Part shown: in pieces, positions 1 through 64,000 of the stretch | Layout of the letters: every line of letters starts with the position of its first letter | Position numbering within the stretch: the first letter of the stretch is position 1 | DNA from: Diphasiastrum complanatum | Lineage: Eukaryota > Streptophyta > Lycopodiopsida > Lycopodiales > Lycopodiaceae | Length of the DNA: 64,000 nucleotides | Assembly (NCBI GenBank): GCA_029204225.1 | Contig: CM055104.1 | Coordinates: 24,195,285-24,259,284, forward strand | Reading direction: 5' to 3' | Translations under genes and position numbers: made by a program | Notes under the pieces: model-generated | What the model saw: only the letters and a program-made list of their open reading frames with translations | Told to the model about the DNA's origin: nothing | Databases searched by the model: none

Positions 1-359
1 TTTTAAAAAAAGCCAAAAAATGCATATTTTAAATAAAGAACTACAAGTTTTTTGTTGCAAACTTCATAAAACCGTCATAACAAATGAAATAATAATTCAA
101 GAGAACAAATGATTTTTGAAACTCGAAATCCCATTGAAATACAAAACAACTTAAATTATATTTGCACTTTTTTTTTTTTAAGTACATTTTCTAAAGAATT
201 TTCACTGATGCCTCTCAATTCAAAACTTGACATATTCTCAACACTCCCGTTTTCAGCTGATGAAGTGAAAGACCCGTCTTCTTCATCAGAGTCAACTGGC
301 ATATCTTCCTCAAAATCCGCGTCTAATGTTGACAAAAAACCTTGTAAATCAGCTTTTCT

Positions 360-2735
360 CTATTGATGACGAGTAGAGGATGATGGTTTTTTCAATAATC
401 CAAGTCGTTCTTTCAATATAGATATAGTTGACTTTCGTAGATGATTGGTCATTGTTAATTCAAAATTACATGTCAAAACATCTACATCCTGTAGATTCAA
501 ATCGTCGACTCTTGGTTGATTTTTTGGCAATCCCTTTCTCTTGCCCTCTGGATCTACTTGCAATATTTCGAATTCATACCTTCCCAAAAAGGCATTCGTT
601 GAAGTGGTACGCAACCAATGGACACGTAGTACTTTTGTTTGATTGCTATTTTGAATAAAACCAAGTACTTTGGCAATCCAAAATGGATGTCCTTCATTGT
701 TTTCTGAAGCTAGCACAACAAGGCTTCCAATTTGGATTTCATTCAAATCACCACACCATTTCATTTTTGCAGCTTTTACACTTTGCCTATTCTTTCTTGA
801 GCCCACATAAATTTCACGTTCATCACCTTGCACAAGCTGCAAGAAATCATTATTCGAGGAAGATCTGAAGGTTCGCGACAGTTGTAGTTGATGTTTCTGA
901 TTTATGAGACCAATGAAATTCTTCAGTTGTTGATGTATGTTCGAGATTGAGCAAACTGATTTTTTTTTTTTCTTAAATCCATCCACCAATGCTGATCAAA
1001 CTAACCAAATGGATCAATCTCACAATGTTCTCTTTGCGCCTTTTGTACTTCTAGCAAGGAATTCAAGGGAGACAACACAACAAGCTTGATTTGAGTCGAT
1101 GAAATGTTGAACAAAAATCAAACTCTTTCAAGAGGTAGCCATGAAACTGAATTTGAAAATAGTTTGCCCCATAATAATATAATGCCTGACTTATTACATT
1201 TGATTTTAAACCGGTGCTGAAAGCTAATATCATTAATATTAGCTATGCATCACTCTGTTTCGTTGGACGTCTTAACATAATCACAAAAATCATATGTGTG
1301 TCTGATTAAGGACACGTTTGGCTTTGGCACATACGATTCCTTGACAATACTTTTAAGCACTGGTAAAAAAAATGCTTTCTTGCGTCTCAACCTCTTAGAA
1401 AAGCAACTAAACATTTGATCAATTTGATCGTGGGTATGTCTTACCAACAAAAATCCTATTTTTACTTTTTTGAAAAAAAATTTCTCCACTAGCATAGACA
1501 AGTATGCCAAAATAGTTTGGTTACTATTTTTTCTAGCAGTGTTGTCAAGCTGCAAATAAAGTATTTCTGGAAGATTTTCACCAAATTCGCAAATTATTTT
1601 ATGTACAATGGTGATTGTCAAATTTGGATCGTTTTGAACATTGGGATAATTAAAAAAGACCTTGGACTCCAAAGTGCCATTAAACACAAGTGCTCCAACG
1701 AGATGAACCTGAATAAAATCTGCCTCGTTCAAATTTTTGGGCACTCTGACAAAATGAGACAACATTGTTTTTTTCTGATCCATGCCATCAATAACAAGGC
1801 CCTGATATTTTTGTGAACATTCCAAAAATTTCTTTCGATGCTTGGCCAACTTTTGTCTTTCAACTGTTTGTCGATCTCTGTGCAATTGAAGGACTTTTGC
1901 AGCATGTACTGAAAATACAATGATTCACTTATTTAATAGAATAAAGATCATACCATAATGATATTAAAAAAGATTGCAACTTAAATTTTTTCAAAACAGA
2001 AAGTATTAAAATGAATGACAAATTTGATTAATATTTACCTTTCTCATCATTGGACTTTGCAAGTTGTTTTGCAAACTTTAACAACTCGCAAGTGAAACAT
2101 AATGTCATTTGTAATTTTTTGAGAATCTTTAACAGTCCAAAATCTCTTTTCCAAATTCTAAGAAAATATGAGTAACTCAAAAAGAGAACAATTCTTGTTT
2201 TGGCAAACTCTCATCAAAAATATTTCTAATTTTGTAAAATTATTCGACAAATGAAAATATAAGAAATTAGGCAAATTCTCTCCATGCACATCTATGAAAT
2301 GCTTTAGCCAAGCAGTTGGATTTAAAGCATCTGGAGAAACAGTTCAACCCTGTAAGAATCCCCGTAATGTTGGGTCTTTCTGAAGTTGAGCATGCATTCA
2401 TTGAAGCCGTGAGTTTCCGATTGCGTGAATTACTTTGTAAGCTTTGTGACAAACCTCCAAAGCATTTAAAAAGACGAAAAAGAGTTTTTGTTCGGCCTCA
2501 CTATTGCACACAAATAATAATTTCTCTCATCCTTACTTCGTAAAAAGAAGTTTGATCTTAATTCTTCAATTTCTCTGATACTCAGTTTTTGCAAACAACA
2601 GGATGAGCAGGAAATAATATTTCGTACCTTTTGAATCTCAGATTTTGTAATCAATTGTTTTTGACGATTCGTTAAATCAAGTGAAGATCTCAAGTCTCTC
2701 TTGTATTTTTCTTTTTGTTTATAGTCTGATCTATA
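360..2735 (-). pseudogene. DUF7869-family gene, broken (possible DDE-transposase relative)
   Basis: Family order is preserved across several frames. About 2690-2540 gives an N-terminal Cys motif (CSSCC) and ERNYYL. About 2450-2270 gives EVCHKAYKVIHAIGNSRL, then a stop, then TAWLKHFIDVHGENLP. About 2160-2042 gives RIWKRDFGLLKIL and a CFTCELLK Cys pair. A likely intron follows, with donor AAG/GTAAAT near 2040 and acceptor TTTTCAG near 1914. The core at 1911-1250 carries VIDGMDQKK, LPEILYLQLDN and HTHDQIDQMFS, the signature of the DUF7869 domain. 1250-990 continues the family's C-terminal region in shifted frames. 989-360 is an open 209-residue segment with a small BAH/chromo-like stretch (IGSLVVL, PFWIAKVLGF, VHWLR). 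Several stops and frameshifts show it is dead. The acidic residues in the three core motifs are placed like a DDE/DDD RNase-H-fold nuclease; that role is inference. Confidence 0.75.
1250..1911 (-). CDS. DUF7869 core exon of the broken gene
   Basis: This is the longest intact piece of the gene above, open for over 210 codons. It has the conserved family motifs DGMDQKK, then HLVGALVF, then LTITIVH, then LYLQLDN, then KVKIGFLLVRHTHDQIDQMFS. The exon start is placed at the acceptor TTTTCAG rather than at the internal ATG at 1885, because family-like sequence (HAAKVLQLHRDRQ) continues upstream of that ATG to the splice site. Candidate metal ligands are the Asp of DGMD, the Asp of LQLDN and the Asp pair of HDQID. 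Family membership is recognised from sequence pattern; enzymatic activity is inferred. Confidence 0.7.
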
Positions 2736-2962
2736 AATTGAACCTATGACACTAGTAGGTGCTTGAACTGGTTGAGAAGGTGTTGGAATTTCATGACTTG
2801 GAATTCTGGCTCCAACCTCAAGATGTTGTAGACCCTCAGAAGGCTCTAAATTTTCAATAAATATAGCCCTTTTAGATTTAACACGATGAACATCACTTTG
2901 AGAAGGTCTCCTATGAACATGAGAATAGCTTGAACGTCATGGATCAACAAACTTACACGGAT

Positions 2963-3700
2963 CGGCGAAAGTTCTCTCTCTATGATCTAAGAGAAAACTG
3001 TGAAAAATAACAAAAAAACCCATAAAAATTGTATTTTCTCTCCATTTCCTAGGAAATAGGGACCCCTTCCCACCTAGATTTAGCTAAACATGTATCATAG
3101 GAAGCTACTCTAAGCTCTGGTGAAGGTTATCTCTCTAAAATCTAAGAGAAAATTGCCAAAAATAGCAAAAAACTTATAAAAAATGTATTTTCTCTCCCTT
3201 TCCTGGAAAATAACCCTTGCCCACTTGGATTTAGCTAAACCTATATCAAAGGAAGTTACTCTAAGCTTTGCGAAGGTTATCTCTCTAGTATCTGAAAGAA
3301 AACTGCCAAAATAACAAAAAAAACTCATACAAATTGTATTTTCTTTCCATACCCTAGGAACCAACCCTCGCCCACCCGAATTAAGCTAAATCTGCATTAG
3401 AAGAGGCTACTCTCAACTCAAAGTAGATTCTCTCTAGGATCTAAAAGAAAACTGCCAAAAATACCAAAAAACTCCCATAGAATTTGCATTTTCTTGCCAT
3501 TCCCTGTGAATCAACCCTCTCTCACCTGGATTTAACTAAATCCATATTATCGAAGGCAGTAGCTCGGCAAAGGTTATCTATCCATGATATGTAATAAAAT
3601 TGTCAAAAATAACAAAAAACACCTAAAAAGAGACATTCTTTTCATGATTCTTTGAGATCTACCAAGAAGTAAACTTTCAGAGATTTTTATAGTTAGATCT
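2963..3700 (+). repeat. Five diverged tandem copies of an about 150-bp unit
   Basis: Units begin near 2963, 3119, 3271, 3421 and 3570. Each carries a GCGAAGGTTATCTCTCT-like start, then ATCTAAGAGAAAACTGCCAAA, an A-rich stretch, a TTTTCTCTCC block, and CCCACCTGGATTTAGCTAAA. Similar GGCGAAGGTT motifs occur in the leader of the minus-strand gypsy element at 46.1-46.75 kb. This array is therefore probably the leader of the plus-strand gypsy fragment that follows. 3700-4550 continues as AT-rich sequence full of AGATCT-like words, with no gene. Confidence 0.7.
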
Positions 3701-4555
3701 GATCCAGATCTAGCTTCTGTGAAATTTTTGTGAAGATCCAATGGCCAGATTTAGAAATATCTAAGAAAAAATGTTGAAAAGTGCTCAAAAACTGAGTTTT
3801 TTCAAGGTGGTGCAAAAATTGTCCATTAAAAACCCTCTTAGACCTCATATTATCTAGATCTAGTCTAGATACAACTACTTTAGGAAGGGTGAAGGTTAGA
3901 TCTACTTTTATCTGAAGAAATCTTAGAAAAACCACAAAAAACCGCTAAAAATAAGCAAAAATACACTAAAAATAACCATGTGCTCTTAATTTCTCTAAAT
4001 TTGACGGTTGAAAACTCAATCCAAATTGTTGATAGTTGGAGTATATCGTGCTTCAGCTACTGCAAATTTTGGGTTTGATCAGACTCTCAGATCTTGAAAT
4101 CTTAGAGAAACAATCCTAAAAAGAGCTTGATTTTAGCAAAAATCTTCAATTTTTGACGATCGGCTCAAAACAAACATTCGCATGTCTCAGAGAAGTTTCA
4201 TCAGATCTTGATTCAATTGTGTCACCTTGTTGAAAAAGTCATTTTTTATACCGTCTCCATCCGTGTTTTTATTGCCATCTCCATCTGCTCAATCTTCATC
4301 CTTTTTCATATCATTACATGCATCTATCTTTTCCTCAATCAGTATCCTAAGATAACAACCATTTGTTACCATTTATTCACACACCTCCCTTCTATCCTTT
4401 TGATTGTCCTTGATTTCTTAATCTCTCAATATTTGGTCTACTTCTTGTCTTCTCTTGTTTACCTCTTGAAAAAAACAAAAAAAAACAAGTGAGACACCAC
4501 AGTTATACAACCCTTGAAGCAATTACGTATATCACGATAATACTACATTCTAGCC

Positions 4556-6041
4556 ATGACTACCAAGTTTGGGAGATTAGTTGCATTTCAGATGTTTCTT
4601 GATGAGACAGTTCAACAATACACCAGAAGAATGTTCGATCTGGTAAAATATATTGATCTACTGAGCCCAAAGACCATAATGCAAAACTATTATACCAGAT
4701 TACTCAACAAGATCAAATCTAGTATGAAGAAGTTTGCATCCTACACTTCATTGCCACAAATATGTCAAGATGTTGTCATTATGGAGAATCTTATCTTGAA
4801 AAATAGAGTAGATCACTCATATCCAAACGCAAAAGATATTCGATGGGAAACCAGGAAAGTCTGAAGAGTTCATGCTAGTCGAGCAGACAAGGGCAGAAGG
4901 CTACGAATCATCAGGGAGTGTAACAGAGTCAAACAGATCGAGTGCAACAGAAGAACAAGAACCTTCCAATTCAAGCTATCAGCAAGATTATGCTCACGCA
5001 ATTCAGTTTCTTGAGAAGGACGAATGTACATACTACTTCGGCGATCATCCAAGTACAAGATGTCCAATAAAAAATCCACACTTCTTACAAAGGCAAAATG
5101 CAAAGCAGCAAGTTCGACGACAAGATCCAAAGGTTCAAAGGCTACAAGCAGGATTAAGCCAACAAGGAGCTCACCAAAGGGATGGATGTCAGATTGATCC
5201 ATCTAAATCGCGAATTTCTTCAACAACCAGTGGCAAGGTGAAAGTATTGGTCATATAATCTTGCATGTCACCGAACTCAAGGGAGGACCATAATAGCCAA
5301 CCAATCTATTTTGTGGAAGATCCTAAGGGGCATCTGTTATCGGTGCATGTCTATCAACTTAGAGACGATGCCATACTGCACTCAGTAAGGTGCTATGGAT
5401 GCAGAGAAAAACATCACCGAGCCGAATGTCCACATCGAGGGAATCCATCAACATTCAAGCTCGGTTGTTTGCAATGCGGAGTTAACCATCCATGCCGAGA
5501 TTGTCCGATGCGCAATCCACAAATAGCTAGGTGACATTTGGCTTATGTAGACCGACATGCACCTGTGGTGACCATTTCACCTATCAATAGAATGCACTAT
5601 AAAAAAAAAGTCCTAGTGCCATCGGGTTATGAAACGAATGAAGAAGAGGACAATCTGACAAAAGTCCCAAAGTATGTAGAGATACCCTCGAGCAAACAAG
5701 TAACACCATCACAGAAGACAGAGCTGATAGAATCTATCAAGCCAATGATAGCTGAGGAAGTCAAGCAATTGGCAATCGAGGAAGTCCGGCAAGTTCTATC
5801 AGAACTCTTGGCACAATCAATACACAGATTGTTTAGTGATGCATTACAAAGGGAACATGTGTCAACGAAGCAACTTGACGGCAGTTCAACACAAGATCCA
5901 AAGGAAAGCGCAATCATGCAGCCTTCAAATGGGAAGTGCACTGACAAGGGAAAACTAAGGTTGATGACTGTCCCTCAACGAGCAAGTTTCAACCAAGGTC
6001 TGATTGTTCCACAATGCAACAAAACCCCAAACCAACACTAA
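4556..6041 (+). pseudogene. Ty3/gypsy gag remnant with three zinc knuckles
   Basis: 4556-4864 encodes a gag C-terminal-domain-like segment (DETVQQYTRRMFDLV, CQDVVIMENLI). 4872-5258 is in a shifted frame and holds a first knuckle, CTYYFGDHPSTRC, whose second Cys is replaced by Tyr. 5265-5534 carries CYGCREKHHRAEC and CLQCGVNHPCRDC. 5538-6041 is a linker rich in Lys and Glu. Breaks at 4862, 5256 and 5534 are frameshifts or stops. Gag would form the particle and its knuckles bind the element RNA. No protease or RT follows; from 6042 to about 6385 I see only a short Pro-rich ORF and no gene. Confidence 0.7.
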
Positions 6042-6388
6042 ATCCGGGTGTAACAATACTTCAAAGGCCAAATCTAGGGAATCCAAGCCCAAAAAGGCCA
6101 ATTATACAACAAGAACCAGTGCCTACAACGACAACATCATGTCATTGTTGGGGAAAGTCTTTTGATTCAAACATACCACAATTTTCTAGTTCTTAACGGA
6201 TTTCGTCTCCACATTTACATGAGATCTAGGTTGAAAACTGTACATCAGTATAAAAGGACTATAACATGTAGCATAATATTTTCCACTGTTACAAGCAAAT
6301 TCAATTAAAGGAATGTAATCTTTCTATTGAGACTGCCTGTAATACACATATGTCCTCAACATATCCTCCATAGTCTGATTAGTCCTTG

Positions 6389-6922
6389 TCATCTAGCCAT
6401 TTGATTCAAGATGATCCGTAGAACTAAAACCAAACGGAATGTACAACTGACGGTTACTGACCAAAAGTGACTTGTATACTTAGGATCTACATCACTAACA
6501 ATATCACTTGAAAATTCATAAAGCCTGAATAATCTTTCCACAAAGATTTGGGCTAAATCCGAAGCCTTTGCAGTTGACTTAACTAGTATGAACATAGCTA
6601 ACTTAGTTAACATGTCCACTACAACCCAAATAAAATCATTATGAGTCCAATTACAAAATCCATAAATATGCGTTCCCATTGTTTCTAAGAGATATCTAAG
6701 AGATGTAACAACCCTCCAATAAAACTCTCTTATGACCAAGTCAAAAGTCATGTGTATACCTGGATGACCTACACAAGGTACGCCATGACATTCATAAAGA
6801 ATCTTTTTCTTTATCTCATCATCTACTGGTACACAAACTTTGTCATTCAATAGCAAACCACCTCGGATAGAGAACTGTTCTATTATATTCTTATCTTTCT
6901 TAGGAACCTGAGATCCCTGCAA
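6389..6922 (-). pseudogene. Ty3/gypsy integrase fragment
   Basis: The reading frame begins with the half zinc-binding motif (HGVPCVGHPGIHMTFDLV, then FYW). The Cys pair that should follow is lost in a deletion. The core continues with DFIWVVVDMLTKLAMFI and VSDVDPKYTSHFW, which contain two of the three catalytic acidic residues; the Glu region is missing. This is the 3'-most coding piece of the minus-strand element whose LTR lies at 9243-9721. No 3' LTR is found, so the element is truncated against the plus-strand gag remnant. Confidence 0.75.
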
Positions 6923-7054
6923 GTTATCTCTATTCCATTTTCATTTTCCCAGTCTCAACCATCTTCTAGATGCAACCAAAATGAGAATCTGATTCACACT
7001 TTCCTCTCAACGAAAGATATAGATTAGTGGAAATCTCGGTGAATGAAAGTTCAT

Positions 7055-7315
7055 TTAATTCACCAATCCGACTAAGAGCGTCCACAACTTGGTTAGATTT
7101 GCTTTCACATACCGGATCTCATAATCAAATTTCTGCATAAGCTCAGCCCAACAAGCTATACGACCCCTCAGATCGTTTTGATTGCAAAAGTATTTCAGAG
7201 ACTGGTGATCTATATACACTATAAACTGACTATCATAAGGTAATTCAACTAGAAAAACATCTTTCAATTTAGCTAAAATTTTATTCTTCTCTATTTGATC
7301 ATGATCTAAGTCCAC
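7055..7315 (-). pseudogene. Ty3/gypsy RNase H fragment
   Basis: The segment has the typical RNase H end of gypsy pol: FIVYIDHQSLKYF, then RIACWAELMQKFDYEIRYVKAN, with the catalytic Asp of the DH pair present. The following ADALSRR-like end is garbled. Nearly all of the reverse transcriptase between this piece and the protease is deleted: 7316-7555 retains only scraps in shifted frames. It belongs to the same minus-strand element as the flanking protease and integrase pieces. Confidence 0.75.
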
Positions 7316-7555
7316 TGAGTTAAGAATTTTTTATAATTCACAACTACTTAGATGCATTTTAGAGAAATCTAAAATGGGTTTGGCAAACAAAAAATGAGCT
7401 TCATACAGTGAATAATTTTTTTTTCATTACATTAGCAAATGAAATCATCCCAGATGGAGGTACATTTCTATCTCCAAACAGAGTAACTACTTCATTACCC
7501 TCCTGAAATAAGAGCACATGCTTCTCACAATCTATATCAAGAGTTTATTAAATAA

Positions 7556-8064
7556 TCACTCATAACCTAGGATTATGTCCGTACGTGCTAAATCCAAAAC
7601 ATGAAAATCTATTAACTCTCTGTAATCTTGAATCCAAACTGGAAGGTTCGGAACTTTAACATCCCAAGTCTCCAATTCCACACCTGAAGCTAGATATACC
7701 TTATATGTATGATCACTGGCTTCAGTTTCCAGGTCGAGTTTCTGCACAAGAGCAGAGTCAATGAAATTATGAGTTCGAACCACTATCCACCAATATGCTA
7801 CCTTCGTGTTTTTTAATTGTGCCTTTCAAACAAAATAATTCATTAGGCAAGAATGAACAGTACTGAATGAATTCACACTCACAATTAACCTTGTTAATTT
7901 CCAATTTTAGATTTTTCATCTCAATGACTTTAGCTGCAAGTTTCTTTCACTCCAGACAGATCTTCATAATATGTCCAGGCTTATTGCAAACAAAACACAC
8001 ATTCAACTTCTCAGTCTTCTTCCAAGACATGTGTTTCTTTTGCTTAAAATCTGATGCCATTTAA
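7556..8064 (-). pseudogene. Ty3/gypsy zinc knuckle and aspartic protease
   Basis: In the minus-strand reading from 8062, a CCHC knuckle CFVCNKPGHIMKIC (C-x2-C-x4-H-x4-C) is followed about 50 codons later by the protease active site ILVDSG. A frameshift then leads into the rest of the protease, THNFIDSALVQKL and VLDLARTDIILGYEW. The knuckle binds RNA and the protease matures the polyprotein. Stops after the knuckle and at the active site show that this copy is inactive. Confidence 0.75.
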
Positions 8065-8153
8065 TCTCGTTCGTCAAAATATTAGACTTGTTTTTTGTTA
8101 GGAACTCATTTTTTTCTTTTCTTTTGGTTGGATCCAGATGGATTAGCCTGAAA

Positions 8154-8600
8154 CTACTTCTGGGATGCCACCACCATGGAATCGTAAGCTTTCGCAACTC
8201 GTACGACGTCATAAAAAATCTGAAGCACATTTCGCTTACATTCATTCTGATAATTTGTTGGCAAACCTAGGATAAACTGCCAGAGTACGAGTTTTGCATT
8301 GAATGACGAAACTTTATTCCATAAATCTATAAATTTATGCAAGCAAGAGTCTAAGCTACGAGTACCCATTTTGCAACTAACAAATTTTTGGTCAAAATCC
8401 AAATCGTCTGCAACCACAAACGATTTTCTGAAAACTTCCATGAATTCTTCCCATGTAGTGAGTTAGGGTTATAAATTACGCCACCACAACGAAGCCTTTC
8501 CTCGGAAAAACAAAACCATGCTCTAGATCTTTTTATCTTCTGAAATTGCATGCAGATTGAAATAACTAGTCCACTTGGTTAACCAGTCGTCTACTACCTT
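8154..8600 (-). pseudogene. Ty3/gypsy gag (capsid) fragment
   Basis: Frame pieces read WLTKWTSYFNLH, then a broken segment with W-rich residues, then TTWEEFMEVFRKSF, SLDSCLHKFIDLWNKV and FILGLP. This matches the retrotransposon gag pattern of a Trp-rich N half followed by F..KF and F..GL. It sits upstream of the zinc knuckle in the same minus-strand element. There are two or more frameshifts. The leader from 8600 to 9225 has no other gene. Confidence 0.65.
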
Positions 8601-9224
8601 TGGCTTCTTCTCTTTCTTCTCCCCCAAAAAAAATTCTGGCTGAAAGTCCAATTTGGTGAAGAGAGAGTTTTAACTTGATTCAGTAGTACCTCCATTTGTT
8701 GATCCCTTAAATTGTTCTTATTGTTCATTTTATTGAACGCTTGACTTAATTGTTGGCAAATCTGTCAGTAGGTAGGAATAGGTATCATACCCTCAAGACT
8801 TGCGTTATCATCTGCCATTATTGAATACTTGAAACAAAAAAATTAGCTTAATTAGTCGACAGATCCAAAATCTTTAACTAAAAGTGAAAAGTACTAGACC
8901 TTCATAACTGGTTGATACTATTTCAGCAAGGTTTTTCAATTTATTAAGCAAAAAATCACCAAAAAAACATGTTTTTGGTCCACATTTCAACCATTTTTGC
9001 AACATTTTGTGGATCAAATGCACATGCAAGTGCAATAAAAAAACCGTTAATTTCCATTGTTTATTATGAAAAAAGTCCATAATCATGAGCAATAGGCTGA
9101 AAGTACATGAAGATCTGAGAAGCCACCTTCTTGGAGATCAATTCCACCACCTGAAAGCAAAAAGCAAAGAGATCCACCAAAACGCAAGAATCCCGACTCC
9201 ACCTTTTGATTGATGTAAACCTTA

Positions 9225-9237
9225 GCTCTGATATCAC
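9225..9237 (-). other. Primer-binding site, initiator tRNA-Met type
   Basis: On the minus strand the sequence is GTGATATCAGAGC, close to the TGGTATCAGAGC complement of the initiator tRNA-Met 3' end used by many plant LTR elements. It lies five bases from the inner end of the LTR at 9243-9721, which fixes the orientation of the element. Confidence 0.65.
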
Positions 9238-9242
9238 TAAAA

Positions 9243-9721
9243 TGATTGCCAAGTGAAGATCTTCACAAATCCTGTTACACGCAACCAAAAGGACACCTAT
9301 GGAGCAAAACCACTCAACTGATAGGAAATGGCTAGTCAATACCCTAACCACTTCACCTCCAAACCAAGGTGAATGAATACAAGAGAGGAAGGGATCATGG
9401 CTTTTGAAATCAGAAAAGACAATGAGGATATGGGCGAGTTCCACTAGGATATATACTCTCCAAGAACTAGAGAATATTCTCTCTAGGATCCCTCCATTCC
9501 TATCAAAGAAATTGACCTCCTAGTCTTGCATAAAAGCAGTCAAACACCATGCAAAAGCTCCATAGGTCCAATTGGAATACCTGGGCCCTCATAAGATTAT
9601 TAATTACATTACCGGCCAAGCCCAGAATGATGTGGTGTAACTAACAACCTTATACACTAGAGTAAGGGCTATCAAAGTCCGAAATTATTTCGAATCCCAC
9701 ATACTGGACATGGATGTAACA
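9243..9721 (-). mobile_element. 5' LTR of the minus-strand gypsy element
   Basis: The 479-bp interval starts TG and ends CA (on the minus strand it begins TGTTACATCC, a common LTR start). It abuts the primer-binding site on its inner side. Its partner LTR is not in the window. 9722-10340 beyond it is AT-rich with no gene that I can recognise. Confidence 0.6.
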
Positions 9722-10346
9722 CTTGTTATGCTTTCTTAAGACTGATATACCAAAGCAATGAAGTTTTATACATGGGTGCCCTCCCAAATGATGTTTATTG
9801 TTTGTTCTAACCGTATGTTACAGATCTAAACTTGTTTGAAGCCTTTTTCTAATCCCTATAAAGTATTTTGAGAATTTTAATGATAGCTCTTTAAGGACAT
9901 GTCAGCATAGAAGCCATTTTCAACTAACGAAAGTGTGCTCTCCTATAGATTTTCTTTGCATTCATCTCGCATGTGTGGACAACAAAACCTCAAGTGACAT
10001 GGCAAGCCTCTTGATGACCTCACCTCCCTCTATACTTTACTTATAGCCTCTAATTAGATGCACTATAGCCAAAGATATCATCGTCACAAATTTGGCAATA
10101 TTTAGAGAAAATATAGGCTAATTTTTCAACATGTTTTAATTGCATGTCAAAAAATGAATAGTAGGTCGTTTTTTCTCTATTGAATTATCATTTTCAAGTC
10201 ACTCTATATGTTTGAAAACATGCAATAGTGAGTTACAATGGTTTGAGTAATGTTAATTCTGGTTTGAATATAGTTTCCATAATATACATGTGATAACTAT
10301 GATTTATAGTTTGAAAAAGAAGTCTACGTGAAAAGATACAAGAATT

Positions 10347-10515
10347 CATTAGGGCCCAGTCCAAAAAAGGCCTCTTCCTTGCCTAAACATATTTTGTTAA
10401 TTAGGATTAATTTTCTCATTAATCGTCCTATGTGGCAGTTCAACTTGGGTTTGTTATGTGTTAACTCATATTTTAATAGCCTTTACATAGACCTAGTATA
10501 ATATAGCAAGGACAA
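10347..10515 (+). repeat. Single end of the foldback element family
   Basis: The sequence from CATTAGGGCCC through AAAAAAGGCCTCTTCCTTGC, then GTCCTATGTGGCAGTTCA, CTTGGGTTTG and ACCTAGTATA, matches the left arm of the foldback element at 35446-36548 over about 165 bp. No matching right arm follows, so this is a truncated or solo end. Confidence 0.7.
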
Positions 10516-10661
10516 CTAATTTTAATGCAGCCTAAAATTTGAATACAATATAATATCTATTTCTTCAAGCCCTTCAAAAATCAATTTTATCACTATGAGA
10601 TCCCTAGAGATTTTAAATTAATATTTCTACAATCATGTTAAATGGGTGGAAAGGACACATA

Positions 10662-10663
<2 letters not shown>

Positions 10664-10731
<68 letters not shown>
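10664..10731 (+). repeat. (CT)34 microsatellite
   Basis: Uninterrupted CT dinucleotides. The ORF running through it (Ser-Leu repeats) is an artefact. Confidence 0.97.
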
Positions 10732-10732
<1 letters not shown>

Positions 10733-10799
10733 AATTCTAATTACAATTGCAGAGAAAACTGATGTATCTCATTTTTTTTTCCCGTTTGAACAGGCATCT

Positions 10800-11973
10800 A
10801 CCTACGAGCAACAAAGTCATCTAGCCCATAGTGTAGAGACCAGTGCTGGGCAGGTATATAGGTGCCCAGGTGGTATTGTAGCGCAGGCATCCCAAAGGGA
10901 GCCGGGAAACACGACTTAGCTTCCCAGCTTTCAACTCTTGCCATCCGAACCCACTTGACATACAAGCAGCCAACTCGCCAACAACGATCAGACTTAACCA
11001 ACTTGAAGTTCCGAGGACCAACATTGAGATCCAACCTGGCGCCATGCCAGATGGGGGGTCCCGATGTGGGTGACTTCCCTCCAAGCAAGCCGCCCGACAT
11101 ACATCAAACTTAACCAACTCGAAGCTTCGTTACAAACGAGTAACATCCATTCCAAGCAAGCGGTCTGACTTACATCAGACTTAACCAACTGAAAGCTTCG
11201 TCACGAGCGCTGGAAGCCACCCTGGCGCCTCGCCAGACTGGACAGCCATAAACAGGTAACATCCACCCAAGCAAGCCATCCAACTCAGCCGACAGGTTAG
11301 AGCCCGTTCCCCAAGAGCTTAACCCATTCACGTTCATGCAAGGAACACTCAGAACCACAAGCCGCGACAGATATGGAAACAACCAGTTCCTGGACCAAAT
11401 GGTCCCGACAGCATACCGCTGGCGCCACGGACCGAATGGTCCCGACGGCATACCGCTGGCGTCCCGGGATACGACCCTCAGCTATGTGCCAAGTTAAAAA
11501 TTTTGAAAGCGGCCTTACAACTGGCGCTTTTACCGAACACTGAAACCCAGAAGGTAATCAGAGTCAGTTTAAGGAAAATCCCACTTTATTGATAAATCTG
11601 AGAAGGTTACATTTCAAGTGTGTGACCGACCCTAGTCTCCGGGGCGCTAGCATGCCAAGGCGAGAGCCATGCCAACATTCCAGCAAGGGAGGCTGAGACT
11701 TGGTTGGAGCTCGCCCTGATCGCAACCCGCACTCCCCTATAGTATTGGTGTGATTCGGCACCCCCCCTCATACCAAGCACTCTACCCAAGCTGGTAAAGC
11801 ACGTTTTTCTCTCTCTAGGATTTTCTCTTTCTAGAAAGTCATTTTCTCTCTCTAGATTTTATTGATCCCCAGGCTTCCTTTAATCATGCCTAGATCGTGT
11901 GAGTGATTGCACATCGATCTGAGCTCTCTGGACTTCGCTAGAACCGATCAAAGATTTTCACCCATAGGAACTT
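10800..11973 (+). mobile_element. LTR-like GC-rich block ending at a GGCGCC primer-binding site
   Basis: This block is far richer in G+C than its surroundings. It contains two diverged copies of CAAGCAAGC-x-ACATCAGACTTAACCAACT followed by GAAGCTTCG (near 11090 and 11155), and a doubled AATGGTCCCGAC plus GGCATACCGCTGGCG (near 11398-11462). It closes with CTTTCTAG-rich sequence and CCCATAGGAACTTGGCGCCGG. A TTGGCGCC start just inside the LTR is usual for Tat/Ogre-type gypsy primer-binding sites, so a long 5' LTR is plausible. No internal coding region follows and the left boundary is uncertain. Confidence 0.35.
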
Positions 11974-12086
11974 GGCGCCGGCTGGATTCTGGTCACAGTG
12001 GCGCCGGGAGCGGCGCCGGCGCCGTTGGCGCCGGGAGCAGCAGGGGCGCTGCTGGCGCCGGGGACATAGCTGGCGCCGATGGCGCC
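11974..12086. repeat. Cluster of eight GGCGCC palindromes
   Basis: GGCGCC occurs at 11974, 12000, 12012, 12018, 12027, 12054, 12072 and 12081. In one plus-strand frame the region reads as a Gly/Ala-rich repeat. It begins at the putative primer-binding site of the preceding LTR-like block. Confidence 0.9.
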
Positions 12087-12209
12087 AAAAGTAAAGCTTG
12101 TAAAGGTAGCTTTACAACAGGTATCAACAATGGTATCATAGAACATACCCGCCCGGTATATGATTTTGTAATATTATGGTCGATACGCGACCCTGACTGG
12201 TTTTAGCCC

Positions 12210-15200
12210 ATCAATGCACATATCGATATCCGGAGTAGGGGCAAAAAATTTGAATTTAACATGATATCAATATAATATCCATTTTTAGTTAGTTTCCAAA
12301 ATTTACATATCTCATAAATATTATTCATGGTGTCCCAAAGACCGTGGGCACCAACAAAGTATTGGCCTTTAAAATCATATGCATATTACAATTAAAAAGG
12401 TCATGCTTTTCATTAAATGCATACTACCCTTAATAGAATGGCTAATTAAAAAAAAAAATATTATATACCCGAGTTTATACTCAGCTTGTATCACCCCTGA
12501 AATACCCAGGTCGGTTGATACCAGCCACCAATTTACAAACATAATGATACTGATACCGAACTGGTATCAAAATTTTTTAAATATTTAATACCAGGACCTG
12601 GCTGATATTAAAAATATCAATACTCGCCCAACACTAGTGGAGACCATATAAATTTGGTGAAGAATTCCTAAAGGCTAGTCAGCGCCCATGCACACACACA
12701 AGTAATTCCCCATTTCCCAAGAGTTCTATCTCACTTCTTTCACTAGAATTCACTCTTGCTTTCACTAGAATTCGCTCCTGAGTTTGTATTACTTTAAAAT
12801 GTCCACCATTGTTCCTTGTCTCTCTCCTCACTTGCTACCTTGAATATTTTATATTTTTATCAATTGCGGAAAACGTAACTTGAATAGGGCAGAATCACAA
12901 TGACTTTAGCAAAAAGCACAACGAATTCAGCACACTTCGTCAAAAATGTTTAAGAACAAATTGAGGAAAAGCTACAGACTTCCGCGCAGTTTTTGGACAA
13001 TCTATGTGTTCCCAGAAATAAGCACCATGTGAAAATTGGTAGCAGAGAATCTCATCTAGGTGGAATCACCCACCTTGAATTGCTCGCATAGTCAAAAAGT
13101 TTCCCTGAACTTGAAAAGATCACCGCGCAACTTGGGCATCACAAAGTACTGATAGCTCATGAGCTTTCTTCAAACAGCCCGCGTCTTCGTTTGAGAAGGT
13201 CACCTGCCGACATGCTGCGTCATCTATCCTCTTTATTGCTATCTTACCGCGTCCCATAAATCACACTTTTACTTGCCATGTTGCAGATAAAGGCTTTCCT
13301 ACGTTTATTAGTGATGGTATGATGAACGATAAAGGCTTTGTAAAATTCCACAAAGTCTACGCCACGAAGGGAAATTTTTCTTCAAGAACTATCTCGGTGA
13401 TAAGGAGAACAAACGACCTTAGCTACCTCGAGTGTGAAACAGGTTTTTGTTTTCTTGAAAAGTTGGACAAATGACTAAAAACATAATATAAATCAACTCT
13501 CAAAGTCTCAATGATCTGTTTGGCCGTTCAGATTAAGGCCAAATACGAGGTAATGAGCAGAGTTACTACAGAAGCTGTTGTTGGTTGATTTCAGTTCTGC
13601 AATTTTCGATTACGTTGCCAGAAGACTCTGAACCCAAATCAAACTTGGAAAGTGATACTCCCAAAGTTACTTACGTACACAATCGCGTACACAATCGCGA
13701 AGATAGTCGGGTAACTTGGGTTTTATTCGAGGCGGCAAGTCGCAAGACATCTACATCAAACAAAGGCAAAAAATTAATAAAAATTCCCTTTCATCATTTA
13801 AACGGACAAGGTTGCCGGTGCCGTTCAATTTCTCATGTGAATAGTCTATTTACGCAGAGTTGGGTAGTTTAAAGCGATTCGTACTACCTAAAATGTTCCA
13901 CGATCTATCCAAAAGTCTTGTTCTAAGAGAAAACAAGTTCAAAGTTCAAACAATTAGAGTCTACAACGATACAAGGGTGTAAAATCCAAAGTCAGCTTGA
14001 CTCAGATAAGATATGATGTAGTTCAATTGTGGCGTCACACGTGTCCTTTAATCCTAAGCCTTTCACTTGCAAGAGCCACACACACCATAATATCGCATAC
14101 GGCATGGAGTAAACACTTCAACTGCCAAGTACTTGCTTTCAGTCACGTTGTAGAAAACTCTTGCATATATATGCGTTTGCTATAGTGTATGTGCTATGGC
14201 CTACACAAGCATTCTCCGATATGATGATATTAGCCTCGTGTTCAAGAAAGCCGGCATCTCTTGAGAATGAAACGAGCATCTTTTGTTGAAAATTGATTTC
14301 ATGAAAAGTTTATAAGAAGTTGACTTTCAAAGAAATCGACAACTCTTTTTAATGCAAAAAATTTTAAGTTTGTCATTTTCACGTGGAGGAAATTTTTGTT
14401 TAGTTTACTAGGTAGATCTTTATAAAAGTTGGGTTACATAGATCTATAGAGTCAATAAAATAAAATTTTGATATAAATATATAATGTTTTGCTAGAAAAA
14501 AACTTGAGATGCACGATCTCGAAGGCAAAAAAACTTCAAAAACCAATAACATAAAAAAATTGTAGGAAACCTCGAAGAGGTTTCCCAAACACTGATATTA
14601 GCAATTAGGTGTATCAAAGATGCAGGTGCGGTGACTTGTCGTAACCCTGCTGAAATACAAATGGATTTTGAAGACGTGCATGTGTCCCCATAGAATCAAA
14701 TAAAATCAGAGCCTAAGGCTCGGCAAAAAACTAGGACAACTCAAAAGTACCTCTTTGCTCAAACTTAAAAGCTAGAAGCGTTGAAGGTGAATATTAAATA
14801 ACAAAAGTTAAATTCCATGGGAATTCACTATTTCAATTTGTTTACAATATTCTATGTGCTTAAGACATGCATGTCTAATGAACTTAAACATACCATATCT
14901 CTTTTACTATGTATCATGTATCATTCATGAGGAGACTATAGCATGAGGAGGCTATAACATGTTGAGCCAAAGGAGCAACGAAGCATGTTACAAGGGCTGT
15001 AGCCAGCAGTCGGATGGATGTATGATACAAGATGTCACAGTTGGAGGTGGACAGCTCAGATTCCTAGTTTCCAAGCTCGTACTATGGCTCTTGGCCAACC
15101 ATAAAGTGCCACGTTCATGTTTTTTGCCCTTTACAACTGCGACAAAAAATTGGCTATGCGTGGAAAATCCCAAGCCTAAACCACTTCTCATATATGAATG

Positions 15201-16480
15201 AATGGACCAAGTGGTTGGATGTGAACATGCACATGCGACCACATAATTAATGATTTCATGTGTGGCCATAGAAGCAATGATCTCATGATAGTCACAACAA
15301 AGCAATTTTGAGTTTTAATGCCATGTCTTATACTTTTGAGGGTCCTAAATTGTTTTATATTTTTCCTTGGAAATCTTCCTATTCAAAACTTTTGCTACAT
15401 ATCATCTGTTGTTAGATTTATGTAGTGAGTATGCTGACAAAATCAATAGATAATTCAAACTACTATGATCGTCTCAAATATCTATTTATCCGTCGTATAT
15501 AAAATAAAATCAGATTCTCCAAACTTGCGGTTGGGCTCCATCCACTCGTCAAGCAAAATTTAAGCATGAATTGTATTGCAAATTTATGAAAAAGTACTTT
15601 GTATAAGTATGACATAAAATTTTCCAAGTACTTTGGCAAAAAATAGTGATGGCAGTTGTGAGCGGAGAGGTCAACAATCTCTGTAGGATCTTAGAGAAGT
15701 CATCGATTAGTAATGGCGATGTGGACAGAGGTTGGGTCATGACTCTTTTTCTATTGTATGGCATCTCTTATTCTTGGATTCTATGAGCTTTTTTGTAGCA
15801 TGTGGAGATGTGATTCTACCATCTCATCTTGTCTCATGTGTGTTCGCACATGTGGTCCTCTCTAAAGTGCTTCCGAATGATTTTCCTTGTCATATTGTGC
15901 ATATGTTTCCGTCCAACTTCCATCCTCCTTTGGCTTTCTTCCCTCCTCACCCTTATCATTTTCCTCTATTTTGACCTATTTTGTGGCCTTCAACTTCAGC
16001 TTCAATGGGGTTTGGGTTCTTCACCATCTTGCCTTCTTGATATCTTGTTGTCAACTATGGATCTTTTGATGGTAACAGTAGCTACTCCCCAAACCTCCCT
16101 TTTGGTTTCGAAAATGGAGGTGATAGAGCCTGCTTTTATGATGAATCAAGAAGTCCAGATGTAGGACTCCCCATATGCATTGCCCAACAAGTGAGGTAGC
16201 AAAAAGATGGCACAACTAAAAAAGTGCTCTCAGCATATCGAAGTAGTGCGCCTAACTATCCAACTGTCGTTAAGATCAATAAGGAAATAAATCAAGCATA
16301 GCAATAAGCCTATCCGCTTTCCTACGCACAATTGTGTAGGCTACCTGATGGCACAACTTCCTCCCACTAAAGAAGACAGAGGTTTTCCAACACTATTTTG
16401 TAGCATTTTTTTTTTAAAAATAGCCAAGAAAGTAGAATGTGAGGATGGTCAGTTACATGCCCACGACTAATCTCGGATTA
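12210..16480. other. No recognisable gene
   Basis: AT-rich intergenic DNA. Items seen: a TATAAAT motif near 12650; a weak TTGGTAGCAGAG (tRNA-complement-like) near 13035; scattered ORFs of under 115 codons with no family signature (13585, 14959, 15732-16164). None has coding support beyond being open. Confidence 0.5.
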
Positions 16481-16707
16481 ATTATCCCATTAGGAGGTCA
16501 ATAGGTCTACCTCAACCCATAATTTAATTATGACTATGAGGGACTTGGGGCCCTCATGTATATATGGTCATAATTAATGTTTGCAGGCCTAAACTTATGG
16601 TGGATTTTAACAATGAGTCATAAGGGAACATGATGACATGGTCCAATTAGGCTACAGAGGTGTCATAGTGCATTGTTAGTGGTACATGGGCCTTGGAGGG
16701 TATAAGT

Positions 16708-16935
16708 ATACCCATTGGGCTCTCACCAGTGTATGCTTGATTTGATGATTAGTAGTTACATTGTCATGGCCCTAATGGGGGTTTGGACCTGCATTAGGGA
16801 GTACCTTGGACATAGGGATTAGATACCCATTGGGCTCTCACCAGTGTATGCTTGATTTGATGATTAGTAGTTACATTGTCATGGCCCTAATGGGGGTTTG
16901 GACCATTAGGGAGTACCTTGGACATAGGAATTAGG
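16708..16935 (+). repeat. Near-identical 115-bp tandem duplication
   Basis: Copy 1 starts at 16708 and copy 2 at 16823, both beginning ATACCCATTGGGCTCTCACC. Copy 2 lacks three bases in the GGACCTGCATTAGG stretch; otherwise the copies are almost the same, so the duplication is recent. A TATATATA box lies downstream near 17173, but no coding region follows that I can support. Confidence 0.95.
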
Positions 16936-16939
16936 CCTA

Positions 16940-18223
16940 ATTTGAATAGTAGTCGAGTAGGACCATGGGGTCATACCTGCATACGATATTAGCATGTGTG
17001 TTGCATCCTAGTATAGGATAGGATGTACATGCACTGTGCTTTTGCATGGGTCTTGGCTATTATGGGTTAGGGGTACCTACATGCAGTGGACATGCTTGGG
17101 AGTTTGGCATGGACTGATAGTATGCTTACATGTGGATTCAATGCACGGGCAGATGGGGTGGATTCTACACTCTATATATACCCTCACCTATGTCGATGAG
17201 AATCATTGAGAGTCTGCGGCCGTTATGTTGTCAAGCGCTTCCTATCATATTGTGATTTGCCTAAATTCCTAGTGCTCGGAGGCTAGATCAAGGGAGATCT
17301 AGGATTGGTTGGGGTGGTTTAGTGTACAACACTTCCCCTTGGTGTTCTTGGAGCTCAACCCGGTTGTGGAGTCTTGGGAGACATTTTATTGATATAAGAA
17401 CCAACCAATAGGGTCGTGTGAGCAGCTTGGTGTGGACCGGTTTGTGGTGGAATCGATAAATCGGTGGTCTTCCAAGTAGGTATTCTACCTTTTTTTGGTT
17501 AAATCGGTTTGGGACGATTTTGTGATTGTTTGTTCGAATTTGGCTTTTCTGGTTGCGTGCATGTAGTAGTAAATTTTCTATTTTTTTGGGTTGCTGGATT
17601 CTTGGTTTTGGGACTGAATTGGGGGCTGCATGTGACTTCAGAAAGATGTTGTATTGAAGCTTGGCCCAAGCCAATTTACTATTTGTGTGTTGTGGAATTG
17701 AAAGAGAATTTGGTTCCCACATGCACTGATTTTCTTTCTACTTTCATAATTGTTTCGGTAAAGATGAATACATATTAGTTGTTAGTGAAGATAGTAAGGA
17801 ACTGAACCTGAATCTAGGCTGGAAAGACAGGAAATTGGTAGCATGTCATTGTTTGTCCATATATGCTGCTTGGCAATTGATTATTCTTAGTTTTGCACTA
17901 TGCTAATTCAAACCATGAATGATAATAGCTATACTGCATGCTATTTGGTACTGATTTTACAACTTGTGTGAACCTCTATTCTACTGAAAGCTTTGTGATT
18001 GAAGCAAATACATAATGAATAGAGGATGTAGAGCATAGCAACTAAAAGTAGCAGTAAAAGAATTAATTGCATGTTGTCTTGAAGCCATCAACCAACTGGA
18101 AACCACTCCGTTACCGGTGAACCTCCAAGAAATGATTGGTTTGTGCTGTGTCTGGTGTGTGGCTGAGAGGATTCAGCTGGTTGGTTGTGGAAACCCTGCA
18201 TAGAAATGTGTCACCCTGCAGCC

Positions 18224-18270
<47 letters not shown>

Positions 18271-19380
18271 CGCAGGTTCTGCTCCCTCTCTGCTGTTGTT
18301 GCGACTCATGGGGAGGGAGGGAAGGCCCCATTTAGGGCTTGTGAGGGTGGCGTAGATGGGTGGTGTAGAGGGGTGGTGTAGGGGCAGCCTTGTTATAATT
18401 TTGTCCTATACCCAAGTTTCAACTCTATGCTCAAAGAGAGAGCCACGCGGCAGTTTTTGGAGCGTAGGTATTTATGAAGATCAAAGGCTATGATTTCATG
18501 ATTCATAAATAGAAAGTTGTGTGCGCAAATTTTTAAATCTAGCACAATCCATTTGGCTACTAATAAAAAATCTCAGCTCACGATCCATCTGGCTCCCTGG
18601 ACTACAGGGCTGAAAGAAATCTTGTTTGTCTGCAATTTATTTGGCTCGCTCGCAGGACTACAGGCTCGCGATCCATATTTTGGCTTGCTCGCAAGACCAC
18701 TGAAACAGTATTGGACATCGGGACGGGCGTTACTAGTTGGTCCTTCGCTAAAAAAATCAGGATAGTAATGCACGAAGTTATGCTAAAACGACCAACTGCA
18801 AAAATACGATTTTCTGGTTGGTGGCTGTTGCTTGTTGGTTTTGCTCCGCATCTGCACTATGTTATCATCACATGAATTAACAAGAAAAGAGAGGGCGTGG
18901 TAGAGGAGCGATCAGTGTGCAGGCAGATTTGTGGGTTAAAACAAAAATCCAGTGCCTGTTTTTTGATAGAGTAGTGAGCATGCAAATTCACTGTAGCTAT
19001 TGGCAATGTTTCTCATAAATCAAATTCCGTCAGTTTTTAAAATCTAGCTGGTTGACTCTTTCTGCTTCTCATTTGCATGCGTTTGAAAAGTAGAACTGCA
19101 TCTCCATAAAGATGTTTCACATCCAGACGATTTTTTTCTTTTAATCTTCTCTTTTAGTTGTGTGGCTTACGTGTTCATTAAAAGGAACGAGTAAAGAGCT
19201 AGATTTGTTTTGCAGAGCATATTCTTAGTGAGAGGGAACAATGGAGTAGTACCTCAATTGTGACCCGAAATTCAAATCAGAAGCATTTCAGCATCACAAT
19301 AAAAGTTGGACTGTAGAACATCCAGCCAAAAAGACTGGGACTGGATTTACGACTGCTTCGACGCTCTAAAACAAGATACA
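16940..19380. other. No recognisable gene; TATA motif and CT array
   Basis: A TCTATATATACCC box at about 17171 and a possible donor (AAG/GTATTC) near 17480 could mark the 5' end of a transcript, but no conserved protein is encoded. A (CT)n array of about 40 bp lies at 18227-18267. The 144-codon minus-strand ORF at 17288-17722 has no family resemblance. Confidence 0.4.
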
Positions 19381-19382
19381 AC

Positions 19383-20124
19383 TTGCTCTAATATCTTGGT
19401 CTGGGCATTTTGCAAGTCAGTCTCTCTCTCTCACACACACATTTTTAAAATTACAGCAAATAAGGATCCTAAAACACTTGAAATGATGAGGGAAACAATA
19501 GATTATGATCTCATAAGATTAGCACAACTTGAATCATCAAAATCCATCAAGAATCTATGCTTGAACCTTACTAAATGGCCCAAATCCTTGAAGAAGCCTT
19601 CACACGTGTGAAAGTACGGCCTCCCACAGATTGAGTACGTACACCAGACCTACATTCAATCCTATAATCATTAGAAATCACAAGAACTCAAACAATTATG
19701 AACATAGAGAGCAATTGCACCAATATGAGAGAAAAATCATGAAATTGCTTGATTGATTTTGGTGAGAAATCATCACCTATATATACATGATCCATCACGG
19801 TTTTGGGCAGGTATGAGTAGCCCTAAACCTATCCCTAATGCTAATTTTGGTGGATCTTTCAACCCTACCAAGTTAGGTTTGGAATCTTGGAGATCCCTCA
19901 ACAATGTAAAAATTACCAAAAATAGCTCCTACTTTTTCTCTCTTGTATCTAAGCATGATTTGGACTCATTCCAAAGGTTCTATCACTTAGGTCTACTTGA
20001 GAACATCCTTATGAATGGAATCCTATGCTATTTGGCATGTGTGACAAGCCACATCATGACCATCTAACTATTTACAAGTCATATGACCAAAACTAGTCAA
20101 GCTAGAATTGTGAATTTTTAACAA
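19383..20124 (-). mobile_element. Possible copia-type LTR (minus)
   Basis: GCTCTAATATCTTGG near 19387 resembles a decayed tRNA-Met primer site read on the minus strand. The block ends with TTTTTAACA near 20124, giving TGTTAAAAA on the minus strand. An internal TATATATA box lies near 19785. Short direct repeats or a partner LTR were not found, so this is a weak call. Confidence 0.25.
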
Positions 20125-21176
20125 CATTATACGTATCATGGCATGTGGTAATAGGATTTCATGTCGTAGAGTGATGCAGTCTAGTGAGCAGTTCATGCAT
20201 CGAAATGATTTTAGCAAGTTCTTTCTTGTTGCGAGAGCTAGTTCGACCTATATCTTTAGCAGAGAGTTGTGAACAAAATAATTTTGAAGAAGCTATGTGT
20301 ATCTTTAAGGGATATTTATTAACAAAATTGTTTTCAAGAAGCAAGAGGTAGCAGAGAGTTAATTATGTGTGAGTGGATTCTAGCAAATAGATTGTACATG
20401 ACTAATAGCAAATAGTGCTTAAGATTTAATTGCATGTTAGCAAATTCTATCAAAGCAATCATAGATGACAAATAATGTTCTTAAATTGTTAACTAATTGC
20501 GAGTGTAAAGTCCTAGGTCAATTAGAAATTCTTACTAGTTGTTGTTTTGCTATACTTGATGTGAATGTTTTGTCTCATCCATGGGCAATCAATTTTGAAT
20601 TGGAACAATATTATCAGCTTACATCCAATAAATGCTTTAAACCTTCTTGTTCAACAATTATATGGTTACACGTTCCCTTGTTCTCATTCCGTAAGAGTTA
20701 TGATAAAACAAATGCAAGTTCAATTAGGATAGGGGCCTAAAGAAAGCAAAGTAGCTATGCTCTAGATCCATGAAATTGTCTTAGAAATTTGAATTTCAAG
20801 TCGATTATAAGCAAAATTCCCAATTTTGATGTTTCAAAAAATCTCCAAATTTGAAATGCTTGAATTCATGCTATCTACTCAGAAAGCATAGCTACGTGGC
20901 ATGTTTTGCAACATTGATAGTGTTCTAATCAATGATTACAATTTCATCTGTAAAATAGGAACTTCACGTAGAAAGGCATGTAGGAGAGCAGTGGTGCTGC
21001 AATGTCGTAGGAAAACAGCAAAGCTTTGCAATAGATGAGCTTTTCATTTTTTTTCTTTTGATGTAGAAAAGCAATGGAGTTTGCATGTAGAAGAGCAGTC
21101 GAAATGCAAGTGCAATAGGATAGGGGTTTGTATGTTGTAGATTTATGGAGTCTTAGAAAATTGACTTTCCAATTTT

Positions 21177-21440
21177 GAACTCAAATCTCAATTCTCATGT
21201 TTCGAAAAATCTCCAAAATTTTAAAATCAATGTGTAAAAGAAAAAATAGTGTGAACTCAAATCTCAATTCCCATGTTTCGAAAAAACTCTGAAATTTTGA
21301 AATCAATGTGTAGAAGAAAAAACATAATTAAAAGACAAGTTGATAATTTTTATTTATAGGTTTTCTTTTTTAAAATCAATGTGTAGAAGAAAAAACATAA
21401 TTATTCTTTCTTAAAAAACAAATTGATAATTTTAATTTAT
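21177..21440 (+). repeat. Overlapping tandem repeats of 73-76 bp
   Basis: GAACTCAAATCTCAATT starts at 21177 and again at 21253 (period 76). The second half of the unit (AAATCAATGTGTAGAAGAAA) recurs at about 21300 and 21373 (period 73), followed each time by TTGATAATTTTNATTTATAGG. 20130-21170 and 21440-24780 show nothing else I can support beyond short ORFs. Confidence 0.85.
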
Positions 21441-24400
21441 AGGTTTTTTTTTTATATAATTTACAAAAATACAGTTATAAATTATTTTCAAAAGATATTG
21501 GCTTTTCATATTTGTAAGAATATGAAAAAAAGAATGTACCAAATCATGAGAAATTTTAATTGAACATAAAACTATATATGCTATTTTCATGATTCAAATT
21601 CGAGAAATAAAGAATAAAAGCTATTGTTTGAAAAAAACAGTGTGCGAGCTTTGTAGACTATTTTAAATATTCCATGGCAATTTGCAGTTTGCAATTTCGA
21701 ATTTCATTTTTCATATTGCATTGGCGTTTGGGAGAAAGGCGAATCTCCTAGTTTATTTTGCATCATCAGTTTCTATGAGATGCACACTGATGTAACCTCG
21801 TTTGATATGAATATAATGGAATACTTGAGGTTTTGCAGAACCCTCCTTTGCCAAAAGCTTGTTTAGAAATCAAGAATCAAGAAGAAATGCTGACAATCGA
21901 TAAAGGCAGATGAACTCTAGTGAGAATCCAACGAATCCTATCAACAGATATCAACTTGCAGATGTCTAGGTCAATATCATGATGATTACAGCCTACAATG
22001 AGGTTTCCTTTTCTTTTATGGAGGATCAATAATAGACAGTGAATGACTATGGGTTTTGGAGAAGGAAAAGAGAGAAGTGTGTTCCAGCCACAAGTCCTAG
22101 GAGCTTTCTACTACACTATCAGACGTACGTATTTCATACATGATCCATGCCACAATATAACAGCCACTGACAATAACCATGTCCAACTATCATGTCCAGC
22201 CAAGACAATTAAGATGAAAAACCAAGATAACCGAATGGTAAAAGGATGCATGGTACATCGAACCGACAAAAACCCAACAAGACCATGGCCTATTGGAAAT
22301 CAGTTGTCATCAAAATAACTTATGCGGGCACTTGACAAAGGGATGAGAAGCATTAAAAAATTCTCCAAAGACTTTGACCGAAAGTCCAATGTTGACTTGA
22401 AGGTACTAGTTTCACCAAGAAAATAAGTCCCTAGAGACAAAAGTGGTGAAGTTGAAGCCATTGACTTTTATTGGGAAGTTACAAAAGAGCTTGAAGGCCT
22501 AGGCTTCCAAGTCACAAAGAAGAGGCATAGTACACAGCCCATGTGGATTGAGTTAATGCCCACCAATACCCAGCCTCACATTTTTTCTTCCTATTCACAC
22601 AGCTTAGGGGTTCGTTTTTTTTTCTTGCTACGAATAAGAGGAGAATCGTTTGAATGAAAGAAGAGATTATTTTTGGAGTCCATTCGTTGCTAAGAGAATA
22701 CGTTGAGATGAGTCTACGTGTGTGGAGACTGAGCAGTATGTTGATTGAGTTCTGTCGTTAACCTCTAACTTTCCAGATTATGGATGAATTGAGTCTTATT
22801 TTCAGATGATCATGGAGACGGTCTATCTTTTCTTTGAGTGAGACAGAGTTTTTTCAATAAGAAGGAGAGAGTTCGAAATGGCTTGAAGTGTGGTGATAGA
22901 CTATCGCGATCTGAGAGTGTAAGAGTTTTTGTCCTTCGATTGAGACATGCACCTGAGTGGTGTTTCTAAGCCATGGATAGCCGTAAGAACGTGCTGCTTT
23001 TAGAAGGAAGCAAAGTATCGCCTTCCTCAGTGGCGCTCCCACTGAATCTGGGGATTGATTGAGCGATCATTTTCAGAAGATATCTGGTGATAAGGACAGA
23101 GAGCACACGTGAAGGATGTATGCTACCTTGAATGAGAGTCCATGATGAGCCTTTCAGAGCTGCAGACCATCCTCCGTTGATCCCCTCATTGGACTGCATA
23201 CAGTAAGTATGTCAGCGAGTTTGGTTCTCTCTGCAAATTGGAGTTCTTGAAGGCCATCCACACTCTAGTGGCAATGTCTCCTTGTTGCTGAGCTATGTGG
23301 TGTCTCATTATAGACAGATAAGTGAACTTCTTCGCTGACCCAGTTGACATAGCTGATCCCACAGCTACTTTCTGAGCCAGATTTCATCTCTGCTAATGAA
23401 AGATTGAGGCCTTGAGTTAGCTGCAGAGCTAGTTGCCTCTGTTGCGACTCCTCACTACTGATCTGGTTACACCACCACAACTCTAAATTCCAATGAGAGG
23501 AAGCCTCATCCAGAGTGAGTTGTTCTTGGAAGCTGCCAATCGAGTTACTGATCATGAGTTGTGGAAGAGAAGAGAGCTACGTAGCAGTTGGAGTTAAGTC
23601 ACTGTTCTAATGATCCAAGCATCAACCTTGAGCTATCAGCTAAACGAACTGCAAGGAAAAATCTGTAGTCTGCGTGCAGCGCTATGTTTCATTTACCTAT
23701 GCCACCTGTGTGATGATTCACATTGCAGACTCTTTCTGAGCACTGACCACCAGTAACTGTTGATCCTCGGTTGTCTCTATTTGCGTTTCTGTCAGAATGA
23801 AGAATGTATGAAAGATATATCTCTTAATCTGTTATCATCTGTCGAAGAGCTGTCAAATGGGATACTGCCAGTACATCTATTGAGAGTGAGACGTCACCTT
23901 GCTCAGCCATGAAATACTGAAAAGAAGAAGCTACATGGGGGCTAGTTAGCTAGCTACAAAAGCCACTGCATCTGAAGCCTTAGCAACAAGTTCCCCTCCT
24001 CGGCGAGTTGAAGAGGCCATGCGGCATGATTCTTGATTTCTGAACGGGCTGGAGGAGGGCCGATAATCTCATATGTAAGTTTCCACATTTTACCTTCTTA
24101 TTCTACTATGTGCAAAATGAATTTGTGATGATGATGTAACTGTGTATGTTACAAGAGCTGCAGCAGTAATTGTAGTATCCTATTGCAAAAAATCTTAATA
24201 CTATTTGCTGTCTCTCTCATATCTTTAAATATGATAGCCTGTTCAAGGAATTCTTATATGGAACACAGCTATGAGAAAACTAAAGCGGTTACTAATGCTT
24301 TTGAAATGATTGCTTTGAGAGAAGTCTTTAGAGTTGATTGAGTGAATGTGATAATGAAATAAAGCAAATCACCCTCTTCTCCTTGGAACATAGGAGTGAG

Positions 24401-24789
24401 GTTAAGCTCATTGTGGTTGGAACATACTACGTGAGTTAAGAACTAACCCATTCCATTGGAACACACGTTCTTGACCATTCACTATCAGCTATCTAGGAAC
24501 CAAGATGGTTGTGGAATTGCACGCTACACTTGAATTGTTCTCATGACTACTTAAAGGGAAGGGGCGTCCTTATGGACTGTTGCTGTCTACTTCTAGGGCT
24601 TAATCGATGGCCCTGGATACTGTTGTTGAGGACCAGACTCCATGCCCATGAATAAGGCGATTACAAACCAGTACCATGAACTTCACCATCAATAGTTAGC
24701 ATTACACAGTATTGTGCACTGAGCCTGTCTACAGCTGAAGAGAAGTTTTACCACAAACATAAGTTCTTATGGGTTCGTTATGTGGGGAT

Positions 24790-25480
24790 TACATACCCCG
24801 TGGAGGTCGCCAAAATGTTAGCCGATTTTTTAGCACGGTACTACAGAAATGATCTATTATCGAAGGTAGGCATGAGAGCGGCAGTCCGACTTGTTCGACT
24901 TGTCGGAGAGGGCCGACTCATCGAAGGAAGGCCGACTTGTCTGACTTGCCGAGAAAGTTTGACTTGTCAGACAATCGACAATCGTCAATCGTTCGAGACA
25001 ATTGTCGAGGACCATCAAACGACTATCCCGACTTTATTGACTATTGGCAGCGACACGCTTGACTCCAAATAATAGAAACCTTCTCACGCCCACTTCCTAT
25101 ACTGTGCAACTACTTTTGGCAATGACATCAGCAGCCAAGATCTTCTTCAGACGGCAGAACGGCTCCATGCCGTCTTCTTGTACATACATCTGCACAATTG
25201 TAAAGCGTATATAGAGATAACAATTGATCAATTACATAATAATGACAAACAGACACAATAGATGCTTTCATGCATCAATTCTTCTTTTAGACCGATTGTT
25301 AGATAAGCTCATAGCTCGTTATTGCGTTCAGAGTCTTTGTAAGTATTGCATGCTTTGCTATTATGCCTTTCTGTCTGACTCTCTTCTTACTGCTTTTTTT
25401 TTTATTCTCTGCTCTTTCGCTTTCACAAAGCGCCAACGAATTCTGTTTATTGTGTTCGCCTACTGATGTTGTAGTGCATG
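24790..25480 (+). other. LTR-like block with degenerate CGACTTGTC repeats
   Basis: 24880-24990 carries several diverged copies of CGACTTGTC or CGACTCATC, and a GTATATAGAGATA box lies near 25207. Similar GTCGACT-rich sequence occurs in the copia LTR near 56390-56600, but I cannot align the two. The ORF at 24782-25072 simply reads through the repeat. 25480-26470 has no recognisable gene. Confidence 0.3.
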
Positions 25481-26477
25481 CACCGAGGATTCTTGATGGA
25501 TTTGGATGGTGAAACTGGATGTGGGAAAGTGATTCTCAATCAGACACATTGTCTTGATTGAGCTTTGTCTTGTCGTCTCAATGGATGCTAGTAGTATCTC
25601 CTTGGATGCAATGTATCTTGATAAGAAAATTAAACAACAATAACATACGCAAATTTAGTTAGATTATCATATTATGTATTTTTCATCAATCATACCTCAC
25701 CAAACCACTGAGTTTGTAGATTGCACTCTTGAGCTCCTCCATGAGATACATATATGCTTATCGATCATGAAACAAGAGATGCTATAAATTGTTTATTCAT
25801 GAGGTCTAAGCAACGAAAAACAACATGCCACCCTATAAAAATTTATGCCAGTCACGAGACTTTAGTCCACTTAGCTTATTGTCCAATGTAAAAGCACCAT
25901 TTGGGCATTGCATGTGTTATGTTGGTGTTCAAAATGAGGCTATTGCCTTCTTTACAATCACCTCTTCTCTCCTAGAAAAGATCCATGGAGCCTTTGGGAG
26001 GACAATTGAATTCCCAATCATTTGTGGCCATAAATTGGCCATCTTTTCTATTTCCTTCAAGTCGTCTCGTGCAACTTTTTTTAATCTTTGACACCATTGT
26101 TATAACGGATTGAGGGTGGGTCAACAGTGACCCTATGGATGGGCGGATACGGTGCGTCGTCACTGGTATGGGGTGTGTATCAATCTTCAAGGCAATTGGA
26201 GATCTAGAGTATAAGGGAAGCTCCTTAGATCTTGCTTACAAATCACAAACACAATGGATAACACACTATGGAGAAACCACCCAACCAAGTAGAAGCATCT
26301 CATTAGGGGATATTAGAACTCAAAATGGGCCCTTTGTCAAGATGTTGTTTTTGACTTCGCACGATTTCAACACTTATGTGTCCCAATGAATGGTGTCCAT
26401 CTGTGATGAACTGTAACAGTGGTTGACTTTGCAATGCAAAAAATCAATGGATACCAAGAATATATCAAAAATATTAA

Positions 26478-27713
26478 TGGATCTTGATGCATCCCTCTAC
26501 AAAAGGCTCATTCCGAAAAAGAAAAAGATCGGATAACATATATAGAAGCTCTTGGAAAGGCAGGATAATGGATTTTAAAGTATCACCTGCCGGTCAATCT
26601 ATCACAGAAGTTTTAGTTCAGCATGCTTATCTTCACAATGAGCTCAACATTCATGATCTGAAAGCAAATGATAGAAGGAAATGCAATTGTAAGTTTTCAG
26701 ATTCAATTTCTTTAGAGTAAGCATTTTCTTTAGATTATATTTTTCTTGAGATGTTTTTGTTGGTTTTGTAGATTTGTATCCATCAAATTTCGTTGAATGG
26801 CAATCCGTTCAATCGATTGTAGGAATAATCGATGTCATACATTCGGATATCAGTATTTTACAATATAAATGTCGTTCTCCAAAATCACTTTTAGAGTCAG
26901 GAGTTTCTTTTTATGATCACACCTATTAATCTGATAAAAATGCTTTAGTTGGTAGATTAGAGCCATATCCTCTACCAGATTTTCGAGTGAGGAATTTTTT
27001 TTTCTTGATGCAGCAATTTCAGAAAGTTTTTGATCTAGGCTATATATTGATATTCAGAGTATATTAAAATGTAGCATTGGATCAAAGAATAATAGATTAA
27101 GTTAGTAACTACCTTTTACTATTTTTGTTGATTTTTTTTCCAAATGCAATGTTCGGAGAACAAAAACAATGTTTATTTGTAAGGACTTGAGTGCTGATAT
27201 AATCGTCGAGTTGTTGGATAATGGTTGGGATACAAAACAAAATCAACAAGTTGAGTGCAGAGTATGTTACTCATCCATGACATTTAGATATCACACCAAA
27301 AAAAAATGCTCACTTTGCTGCTGTATTATAGAAGATGGATTAAATGCAAAAATGTTTGGAAGCCACTTGATCAAAATTTTGGAATAAACCCTCAAGAGCA
27401 ACTTCAGATGAAAGTGAAAAGAAATGACAACATTCTTGCAATGGTTCAGGTCGAGGAAGATTGGTGTCTCAATCACATTCGATCAGAACTAGACATGTTG
27501 CAATTCGATCTACCTCAGTACTATCAATTTCGATTGAATGGTGTAAAGGTACGTTATGCCATATAAAAATATTTCTTTTTTTCTATTTCTAAGTGAATCA
27601 GTTTCATAAAATATATTAACTAAAATAACTTCTCTTGTGCAGGTAAGAGTAAGGCAGGAAGAGCATATAAAATGCAAAGACATTGGAACATCCATCGAAA
27701 TTAAAGATCCATA
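26478..27713 (+). pseudogene. Spliced gene remnant, function unknown
   Basis: Exon A (ATG at 26487, to 26688) starts with a basic stretch (FRKRKRSDN) and ends at a perfect donor, GTAAGT. Acceptor TTTTGTAG at 26771 joins it in frame to exon B: LYPSNFVEWQSVQSIV, then KSLLESGVSFYDHTY, a stop at 26926, and then KNALVGRLEPYPLPDF in the same frame. A later exon (27169 on) has a Cys/His cluster, CRVCYSSMTFRYH and KKCSLCC, loosely FYVE-like. After a frameshift comes INPQEQLQMKVKRNDNI, then VEEDWCLNHIRSEL and QFRLNGVK. A final intron (27550-27642) joins VRVRQEEHIKCKDIGTSI to a stop near 27713. The last part looks like a small beta-grasp-type domain. I do not recognise the family. Confidence 0.5.
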
Positions 27714-28012
27714 GATTATGAACTATGGAATTTTGTATTATGTAATACATTTTTTTGTATACATCATTTTTTAAAATATATGAACCACTTTTTCTATGAG
27801 GCTCTTTCATTTCTATGATCTCCATTTCCATGGTGCAAAACACAATGTAAGTGCAACTGGATAATATGAGTTTTCGATAACAAGATTCATTGTCTCTTGT
27901 AGGAAATGCACTATCTCCATAGGGGAGATCTTCAGTCACTTGAACTCCAGTGACCACTACAATCGATGCTTGCCCTTGTTGATGTCTCGTATATATTGGT
28001 TGTATTTTTGGT

Positions 28013-28216
28013 CTTCATTGCCTTGGTCTGTATTGTCCTTGTCTTGGCATATTTGGATATGTTCAGATGATGATCTAATCAAAGCTTTGCTGCAAAAAAT
28101 CTAAGTGAACTAAATGTCGCATGTTTGGATTGGTTGTGGCAAAGGTTCGATCAGATCATCATTCTGAACTTATCAAAAAAAAACCAAGATAAAGACAAGG
28201 CAGACCAAGACTATGA
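28013..28216. repeat. Inverted repeat with about 79-bp arms
   Basis: Left arm 28013-28091 (CTTGGTCTGTATTGTCC, then GTTCAGATGATGATCT) pairs with right arm 28138-28216 (AGATCATCATTCTGAAC, then GACAAGGCAGACCAAG). The arms match at about three quarters of positions and leave a 46-base loop. It could be a short foldback or MITE relic. Confidence 0.75.
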
Positions 28217-28675
28217 AAAACAAACTGGTCGGAAAATCGTAGAAATTGAAGATGAATGAATCATAATCTAAATTAATAACAGGAAAAAAAACAAGTAAGA
28301 ACAACCATTGAAAAACTGTAAATATATTTTTATTAAAATTTTCTGTACATGTGTCTCATCCACATCAAGTGAGACGAATATTTAATCAATATCAACTATC
28401 TATGATCTCTAAATCCATTTCTCCAGTTGGAAGTAGCTTGGGTAGAGAACACTCGGCCACTGCAACTGGATACTAGTTAATATTAATTCGAATTAGAAAA
28501 AAACAAAAACACCATTAAAAGCTTCTAATCGAAGATTACCTGTTCCAGATTCGGAAGTCCATCTTGTAGTGCAAGCCAATTAAAAAAGTGTTTGGCATTG
28601 CATACGGTATACCAACCACAACTGACAGAATCAACCTGCTGGGAGGACTGCAGAATCTAAATTTTAACATTACGA

Positions 28676-28833
28676 GATATCGGATCAACGCGCAAGATGT
28701 TATAACTAAATCTACAATGGAAACAAGGGCGCGTCAAACCGATATCAAAAAAATATTTTTTGAAAATTGGATCAGCGCGCACATTATAAAAAGAAACCAA
28801 ACAATAACTACAAGGGTGCGTCGAAACGATATT
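28676..28833. repeat. Dyad repeat units 1 and 2
   Basis: Unit 1: half-site ATCGGATCAACGCGC ending at 28693, 35 bases, then GCGCGTCAAACCGAT from 28729. Unit 2: GGATCAGCGCGC ending at 28780, 35 bases, then GTGCGTCGAAACGAT from 28816. The two are 87 bp apart and their spacers both end in ACAAGG. They lie 3' of the H3-like ORF. Confidence 0.85.
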
Positions 28834-28934
28834 GATAAATTTTTACCTCTGCATCAACAATTTTTAGCTTCGTATATGCTTTTGCATTTGGTACTGGAAA
28901 GAGTTCCAGTATTTTCTGTATATGGCTCCTGGCA

Positions 28935-28940
<6 letters not shown>

Positions 28941-28967
<27 letters not shown>
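28941..28967 (+). repeat. (GT)13 microsatellite
   Basis: Short GT array inside a spurious 153-codon ORF. Confidence 0.95.
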
Positions 28968-28971
<4 letters not shown>

Positions 28972-29275
28972 GAGTTCATCTTGAAACAAACTGGATTACA
29001 CACACCCTTATCATTAACGTATAAGGACAACACATATAAGCTCCAATGATCATTACAATTAGAAAACAATAAGTTAATGAGAATCAATGTGAATTCAAAA
29101 TTCATATGAAAAATTCAACATAATAAAATCTGAAAAAAAGACACTTACTTTGTTATGTATGGCAGCACAAGAATTGGAGTCCTCTGTCTGACGTATTGGA
29201 GCATATCATCGTGCAGATGTTTGAAATCAGGGAAGTCAAATGAAGCCATGAATTGAAGGTGAAACAATGCTACAT

Positions 29276-30376
29276 CTATAAACAATGGGGTTTGGAAAAA
29301 TCCATCCAATACTGAATGGCCCCACCTCCTACATTGTCACCTAGTATTTTATCCCTACTTTCTAATTCACCTGTATCTAAACTAGAAAGGGGGAGACCAG
29401 CATTAGTCTTTGGCATCCTGAAATTGTATTGAGGGCCTAAACCTTTAAGATATGTGTTTAACAAATGGTCATACTGTACATATTGAGGAGTATTTACAAA
29501 GGCAACTGTAGGGGGTGACAGAAGTAATACAGATAAACCAGAAAAAGAATTGTCATTCAAAATTGATTCTACCTTTACATAAAAATCATCTAAATCATTT
29601 TCTAGAACAGGTGGAGGGGAACTATTATTTATGGGGGTAGGAGGAGGAGATTTAGGAGGAGATTTATTAGGAGAGGAAGATTTAGCAGGAGAAGTTAAAG
29701 TTGGAGTTCTGGGAGGAGAAGAAAGAGACTTAGGAAGATAATTGGGAGGAGAATGCCTAGAAGGAAGAATCTCATCCAAAGGAGATGGCTTGGAAAAATC
29801 CCTCACTTTATTTGGAGGGTCAAGAGACCTCCTCTTCTTTGAAACACTCCCGCTCTGTATACGAATAATAAGCTGGGATGGTTGAGATTGCTTTCGTTTT
29901 GTCCTCCCTGAATCTTGTTTTGGAGGAGAGGAGGGAGCATGTCTAAAGTATTTTGCAAATTTGTCATATGTGTCCCGAAGCCTAAACACAATGTTGACAT
30001 CCTTGGGCATGATGGTCACCCTATTGGCATGGACAGCTGCAACAACAGTATCCAAAAAAAATTTCACCTGGAAATCCTCATATGCAGTGTGCAGCGCCTC
30101 AATTGTCGTTGCCGTCCATCTCACATCTGCAGATAGACTTCTTGTAACCCGCCTGATAGATCTCTGTATGTGAGCTTTCAGAATCAGAAGATTATTTGTC
30201 TTCTGTAGCTTCTGAATATCCTTGAGCCATGGTGGGTCTCTCCTTCTGCCCCTTGGCCTAGGAGGAGGTGGTGGTGGACGAGGTGGTGGTTGTGGACTTC
30301 TTGTCCCGCTCCTGAGATTCGTATTCCACCAGGGTGGCCTCGTGCAGTTTGCTTGGTCCGTGCCATTAATGATCAA
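29276..30376 (-). CDS. Histone H3-like fold protein with long C-terminal extension
   Basis: The 366-codon ORF encodes a Pro/Arg-rich N region (about residues 25-48), then a full H3-type fold at residues 50-140: WLKDIQKLQKTNNLLI (alphaN), IQRSIRRVTRSL (alpha1), VRWTATTIEALHTAYEDF (alpha2), then AAVHANRVTIMPKDVNIV (loop 2 and alpha3). RVTIMPKD is identical to canonical H3. VRWTA, where canonical H3 has LRFQS, recalls CENH3. Residues 145-255 are a Pro/Ser/Lys-rich tail and 256-366 a more complex C domain I cannot place; known H3 proteins end soon after alpha3. The canonical H3 start MARTKQTAR is encoded at 30366-30340 in another frame of the same strand, so true translation needs a frame change, or the gene has lost one base. 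A TATA box lies 230 bp upstream and two dyad units fall in the leader. A chromatin role is inferred from the fold. Confidence 0.8.
   Translation of the reverse strand: MIINGTDQANCTRPPWWNTNLRSGTRSPQPPPRPPPPPPRPRGRRRDPPWLKDIQKLQKTNNLLILKAHIQRSIRRVTRSLSADVRWTATTIEALHTAYEDFQVKFFLDTVVAAVHANRVTIMPKDVNIVFRLRDTYDKFAKYFRHAPSSPPKQDSGRTKRKQSQPSQLIIRIQSGSVSKKRRSLDPPNKVRDFSKPSPLDEILPSRHSPPNYLPKSLSSPPRTPTLTSPAKSSSPNKSPPKSPPPTPINNSSPPPVLENDLDDFYVKVESILNDNSFSGLSVLLLSPPTVAFVNTPQYVQYDHLLNTYLKGLGPQYNFRMPKTNAGLPLSSLDTGELESRDKILGDNVGGGAIQYWMDFSKPHCL
30184..30366 (-). other. Out-of-frame H3 N-terminus (MARTKQTAR)
   Basis: The first nine codons of this frame are exactly the H3 N-terminal tail, including Lys4. After them the frame has no H3 likeness. 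H3-like sequence resumes in the overlapping frame of the 366-codon ORF (tail end RPRGRRRDPPWLKDI against H3 KPHRYRPGTVALREI). The simplest reading is one start codon at 30366 and a single-base loss just after Arg8; a short intron or programmed minus-one shift is possible, but I see no classic slippery site. Confidence 0.75.
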
Positions 30377-30537
30377 TATCGGATCAGCGCGCGAAGAAGG
30401 TGAACCCAGGATCAGAAGTCAGGTAGAGCGCGTTGAACCGATACCTGATCTCTACAATATCGATAGCTAGTAGCGGATGGGCGCGCGAGTAATTGCGGTT
30501 CGTAAGAAGTTTGTCTCGAGCGCGTTGTATCGCTATC
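30374..30537. repeat. Dyad repeat units 3 and 4
   Basis: Unit 3: ATCGGATCAGCGCGC ending at 30392, 35 bases, GCGCGTTGAACCGAT from 30428. Unit 4: GCGGATGGGCGCGC ending at 30486, 33 bases, GCGCGTTGTATCGCT from 30520. Unit 3 ends eight bases from the MARTKQTAR start codon. Confidence 0.85.
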
Positions 30538-30595
30538 GCATGGATGTAGAAAACTGTAAGAACTTTAAGCAAAAAAATTTCAGTGTCATCTATCA

Positions 30596-30605
30596 GTATA
30601 TATAG
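30596..30605 (-). promoter_or_regulatory. TATA box upstream of the H3-like ORF
   Basis: The minus strand reads TTCTCTATATATACTG about 230 bp upstream of the ATG at 30366, with no competing gene between. Dyad units 3 and 4 would lie in the transcribed leader. Confidence 0.45.
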
Positions 30606-30835
30606 AGAAAATTTGCACTGATTGAAAATGTCGTGGGTTGGATGGCCGAGGCTTGAATTACGATGATGATTTCTCCAAGGCTTGTCAATCAAATCAAACT
30701 AAATATCCGTCTATCATCAAAATGATTAGTCAATATCGAATAAAACAGAATTAATTTCATCTTAAGTATAGTCACATCTACAATTTAAGCTACAAAAGTA
30801 TGGTCACATCTAAAATTTATTGCTGAAATTGACAA

Positions 30836-31238
30836 TGAGTCTACTGAATCAGGCTTTGATCATGCAAAATACACTCCAATAATTTTGAATTGTCGAAAAG
30901 CTTTTTTTCCTACAATAGCGATTCAACACGCACAGTCCAAGTGAAAAGTCATTGTCTTCTCTAAAGGCACGCTGATCCGATATCCAGTATTTCATCCGAT
31001 AGCTAATCGAGGAGCATATACAACATTTGAAAATCAGAGGTGCTGTTCTCGCGCGCTGAACAGATATTGGACGGAATATATGAAGAGTTTATTGAATCAA
31101 ACTTTGAGCATGCATAATAGGGTCCAATAGTTTTCAAATTTTCAAAAAAAAATTTGCCCCTACAATAGCGATTCGACACGCGTAGTCCAAATGGAGAATA
31201 ACCATTTTCCACCAGGCGCACTGATCTGACATCTGATA
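30836..31238. repeat. Dyad repeat units 5-7 within a 250-bp tandem duplication
   Basis: Unit 5: AGCGATTCAACACGC (30917-30931), 35 bases, GCACGCTGATCCGAT from 30967. Unit 6: weak left half at 31001-31015, 35 bases, GCGCGCTGAACAGAT from 31051. Unit 7: AGCGATTCGACACGC (31167-31181), about 34 bases, GCGCACTGATCTGAC from 31216. Units 5 and 7 share flanks (TGAATCA, CTTTGA-CATGCA, CCTACAATAGCG) and spacer sequence (AGTCCAA), showing duplication of an about 250-bp block. Confidence 0.8.
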
Positions 31239-31721
31239 TGCAAAAGAATTATATTGGAGCGCCTTATGAACGACTAATAAAATGTTCTAAATGAACATTA
31301 TCTCAAAAGAAAAAATATCTTCTTTACTCTGCTTAAATAGGGGCAGAGATTGTAATAATTCTTCTCGTACACATTTTCCAATGATATCCATTTATCATTT
31401 GTTTAGTATTTGTTTAATAATTATTGGAGGAGGCTACTAATTGAATATTTAATGTATTCCAGCGCAGGTACCGATTCGAGGATCAGGGCTAATCATGATT
31501 CGTTGAATCTAGACTAGTTAAAATATTCCGGCATAGGTACAAATTTGTCTCACTCTGATTGGTGAATATATATAGGCTGTGTTTCTCAATTTGTTACTTG
31601 ACAAATGTATGGCTGTGATCAACACGAATTAGCTATAAATATGGGCACCAATTGTCATATTTTCAATTCCGTGATCTTTTATTCTGAACTCACAAGTCTT
31701 TTCGTTTCCTTTCTATCTCAC

Positions 31722-31907
31722 GATATCGAATCGATGCGCGCCTTCTCAAACATTGCATGGTTGGATTCATTCAGGCGCGCTGAATCGATATCACCCACTT
31801 TTGACGTGTTCTCACGGAAAATTTAAATCTTGTCCTAGCAATATCGGATCAACACATGCACTCTTGTTTTGTCCTCTACTGATATCATTCTGTCGCGTTT
31901 GATTTTT
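31722..31907. repeat. Dyad repeat units 8 and 9
   Basis: Unit 8: ATCGAATCGATGCGC (31725-31739), 35 bases, GCGCGCTGAATCGAT from 31775. Unit 9: ATCGGATCAACACAT (31843-31857), 35 bases, decayed right half TCGCGTTTGAT from 31893. They lie at the 5' edge of the acidic ORF remnant. Confidence 0.8.
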
Positions 31908-32649
31908 TCAATGTCAATGACATTCCATCTGAGAAGTTAGAGTATTTTGCTAGTATTTTTTTGGCTCCCTTCGATATTGATAAGCTAGTTTATGAGAATC
32001 GTTATAATTTAATTTTTTATCTTGATAATTTTTCTCAGATTATTAGTACTCCTGTTTTGGATATAGATAGTTTTTGTTTCGTTCATTTTCAGGACCTTGT
32101 GCATTCCCAACCATCCTCTAAGCATAAACACAATAGAAAGTACTCTAACTTGCATGACCATTTTAAAAAATATATATTATTGTGATATCCACAAAAGAAT
32201 ATGTCGCCTTATAATCAAAGGAATGGCTTTTGTCTTTTACATATCTGCTGAAATTCCAGATGATGAGTCTGTTGAATCTTCAACTGTTCCATTGATCGAA
32301 GCATCTTCACCTGCTCCAGTTGATGTAGATGATGCAGATACTGATATAGGGTTGAAGCTGAAGCATCTATGACTTCAGATTATCAAAAAACTCTCCCTCG
32401 TTCTATAATCCTCTCTGATTCTCTTCCATCTGCAACTCTTGTTAATCAATTAACTCTACTCGATGTTCCCTTAGATTTTATAAATAATGAAAGTTATATT
32501 TCATTAATGATATAGAAGATGTTTTGAATTTGAGAGAGGATGAAATCCTCTCAATTTTTGCTCAAAATTTATCTGAATTTTCTGACATTGTTGATTACTC
32601 CTATGATGACTTTCAAAGTGAGATAGATTATGATAAAGATGGCAATTGA
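31883..32649 (+). pseudogene. Acidic ORF remnant, function unknown
   Basis: Three overlapping plus-strand frames look coding in succession. The first (31883-32183) includes NDIPSEKLEYFASIFL and PFDIDKLVYENRYNLIFYLD, with a CATTTTCAG acceptor-like site near 32091. The second (to 32372) includes IPDDESVESSTVPLIE and PVDVDDADTDIG. The third (to 32514) includes LTLLDVPLDFINN. A last frame then gives DIEDVLNLREDEILSIF and SEIDYDKDGN before a stop at 32649. The composition is strongly acidic. It could be a multi-exon gene or a frameshifted relic. It points away from the H3-like ORF, with dyad units between them. I do not recognise the family. Confidence 0.4.
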
Positions 32650-35290
32650 AAATCTAGGACTGAAAATTTCTTGATAATCCACTCATTGGACTTGAGTGAA
32701 TCCTTTAGCCACTAGTTGTGCTTTTCATTTAGCAATGGAACCATTAGAGTTGATCTTCTTCTTGAAGATCCACTTGTTGTCGATAATTCTCTTGTGAGTA
32801 AGGAAGTCGACCAGTGTCCAGGTCTGGTTCATCAAAAGTGAGTTGTACTCGTTTTCCATAGCTTCTTGCCACTTCACAGCATCCTTGGAGTTAATTGCTT
32901 CAGCTAGGCTCTCTGGTTCTTCTGATGGAATCCAGAATGATTGAGGTACCTCTCAGGAACTGTCCAAGTCCGTGAGGATCTGCGGATGCAATGATATTTC
33001 TTCTTGAATTTCTCTAGATTTGTTCGAGCTAGTTTGGTCTGGTCTGATGACAGGTATTGTCGGCTGCTCGGCTTCTATAGTTGTAGCTGCAGGTTCTACA
33101 GGTTGAGGATGCTGACATCGATGCTTTTTGGTAGTGTATTAGAGTTGTTACTCTTTGGAATATTTGGTTAGACAGAAATAGTAGGGAATTTGGGAATGGT
33201 GATTACGTCATCTTCCCCTTGCTTCTCTTTAAAGAGGTAGAGAAACTTTTCTTTTCTAATCTTATTTTTTATCTGTACTTTGTATAAAGTCATTAATCTA
33301 CGGTTAACTTTTCGAGAGAAAAAAAAATATTATCGTTGGAAGATTCCATGCTATGTAAAATAGGATGAAATGACATAGCATCGTTTATCGATGGCTGTTT
33401 AAAATCATAGTATGTATGTTTTTGAAATATTACATCCCTAGAGACAATTACTACATTGGTGGATGGATCGTAAACTTTATAAGCTTTATGTTCATCAGGA
33501 TAGCCAATGAAAATACATTTATTTGTCCTCTGATCCAGCTTCTTCCTAAGCTATTTAGGAATGTGAACAAAACATATACAACCAAATATTTTTAAATGGC
33601 TGACACTAGGCTTGTGTCAATGCCATGCTTCATAAAGAGTTTTGTTGTTGACGGCTCTGTTTTGTATGTAACAGGCTGTGGCAGTAGCTTCTGCCCAGTA
33701 CTTCGTAGGTAGATGTGATTGATGTATCATGGATCTGGTTAAGTTGAGAAGAGTTCAATTCTTCCTTTCTGCAATCCCATTCTATTGAGGTGAATATGAA
33801 GTGGTGAACTATCTTCTGATACCATGTTCAGCCATGTAGTCAGACATCTCATTAGAGAGGTATTTGCCACCGCCATAAGTTCGGAGTGCTTTCACTTTTG
33901 TAGACGTTTGTGTCTCAGCCATGGCCTTGAATATCTTGAAGCATTCAAAGGCTTCTGATTTGAGGTTAATGAACATGATTGTAGACCATCTAGAATAATC
34001 ATCTATGAAAGTGATAAAATAGATTGCATCTCCTAAGTACGGAGGTGGAATTGGACCACAAAGATTGTTATGTACAAGATCAAATACATGCTTTGTTTTG
34101 ATGGAATGTGATTTGAGAAACTTGCTTCTAGAGTGTTTTCCATAGATGCATGATTTATCCAATGAAGAAGAGAAATACAATCCATCAACTAAATTATTAC
34201 AATGCATATAGGAAAGTGATCTTGTATTCATGTGTCCAAATTGACTATGCCACAGAATAGCATTATCGTTTACATTTTCATTAGAGATACTAGCTAATGC
34301 AACTGAATTAGAGAGTACATAAAGATTTCCGACTCTAGTGCATGTAGTCAGAGTAGTATCATCATCGAAGGTTGTACAATGCTCAGATGAGAAAGTAACA
34401 ATGTAGCCCTCATCAATCACCTTAGAAACTGACAATAGGTTCTTTGACAACTGAGGTACGGGAAGAACATTGGTGACATAAATAGAAAGATTGTTTTTGA
34501 ACGTGATCTTGACTGTCCCTTTGCCTTCTACGTGTATGGTGCTTGAATTTTCGAGATAGATAAATTGATCTCTACTATAAGCTGCATACTAGGTAAACCA
34601 CTCCTTGCGATAGGTCATGTGTTGGGTAGTGCCGCTGTCTAGATACTAGCTATTGTGGTCTTCTTTTCCACTGTTGTAAGCCATTAACAGGTGTGTTTCT
34701 TGCTCCTTGAATTTTGCCGCATTGGAGGAGTCTGGCTACTGCGGTTGTTGCTTCGTTGCCTCATTGTAGATGTGGATATGACACTCTTTGATGTCATGAT
34801 TGACTCTCTTGCAATATTTGCGAAAAGCTTCTTGCGTGATCCACTATTCTCACCTTGAGTGTGAGGCTTATGCCGTTGCTGCTGCTGCACTTGATTCTTG
34901 CCCTTGGAATAGTCTTTCTTCTTGGTGTACAGGGCCATCGATTTCTCTTTGATGGACAGAGGCCGCTAGTCTTTCTCTGCATTTTTTCTTGAAGTAAGTG
35001 ACCGATCACCTTTTGAAGAGTGAAGTTAGGTTGCATGGAGATCATCACCACAAAGTGTTCATACGACTTTGGAAGAGAAGAAAGCAAGGTCATAACGGCA
35101 TCATCATCTTGAATAACACTTCGTACAGCTGATAACTGATCCATCAAAGTTTTGAAAGTTGTTGATGTGAGAAGTAATGGCAGTAGAATCAGACATGCTA
35201 AGAGTAAAGAACTTCCTTCCAAGGTGCAATAGAGAGCAGGAATATTTGCGGAACAGCTCGCTTGCTACAATGGGCTGCTAGATGCAAAAA
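32650..35290 (-). pseudogene. Ty1/copia element 1, decayed (gag to RT start)
   Basis: Minus-strand order: gag (UBN2 type) at 35222-34794 with HINNFQNFDGSV-like and SLPKSYEHFVVMISMQ; gag-pre-integrase and integrase at 34450-33809 with MSKNLLSVSKVIDEGY, ILWHSQFGHMNTRSL and TFIDDYSRW; then, through many stops, the start of RT at about 32960-32660 (KWQEAMENEYNSL, IIDNKWIFKKK). Catalytic positions are lost: HTDLCGP has become HNNLCGP and the SDRGGEY motif reads TYGGGKY. The palm (YVDD) region of RT and RNase H are absent, and no LTR was recognised on either side. Confidence 0.8.
35236..35290 (-). repeat. Inverted partner of 37561-37615
   Basis: GCAGGAATATTTGCGGAACA, then GCTACAATGG and CTGCTAGATGCAAAAA, recur in reverse complement at 37561-37615 with few differences. 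The pair brackets the foldback element and a minisatellite. Confidence 0.85.
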
Positions 35291-35445
35291 CAGTCCAATA
35301 GAATGTTTATGCTAAGTATAATCACAGCTTTAAGTGTTCTGGAGCCCAACAGGATCTTATAAATTAGTTCATACTCACAAAAATAGAATGAGTACAGTCC
35401 AACGAAGAGATTAGAAATGGTTTGTGTGTGGTGTTACTGAACTCG

Positions 35446-36548
35446 CATTAGGGCCCTTTTTGAACTCAAAAAGGGCCTCTTCCTTGCCTAAAAATGTTTG
35501 ATAATCTGGATTAATTAACTTGCTAATAGTCCTATGTGGCAGTTCACCTTGGGTTTAAACTTGAGTTAAAACCTAGTCACATAGGTTGCACTTGAACCTA
35601 GTATATTAAATGAATAAAGAATTGAATTTAGTACTTTTAAAAAGATAGATTTATTTTTGAATTTGTGAAGATTGAAATTTTTTTCACACTTCATAGGTCT
35701 TTTTTCAGGCTCTATTTTCGTGAGAAAATATGTTGCAAATTTTTTGATTTTTCATTTTGAAACTTAAAAGAAACAGTACAAAGGGAGAGCCTCCCTTTGT
35801 ACCTAAGAAAAAAAAAATTTGAAAATGTAAGGGGGGTGGTACACCCCCTCTCTTGCTGCACGCTGCATGCTACACGGCCGCCGTCAAGGGAGCCACCCTA
35901 TACTTGCTCTTGTGGTTCCCTGGCGCTCACACACCCCGGGCCGTTGGCCCTGCTCAATGCCCAGCGCCCCGGATTCAGCCAGCCCCGGATTCAGCAGATG
36001 TTCGCGTCTAGGGCCTTGGGCATTGAGACGGGCCAGTGGCCTGGGGTGTGTGTGTGCCAGTAGGCCGTGCAGGGTGGAGCGTTGGGAGAGTGGGGGGGGG
36101 GGGGGGGGGGGGGTCTACCAGCCCCCTTACATTTTCACAAAAGAAAATATCTTAGGTACAAAGGTGGGGGACCCCTCCCTTTGTACCGTTTCTTTTACAT
36201 TTCGAAATGAAAAATAAAAAAATTTGCAACATATCTTCTCACCAAAATAAAACTAAAAAAAAAGACCTATGAAGTGTAAAAAAAAATTCAACTTTCACAA
36301 ATTCAAAATTTGAATTCGGACCTTGCTTATGAGTGTGACATTGTCATTATAAGGGGCTAGGGGAGTATAGTTAGAGTGTGGTTAGTGGGTGAGTTAGATT
36401 TTGGGGATTTCATCTAGGACATTGAATGTGCCATGTCATATGGACCATTCCATATCACTTGTCACTCTTTTGTTGGTACACATGTCGTCATTAACACTAA
36501 TTTTAATTAGTGAAGAGGCCCTTTTTGAGTCCAAAAAGGGCCCTAATG
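35446..36548. mobile_element. 1.1-kb foldback element with long inverted arms
   Basis: The ends are CATTAGGGCCCTTTTTG and its reverse complement. Each end is itself a small palindrome (GGCCCTTTTT, GAACTC, AAAAAGGGCC). The inner arms (about 35630-35815 and 36125-36330) pair through TTTGTACCTAAG/CTTAGGTACAAA, TTGCAAATTTTTT/AAAAAATTTGCAA and CACTTCATAGGTC/GACCTATGAAGTG. A GC-rich core (35830-36090) has no conserved ORF and ends in a run of over 20 Gs. No transposase is encoded, so it would be non-autonomous. No clear target-site duplication was found. Confidence 0.8.
36091..36113 (+). repeat. G homopolymer run
   Basis: More than 20 consecutive Gs at the inner edge of the foldback right arm; may be prone to length error. 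Confidence 0.9.
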
Positions 36549-36559
36549 GGATTTTGCAA

Positions 36560-36950
36560 AAAATTCAACAGTGCTTGTAAAAATGCGAAGGTGCCCTTAA
36601 AAAGGCGACAGTGTCTTTAAAACAATTTACTTCTTCAAAATAGTTGAAAGAAAGAAGTTGAAGCCAAGCATCGCATTTTTCGGGAAAGTGCAAAAAAGCC
36701 GACACTGTCGCATTTCGGGGAAATGCAAAAAAGTCGACACTGTTGAAAAATAGTTGAATTGTTGAACTATGCTGAAGTGTCGCATGTCGAAAAAAGCCGA
36801 CATTGTCGCATTTCGAAAAAAGCCGAGACTGCGAATAAGATAGTTCATTTCTACAGACTGTTGCAACACTTAGTGTATTTCTGCAGACTGTTGTGACACT
36901 TAGTGTATTTTCGTAGACTATTGTGGCACTTAGTGTATTTCTACAGAGTT
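36560..36950 (+). repeat. Two minisatellites (CGCATTTCG-type and 30-bp unit)
   Basis: 36660-36835 has repeated CGCATTTCGGGGAAATGC, AAAAAAGCCGACA and CTGTCG words. 36841-36950 has about 3.5 copies of a 30-bp unit starting TAGTGTATTTCTGCAGACTG. 36950-37560 beyond has no gene I can defend, only a weak minus-strand frame. Confidence 0.8.
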
Positions 36951-37560
36951 GTTCTAAATGCTAATTCGTGGAAGTTCTTGAAGATGGCCAAGTCTTCAAT
37001 GATCTATAAATTATTGAACTTGACATCTGAACTTGAAATATGATAAGATTGGTTACCCTTTGCTGGAGATCAGCCAGAAGCCCGTTGTAGACATTCTTCA
37101 AATAATTTGGCTATCTAAGTTATGATTCCTGCAGGTATCGAATGAGCATACGTAGAACCAAAGTTGGTTTCACCTGACCCTAAATCAATGATCAATAAAT
37201 GTGCAAGAAGAATCTTGAAATAGAAATTGGTCATTCACCAAGGAGACAATAGTGGACTTAATTTCCAACAACATTATCTAAAATACAACCATTGATTAAT
37301 ATCTGGATTTCAGGTTGGCCTTCATCACCATAATTTACCAGTCCTACTTCAACTAGTGGCAACTTAGCTTTCTTTCTTTTCTTCATTTGTAAAAATTGCT
37401 TAATCTCCTTTTTGTAATACTAATTATCTTCTAATAATTGTTTAAATGTTATATCTAGCATTCTAGAAGCGAAATCTTCTACTATATCGTATGAGCGATG
37501 TTTAAGTGGCGATGGATCTCTAGGCGATTTAATACTTAGCGTAAACATTGTATTAGACTG

Positions 37561-37615
37561 TTTTTGCATCTAGCAGTCCATTGTAGCGGGAGAGCTGTTC
37601 CGCAAATATTCCTGC
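37561..37615 (+). repeat. Inverted partner of 35236-35290
   Basis: TTTTTGCATCTAGCAG, then CCATTGTAGC and GCTGTTCCGCAAATATTCC, is the reverse complement of the earlier copy. It lies just before the gypsy protease modules. Confidence 0.85.
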
Positions 37616-37696
37616 TTTCTTCTTCGTTCACGTTCTCTATAGTCCCTTACCCCATCAGATGATGTACCCATAGATTCTGAGTCAAGTGTATATGTT

Positions 37697-38560
37697 ATGA
37701 TCCAGGCAACTGCATATGAGTTAGGCATTCACCATCAAATTGCACCTACACTTAGACATCTTAGATTAGCAGATACAACCCGAAGAACTCCAATAGGGGA
37801 GTTGTCTCAGATCACAGTGTACATCGGTGACCATAAATTTTTGATGGACTTTATTATATTAAAGACCACTAGGGAGTCATCCTATAAAGTGTTATTAGGA
37901 AGAGCTTGGCTTCCAAGCTGATGTAATAACCCATTGAAAGAAGAAGGAAATCACCTTTACAGACCAAATGGCTACACCAAAATGGAAGAGTCATAAAAGA
38001 ATCATTGTATCTTGGAAAAAAGTTAAATATGAAGGTGAAACACCGACATCATCTTCAAGTTACACCTCGGAGGACGAAGGAGTGCACTCTGCAAGGACTA
38101 AGGAAGGGAATGACTTTAGAAATGTATTAACACCTGCATATAGTAGTAGAGCTGAGTACGTAGATAGAGGGGACTGTGGAGTTCCCGAAATTAGTGCAAC
38201 TATAGGCGGTTTTTTTTATACAAGGATATTAATAGACTCAGGATCAAGTATAAACTTGATGACTGAAAAAATGGCTAAAGAGTTAGGACTAGAAGATGAA
38301 ATCCAGCCCACTTTTCATCATGAAATATATTTAGCTGACGCATCTCGTTGCGTACCAATAGATGAGTTGAGAAACATTAATGTAATATAGAGACAAAGAC
38401 TTTTGTTATGAATTTCTTTGTCATAAACCCATTGGATACACCACCATATTCAATATTGTTTGGTAGGTTGTGGTTATACCAGGCTGATGCTATCATAAAC
38501 TGGTCTACCAAGCAAATATTTTTTCCAGGGATCAGGCGAGTAGCCCAATAAGAGGTCATC
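37697..38560 (+). pseudogene. Ty3/gypsy double protease-like region
   Basis: The first module (37697-37921) reads ATAYELGIHHQIAPTL, LADTTRRTPIGEL, then YKVLLGRAWL, but its DSG end lies in broken sequence upstream. The second module (37968-38390 and beyond) has the active site ILIDSGSSINLMTEKMAKEL, then YLADASRCVPIDEL, and continues past a stop with GYTT-x-FNIV. The two share the pattern LG(I/L)...P...(L/Y)...LAD-x-(T/S)R-x-PI-x-EL, so they look like a tandem protease duplication. Stops lie at 37919 and 38388. Confidence 0.65.
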
Positions 38561-40510
38561 TTATAAGATGGGGTGAGGAACTAAGGGAGCCTATAGATTT
38601 CCAAGTAAATTTTATAGAGTGTTATGAGATAGATGAAGAGGATGAAAGAGAATCTTTGACATCTGAGTCAAGGGAAGTTTTGGGTGGAACCAGAGCAAGC
38701 TTGACTGAGGGTATGATAGATAAGGATGATTACGAAGAAATATAAATCAACAAAGATAGAACTTTGAACTTGTATAAACACCAAGCCGAACGGGAGGAGT
38801 ATGTATTACTTCTCCAAAAGTACCAAAATGTGTTTGCTTGGTCAATGGATGATTTAACCGGTATACCAGTTAAATAGGGAGAACATAGAATAGATCAGGG
38901 AGCTATACCAGTTAGATGGAGATACTATAGATTAAACCCGAAGTATTCATTGTTAGTAAAGTATTAATTAGATATATGCCTTAGAGCAGAAATTATATAT
39001 TATATTTTGAGTAGTGAATGGGTATCACCCATAGTAATAGTACCAAAGAAAAAGACTGCCATCCACTACCATACACAAATATCATTTTATACCAAGTAGC
39101 AGGTCACGATCATTATAGTTTTCTAGATGGTTTTTCTAGATACAATCAAATCTTTATTAAAGAAGAAGATAGATCTAACACCACATTCACCACTGATTGG
39201 GGGACTTATGCTTATACGCGTATGCCCTTTGGTTTGTGCAATGCACCTGCAACATTTCAACGCATGATGACTAATATTTTCCAGAAAAAATTGAGAAAGT
39301 TTTCAGAAATTTTTATGGATGTTTTTTGCATCTATTCGTCCACTAAGGATCATCTAGAGACATTAGAAAAGACCTTAGAAAGATGTCGAGACACCACATT
39401 AAAATTACACCCTTCCAAATGTTATTTTGGAATGAGGGAAGGTATCTTGTTAGGAAATAAAATTTCAAGGGATGGCATACAAGCCGACATTGAAAAGGTT
39501 AGAATGATTTTAGAGTTGTTAGAGCCAACTAATATAAGAGAACTTAGGGGATTTTTAGGACATGTAGGATACTATAGAAGAATCATTAAAGATTATGCTA
39601 TAATAGTAACCCCTCTTACAAGATTACTAAAGAAGAGCGTAGGATATCATTGGTCAAATGATCACGAGGAAACTTTTGATAAGCTAAGCTGAAGCAACCG
39701 GAGTAAGACCACCAGACTGGACAAAAAAGTTCCATGTCTATGTAGACACTTCATCATTTGCCATAGGAGTAGTACTTAGTCAGAAAGATACTCAGAATAA
39801 AGACTACCCTATATATTATGCTGGTAGACAACTAGCAGCATTTGAGAAAAATTATTCCACTACAGCGCGAGAAGTCTTAGGCATGATTTATTTTGTTAAA
39901 AGATTTAGCACCAATTATTCCCTTAGCACCTTTTGAGAAATGGGGAATAGATTTTGTAGGGCCTATTAAACCAACCACTCGTAGAACATATAGATGTTAC
40001 ATACTTGTTGCGACGAAATATGCTACCAAGATGGTAGAAGCCGAAGCTACCGCCAAAAACGATGCCAAAATAGTGGCAAAGATTTTGTTCCAAAACATTA
40101 TCACTCGCTATGGTTGTCCCTTAGAATTAGTTAGTGATAGAGGGACCCATTTCCTCAACCAAACCATTGAAGCCATGTTATCATATTTTTCCATCACCCA
40201 CAAGAAAACCACACCATACAATTCCAAAGTCAACCAACTTACGGAGAGGGCCAATGGAATTTTATGTAAGATTCTGAACAAGATAACAGAAACACATTCT
40301 TCTGATTGGGACCAAAAACTTATGGGCATACGATATTGCCGAAAAGATAACAACCAAGCAGACTCCATATTATCTCGTATATGGAATGTTATAATAGTTA
40401 AGAAAACACAATTGAAAACACCCGACCGGATCAATCACCACATCACAATGTCAAGTGCAACAAGAACCCAGAATTGCTCTCTTCAAATTGTATATTCAAC
40501 TACTTCGTAA
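38561..40510 (+). pseudogene. Ty3/gypsy RT, RNase H and integrase remnant
   Basis: 38800-39010: YVLLLQKYQNVFAWSMDDL, the linker before RT. 39018-39692: RT with YSFLDGFSRYNQIF, TTDWGTYAYTRMPFGLCNAP and, where YxDD should be, FMDVF, so the catalytic pair is damaged; then HPSKCYF and LRGFLGHVGYYRR. 39700-39890: RNase H (FHVYVDTSSFAIGVVL, YYAGRQLAAFEKNY). A deletion then joins it to the integrase core at 39893: KWGIDFVGPI, VSDRGTHFLN and LTERANG, so all three catalytic acidic residues remain, but the zinc-binding domain is gone. The sequence after 40440 is truncated and no LTR follows. Confidence 0.8.
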
Positions 40511-40736
40511 GTACAAAGATGAGTTTCTTAAAAAACACTCAAAGGGCTCATAAAAGAAAGATGGCCCGATAACTCTAGAACTAAGCACACGTGGTGCCGT
40601 CGAAATAAGAAAGCACTATATAAGTCGATCATTGCTATTTTAACTCTCTCCCTCAATGATCAACGTCATTTCTTATTTTAGAGTATACTCTATTCATGGA
40701 ACATACCTCCATGATAGCATTACAAGTAAAGGCTTT
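40511..40736. other. Junction between gypsy and copia 2; no gene
   Basis: AT-rich. A CACTATATAAGTCG box lies at about 40613. It might hold the decayed 3' LTR of copia 2, but no TG...CA pair can be set. Confidence 0.35.
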
Positions 40737-43700
40737 TTACATGACCTGGTCTAAGCCAAGTTTGGCTCTAAAAGTTTCAAACTTTTCTTTACTTAAAGCT
40801 TTTGTAAATATATCAGCAACTTGTAACAACGTAGAACAATGTGCAATACTTATGTCTTCAGATTGTAATTTTTCACGCACAAAGTGATATTTTCCTTCAA
40901 TATGTTTTGTCCTTGCATGAAAGATTGGATTTTTAGCCAATTGTATTCCGCTTTGACTGTCACAGAAAATAACAATGGGATTTACCTGTTTCATGCCAAT
41001 CTCACATAACAACTTACGTAGCCAAATAGCTTCTTGGGTAGCAGAAGTCAACGCTTTATATTCGGCTTCTATGGAAGAAAGAGAAATAGTATCTTACTTC
41101 TTGCTAGACCATGAAAAACAGCCGCTACCAAAATTGAAGGTATAACCTGTTGTTGACTTTCTATCATCTATACTTCCAGCCCAATCAGCATCAACATAAC
41201 CTTGCAACTTAGGTAAAACACTTTGTCTTTTGTAGATTAGACCAAGGTTCGGTGTACCTTTCACATACCTCAAAATCCTTTTTGCAGCTTTCCAATGGTC
41301 CATAGTGGGTGATTACATGAATTGGCTAATCAAACTTACAACATAGTAGATATCAAGACGTGTAGTCGTAAGATATATTAAACTTCCAACTAGCTGATGA
41401 AATAGTGTAGCATCAACATGTGCACTATCATCAATACGAGATAATTTCTTACCAGCTTCGCAAGGGGTGATGGAAGGTTTGCACTCTGTCATGTGAAATC
41501 TCTCCAATATCTCGCCTACATACTTGTTTTGACATAACCTGATATCACTACTAGTTTGCCATACTTCGACACCCAAGCAATAGTGCATAAGATCTAAATC
41601 TGTCATCTCAAATTGCTTGCACAAGTTGGCTTTGATAGAACGAGTGAGGTTCTCATCATTGCCAGTGATAATGATATCATCAACGTAAAGTACAATCAAG
41701 GCAATGATGTCATCATGTATAAGAACATAAAGATTTGGATCTGAATTTGTTCTTACAAATTCATGTAAAAGAAAGTAACTGTCAATGCATCCATACCATG
41801 CGCGTGGCACTTGCTTAAGGCCATAAAGTGCTTTGTGTCGTTTAAATACCTTCTATTCTTGCCCTTTTGCCATGCAGCTCTACGGTTGGACCATGTAAAC
41901 TTCTTCCTCTAAGTCACCATTCAAAAATGCATACTTCACATCCATTTGATGGATCTTCCACCCAAAATGAGATGCTAAGGCAATGATAAGGCGTAGCGTA
42001 GTCCACTTAGCCACTAGAGCAAATGTCCCTTCATAGTCAATTCCTTTGCTTTGCTCATAACCCTTCACTACTAAGCGTGATTTATACTTTTCTATTGTGC
42101 CATCCGCATGAAACTTTGTTCTAAACACCCATTTGTTGTCAATGGGTTTCTTTCCAAGTGGTAGATCAACCAACTCCCATGTATCATGTCTTTGGATGGA
42201 TTCTATCTCTTCTTCCATTGCCCTTTGCCACTCTTTGTGATCTTTTGCCTCATCAAAGGTTGATGGCTCTCGACACTTCAAAATGTCAATCATTAGGGCA
42301 TGGTTTACATGATAACGATCGAGAGACTTCCTTTCCCGTGTTGATCTTCTCACTTCACTTTGTGTGCTAGATTTTGTTTGATTTAGCTTTGCGTCCTTCA
42401 TGATCTTTTCATACCATTTTGGTATCTTAGATTCAGGTGATACACTACGTGGAGAGTATGTATCCCAAGGAGTGTCCAAGTAATGCCTCTTACTTCCAAC
42501 CGGTTTCTCCTTTATTGCTCCTATTGGCAAGTACCTCCCCCTAGGCTCTTGAATAGGTGGTGTTCTTTCATATTCGCCCTCTCAACTTTTGTCTTCACGT
42601 GCATCATTTTGTGGAGCATCTTCTTCATTTTCTTCCTCCAGAATTGTGGGAAGTCTCTTGATGCTTTCACCGCTTGCATGGTCTTCATTTTCATACCTAT
42701 GTGTTTCATCAAAGATCACATCTTTGCTAATGTGAATCTTGTTCATTACAGGATCAAAACATCTGTAGGCTTTTGTTCTTTCATCATAACCGAAGAAGAT
42801 ACACTTGATTGCTTTGGCATCAAGTTTCTTTCGCTCCTCCTTTGGCACATGTACATAGGCCTTACATCCAATGACACGAAACTTGTTGATTTCTGGCTTT
42901 ATTCCAGTAAATGCTTCTTTAGGAGTCACATTTGGAACCGCAACTGTAGGGCTCCTATTTTGCAAGAATGTTGCCGCACTGCAAGCTTCCGACCAAAGTG
43001 AATCGGTCAAGCCCATTTGCTTCATCATGGAGCGTGCACTCTCCATAATAGTTCTGTTTTTCCTTTCAGCTACACCATTACTATGCGGTGTGTGTGACTG
43101 TGTGAATTGTCTTTTAATGCCGTGTTCTTTGCAAAAGTCTTCAAAATCATCATTTGTATTCACCCCCTCTATCAGATCTTAGCACTTTGATGCATGCATC
43201 TAGTTGGTTCTCTACCAAAGTTTTGAGCACCTTGAAACGAGCAAAAGCGTCGGATTTATTTTTCAAGAAATAAATCCATGTCCTCCTAGAGTAATCATCT
43301 ATGAAAGTCATAAAATAATATGCTTTCCCCAATGACATGGTCTTCATTGGGCCGCACAGGTCACTGTGAATTAGTTCCAGCGGTTTCTTAGCTCTTGCAG
43401 CTCCACCTTTCTTGAATGTCTCTCTGTGATGCTTTCCCATGATGCATCCTTCACATATTGCATGATGATCATCCTGCAATGCCGGTAACCCTATTACCAT
43501 CTTCAGCTTCGCCATCAATCTCAAGCTCCCATAGTTCAAATGACCAAGTCTTTTGTGCCACAACTCGGATTGAGATGTTGTTGAGATAGCCAAACCATAT
43601 TCACCTGGTTTTGCAGCATCCAATTTATAAAGGCCACAGTTACTATCTCTATAACCCTTCGCCACCACTTTGTGGTTGTGGTTCGTATCCTTCATAAGGC

Positions 43701-44001
43701 ATCCATCCTTGACAAATTCAACTTTAAGATGTTGATTTGCCATTACACCAACAGAAAGCAAACTCTTTTTGAGTACAGGAACATAAAGTACATTAGGGAT
43801 GTTTTTAATTTTGCCATCAGAAAATTGCATAGGTACATTGCCCACACCCTGTATCTGGCATTCCTCTCCATTGGCTTGAGTGACCTTATCCCCATCATGG
43901 ATTGGTGAGAATTTTTCAAACCAATCACGTTTTTCGGTCATATGCCTTGTGGCGCCTGAGTCAATTAACCATCTGGCACCATCATCAACTTGAGATGCCA
44001 A
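40737..44001 (-). pseudogene. Ty1/copia element 2, near-complete pol
   Basis: Minus-strand order: protease-like start (WLIDSGATRHMTEKRDWFE), gag-pre-integrase (LWHKRLGHLNYGSL, CEGCIMGKHHRETF), and integrase with HSDLCGPM, LRSDRGGEY and HSNGVAERKNRT, so all catalytic acids are intact. Then RT at 42530-41313 (NKWVFRTKFHADGTIEKYK, YAFLNGDLEEEVYMVQP, YVDDIIITG) and RNase H at 41051-40737 (IVIFCDSQSGIQLAKNP, ADIFTKALSKEKF). Frameshifts or stops lie near 43160, 42560, 41870, 41310 and 41090. Gag is missing. The order protease, integrase, RT, RNase H is diagnostic for copia. Confidence 0.9.
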
Positions 44002-44009
44002 TGCCGATG

Positions 44010-44390
44010 AGAAAACACTTGTCTCGTCATCTTCGTTTGGACAAAATAGGTTAAAGGAGGTGAGAATAAGGGCAATTTGGATTTTTGAACTGTTTCTTCA
44101 GTGTGAAGAAACTTCACCCTTCAAAGACTTGGGACCCAACAATTTTTTCAGTTTGAGGATTTTTAATGAAGTTGCAATGCACTTTGCACTTCAGACCCCT
44201 TCAGACTTTTTCACTTCAATCCAACGGATCCTTTAGATCCAACGACCCACCTGTTGTGAAATAATCATCGTCAATCTGTATGAATCGAGATCGGACGGCT
44301 GCCAACGCTTTTGTGCGTTGATCAAAGACCTTCGAAGCATTGAGCACTTCGGGCTGCTAGCTGACGATTAGGACTGAGCACACAAGACTT
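44010..44390. other. No gene; between copia 2 and gypsy
   Basis: Contains a short repeated CTTCAG/CACTTTGCACTTCAGACC stretch near 44180-44215 but no coding signal. Confidence 0.4.
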
Positions 44391-45330
44391 CTATTTTGAG
44401 GCATCCGTATGAACATGAAACTCTAATGTCCAATCTGGAGAACGTAGTATTGGTGCTGAAGATAATGCTTTTTTTAACTTTTCAAAGGCTTCTAACGCCT
44501 CTACTGTCCAAATAGGAACAATAGTTAATTTGTATATAGGTCGTGCTAAATCCGCAAAGAAGATAAATTCGATAGTAGTTCGCATGACCCATAAACACAT
44601 AAACTCCTCGAATTGTTGCTGGCGGTGGCAATTCCACAATAACTTTGATCTTAGAGTAATCGGTGGCAATACCATATCTTGATATCACATGTCCAAGCAC
44701 CACTCCGTGAGAAACCCATATCTAGCATTTTTCTGGATTTAGAGAAATCTGATATTTGCGGCATCTTTCAAAGACTTTCTCCAATCGATTCAGGTGGTCT
44801 GTATCTGTACTATGAACTCCCAAGTCGTCCAAGTAAATTTCAAGGAATTTCTGCAGATAATCTTTAAAGGCAAATTGCATTACTCTTTGGGATGAACTTG
44901 GTGCATTACAGAGTCCAAACGGCATTACTTTGTAAGCATAGGTGTCCCATTCTGTTGCAAAAGCAGTTTTGTGGTGATCGGCAGGTGCAATCTTAACCTG
45001 GTTGTAACCACTAAATCCATCCAGGAAACTATAAGCTTCCGCTCCAGCAAGACGATCCAAAATGCTTTCAGTAAAAGGTAACGAAAAGTGATCCTTCTGT
45101 GTCACTTTATTCAATGCTTTGAGATTCACATAGAATCACAATTTCTCATTTTTCTTAGGAAAAATGACAATCGGTGAAATCCATTCGGTATGCTCGATCT
45201 CATAAATGAAATCGGCATCAAGCAATCTCTGAAGTTCTTTCTTTATCAGATCTGCTACATTAGGATTACAACGATAGAACTTTGTAACCTTTGGTACTGC
45301 ATCAGGTACTAAAGGTATGGTTCAATGACT
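44391..45330 (-). pseudogene. Ty3/gypsy RT and RNase H start (minus)
   Basis: Reads (minus) LTPEQYQALRLLLSKYQDCFA, a broken stretch, then MNLKALNKVTQKDHFSLPF, YSFLDGFSGYNQVKI, YKVMPFGLCNAPSS and the catalytic YLDDLGVHS. After a stop it resumes with LGHVISRYGIATD, MGHANYYR, ALSSAPILRSPDW and FHVHTDASK, the start of RNase H. Integrase is absent: the element is cut off at 44391, close to copia 2. The YxDD pair is intact, but stops and frameshifts inactivate it. Confidence 0.85.
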
Positions 45331-45478
45331 GATGTCAGAATACCCTTCAAATCTTGATAAGTCTATGCAAAACAATCTTGATACTTACTAAGTAGCAAAC
45401 GAAGTGCTTGATACTGTTCAGGAGTAAGTTGTGATCCCACTTGTACAATCTTTTTCGGTTCTCCTGGTTCTGCAAGAT

Positions 45479-45850
45479 TCATTGGCTGCGTCCTAGCTGG
45501 GCCATCGTAAACCTCTTTAGATTTCGACATGTGTTCTTCAGGTTCACGATTTGCGGTTTCAACCGCGTGATAAGGGCTCGTTTAACAACCTCCCAATCTG
45601 TACGCTCAGTTTCATCTTGGTTATAGTACCAATCTTGTGCTGCACCTGTTAAGGCCATAGGAAACAGCTTAAGTTTATCTTGAGGATAGATCTCACCATA
45701 GACCTCACAGGATTCAGCATAGATCTGAAGAAATCTAATTGGATCTGTTAATCCATTATATTTGGGTAGATCCAATCGGGGTGCTCTTCTAACAATAATT
45801 GGATTGACCTCCTGTGGAGCACCTCCAGGAGCAACTCCAGGGGCAGCCAT
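45479..45850 (-). pseudogene. Ty3/gypsy gag, fused to pol by deletion
   Basis: 123 codons with the retrotransposon gag pattern: LDLPKYNGLTDPIRFLQIY, FPMALTGAAQDWYY, then WEVVKRALITRLKPQI. The rest of gag, the knuckles and the protease are missing; the frame runs on into the pre-RT linker, showing an internal deletion. The ATG at 45850 begins MAAPGVAPGGAP and is the likely start, since it is preceded by the non-coding leader. Confidence 0.75.
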
Positions 45851-47040
45851 CTTACAAACTTAGATCAAATCGATAATGTGATTGGATATAGATTTTTCCA
45901 AAAAACTATCTCATATTAGATCTGCTAGCTATATTCCACTTTTCAAGAATCTGATTCTATATGATGAAAACCTACCCAAAATTCGATCAATCGATACTTC
46001 TCAAAAATGATAAATCTCTCAGAGTCTAATTCAGAATATATCAAATTTGATCCAAATTTTGACAGAGACTTGATCTGAAAAATCAGAAACTAAAAATAGG
46101 ACTGGCGAAGGTTCTCTAGGCGAAGGTTCAACAATGCTAGTTTGGGATAAAAACTCTCTAAACACTTTTCTGGCGATTTCTTGGGAAATAACCTTCGCCG
46201 ACTTCTCAAATAGAAGGTCTGACACAGATAAAATTATGGACAACCGAACGAAGGTTTCTAACACAAGAAAATACAGTTTTTGTAAACTGACGAGGGTAAA
46301 AATCAAGATTTTTTGTGATCTGATCAAGATGAATCTTCGCCGAACTCAGAAATAGTATTTTATTATTAATGGAATATTTTGGAAACTCGGTGAAGGTTCT
46401 GGCAAAGGATCAAGAGTGATACTGGTAATTTTGCAAAAAAGTGACTTTTTTGGCAAAAATATGACAATATGACAACTGATCCTCTAGAAACCTTTCTATT
46501 TTTGGTATTATTTTTTGCCAACCTGGCAGTAGATAGATCTGAATCACATCTAAGCACAGTGAATTGGGCGAAGGTTCTTTTTCTGTATTGTTTAGAGTTT
46601 TGATAATTTTTGGTGTTTTTTGGTGGTTTTTCTGATGTTTCTGGAAATCTGCTAGAAATTAATTTTTGCCCTTCAAACTGAAGGTTTTGTAAACAAAAAC
46701 GAAGGTGTCTGCAACTCGGCGAAGGTTTCTTGAAAGAGGGTAAAAAGTTCTGAGCTCTGATGACGCTTTTTGCCTCTTTTTGACCAAATTTGGCATATTT
46801 GACCTATTTTTGTTATTTTCTCTGTTATCTCATATCCAAATGGATCTTAAGATTCGTGATCTAAATAGCTTTTCCTGTTCAATAATCAGATTAGATTTCA
46901 AACAAGCAAATCCACTCAAATCTAGAAAAATCAATCCCAAACTAACCCTACAATGCAGTTTAAACACTATTCATGCCACGACAAGATGCCTAATGCAAGC
47001 TAATCATCAACCAAAACATGCTGCAATCTAAAAAATTGGC
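45851..47040 (-). other. Leader of the minus-strand gypsy element
   Basis: Non-coding, with at least eight GGCGAAGGTT-like words in both orientations (near 46106, 46122, 46192, 46330, 46389, 46567, 46702 and 46720). The same words recur in the tandem array at 2963-3700, suggesting one family. Confidence 0.55.
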
Positions 47041-47045
47041 GTAGC

Positions 47046-47063
47046 TCCCCGGCAACGGTGCCA
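47046..47063 (-). other. Primer-binding site, tRNA-Asp type
   Basis: The minus strand reads TGGCACCGTTGCCGGGGA, one base from TGGCGCCGTTGCCGGGGA, the site used by Athila-type and related plant gypsy elements. It is separated by a few bases from the LTR inner end. Confidence 0.8.
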
Positions 47064-47067
47064 AAAT

Positions 47068-47755
47068 TGTAGTGGGATTCTTTCCTTGCCTAACCTGAAT
47101 CCAAGCTTTAGTCAATCTAGCATCCAAGAGACGGAGTTAGTTGTCACGCGTAGGTTTGTTCCCATGAGAGCGATAGTATAGTTCAGATTTCAACATGAAT
47201 GGAGGATCTAACACTAACATCCATTAACACTAAGCATTAACACTACATCCATTAACCCTACTTCCATTAAGTCTAAATCAACAACAATGATAGAAACTTA
47301 CTCTTCTCTCTCTCCCTCTCTCTCTCACAAAAGCATAAGAAATAGCAATCCCAATAATGATCAGATCCAACAATTAGCAAAATCCAAAGAAATCATGAGA
47401 AATGGAGGAGAAGACAGGAAGAGCAAGGACATTCATCAATCCAATTCTAAAGAGAACCAATCTGCTTTATTGAAATGAGGAAATGAACATCAGGAACAAC
47501 TCAAGTTGGTCCCTTTTTATAGCAAACAGGAGGACCTTGGCCTTTGAATTCTATTGGTCCAGTCTTGCCTCTCTTTTTATTCAAATTTAAACAAGTGTGG
47601 GAACCATCAAAATTGGAGGAAAACCCAACTTTATTCACTAACTTGAAAATTAGGCCCTGCGACATTAAAAGTTCCGCAAAAAGGCCTAAAGTCCTTTTAT
47701 TGACTTTTAACTAATCAATCAAATAACTATGTGGTCATCGGGTTGGACTTACACA
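47068..47755 (-). mobile_element. 5' LTR of the minus-strand gypsy element
   Basis: The inner end (minus) is CCCACTACA next to the primer-binding site. A CTATAAAAAGGG box on the minus strand at about 47513-47525 fits an LTR promoter. The outer end is tentatively TGTGTAAGTCC at 47755. The CT-rich stretch at 47310-47328 is inside it. No second LTR is present. Confidence 0.55.
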
Positions 47756-47844
47756 CGCAGGGTGCCAAATCCCTCTCACTTATTAACTAGGGTTAGGGTT
47801 GCCTTGGGATCCGCAAACCCTCCAACACTTGTTCTGGTTTTTTG

Positions 47845-47910
47845 GCTCACATTGTCAAGTAGCATAACTGCATAACAAAAGATCTTGTCAGTGGTATCAA
47901 AGCAGACTAT
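47845..47910 (+). mobile_element. Copia LTR 3' end with primer-binding site
   Basis: TGGCTCACATTGTCAAGTAG, then CATAACTGCATAA, then GTGGTATCAAAGCAG, a near match to the tRNA-Met primer site. The same LTR end occurs at 56984-57031. No coding region of this copy follows; 47910-48580 has only short ORFs. Confidence 0.65.
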
Positions 47911-48594
47911 GAGGTGCATGTTGGTTGCTATAACCAAGTTTCTGTTTGGACAAATTCGAAGAGCCATTAAGACTGATTGTGTGACAAACAAAGCACAACT
48001 GAGGAAGCCTATTGTGTAGCCTTCAGTTTTCAACGCAAGGCCCTAAGTAATTCTCAAAGAAGAAGAGAGATTCTAGTGTTCAGTGTTGGACAAAACTGAT
48101 CTGTATGCTATCAATTCATCACCAATTCCGACACGCTTTGAACCAATACATTGAGTGAAGTAGGGAGACCTCAGTGGGTTAGGTAGATGCAAGTGAAAGC
48201 TCAGTAAAAGACTGAGCATAGCCCAAGATATACTCTTCTTTCTCAAATCTAGAATTTTCAGAGCAAAAATATTGGTTCTCTCTCAATTGAAATTGTTTTC
48301 AGCTCTATAAAGTGTTGAGCATGGGTATCCGGGTGTAGGGTGAGTGGTCTCCAGAAGCCGTGGACTACCAAGGACTGGAGAAAGAGAATTTCCATATCTA
48401 TGGAGGGCGGCCATATGCAAGGAAGAGTTTCTTTTGCATGGAAGAAAAAAAGGAGGAGATAGGCTCATACAATGCATGCGCCCACCTGAGTTGGGCGATA
48501 GCGGCTATAGGGATTCGACATCCTTGAGCTTTCAATCTCGACCTTCGATTTTGAGCTGTTTGCTATCCTTGCTCTTCTAAACGTAGAATTCTTT

Positions 48595-48716
48595 GTTTAG
48601 CTATCTTGTAAACTCCACACAGTGGAGATATAAACTTTTTTCTGGACCAAAAGAACCCCTATAGCCGCTATCTAAGTTTATATCTCCACTGTGTGGAGTT
48701 TACAGGATAGCTAAAC
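48595..48716. repeat. Near-perfect 43-bp hairpin
   Basis: Arm 48595-48637 and arm 48674-48716 are reverse complements at 42 of 43 positions, with a 36-base loop. Outside and inside this, GATAGCGGCTATAGGG (48494-48509) also pairs with CCCTATAGCCGCTATC (in the loop, up to about 48672), giving two alternative folds. Confidence 0.95.
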
Positions 48717-48789
48717 ATAGAATTACAAGAGTAGTTGATGCTAATCAACTATTCAGTTACTCTCTGTTATTGCTAACTGTTTCAGTTGA

Positions 48790-48906
48790 GCGTGAAGTTT
48801 AAGACTTCACGCCCATTGAGCTGCCAACTGGCAGCACGAAAGATTTTCTTTCGTTTTTTTTTCTTTCGTGTCACATAGATCCTAGATTCATGATGATTCT
48901 ATGTGA
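48790..48906. repeat. Run of four small stem-loops
   Basis: In order: GCGTGAAGT/ACTTCACGC (48790-48812), GCTGCCA/TGGCAGC (48820-48835), CACGAAAG/CTTTCGTG (48835-48870, with an internal CTTTCGT alternative) and CACATAGA/TCTATGTG (48872-48905). 48910-49700 beyond is AT-rich with no gene. Confidence 0.8.
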
Positions 48907-49729
48907 ATTTCATTAGATTTGATAAGTTTATTGCATTTGTAGCTTCCTTTTTGATAATTTCTAACTTTGAATTATCCAGGCCTGTTAAGACGAAATTTTA
49001 GCATTCAATTTTGTTTTACATTTCTAATTTTATTCTATAGCTTTGTAGAGCTTTGTCTTAGCTTTCATTTTCACCAATTTGCAAGGCATTTGGATAAGAG
49101 ATACAAAAGTTATTGCACATTTTCCAAAAGCTGTCAAAATAGGTGATTAGAAATTTCACTTCACTTTGTTTGGATTTTTCAAATTTAATCTGAGTTTTAA
49201 TCTCAAGCTTCTTGAATAAGATTTTAGAGCATTGTCTTAGCTTTGATTTGATCCATATGGCAGGTCATTTGGATTAGTATCCAAAAAGTTATGACAAATC
49301 TTGATTTGTAGCTCTAGTTTTTAGTTTTCTTTTTTCAAAATTTTCAGACATGTTCTGTTGTAAATTTGACCTATCAAATCACATTTAATCATTGATCTAA
49401 TCCTATAGGTTGATAGAGCTTGTTGTTAGCTTTTCAGAGGTGCTGAGTTTGTTTGATTTGGATCAATATTAAGTAAGTTATGATCAAATTAGTGGAGATA
49501 GGTTAGAATTGCCAGAATTTTAAAAAAAAATTGTTGAATTTTTCTAAGTGAGAGAGAAGCACTTCAATTCTTCAATTCTGAAGTTTCATTTCTTTTGTAA
49601 ATTTTTTTCACATTTTTCATCTCGAAGTGTAATTTAAAAAAAAAAACAAACCTAACCCTACCTTTCAATTCCTAACCTCAATGCGACCTAAATCTAAACA
49701 GAAAGAGCCTAGCCCTACCCTAATCCTAC

Positions 49730-49963
49730 TCAGATACCCACGCAACCCCCGTATTCAATCCCATACTCCACAGGCTCGCTTTCAGCATAGATAGCAGACT
49801 GGTGCACAAACAATTCTTCCCCGCCATCATCAGGAGTGATAAACCCAAACCCTTCGCTGCTATTGAACCACTTCACCGTGCCAGTGGGCTTGTCAGATTT
49901 CTTTTGTTTCCAAATCTTCAAATTCCCCAAATACTTCATCATCTTCCTCTCCAATTTCGACAC
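49730..49963 (-). pseudogene. Cold-shock domain fragment (captured)
   Basis: Minus-strand frame with [20 protein letters not shown] and [13 protein letters not shown]: the RNP1 and RNP2 RNA-binding motifs of a cold-shock domain, as in plant glycine-rich cold-shock proteins. The start of the domain is joined directly to BMS1-derived sequence (frame change near 49890), and it stops soon after the domain without the usual Gly-rich/zinc-finger tail. The nucleic-acid-binding aromatic residues (KWFN, GFGF) are intact. Confidence 0.8.
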
Positions 49964-50420
49964 CGTCCGTTACTTTTCCCCTTTTGCCGCTGTGCAGCTT
50001 TAGTCCAATCTCCTGTGACAAACCGATCCCGTATGGTTTCAACGACATCTTGATTGCTCCAGTCGTTCAAAACCTCAGGTTCAAAGTGCAGCTTCGAGCA
50101 ATCATCAACATCAATGTCCTCAACACCTGATACTTTGCTACTTACCTTTTCTCGCATTTTCTTCGGTTTAAATAACTCTTTATCGTCACTGATTGAATCA
50201 CTATCAATTCCTGAATCATCATGCAGTGTAGCCATGGAAGAACTATAAACCAATTGCATCAAATTGACTCTCCGTTTATGTAACTGCACGACTGATCAAC
50301 CCTTCCTTCCACTGCACTGCATTTCCAAACTCACCAATTTCATGGAATTCTACATTCTGTTCTGACACATAATCATCTATGTCTGTTGCTTTTTCTAAGT
50401 CTTACTAGATGATCGCCAAG
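49895..50420 (-). pseudogene. BMS1: BMS1 fragment (captured)
   Basis: Minus-strand pieces read FGNAVQWKEGLISRAV, RVNLMQLVYSSSMA, DCSKLHFEPEVL, VETIRDRFVTGDWTKAAQR, then [15 protein letters not shown]. This order is that of BMS1, the GTPase needed for 40S ribosome assembly, upstream of its C-terminal domain. There is a stop or frameshift near 50280 and another near 49945. No introns are seen. The GTPase domain is absent. It lies between the RPS3A and cold-shock fragments on the same strand. Confidence 0.8.
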
Positions 50421-50482
50421 CTCTCTTGGATGCTGCCGCTGGCAGCAGATAAATAGAGCGAGCGCTGCTGCTCTTCTTTCTG

Positions 50483-50945
50483 CTAACGATCCAACGCCTT
50501 CAAAGCATCAGGAATGACCATACGCTTCATTTTCCAGGTACTCAACAACGCGGGTAGAATCTTCAGAAATGTAATCTCACTTTCATTCTGCAGCGGGTAG
50601 TTTCGTGATGTTGCTTTCTCAATGTCTTTTCCAATCATTTCAAGAATGAATTTGGCAACTAATTCTTTCAAGTCACATGACTGAGCTTTTCGAACCATTA
50701 TCTCCCTCATCTTTTTGCGGATTTGTGTGATTTGACTTGTTTGGGCATAACAAGTGCGTTTCATCTGGTTAGACGCTTCTTCGTAAAAACGATGCAAAAC
50801 AATCGCAATGTGTAGTTATCCGTTGTCTTGACGTCAACACGAGCCTCAATAAGAGATTGCCACTTCTCAACCAAAGAGCGTAGCTTGTCTGTTGTGAAAT
50901 CCATGCCCCAGAAGTTTGTCAATACGTCCTTGCATTGCACATCGA
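50483..50945 (-). pseudogene. RPS3A: Ribosomal protein eS1 (RPS3A) fragment (captured)
   Basis: 50945-50770: [20 protein letters not shown], then [16 protein letters not shown]. After a frameshift, 50770-50560: [44 protein letters not shown]. This is the middle of ribosomal protein eS1, an essential small-subunit protein, without introns. N-terminal third and C-terminus are missing; after PLQN likeness fades. Confidence 0.9.
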
Positions 50946-50979
50946 CTTCTGCTCACATTCCCTTCCTCGGCTCGTCGGT

Positions 50980-51240
50980 TATATCCATTTTCTCCTCCTT
51001 GGTTGAACTCTCTCTCTATCCATTTTCTCCTCCTCGGTCAAACATCTCTCTCTCTACCCATTCGGTTACCCCCCTCTCTCTCTCTACCCCTATTCGGTCC
51101 AACCTCTCCCCTCTCTCTCTCTCTCTCTACCCATTCGGTTACCTCCCCTCTCTCTCTACCGCTGATTCGGTCCAACCCTCTCTCTCTCTCTACCCATTCG
51201 GTTACCTCCTCTCTCCCTCTCCCTCTCCCTCTCTCTCCTG
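50980..51240 (-). repeat. CT-rich minisatellite with ACCCATTCGGTTACC units
   Basis: (CT)n tracts alternate with TACCCATTCGGTTACC (about 51055, 51130, 51195) and the related ATTCGGTCCAACC. It lies immediately upstream of the captured gene fragments on their strand. 51250-51960 beyond is AT-rich with no gene. Confidence 0.8.
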
Positions 51241-51960
51241 CCTGAGGCGCCTAGTCCTGCGAACATTCCCAAGAATATTGCCTGCCAATTCCCTCTACTC
51301 AGTGCCCAAAAAAGTTTTTTTTTTCGGTTTTGTTCAAAAATTTTACGATTGCCCACAATCTTTCACGAGCACCTAAATGCACCATACAGACAATCTCATT
51401 AAATTTTTTTTTGCCATAAAACTTCGTAATTCCTTACGGTTCCTGCAATTTTTACCGAGCACCAAAACATTTCATGGATTTCAAACCTTATAGAATCCAG
51501 TTTGTAATTAAAAAAAAAAAAAAAACCCTTTGTTCTAAATTGTTTTACTTAGTTTTTGTTTTCTCATTCTTTAAACCCCTATAACTTTCTTGTTTGGGTT
51601 CGGATTCCAGTGCAATAAAAACAAAAAGTGATCCAAACGTCCAGCTTGACATTGGTAAATTATTGAAATTTTGGAATTATTACTTTTTAAATTTTTGTTA
51701 AAAGACCTTTTTTACCCTCAAACAAATTTCCTTGTATATTATTGGTTATTTTCAAATCTTCATATCTTTTTCGTTTTAGTTCGGAATTCGATGTTGTAAA
51801 AAGCAAAAGTGCTCAATTTCACAAGTTTTTGCCATTCTCAATTTCACTCATAGTATAACTCTAAGTTTTAAGTGGGTGGAGAAGAACATTTTACCAGCCT
51901 ATAAAATACCATTCTAAATAAATTTCAGTCGATGAATTCATAGCCCTCATTAGCCATTAA

Positions 51961-53698
51961 TGATGGATTATCGTTATAGTGAAAACATTCAACTTCCATC
52001 TATTGGTGAAATGCAATCTGAAATCGCACTTTATGGCTTTGCATTTGACGGACAACCAAGTTCAATCAACATTGATGACTAGTTGACTAAAGCAGAAGCT
52101 TATTTTTGTTATCGCCATTATTTTGAAGAGAATAAAATCTATTTCGCTTTATTGTGCTTTCAAGGACAAGTTCGAGCATGGTGGAATACTCAAGCACGTC
52201 CAATCAGAAAGCTTTGGAGTAACTTCAAAATTGCTTGCATTGATAGTTTTACAAGATTCTACGTGAAATCATTTGAATTGCTCAAGCAAACTGGATCTGT
52301 ATATCAATTCAATCAACAATTTTCAACATTGGTTCCAAAGACAAAATCTGAGTATAGAAAATGAATGGACTACTATTTAAATTCTCTTCAAACTCCTATT
52401 AGAAATGTGCTTCAACCAACAATTTCTAGATCTGTTTATACAAATCGAATTATGGAGTTACACAATATGATGGATCGTGCACTTGCTCTGGAGCACTTAG
52501 CTACAAACCATATCAATGAATGGTGGAAAGTCACTGCTCAACGGAAACCTTATTGTTATATCCAGCGATTGTCTGAATACCTTAGTCCTACCTTTGATGG
52601 AAGCATTCACTCCATTAATGTAAACAATTGGCTAGAAGATTTGGATTATAACTTCTACTATAGTGGATGTATTGGTGATAGTAGTATGGTTTTCTTTGCT
52701 TCATCGAGTTTCCAAGGACATGTTCATTCATGGTGGAACATCGTTCACGACTTTCTTCTTGATAACTGGTTAAATTTCAAAATAGTTTGTAGACAGCTTC
52801 AATCGATCCGACTTCATCCAATGGTGTTCTTTGAACCAGATAACTACAGTTGCTGAGTACAATCGAGAATTCCAACAATTGGTCCCAATATTCAATTATG
52901 GAGAAGTATATCTTGTACAATGCTATATCTATGGCTTACAACCTCAATATCGGAGCATTGTAAAAAACTATCTACAAACTCCAGTCTGGGTTTTGATTAA
53001 GGGAAACTATGGAATATGCTTTAAAGTACGAGCAACAAGAACAAAGGCTAAGTTGGAAGCTGAAAGGAAAGAAGAACAATCCAGGTGGTTTGAGGAAATG
53101 AAGATGCAGATTCAGAAAGTTAGTGTATACCCTAAAGCATCAGTGGATCGACAACCGCATGTGCATAAAAGGGAAGAAACTTCTGAAAATGAAGATGATC
53201 TCAGCAATGAGTTCGATGAGCAAAGTGCCAATGACGAAGCAATTGAGCAAAGCGATGATAATGATTCAGATGAGCAAAGCGACAACAAAATTCAAGTCCC
53301 AGATCCAGATACAGTTGCAGGCAACAAAAGTTCAATTCAATATTTGGATCAAGTTGCAACATTAGATGGTGAAAATCAAGATTCAGACGAAAGTCAAGAT
53401 TCAGATCAGGATGTGAAGATAATTGAACATCCTTTCGAGTTTCATTTCAACCATCAAAGTCCGGAACTTGACCTATATCAATGCCTTAATCTGGTCAATG
53501 AACAAGCAACTATGGATCGTCAGATTGAGGATATTGCTATGCTTGAAGAAAGTCAATCAAGGCATTCACCAAACTTTCAGATTGAGGACTATATGACACC
53601 GACATTCCATGGCTTGCAATTGAGTGGCTATTTAAAGGATCCGATCTACGAACCAATTCAATTTGATTTGGGAGCTTTTGAGAATGTTTTTATTTTTT
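51961..53698 (+). pseudogene. Gag-like polyprotein with two tandem gag modules and acidic tail
   Basis: Module A (51961-52530): ALYGFAFDGQPSSINIDD, a stop at 52081, then LCFQGQVRAWWN, then FKIACIDSFTRFYV and LLKQTGSVYQFNQQF, a stop at 52362, then LNSLQTPIRNVLQP. Module B (52560-53050): LSPTFDGSIHSINVNNWLED, FQGHVHSWWN, FKIVCRQLQSI, a frameshift near 52850, then TVAEYNREFQQLVP and YGLQPQYRSIVKNYLQTP. Both follow the retrotransposon gag order. An acidic Asp/Glu/Ser/Gln-rich region (53170-53430) follows, then a third motif similar to the module start (YMTPTFHGLQLSGYL). No protease, RT or integrase is present. Confidence 0.75.
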
Positions 53699-54832
53699 GA
53701 CAACAATCTAATGGAGTATGAGGTATTCAACAAGGATATTGTCCACAATGAAGAGATTTCATTATTCCATATAAATCCAACTTGTATCAATACCTTGGAT
53801 TATTGTTCAATGCCTCATAAATCCATTTTACAAGATCTTCAAGTGACTTCAGTTGGAGAACCCATTTCCTATGGATTCTCCAAAACTCAAAAGCCAAACT
53901 GTAAATAATGTATGGATGTAAATAATGATTGGGAATATTCTCTCAGTCAGCCAACACTCTTTAGGAAGCTGATTTTAAAATTTGCCATCAATCTATATCA
54001 GTTTCTTTGGAGAGGTTTACATTGCTCAGTGGACTCTAATGTGATCAATCCTCAATTGAGTAATGTCAACAATGAATGTTCATCAATGGTTATTTGGAAC
54101 AATTGAAACGTCAAATCCCTAGTTCAACTTTGAAATGTATTTTCATTATTTGGGATTGATGCTTCAACGATTTATATGGGCAACTACAAATTTTATATTT
54201 TGAGACGAAAGTCCATTCTTGAGATCAATCAGGTCAAATATTCACAACCATCTATGAATGAGGTATTGACCAAATTTGAAGAAATATATTTTGGTCAACA
54301 ATATGCCCAAAGATATGCTTCATTGTACAACAAAGTGTCAATATTCATGCCCACTACTTCATATGGAGCATTTATATATGAACAACAATTCATGACTGCC
54401 ATTGTTTATGACAAAATTGTAATTGTCTTCATCAAATTGGTGAAACAACATGGATTGGCAGTTACGACAGAAGAGCCGGATGCAAGACAAAACCAAGAAT
54501 CCAAGAGAATTGGATAAGCATCCGAGTTGGTATGATGTCGAGGAAGTAGACAAAAGAGGATATTGTGGTGATACACTATGTCCATTCCATACAGATTGGT
54601 TACCAACAAGCAATATGGTGCTTCATCAAACTCTTCTTCAACCATCAGTTTTCCTCCATGGGAACAAGGATTACAGTCTGAAGCGAACAAAATAATTTCC
54701 ATTCGACAGCTTTGGATTTTAATGAGGCAATACGTTTTTGGACAACACATCCTCAATCATGACTACTTAACCAAGACGATCAAGCTGATCAGACAAGCGT
54801 CTTCATTTTTGAGAACAAAAATGTTTCAGTAG
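53699..54832 (+). pseudogene. Downstream ORFs of the gag-only element
   Basis: Consecutive plus-strand frames at 53663-53908, 53912-54106, 54176-54517 and 54450-54832 have similar codon usage, with stops between them. They contain phrases such as MPHKSILQDLQVTSVGEPIS, KFEEIYFGQQYAQRYASLYN and SIRQLWILMRQYVFGQHIL. I recognise no domain. They lie between the gag modules and the polypurine-like tract, so are probably part of the same element. Confidence 0.4.
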
Positions 54833-55300
54833 GGAAAATGTCATGTACTGTTAGTACATCAGTGTCTTTAAGGGCAATATAATATCCATTGTAAGCTTTG
54901 TAGGCCCAAAAGGAACTATTAGCCTTAATAACTAGGCGGTTCTCTCTTTAGACCCTCCAAAGTGATTAGTAAGGATAATAGGCCAACAAGGGCCCAATGT
55001 AGTTTAAAAATACTTAACAAGGGCTAACTATCCCTCAAGATAGTTAAATTAAGTTAAGTTAAGTAAGAGCATTGTCTATAACTAGGCAAGAGACATCATT
55101 TTGTGAATCTTTTGACTCATTTGCAAGTGAGAGCGTCTAGCTTCCTTGTGAATGTGAGCCATAGGGATCTCCATTTCTAGGTCTCATGGGCCCTATCCAC
55201 ATGAATCAATGCTCCATTTCCATTGATTGTACTCTTCCTTTCATTTCTAATGTGATCCCATTGTGATCTCATTGTTTCTAGCTTTCTATTGATATGCTAT
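54828..55300 (+). mobile_element. Polypurine tract and putative 3' LTR
   Basis: AGTAGGGAAAA (54828-54838) is followed at 54839 by TGTCATGTACTGTTAG, a typical tract-to-LTR junction. The LTR end is not defined and no 5' copy is in the window. Confidence 0.4.
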
Positions 55301-55332
55301 CATGATTGTCTTGTTATCTTCTTGCTTTTAGC

Positions 55333-56245
55333 TTTACTTCATTGTTATTGCTATTAGTTTGGGATTTGGCACATGACAAACATCTTAACTTCAACATCTT
55401 GAAGTTGTTGAAGAAGCTACAGGTTTTACCCTCTTTTCAAGATCAAAAACATCATTTGTGCGAAGGATGTGTTCTTTGCAAGCAGCATAGGGAAAAATTC
55501 AAGAAAGGTGGTGCTCAAAGAGCAAAGGGTAAATTGGATCTAATCCATTTTGACTTATGTGGCCCCATAAAGACCATGACTAATGGAGGTTCACTTTATT
55601 TCATGATGTTTATTGTTTATCATTCTAGAATGTGATGGATCTAATTTCTACGAAAGCATAAAAAAGCAGAACACTTGGGAGTTTATAGATCTTCCTATAG
55701 GTAAGAAGCCTATTGAAGTATGTGGGTGTATAGGATTAAATATCATGCAGATGGATCTATTGCTAAGTATAGAGCAAGATTAGTTGTCAAGGACTATGCT
55801 CAAAGTAAGGGGATAGACTATGAGGAGACTTTTGTACTTGTGGCGAAGTGGACTACTTTGAGGGTTTTTTTTGCCCTAGCAGCTAAGTTTGGTTGGAAAG
55901 TCCATCAGGTGTATGTTAGATCCACATTTCTCAATGGCACTATAGATGAAAAAATATATATGGTGCAAACATATGGCTTTGTAATCCAAGGAGAGGAGAC
56001 CAAGGTATGCAAGTTGCATAAAGCTTTGTATGGTTTGAAACAAGATCCTCGTGCATGGTATGGTCGCATTGATGAGTACCTTATAAGTCAGAGTTTTGTG
56101 CATACTAGATTAGATTACAACCTATACACACTTGTCAGGGATGGCTCTATACTTTATTGTACTTTATGTAGATGATTTGATCATTACTAGTTTGATATGA
56201 CAGATTTGGATATATTGTACTACTACTTGGGTGTCGAAATTTGTT
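55333..56245 (+). pseudogene. Ty1/copia element 3, truncated
   Basis: 55360-55635: gag-pre-integrase and integrase start (LNFNILKLLKKLQ, CEGCVLCKQHREKF, FDLCGPIKTM). A large deletion joins this to RT at 55690-56245: PIEVCGCIGL-region frameshift, MWVYRIKYHADGSIAKYRAR, YAQSKGIDYEETFVLVAKW, LHKALYGLKQDPRAWY, then a break where YVDD should be, and FDMTDLDILYYYLGVE. RNase H is absent. It is most like copia 2, but on the opposite strand. Confidence 0.85.
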
Positions 56246-56387
56246 AATTTCTATCCTCTCTATCCCTTATATCATTACTAATCTAGATCCATTCATTGGT
56301 TGTATGTAAATACTTGTACAGTCGCACCCTCTACGGAAATACACTTGTTTTCTAACAGTTTGTAGAAATATATAGGAATCAATGACA

Positions 56388-57031
56388 GTGTTATGTCGAC
56401 TCAGCCGACATCAACTATTCAACCACCCTTCGACTATTCGACCGACTTCGACTATTCGTCGGACATCCGACATTGAAAAATCAACTTTACTAACTGGTCA
56501 TGTCACTATCAACTTTAACAGTCGACTAAAACAATCAACGACTCAACAGTACCTTCATCACGACCGGACAAAATCTCCAACAGAATCAGATATTGTCCGA
56601 AGGCGACTCTACCAACAACACATCTTAATCTTATTTATAGTACAGATAAGCATTCTTTTAATTAGTTAGTCATATGTATATATCCATCAACTCATTAGTT
56701 GTTCCGTTAGAGATTTTAGAAGATCAATCAAACATCTAGAGCGCAATCGTTTTGTTCTTTCTCTCTATTTTCACAGAGTATTGTTTTAGAAAGAACGCAA
56801 CTCTGTCTGCATTCAGACTGTATTTCTTCACGACCGAATAATCAATGTTCCATCTAGGTCGTGTGTGTCATGTTGAATGCTCATTTTGATCTGTGACTGA
56901 TAGTCTGAGTCAATTGTGATGCTCTAATTCTCGCACTTAATATGCTTCCGCAAAGCTAAATCTGAAACCAATCTAATTGTGCATGGCTCACATTGTTTGG
57001 TAACATAACTGCATAATGAAGAGATTCTATC
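56388..57031 (+). mobile_element. Copia-type LTR, probably solo
   Basis: Starts TGTTATGTCGACTC. It has many GTCGACT/TTCGACTATTCG words, a TTATTTATAG box near 56630, and ends CATAACTGCATAATGAAGAG then TTCTATCA, matching the LTR end at 47845-47890. A decayed GGTAATAG follows in place of the primer site. 57035-57890 has no gene. Confidence 0.5.
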
Positions 57032-57886
57032 AGGTAATAGTTGAATACAAAAGTATGCTAATTAGTTTCAAAAGTTGAAACTATACTCTAGTTGTTTCTA
57101 AGTACAACTTTATACTTCTATCATGTCAATCAGAAGACATCATAAGACAAAGTCATCAACTCACTACCTTAGCTGCATTATCTAGAACCTTTTTTATTTT
57201 ATTTTTCTGATAGTTGTCATGGTTGAACATGCATAAGGATATGGACAACTACCAAATCTATACTATAAGAGGATCTTTAATTAACCAATATTTAGTAAAA
57301 AAATATTTCTCTTCTTATATGTTAATACCAACATCACATAGATTTAAAAAAAAAATTGCTGATATTAATGTATGGTTGTACATGCTTCAATATAGGTGTG
57401 AATGACAAACAATTAATTTTGCTAAAGCTTGGATTATAAAATAAAAGGAGATGAAAAAAAAAATGAGGACTAGGCATTGTTGCAAGAAAGAGGGGTGGGG
57501 GGGGTGTCCATCCAAATTTATAAAACCATGTCCAATTCATTGCATGATAGCAATGTAAACTTCAGAAAACTTTTTTATTTTGCTTGCTATGTTCAGGTGA
57601 AAATCAATGTTTTGTAAATTATAGTGGACACTAGCAAGATGATTAGATTGGCAAGGAGTTGGTTATGATTGTAATGATGTTATTGATTATCTATATATTG
57701 TTCATTGGGGATGGTTTGACTTGTGGAAATTTTATGCATGGTAACAAGTCTACATTCACATTGAGAAAATTGAAGACTCTACCTACTTGATTGTTGTGAA
57801 AAAATAAGAAACAACAATAGGGCCTACCATGTTAAGAAGGTTATCCACAAATTCTAGTGCCCAGATTACAAGCACATCCTCATGGG

Positions 57887-58088
<202 letters not shown>

Positions 58089-58156
58089 TGCATCTAAATC
58101 AAGTGATAAGTCCATGAAAGTCTTTATGGCTTTTTTAATGTCATAAATAAACCATA

Positions 58157-58628
<472 letters not shown>

Positions 58629-59271
58629 TGAAATCAAATCATGTGATAATGCCATAAGAAGTCCAAACTCAAAAATGGCAACTTTTCCATTTTGGACCCA
58701 ACTTTCCATTGATGAGTTTGTCCAAATCGACAAAGTTTTTAATTAAAGGAATCTACAAGTAAAGAATGAGCCACGACTACTCGAGTCAAAATTATTTTTA
58801 AAAGCTATAGATACCAATCATAAGTTGAAAACATATAGTCAATAAGGACCTAATATTCAACATTTGATAGGATCAGAGCTTATAAGAGGCTCAAGGACAT
58901 AGGTATTCAAACCTACAAAACATCTATTGCAGGTTAATATGCAATTTTAAAGGATTTTTTCAATAAGATATAAGACTTTGGCGAGCCGTGGACCTTAACA
59001 TTGATTTAAGTTTACCCTCCATTGATAGAATCATGAAAGCTAAACTTCGATTGACTTGTTGTTGCCTTCAGATTCCACAAAAGTATGGCTGTAAAATTTG
59101 CACATTTTCTGGTAGAAATCATTAAGTCATCGATTTGATGTAGGAATCTCAATTGGTGGATCCGGTTGGTATGGGCTGTTGAAACATATAACATGATTGA
59201 GGTAAGTCCCAAGTCAAGAATCTTATAGAACACGTTATTCAAAGCGTTGCCTTTGAGTGGAGATTAGAAAA

Positions 59272-61678
59272 CTACCCCAATTGCAGTAGCGTTTGCAAGT
59301 AATGGTTGTTGTGTGTACACATCTGGTGATCTTGCTGAACCGGGAGTTCCTCATGAATGTTTTCTACTCTTGACGGTTCCCTTGTTTCCACGTTCATATA
59401 ATCAAGCATGGGTTTTGTCAGCTCATTATCCGTGACAATCTGCAAGAGTATGAGTAACTTAACCAAAGTTGAAAAAGATTCGCTTAAAACAATAATTTGT
59501 GAAAAGTGTTTGGATATTTGAGGTCTTATATCATGGCATCGAATACTTTTGAAGGAGATAAATAGTTACCTTGTAGCGCAACATTTGATTTTCCTCCAGC
59601 AAGATAAATTCCTGTTTGATATGATCTACAAGACTATGTTTTGACCAACTATATCCACAACCAAGTGAGATGCAACTATACTATGATCCATACAAGAAAA
59701 AAAACTTAGACGATGATCATGCAGGATATGCAATCCAGTTGTAAAGCGCAATAGTTTGTTCATTGGTTGTCTGCCCTTTTGGGGATGGATCACATCAGGT
59801 CAAGGGGGACATATTAGTGAGACTATATTTAGAACTTCAAACTTGGGCAGGTAAATGAAGCTGCTTGGGCCACTTCCAATACCTAACAAGGTCAATTAGC
59901 TATTTTCACTAGGCACCAAGTGAATCATGTACTTCTTGCAAGAAGATAAATGGTCTGACACGCACATGGTCACCCACTAAGCCCTTCAGGCTCCCTTCAA
60001 ACCTGTCTCTCCAGCCCAGCATAATGCAAGGCACCCTATCCCTTTATTGTTTCCCAATCCTCTGGCTTGATTTTTTTGTTAACGGGGGCTGTCACAACCT
60101 GTATTTTGGATATTCGATTGAAGAGAAACGATATCCCACCTCATTTCCTTTGATGCAACGTGGAAGCCAAGAGCCTTTGCATGAAGTATCTTAGAGCCAA
60201 ATGGCATGCATCTGATAAGCCTAATGCTCACTCCCCTGATCGCAATCAGTCAGAACCTCACCTTACTGACATTTTTTGGATGACAGGCTTCTGCACAGAT
60301 GTTCGCTCAAAGATTTGTGCCCAGCTGATCCCTACACACCCCTTCCACGAGCCACATCTGAACTTGGATAGAGTTATCCCAGGGTTGGATCCACCTGATT
60401 TGACCATCACAAATTGCCTCTCATCAACAATTTCTAATAGGTCAGGACATATTGTAATGGGGCAGCAACCTCGTCAAGTTCACAACAATCATACTGGGGC
60501 AGAACTTGGCCATTAACACCAACTGCTTTTCGTTAACATTTATCTGATATACGGCACTAACGGCAAGTGGAGCTCTGCTCTTAACAAAGAGAATGTTATG
60601 AACTTAACAATTTGGCATTTTCTATTAGAGTGTCTTTCCATAAAATTGTTGTACACGTTCTGATGAATTCGGCTTATGTCCTCAAGAATATAGGTATGGT
60701 ATGTAACTCTTCTTTTGTATCATGGTATCAAGGAACGTTTCAGAGAGAGACCAAGGTTTTCCCGTCTATTATACCCAAAAACACAGCTATTTCTCAATCA
60801 TCACATATAAAATGCATGAAGAGCCGTATACCTTTTTACTTAGGTCATCGATCTGATGAAGAAGAACCTCATCCTGCAAACCAATTACATAATCATAATT
60901 ACTCATATCGATTGTGAGGCATTGAGAGAGCAAAAGACTTACCAAACCGTGAAATTCCCAGGGAAACAACCGGAAATCTCTTATGCTCTTTAGTTGGAAA
61001 GTCCCAACAACCACGACCTTTGTATAGATATTACCTTCTTCATGCGGATGCGATTTAATCCAACATAAAGCCGTTGTTCAAGTTCCTCCAATTGGTTCAG
61101 ATTCAGAGCCGACAGATCCTCACCTAGCAAGTGCCTGTGAATGTAGATCACTTTAATAATAAATATAACCTTATTTGTTCGTCCCCCAATAAGTGCTAAG
61201 TTGGTGAGGACTTACTTTCCTCTCCTCGAGGTCGGCGTTCGACTACAATCCATCTTACAGATGAAGACATAAGGAAAAAAATAGAATCTTAAGTAGAATT
61301 ATCTGTTCAATGTTAAGTGATTTCTAAGATGCAGGTACTCTACACTGATAGCTTCCATAGAATGCATATGAGTGCAAGCTTGTACCTAATTCTCTGATTG
61401 CATTGATCCAACTGCTCCTTAAGTTTTTCAGGTTGATGACTCTGGTAATAGCAGACAAAAATTCAAGTCAAATTTTCAAACTGAACAAGCTATTCTGAAT
61501 TCATTCTCTGAAACCTTGTTATGGACTTAAGTTTAGTTGAGTACCCTATGCATTTTAACATTGTGATTCTTGCGCAGGTGTGTAGTTCAACTTGTGTTTT
61601 CTCACCTCATGATGGAAAATTGTTTTCATCTGCACGTCCACAGAATATTTCTCGTACCTATCCAAGATCTCTTTCATA
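59272..61678 (-). CDS. MIKC-type MADS-box transcription factor, exons 2 to last
   Basis: Six exons join in frame with consensus splice sites: 61678-61606 (73 bp, I region, MKEILDRYEKYSV), 61441-61386 (56 bp, QPEKLKEQLDQCNQRI), 61134-61035 (100 bp, K domain, HLLGEDLSALNLNQLEELEQ and VGLNRIRMKK), 60873-60832 (42 bp, DEVLLHQIDDLSKK), 59611-59570 (42 bp, EFILLEENQMLRYK) and 59439-59272 (C-terminal, ending LLQLG and stop). The 100, 42, 42 bp pattern is that of MIKC genes. The partial protein is about 160 residues without a stop or frameshift. The K domain forms dimerising amphipathic helices; the DNA-binding MADS exon is not in 61679-64000, so intron 1 exceeds 2.3 kb. Such proteins bind CArG boxes in the nucleus and control development. 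The subfamily is not clear. Confidence 0.92.
59612..60831 (-). other. Large intron of the MADS-box gene
   Basis: 1.2 kb between the two 42-bp exons. It carries a plus-strand 118-codon ORF (60160-60516) without a family signature and an A-poor stretch near 59980-60100. It is probably a transposon relic; no firm identification. Confidence 0.6.
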
Positions 61679-61815
61679 CTGGCAGAGATGATGTTAACAT
61701 GCAGCAAACACATGATGTTTTACATAGCAATTACAAAAGACATGTATCTTCTAACTTAAGATAATCTCTCTTGTTTGCAATAGGACTTACACAAGACATG
61801 TATCTTCTAACTTAA

Positions 61816-61859
<44 letters not shown>
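61816..61859 (+). repeat. (CT)22 microsatellite in intron 1
   Basis: CT array just upstream (minus strand) of exon 2. Next to it, ACATGTATCTTCTAACTTAA occurs twice (61740 and 61796). Confidence 0.95.
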
Positions 61860-61861
<2 letters not shown>

Positions 61862-64000
61862 TGTCAAAACCCTAACCTTAATGTGAAGTGCACAACAAGA
61901 TCCAAGAGGAATAACAGATAAGATACACAAAATCCACCCTCATGTGGTGCTTTAGGCCTCCCAAAATTTCAAGTAGTATGAGAAATGCAATCATTATTAA
62001 CAAACCAACCAATGGAAAAACCCAAGAAGTATATAACACATGTTGCGTTTCAAAGTAAATGCTACAAACTTTCAAACTTAGATTAACAATTGAGATGCAA
62101 TCACTGTCTTGGCAACTAGGTGGATACATTTTCTCACCACTGTGATCATTTTTTGCATCGGATTTAATGTATATAGCAGAGTTCAAAATTTAATATAGCA
62201 TTTTTCCTAAAAAAAACCAAACGTATTCATGATAAGCAGAAAGTTACTGTTCCATAATAGATGCAAACAGATGTATAAAATAATGCTACTCCAAAACAAA
62301 TGGAGGAGCAGATGCAGAAAACACTGTAAGAATAGGTACACAAAAAGGACAAGCAGCAGGCACAGTATCAACAAAAACGTGTCAAACATAAACAATAGTT
62401 AACTGTTGCTACTAGCTGCTCCCTATGCTCTATTAGTCATTGCTTATTGTCTACATTGCAAATCAAAATACACCAAATCTCCTGCCTACCTTTCCTGCTG
62501 GAACTCTCACTATAAATTTATCATAGTTCTGTCTGTTGTTCTTCTCACGCAGTTGCCACAGCCCCTTTTGTGCAACTGCCTAATCTTTGTCAACACTAAT
62601 CTTGTTCGTCTGTAAAATGTAGTCTGTTGCAAATTTGAGTAGACTATATCATACCCATAGATCCAAGGAATTTTAGGCTGGGTGCTTTGAACAGAAAACG
62701 GGGCAGCACCTACCACCCAGGAAGCAACATAATGGCATGAGAAAACTGTTAGTAACCTACCATTCCTGCAAGCATTTGCAGTGCAACAAACAAACATCCA
62801 TCTTCTCAATCATTAACCAATGTATATCGAAAGAGTATAGCATCATTCTTCATTGGGACAACAGCATTCATTATCCAGATCATCAGCACAACCTGGGCAC
62901 TGTGGAAAAAGAACAAAGACCTTCATCATTGTTCAATCTACTCAGGACAATTTGGATAGAGGAGAGTCGTCTGTCTTGCTACCCTGCCTAGCCGTAGATC
63001 ATTCATATCACTCAATATGATTTGAAGTGGACATAGCTCAGCTACCAGCATGGATGATGATTTCTATGGTTTTGTACTCTTATCTTTGATCAAAGAGTGA
63101 TATGCAATCAATGATATAGCTAGACACTCAAACAACATGCAAGATCTAGTGCCTCTACTGCAGTAATTCCTGATTTCCTGATTGCTGATGCATCAGACAA
63201 AAATGGTTAGTAAAATATTATCTTGTCTGATTGCCACAAGTACCCATGCCACTAGTGGCTTAGCTAACAGTTACTCATAATGATAGTAGCAAACCGTTCC
63301 CGTTGACAAGCTTTTGAGGACAAAATCATTAGAAAACAAAAACAGACAATTTCTTGCTTGACTATGTCAACTCAATGTTACACGTCTAGAATGATGCTGG
63401 AAGTCATTATGCAGTCTAATAACAATTTATTTCCAAAATACATCATTATTGATATGATGAACTCCTTAATATTCATGTCCTTTTCTAGATACCCTCAAAT
63501 TCGAGGCACTAGCTCAAGATACCAAGTCTCCATCTAGGATCTACTCAATGTCTCATCCACTAGAGTCTTGTAGTCCTATTTGACACACCAAGATGTTGGG
63601 AATATGTAGATGCCGGCTATGCATAAATAACTCTCAAATGATGGCCAAGGGCCACTTTCTGGTCATTCAAGCATCCCTATAATCTTCACTCTCATCATCC
63701 CCAACCTAGTATCTAGGGCTCTTTCTTTTAAGCCATTCTTCCTTACTATCAATTTGGCACTAGCAATGCCATTGATTCTTGGTGGTAGTCTGTCTCTTGG
63801 GGTTGCCTTTACTACATCAAGATGCCCCCCTAGCAATAGTACTTCTTTCAATATAGTCCTTGAGGACTCCCTAGGCTAGAACCACGCGATCTTGGTCTCT
63901 TGGGTGTGCTTCACACTCTCTCCTAGTATCTATATGTCTATATAGTCAAGATTTGAGAAGGGGACAGGGTCTCTATTCACTTATTGAACAATAATAAGGT
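61860..64000. other. Intron 1 of the MADS-box gene / no recognisable exon
   Basis: I looked for a MADS-domain exon (start MGRGK, KRRNGLLKKA) on the minus strand and found none. Only short ORFs with no family signature occur. Confidence 0.55.

Follow-up and report, generated by a model that had tools for sequence, protein, structure and literature searches.

Introduction

Maize Spm/En transposons carry subterminal 12-mers bound by TNPA, a protein of the element itself, which acts in activation and demethylation. In the Drosophila gypsy insulator and the copia leader enhancer, protein-binding repeats lie between the primer-binding site and gag. For Arabidopsis VANDAL elements, the excerpted texts describe the VANC targets as a short motif that recurs in the non-coding and intergenic parts of these plant DNA transposons; the arrays gain and lose copies and diverge between related families, and the short VANC21 motif, YAGTATTAY, is arrayed in one orientation (PMC5735166, PMC10398659). 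As far as the excerpts of their descriptions go, fungal hAT transposons carry and amplify an H3-like gene in Pyrenophora tritici-repentis (PMC3538342) and Pseudocercospora fijiensis (PMC6710886), and both the tail and the fold of the Pyrenophora protein are altered (PMC3538342). The Spy group of PHIS transposons, according to extracts of its description, makes no target-site duplication; its insertions lie within AAATTT, and its DDE transposase is of the PHIS type (PMC4482050). For histone-carrying transposons of plants, the open-access literature searched yielded only the fungal cases, and a literature search for a plant histone octamer motif found nothing.

The locus considered here lies in a stretch of 64,000 nucleotides from the lycopod Diphasiastrum complanatum (the window), in which an H3-like open reading frame is surrounded by paired half-sites, here called units. 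As in the VANDAL elements of the excerpted accounts, motif arrays occupy non-coding regions of the element, but these are 18-bp half-sites facing each other at about 35 bp, and no VANC-like protein was seen among the fragments of three neighbouring genes, A–C. Repeated, element-specific sites near a promoter are shared with Spm/En, whose sites are subterminal and without fixed facing pairs, whereas the units are internal and stand at gene starts. One unit matches the gypsy insulator and the copia leader enhancer in its leader position; the motif differs, and the two Drosophila cases lack the paired, fixed geometry. Both this element and the fungal ones, as excerpted, are DNA transposons with terminal inverted repeats and an H3-like gene; here, however, the host is a plant, there are several further genes, there is no clear target duplication and no hAT domain was seen in the scanned fragments, and the excerpts of the fungal accounts make no mention of paired-site modules (PMC3538342, PMC6710886). 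Like the Spy group as its extracts present it, the element shows no clear target duplication; its termini are inverted, and neither insertion at AAATTT nor a PHIS-type DDE transposase was seen. We argue, with moderate confidence, that the units are fixed-geometry, protein-binding promoter modules of an H3-carrying plant DNA transposon, of the kind served by TNPA and VANC.

Results

The transposon and its termini

The units and the H3-like open reading frame probably sit within a DNA transposon of about 10.5 kb with inverted termini. The 32-bp end pattern, both end types included, matched the genome 834 times (410 + 424) and its reversed control not once. Inverted end pairs were found from 10.2 kb (C1:21824706-21834945) down to 1.4 kb apart, and copies both long and short are framed by such termini, which places the element in class II. 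The window copy (Table 1) is without its right part, about 4 kb that includes gene C and the right terminus.

No clear target-site duplication was found: judged by eye, no direct repeat adjoined the ends in 7/7 pairs, and the 8-bp duplication made by hAT transposons was absent in 7/7 end pairs. The flanks of the short element L002 (GCCAAG before, GCTAAG after, 5/6) and of the copy at C2:1292363 (CCTAGC before, CTCTAGC after) are loosely alike and could be read otherwise, and insertion L047, which has an empty-site relative at 11330-11385 of the window, is rearranged and offers no clean junction. A reading of TTA as the 3-bp TWA target duplication of PIF/Harbinger was rejected: the TTA is part of CATTAGGG, which is conserved in both termini, and at the far end it is inverted, not direct. 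Nor was the insertion site of the Spy group seen, since 0/7 end pairs lie between AAA and TTT, though there is no clear duplication. The region had no match among phage records.

The H3-like gene and its neighbours

The best PDB matches of the H3-like protein are H3 variants (E 1.3e-16), in keeping with a core histone H3 fold, and a pooled omega of 0.26 over 29 copies, near-duplicates included, indicates that the fold is under purifying selection. Tail and fold share one frame in other copies (for example L039). The tail keeps the K4 region (ARTKQT) and lacks the K9 and K27 residues, which in H3 are used for silencing.

Gene D is probably a further gene of the element; its omega is 0.29 (weak, from 20 codons in 17 copies selected for a conserved peptide), and 7/13 rows have an early stop in frame. 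Omega was 0.47 for gene B (6 copies) and 0.73 for gene A (3 copies), both weak values, and the L043 copy of gene C is broken by an insertion. Introns and decay break up genes A, B and C, and none of their fragments (gene A from L036, gene B from two copies) reached the Pfam cut-off; sub-threshold matches had E values of 0.04-0.2, and no PHIS-type DDE, hAT or VANC-type match appeared. Among PHROGs the fragments of the three genes had one match, at E 0.073, and a PDB profile search with gene C returned nothing at E up to 1.

Table 1. Coordinates of the transposon copy, its genes and its paired units in the window.
Feature	Position	Strand	Remarks
Left terminal inverted repeat, H3-carrying transposon (CATTAGGGGATATTAGAACTCAAAATGGGCCC)	26301..26332	+	
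Transposon copy	26301..32663		blastn vs other copies; ends where other repeats begin
Gene A open reading frame (RKRKRSDNIYRSSW...)	26484..26720	+	similar in L035, L036
Probable gene D, first exon-like open reading frame	28539..28670	-	ATG 28670; 44 codons, then GT donor-like site
Unit 1	28676..28746		spacer 35; arm mismatches 0 + 1 of 18; outer edge 5 bp from gene D ATG
Unit 2	28763..28833		spacer 35; arm mismatches 2 + 2
H3-like open frame (histone fold, proline/serine-rich C-terminal part)	29276..30418	-	Pfam Histone E 1.5e-19
H3 tail open reading frame (starts MARTKQTARGHPGG)	30184..30366	-	frame differs from that of the fold in window copy
Unit 3	30375..30445		spacer 35; end 8 bp before H3-like ATG
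Unit 4	30469..30537		spacer 33; end 102 bp before H3-like ATG
Unit 5	30914..30984		spacer 35
Unit 6	30998..31068		spacer 35 (with 15-bp arms: 31001-31065)
Unit 7	31164..31233		spacer 34
Unit 8	31722..31792		spacer 35
Unit 9	31840..31910		spacer 35 (with 15-bp arms: 31843-31907); right arm decayed in window copy
Gene B remnant (FDIDKLVYEN...)	31961..32185	+	divergent from H3-like open reading frame

Half-sites paired at a constant distance

The original prediction of nine facing half-site pairs around the H3-like open reading frame held nearly to the base, and its count of spacers (35 bp in seven, 33-34 bp in two) was reproduced as seven of 35, one of 33 and one of 34. In the window eight units can be recognised clearly. 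Unit 9 is decayed in this copy, where its right arm has 10/18 mismatches by eye, and its counterparts are well kept in copies L036-L040. The true length of the half-site, RATATCGGWTCRRCGCGC, is 18 bp. Searching the window with 18-bp arms, a spacer of 33-36 and up to 10/36 mismatches returned 8 units, all inside 26301-32663, against 0 in the reversed-sequence control; outside that range there were 2 pairs with spacers of 0-32 and another 16 with spacers of 37-120. With 15-bp arms there were 7 pairs near the H3-like open reading frame (5 with a spacer of 35 and single pairs with 33 and 34), besides a poor, distant pair (43171, spacer 41, 5+5 mismatches). Single arms with up to 2 mismatches matched the window 8 times, where shuffles led us to expect 0.10.

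The spacer does not vary freely in other copies but stays mostly at 34-36 bp genome-wide. By sequence the spacers form about 21 classes that are unrelated to one another. Exact pairs, at any gap of 20-50, occur at 25 places (spacer 35 in 18, 36 in 6, 40 in 1; reversed-pattern control 0). A search of the same gaps that tolerated CpG decay gave 145 matches forward and 139 in reverse, against 0 in the control, and by hand count the 63 distinct places among the matches listed have a spacer of 35 in 38 cases, 36 in 17, 34 in 3 and others in 5. Exact half-sites number 522 + 499, and in a systematic sample of single half-sites the best partner lay at 34-35 in 14/20. When spacers of 0-120 were searched at 42 loci (284 kb), 148/232 pairs stood at 33-36, 112 of them at 35, with the remainder scattered over other spacings, 11 or fewer at any one, and the reversed control giving 0. 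From this set 13 repeat or near-duplicate loci and 12 stretches below 1 kb had been left out; L001-L004 and L047-L054 were chosen for a unit, the H3 loci were not. Units were found through their arms and the classes were assembled from pairs at 33-36, so that the likeness of the arms and the lengths of the classes partly follow from the procedure; the spacing histogram and the half-site sample are free of this effect.

Bases -3 to -1, outside the detection pattern, are conserved at 0.73, 1.27 and 1.76 bits, and the first five spacer bases carry 0.08-0.33 bits. Between classes mean spacer identity is 0.34, and that of the flanks outside the units slightly higher at 0.38. Among copies of one spacer class, arms are hardly more conserved than spacers (0.84 vs 0.84; 0.77 vs 0.73), which may reflect the decay of CpG sites in inserted copies. 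Arms match themselves at 9.76/15 positions, and at 9.70 when redealt within a class (P 0.10); redealing costs no self-complementarity, and the arms show no co-evolution. The earlier proposal that a fixed distance with free spacer sequence points to a bound protein is well supported by the 42-locus count and the unrelated spacers, and further by the redealt arms and the three conserved outer bases.

Units at gene starts and in other elements

Units occupy intergenic, non-coding regions of the element, and in the C11 copy they lie at about 4.7-6.1 and 7.6-7.7 kb of 10.5 kb, internal rather than subterminal. The predicted distance of eight bases between a unit and the H3-like start was borne out in 19/19 rows, and in other copies 9 bp separate unit 9 from the gene B start in 6/6 rows (both sets of rows include repeats of one place); at the gene D start the distance is 5 bp in 13/13 rows, which had been selected for an arm lying 2-11 bp upstream. 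Two units had been assigned to the 3′ side of the H3-like frame; the location is right, but they stand directly upstream of the probable gene D ATG. The stretches with genes A and C yielded no unit.

Co-location with H3-like frames holds beyond the window: the 30 best-matching loci of the 150 scored all (30/30) carry units, so that these are not ordinary MITEs unconnected with the open reading frame. Units without an H3-like frame exist as well. L002, an ORF-less element of 1,574 bp with both termini, carries them, and by blastn the termini and units alone are common to it and the H3 copies compared; among the relatives, L004, with one terminus seen, has 3 units, and L050, with none seen, has 4. 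At L051 a unit lies in the leader of a copia retrotransposon, between primer-binding site and gag, and should consequently be transcribed. Matches to the unit are dispersed over many contigs.

Discussion

On the promoter-module reading, a dimer or two cooperating subunits would bind the facing half-sites about five helical turns apart, the last unit being set 5-9 bp before the start codons of the H3-like gene, gene B and probable gene D. The binder, most likely encoded by the element, would act in the manner of TNPA and VANC, switching on the promoters or shielding them from silencing, and would also mark the related ORF-less elements. Among the roles first offered for the units, that of operator is the best.

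The units might instead be cis sites for transposition, at which a transposase or accessory protein assembles an internal synaptic complex, with the promoter position a by-product. That L002 shares so little else with the H3 copies, and that L004 and L050 have several units, speaks for this; nevertheless we consider it unlikely, given that the units are internal, that they hug start codons and that one resides in a copia element, a retrotransposon that does not depend on a transposase of this sort. Less probable again is that they form RNA hairpins in 5′ leaders, with a function in translation, processing or small RNAs. Start codons adjoin the units, the copia unit should be transcribed and class E units are palindromic throughout, spacer included, all of which a hairpin would accommodate. 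The lack of co-evolution between the arms argues against it, however, as does a built-in mismatch at position 6, where one arm has A and the other T in 18/21 class representatives (hand count). The strand polarity of the H3-like gene's unit also differs from that of the units of gene B and copia, and a hairpin does not require a fixed loop length.

A more speculative scheme, to which we attach a low probability, is that the element possesses its own chromatin switch: the binder at the units would recruit or deposit the H3-like protein, and, since its tail lacks K9 and K27, the promoter nucleosomes could not take silencing marks, with ORF-less elements and copia hijacking the docking sites. The partition, centromere-like or replication element also proposed originally, acting with the H3-like protein, would account for a histone fold adjoining regularly spaced sites, yet is very improbable for units that occur without an H3-like gene in L002 and copia, are scattered across contigs and are placed at gene starts. 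It is hardly credible that every unit is a small MITE insertion ending in 15-18 bp repeats: inverted ends, constant length and abundant exact half-sites would fit, but the spacers of different classes are unrelated and, among the loci read, a class keeps to a single type of host element and to a fixed place in its copies.

Read as promoter modules, the units offer a compact system in which to test how a family of plant transposons may hold its genes active, with one module common to two, probably three, gene starts, a gene-less relative and an unrelated retrotransposon. The half-site is long enough for finding the protein that binds it. If the H3-like protein acts at the units, transposon-carried histones would be linked to sequence-specific anti-silencing.

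Results

Nine paired units lie around the H3-like ORF, as the original prediction had it, with spacers of 35 bp in seven and 33–34 bp in two. A search of the window for facing 18-bp arms at spacers of 33–36 found eight units, all within the H3 element (see table), and none with the reversed control; at other spacers there were 2 pairs (0–32) and 16 pairs (37–120). Arms of 15 bp likewise recovered pairs in the window. Neighbouring units repeat at 86–87 bp in units 1–2 and in some other arrays, including four in a row at locus L048, whilst other arrays differ.

The half-site consensus, derived from 296 half-sites, is RATATCGGWTCRRCGCGC. Positions −3 to −1, which played no part in detection, carry 0.73, 1.27 and 1.76 bits, and information falls immediately inside the spacer to 0.08–0.33 bits. 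Across 42 loci searched at spacers of 0–120, 148 of 232 pairs had spacers of 33–36 (3, 19, 112 and 14 respectively), in 21 classes of spacer sequence; many of the remaining pairs, at 80–119, look like cross-pairs of neighbouring units. The genome-wide scan for paired half-sites proposed with the original prediction was run over 1.74 Gb in 5,176 contigs, tolerating CpG decay and gaps of 20–50, and gave 145 forward and 139 reverse matches, with none for the control. Among the 63 distinct places listed, the spacer was 34–36 in 58 (by hand count, 35 in 38, 36 in 17 and 34 in 3); the five with 21, 28 or 32 all belong to class E, whose spacer is palindromic. In L002, L004 and L050 this palindrome contains the telomere-like words CCCTTAGGGTTTGAGC / GCTCAAACCCTAAGGG. 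In a sample chosen independently of pairing (every fifth of the exact half-sites listed, 20 of 1,021, from contigs C1 and C2), the best partner lay at 34–35 for 14; one each lay at 31, 38, 42 and 76, and two had no credible partner.

Co-variation between the arms was not found: 9.76 of 15 positions matched, against 9.70 when arms were redealt within class (P 0.10) and 10.28 when redealt over all; between class representatives the values were 11.00 and 11.41. Position 6 is A in one arm and T in the other in 18 of 21 class representatives (a hand count, noticed after the fact), so that the unit has strand polarity.

In 19/19 rows the distance from an arm to the H3-like start is exactly 8 bp; the start codon is ATA in L008 and L037, and the far arm is unrecognisable in L018 and L021. 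For gene B the distance is 9 bp in 6/6 rows. Both counts include rows that repeat one place. The two units described in the original prediction as 3′ of the H3-like ORF lie directly upstream of a minus-strand ATG, the start of the exon-like ORF of gene D, 5 bp away in 13/13 rows. Since these rows were picked for an arm 2–11 bp upstream and 7 of the 13 have an early stop in frame, gene D is only a probable gene; should it prove genuine, each of the nine units in the window stands upstream of one of three genes.

Features of the H3 element and of related loci (gene strands in window orientation)
Feature	Position	Strand	Remarks
DUF7869 protein fragment	window 1250–1924	−	Pfam E 1.1e-44
H3 element	window 26301–32663		range over which copies align; other copies extend further right
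Gene A		+	
Gene D		−	probable
H3-like gene		−	
Gene B		+	
Gene C		−	right end of element; Cys-rich motif GDLK.LKCMYNVSHGATSKH.CLYC
Unit 9	window 31840–31910		right arm lost here, good in other copies
Second, shorter repeat	window 35446–36548		inverted at both ends, CATTAGGGCCCTTTTTG..CTCAAAAAGGGCC; these resemble the H3 element termini but are not the same
C11 copy, both ends	L041:6881 to L042:420		~10.5 kb, inside a copia element
Copia element	L043:1577–7621		277-bp repeats 96% alike; inserted in gene C region of C6 copy
Copia leader match	L035:607–772		adjoins C12 copy; matches leader region of unit-carrying copia family
Primer-binding site, copia	L051:2981		presumed, from its motif
gag ATG, copia	L051:3305		

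Copia- and gypsy-like pol ORFs were recognised by eye in the window (C13:24195285–24259284) and mark the genome as eukaryotic, probably that of a plant. The H3-like ORF is itself a repeat, with 150 scored matches at ≥80% identity out of 6,323 first-look candidates. The H3 element has two terminus types, CATTAGGGGATATTAGAACTCAAAATGGGCCC and CATTAGGGGAAATATGGGCTCAAAATGGGCCC, and a pattern covering both gave 410 + 424 matches genome-wide and none for the control; in the C11 copy the gene-A-side end is degenerate, CCTAGGGG. By hand count, a listed end lies within ~10.5 kb of 6 of the 16 H3-like matches on C1, C2 and the part of C3 reached by 100 listed ends, where end density predicts ~0.01 per such window. 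No adjoining direct repeat was seen by eye in seven flank sets (six end pairs and L002), two of which had loosely similar flanks. The C12 copy seems to have inserted into a copia leader region, given the match that adjoins it. L048, on C19, holds a diverged H3 element, ~70–90% alike over its parts, with more units, including the tandem array.

The histone fold of the H3-like gene matches H3, and fragments of genes A, B and C reached no Pfam cut-off; gene C is possibly the transposase. Pooled over 29 copies, with stop codons skipped and near-duplicates included, pS is 0.189, pN 0.055 and omega 0.26, so purifying selection probably acted on the H3-like gene during the spread of the family. At least 14 of 31 loci have a tail start of the kind MARTKQTTRGHSGG, the fixed search pattern making this a lower bound. 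Set against the canonical tail, K4 is kept, K9 is replaced, mostly by G, and there is no K27-like ARKS downstream. Tail and fold occupy separate frames in the window copy and share one in L039. In L008, L011, L012 and other copies, several in-frame stops in the fold are TAG at positions that are glutamine in other copies, a pattern that C-to-T change at methylated CHG sites would produce.

Discussion

The original prediction took a fixed distance with free spacer sequence to argue for a bound protein. Judged from sequence, the distance is constant while the spacer is free, the arms look like motifs and do not co-vary, and units are placed at gene starts; these features point the same way, to a putative protein that would bind the two half-sites on double-stranded DNA and act on transcription. 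The TNPA sites of Spm are among the closest parallels in working. So are the targets of VANC (PMC5735166). Fungi are known to harbour DNA transposons with an H3-like gene (PMC3538342, PMC6710886), and other transposons carry a methylcytosine dioxygenase (PMC12730594). What would be new is the fixed-spacing facing-pair module, the fact that different classes of element share it, and its host being a plant, none of which came up in the open-access literature searched on histone-carrying plant transposons.

The units also occur apart from the H3-like gene. L002 is an ORF-less element of 1,574 bp, in which the open stretches reach 75 codons at most; it has both termini and units, and matches the H3 copies compared at the termini only. 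In two copia loci read, units lie in the leader, between the presumed primer-binding site and the gag ATG; by eye, eight of the places listed, L051 among them, share the spacer class of the copia unit. L049 and L053 have 65 bp in common outside the unit, and the module may have been passed on together with a leader segment. That it is found both in a relative lacking genes and in copia suggests some value in retaining the module on its own, apart from the H3-like gene.
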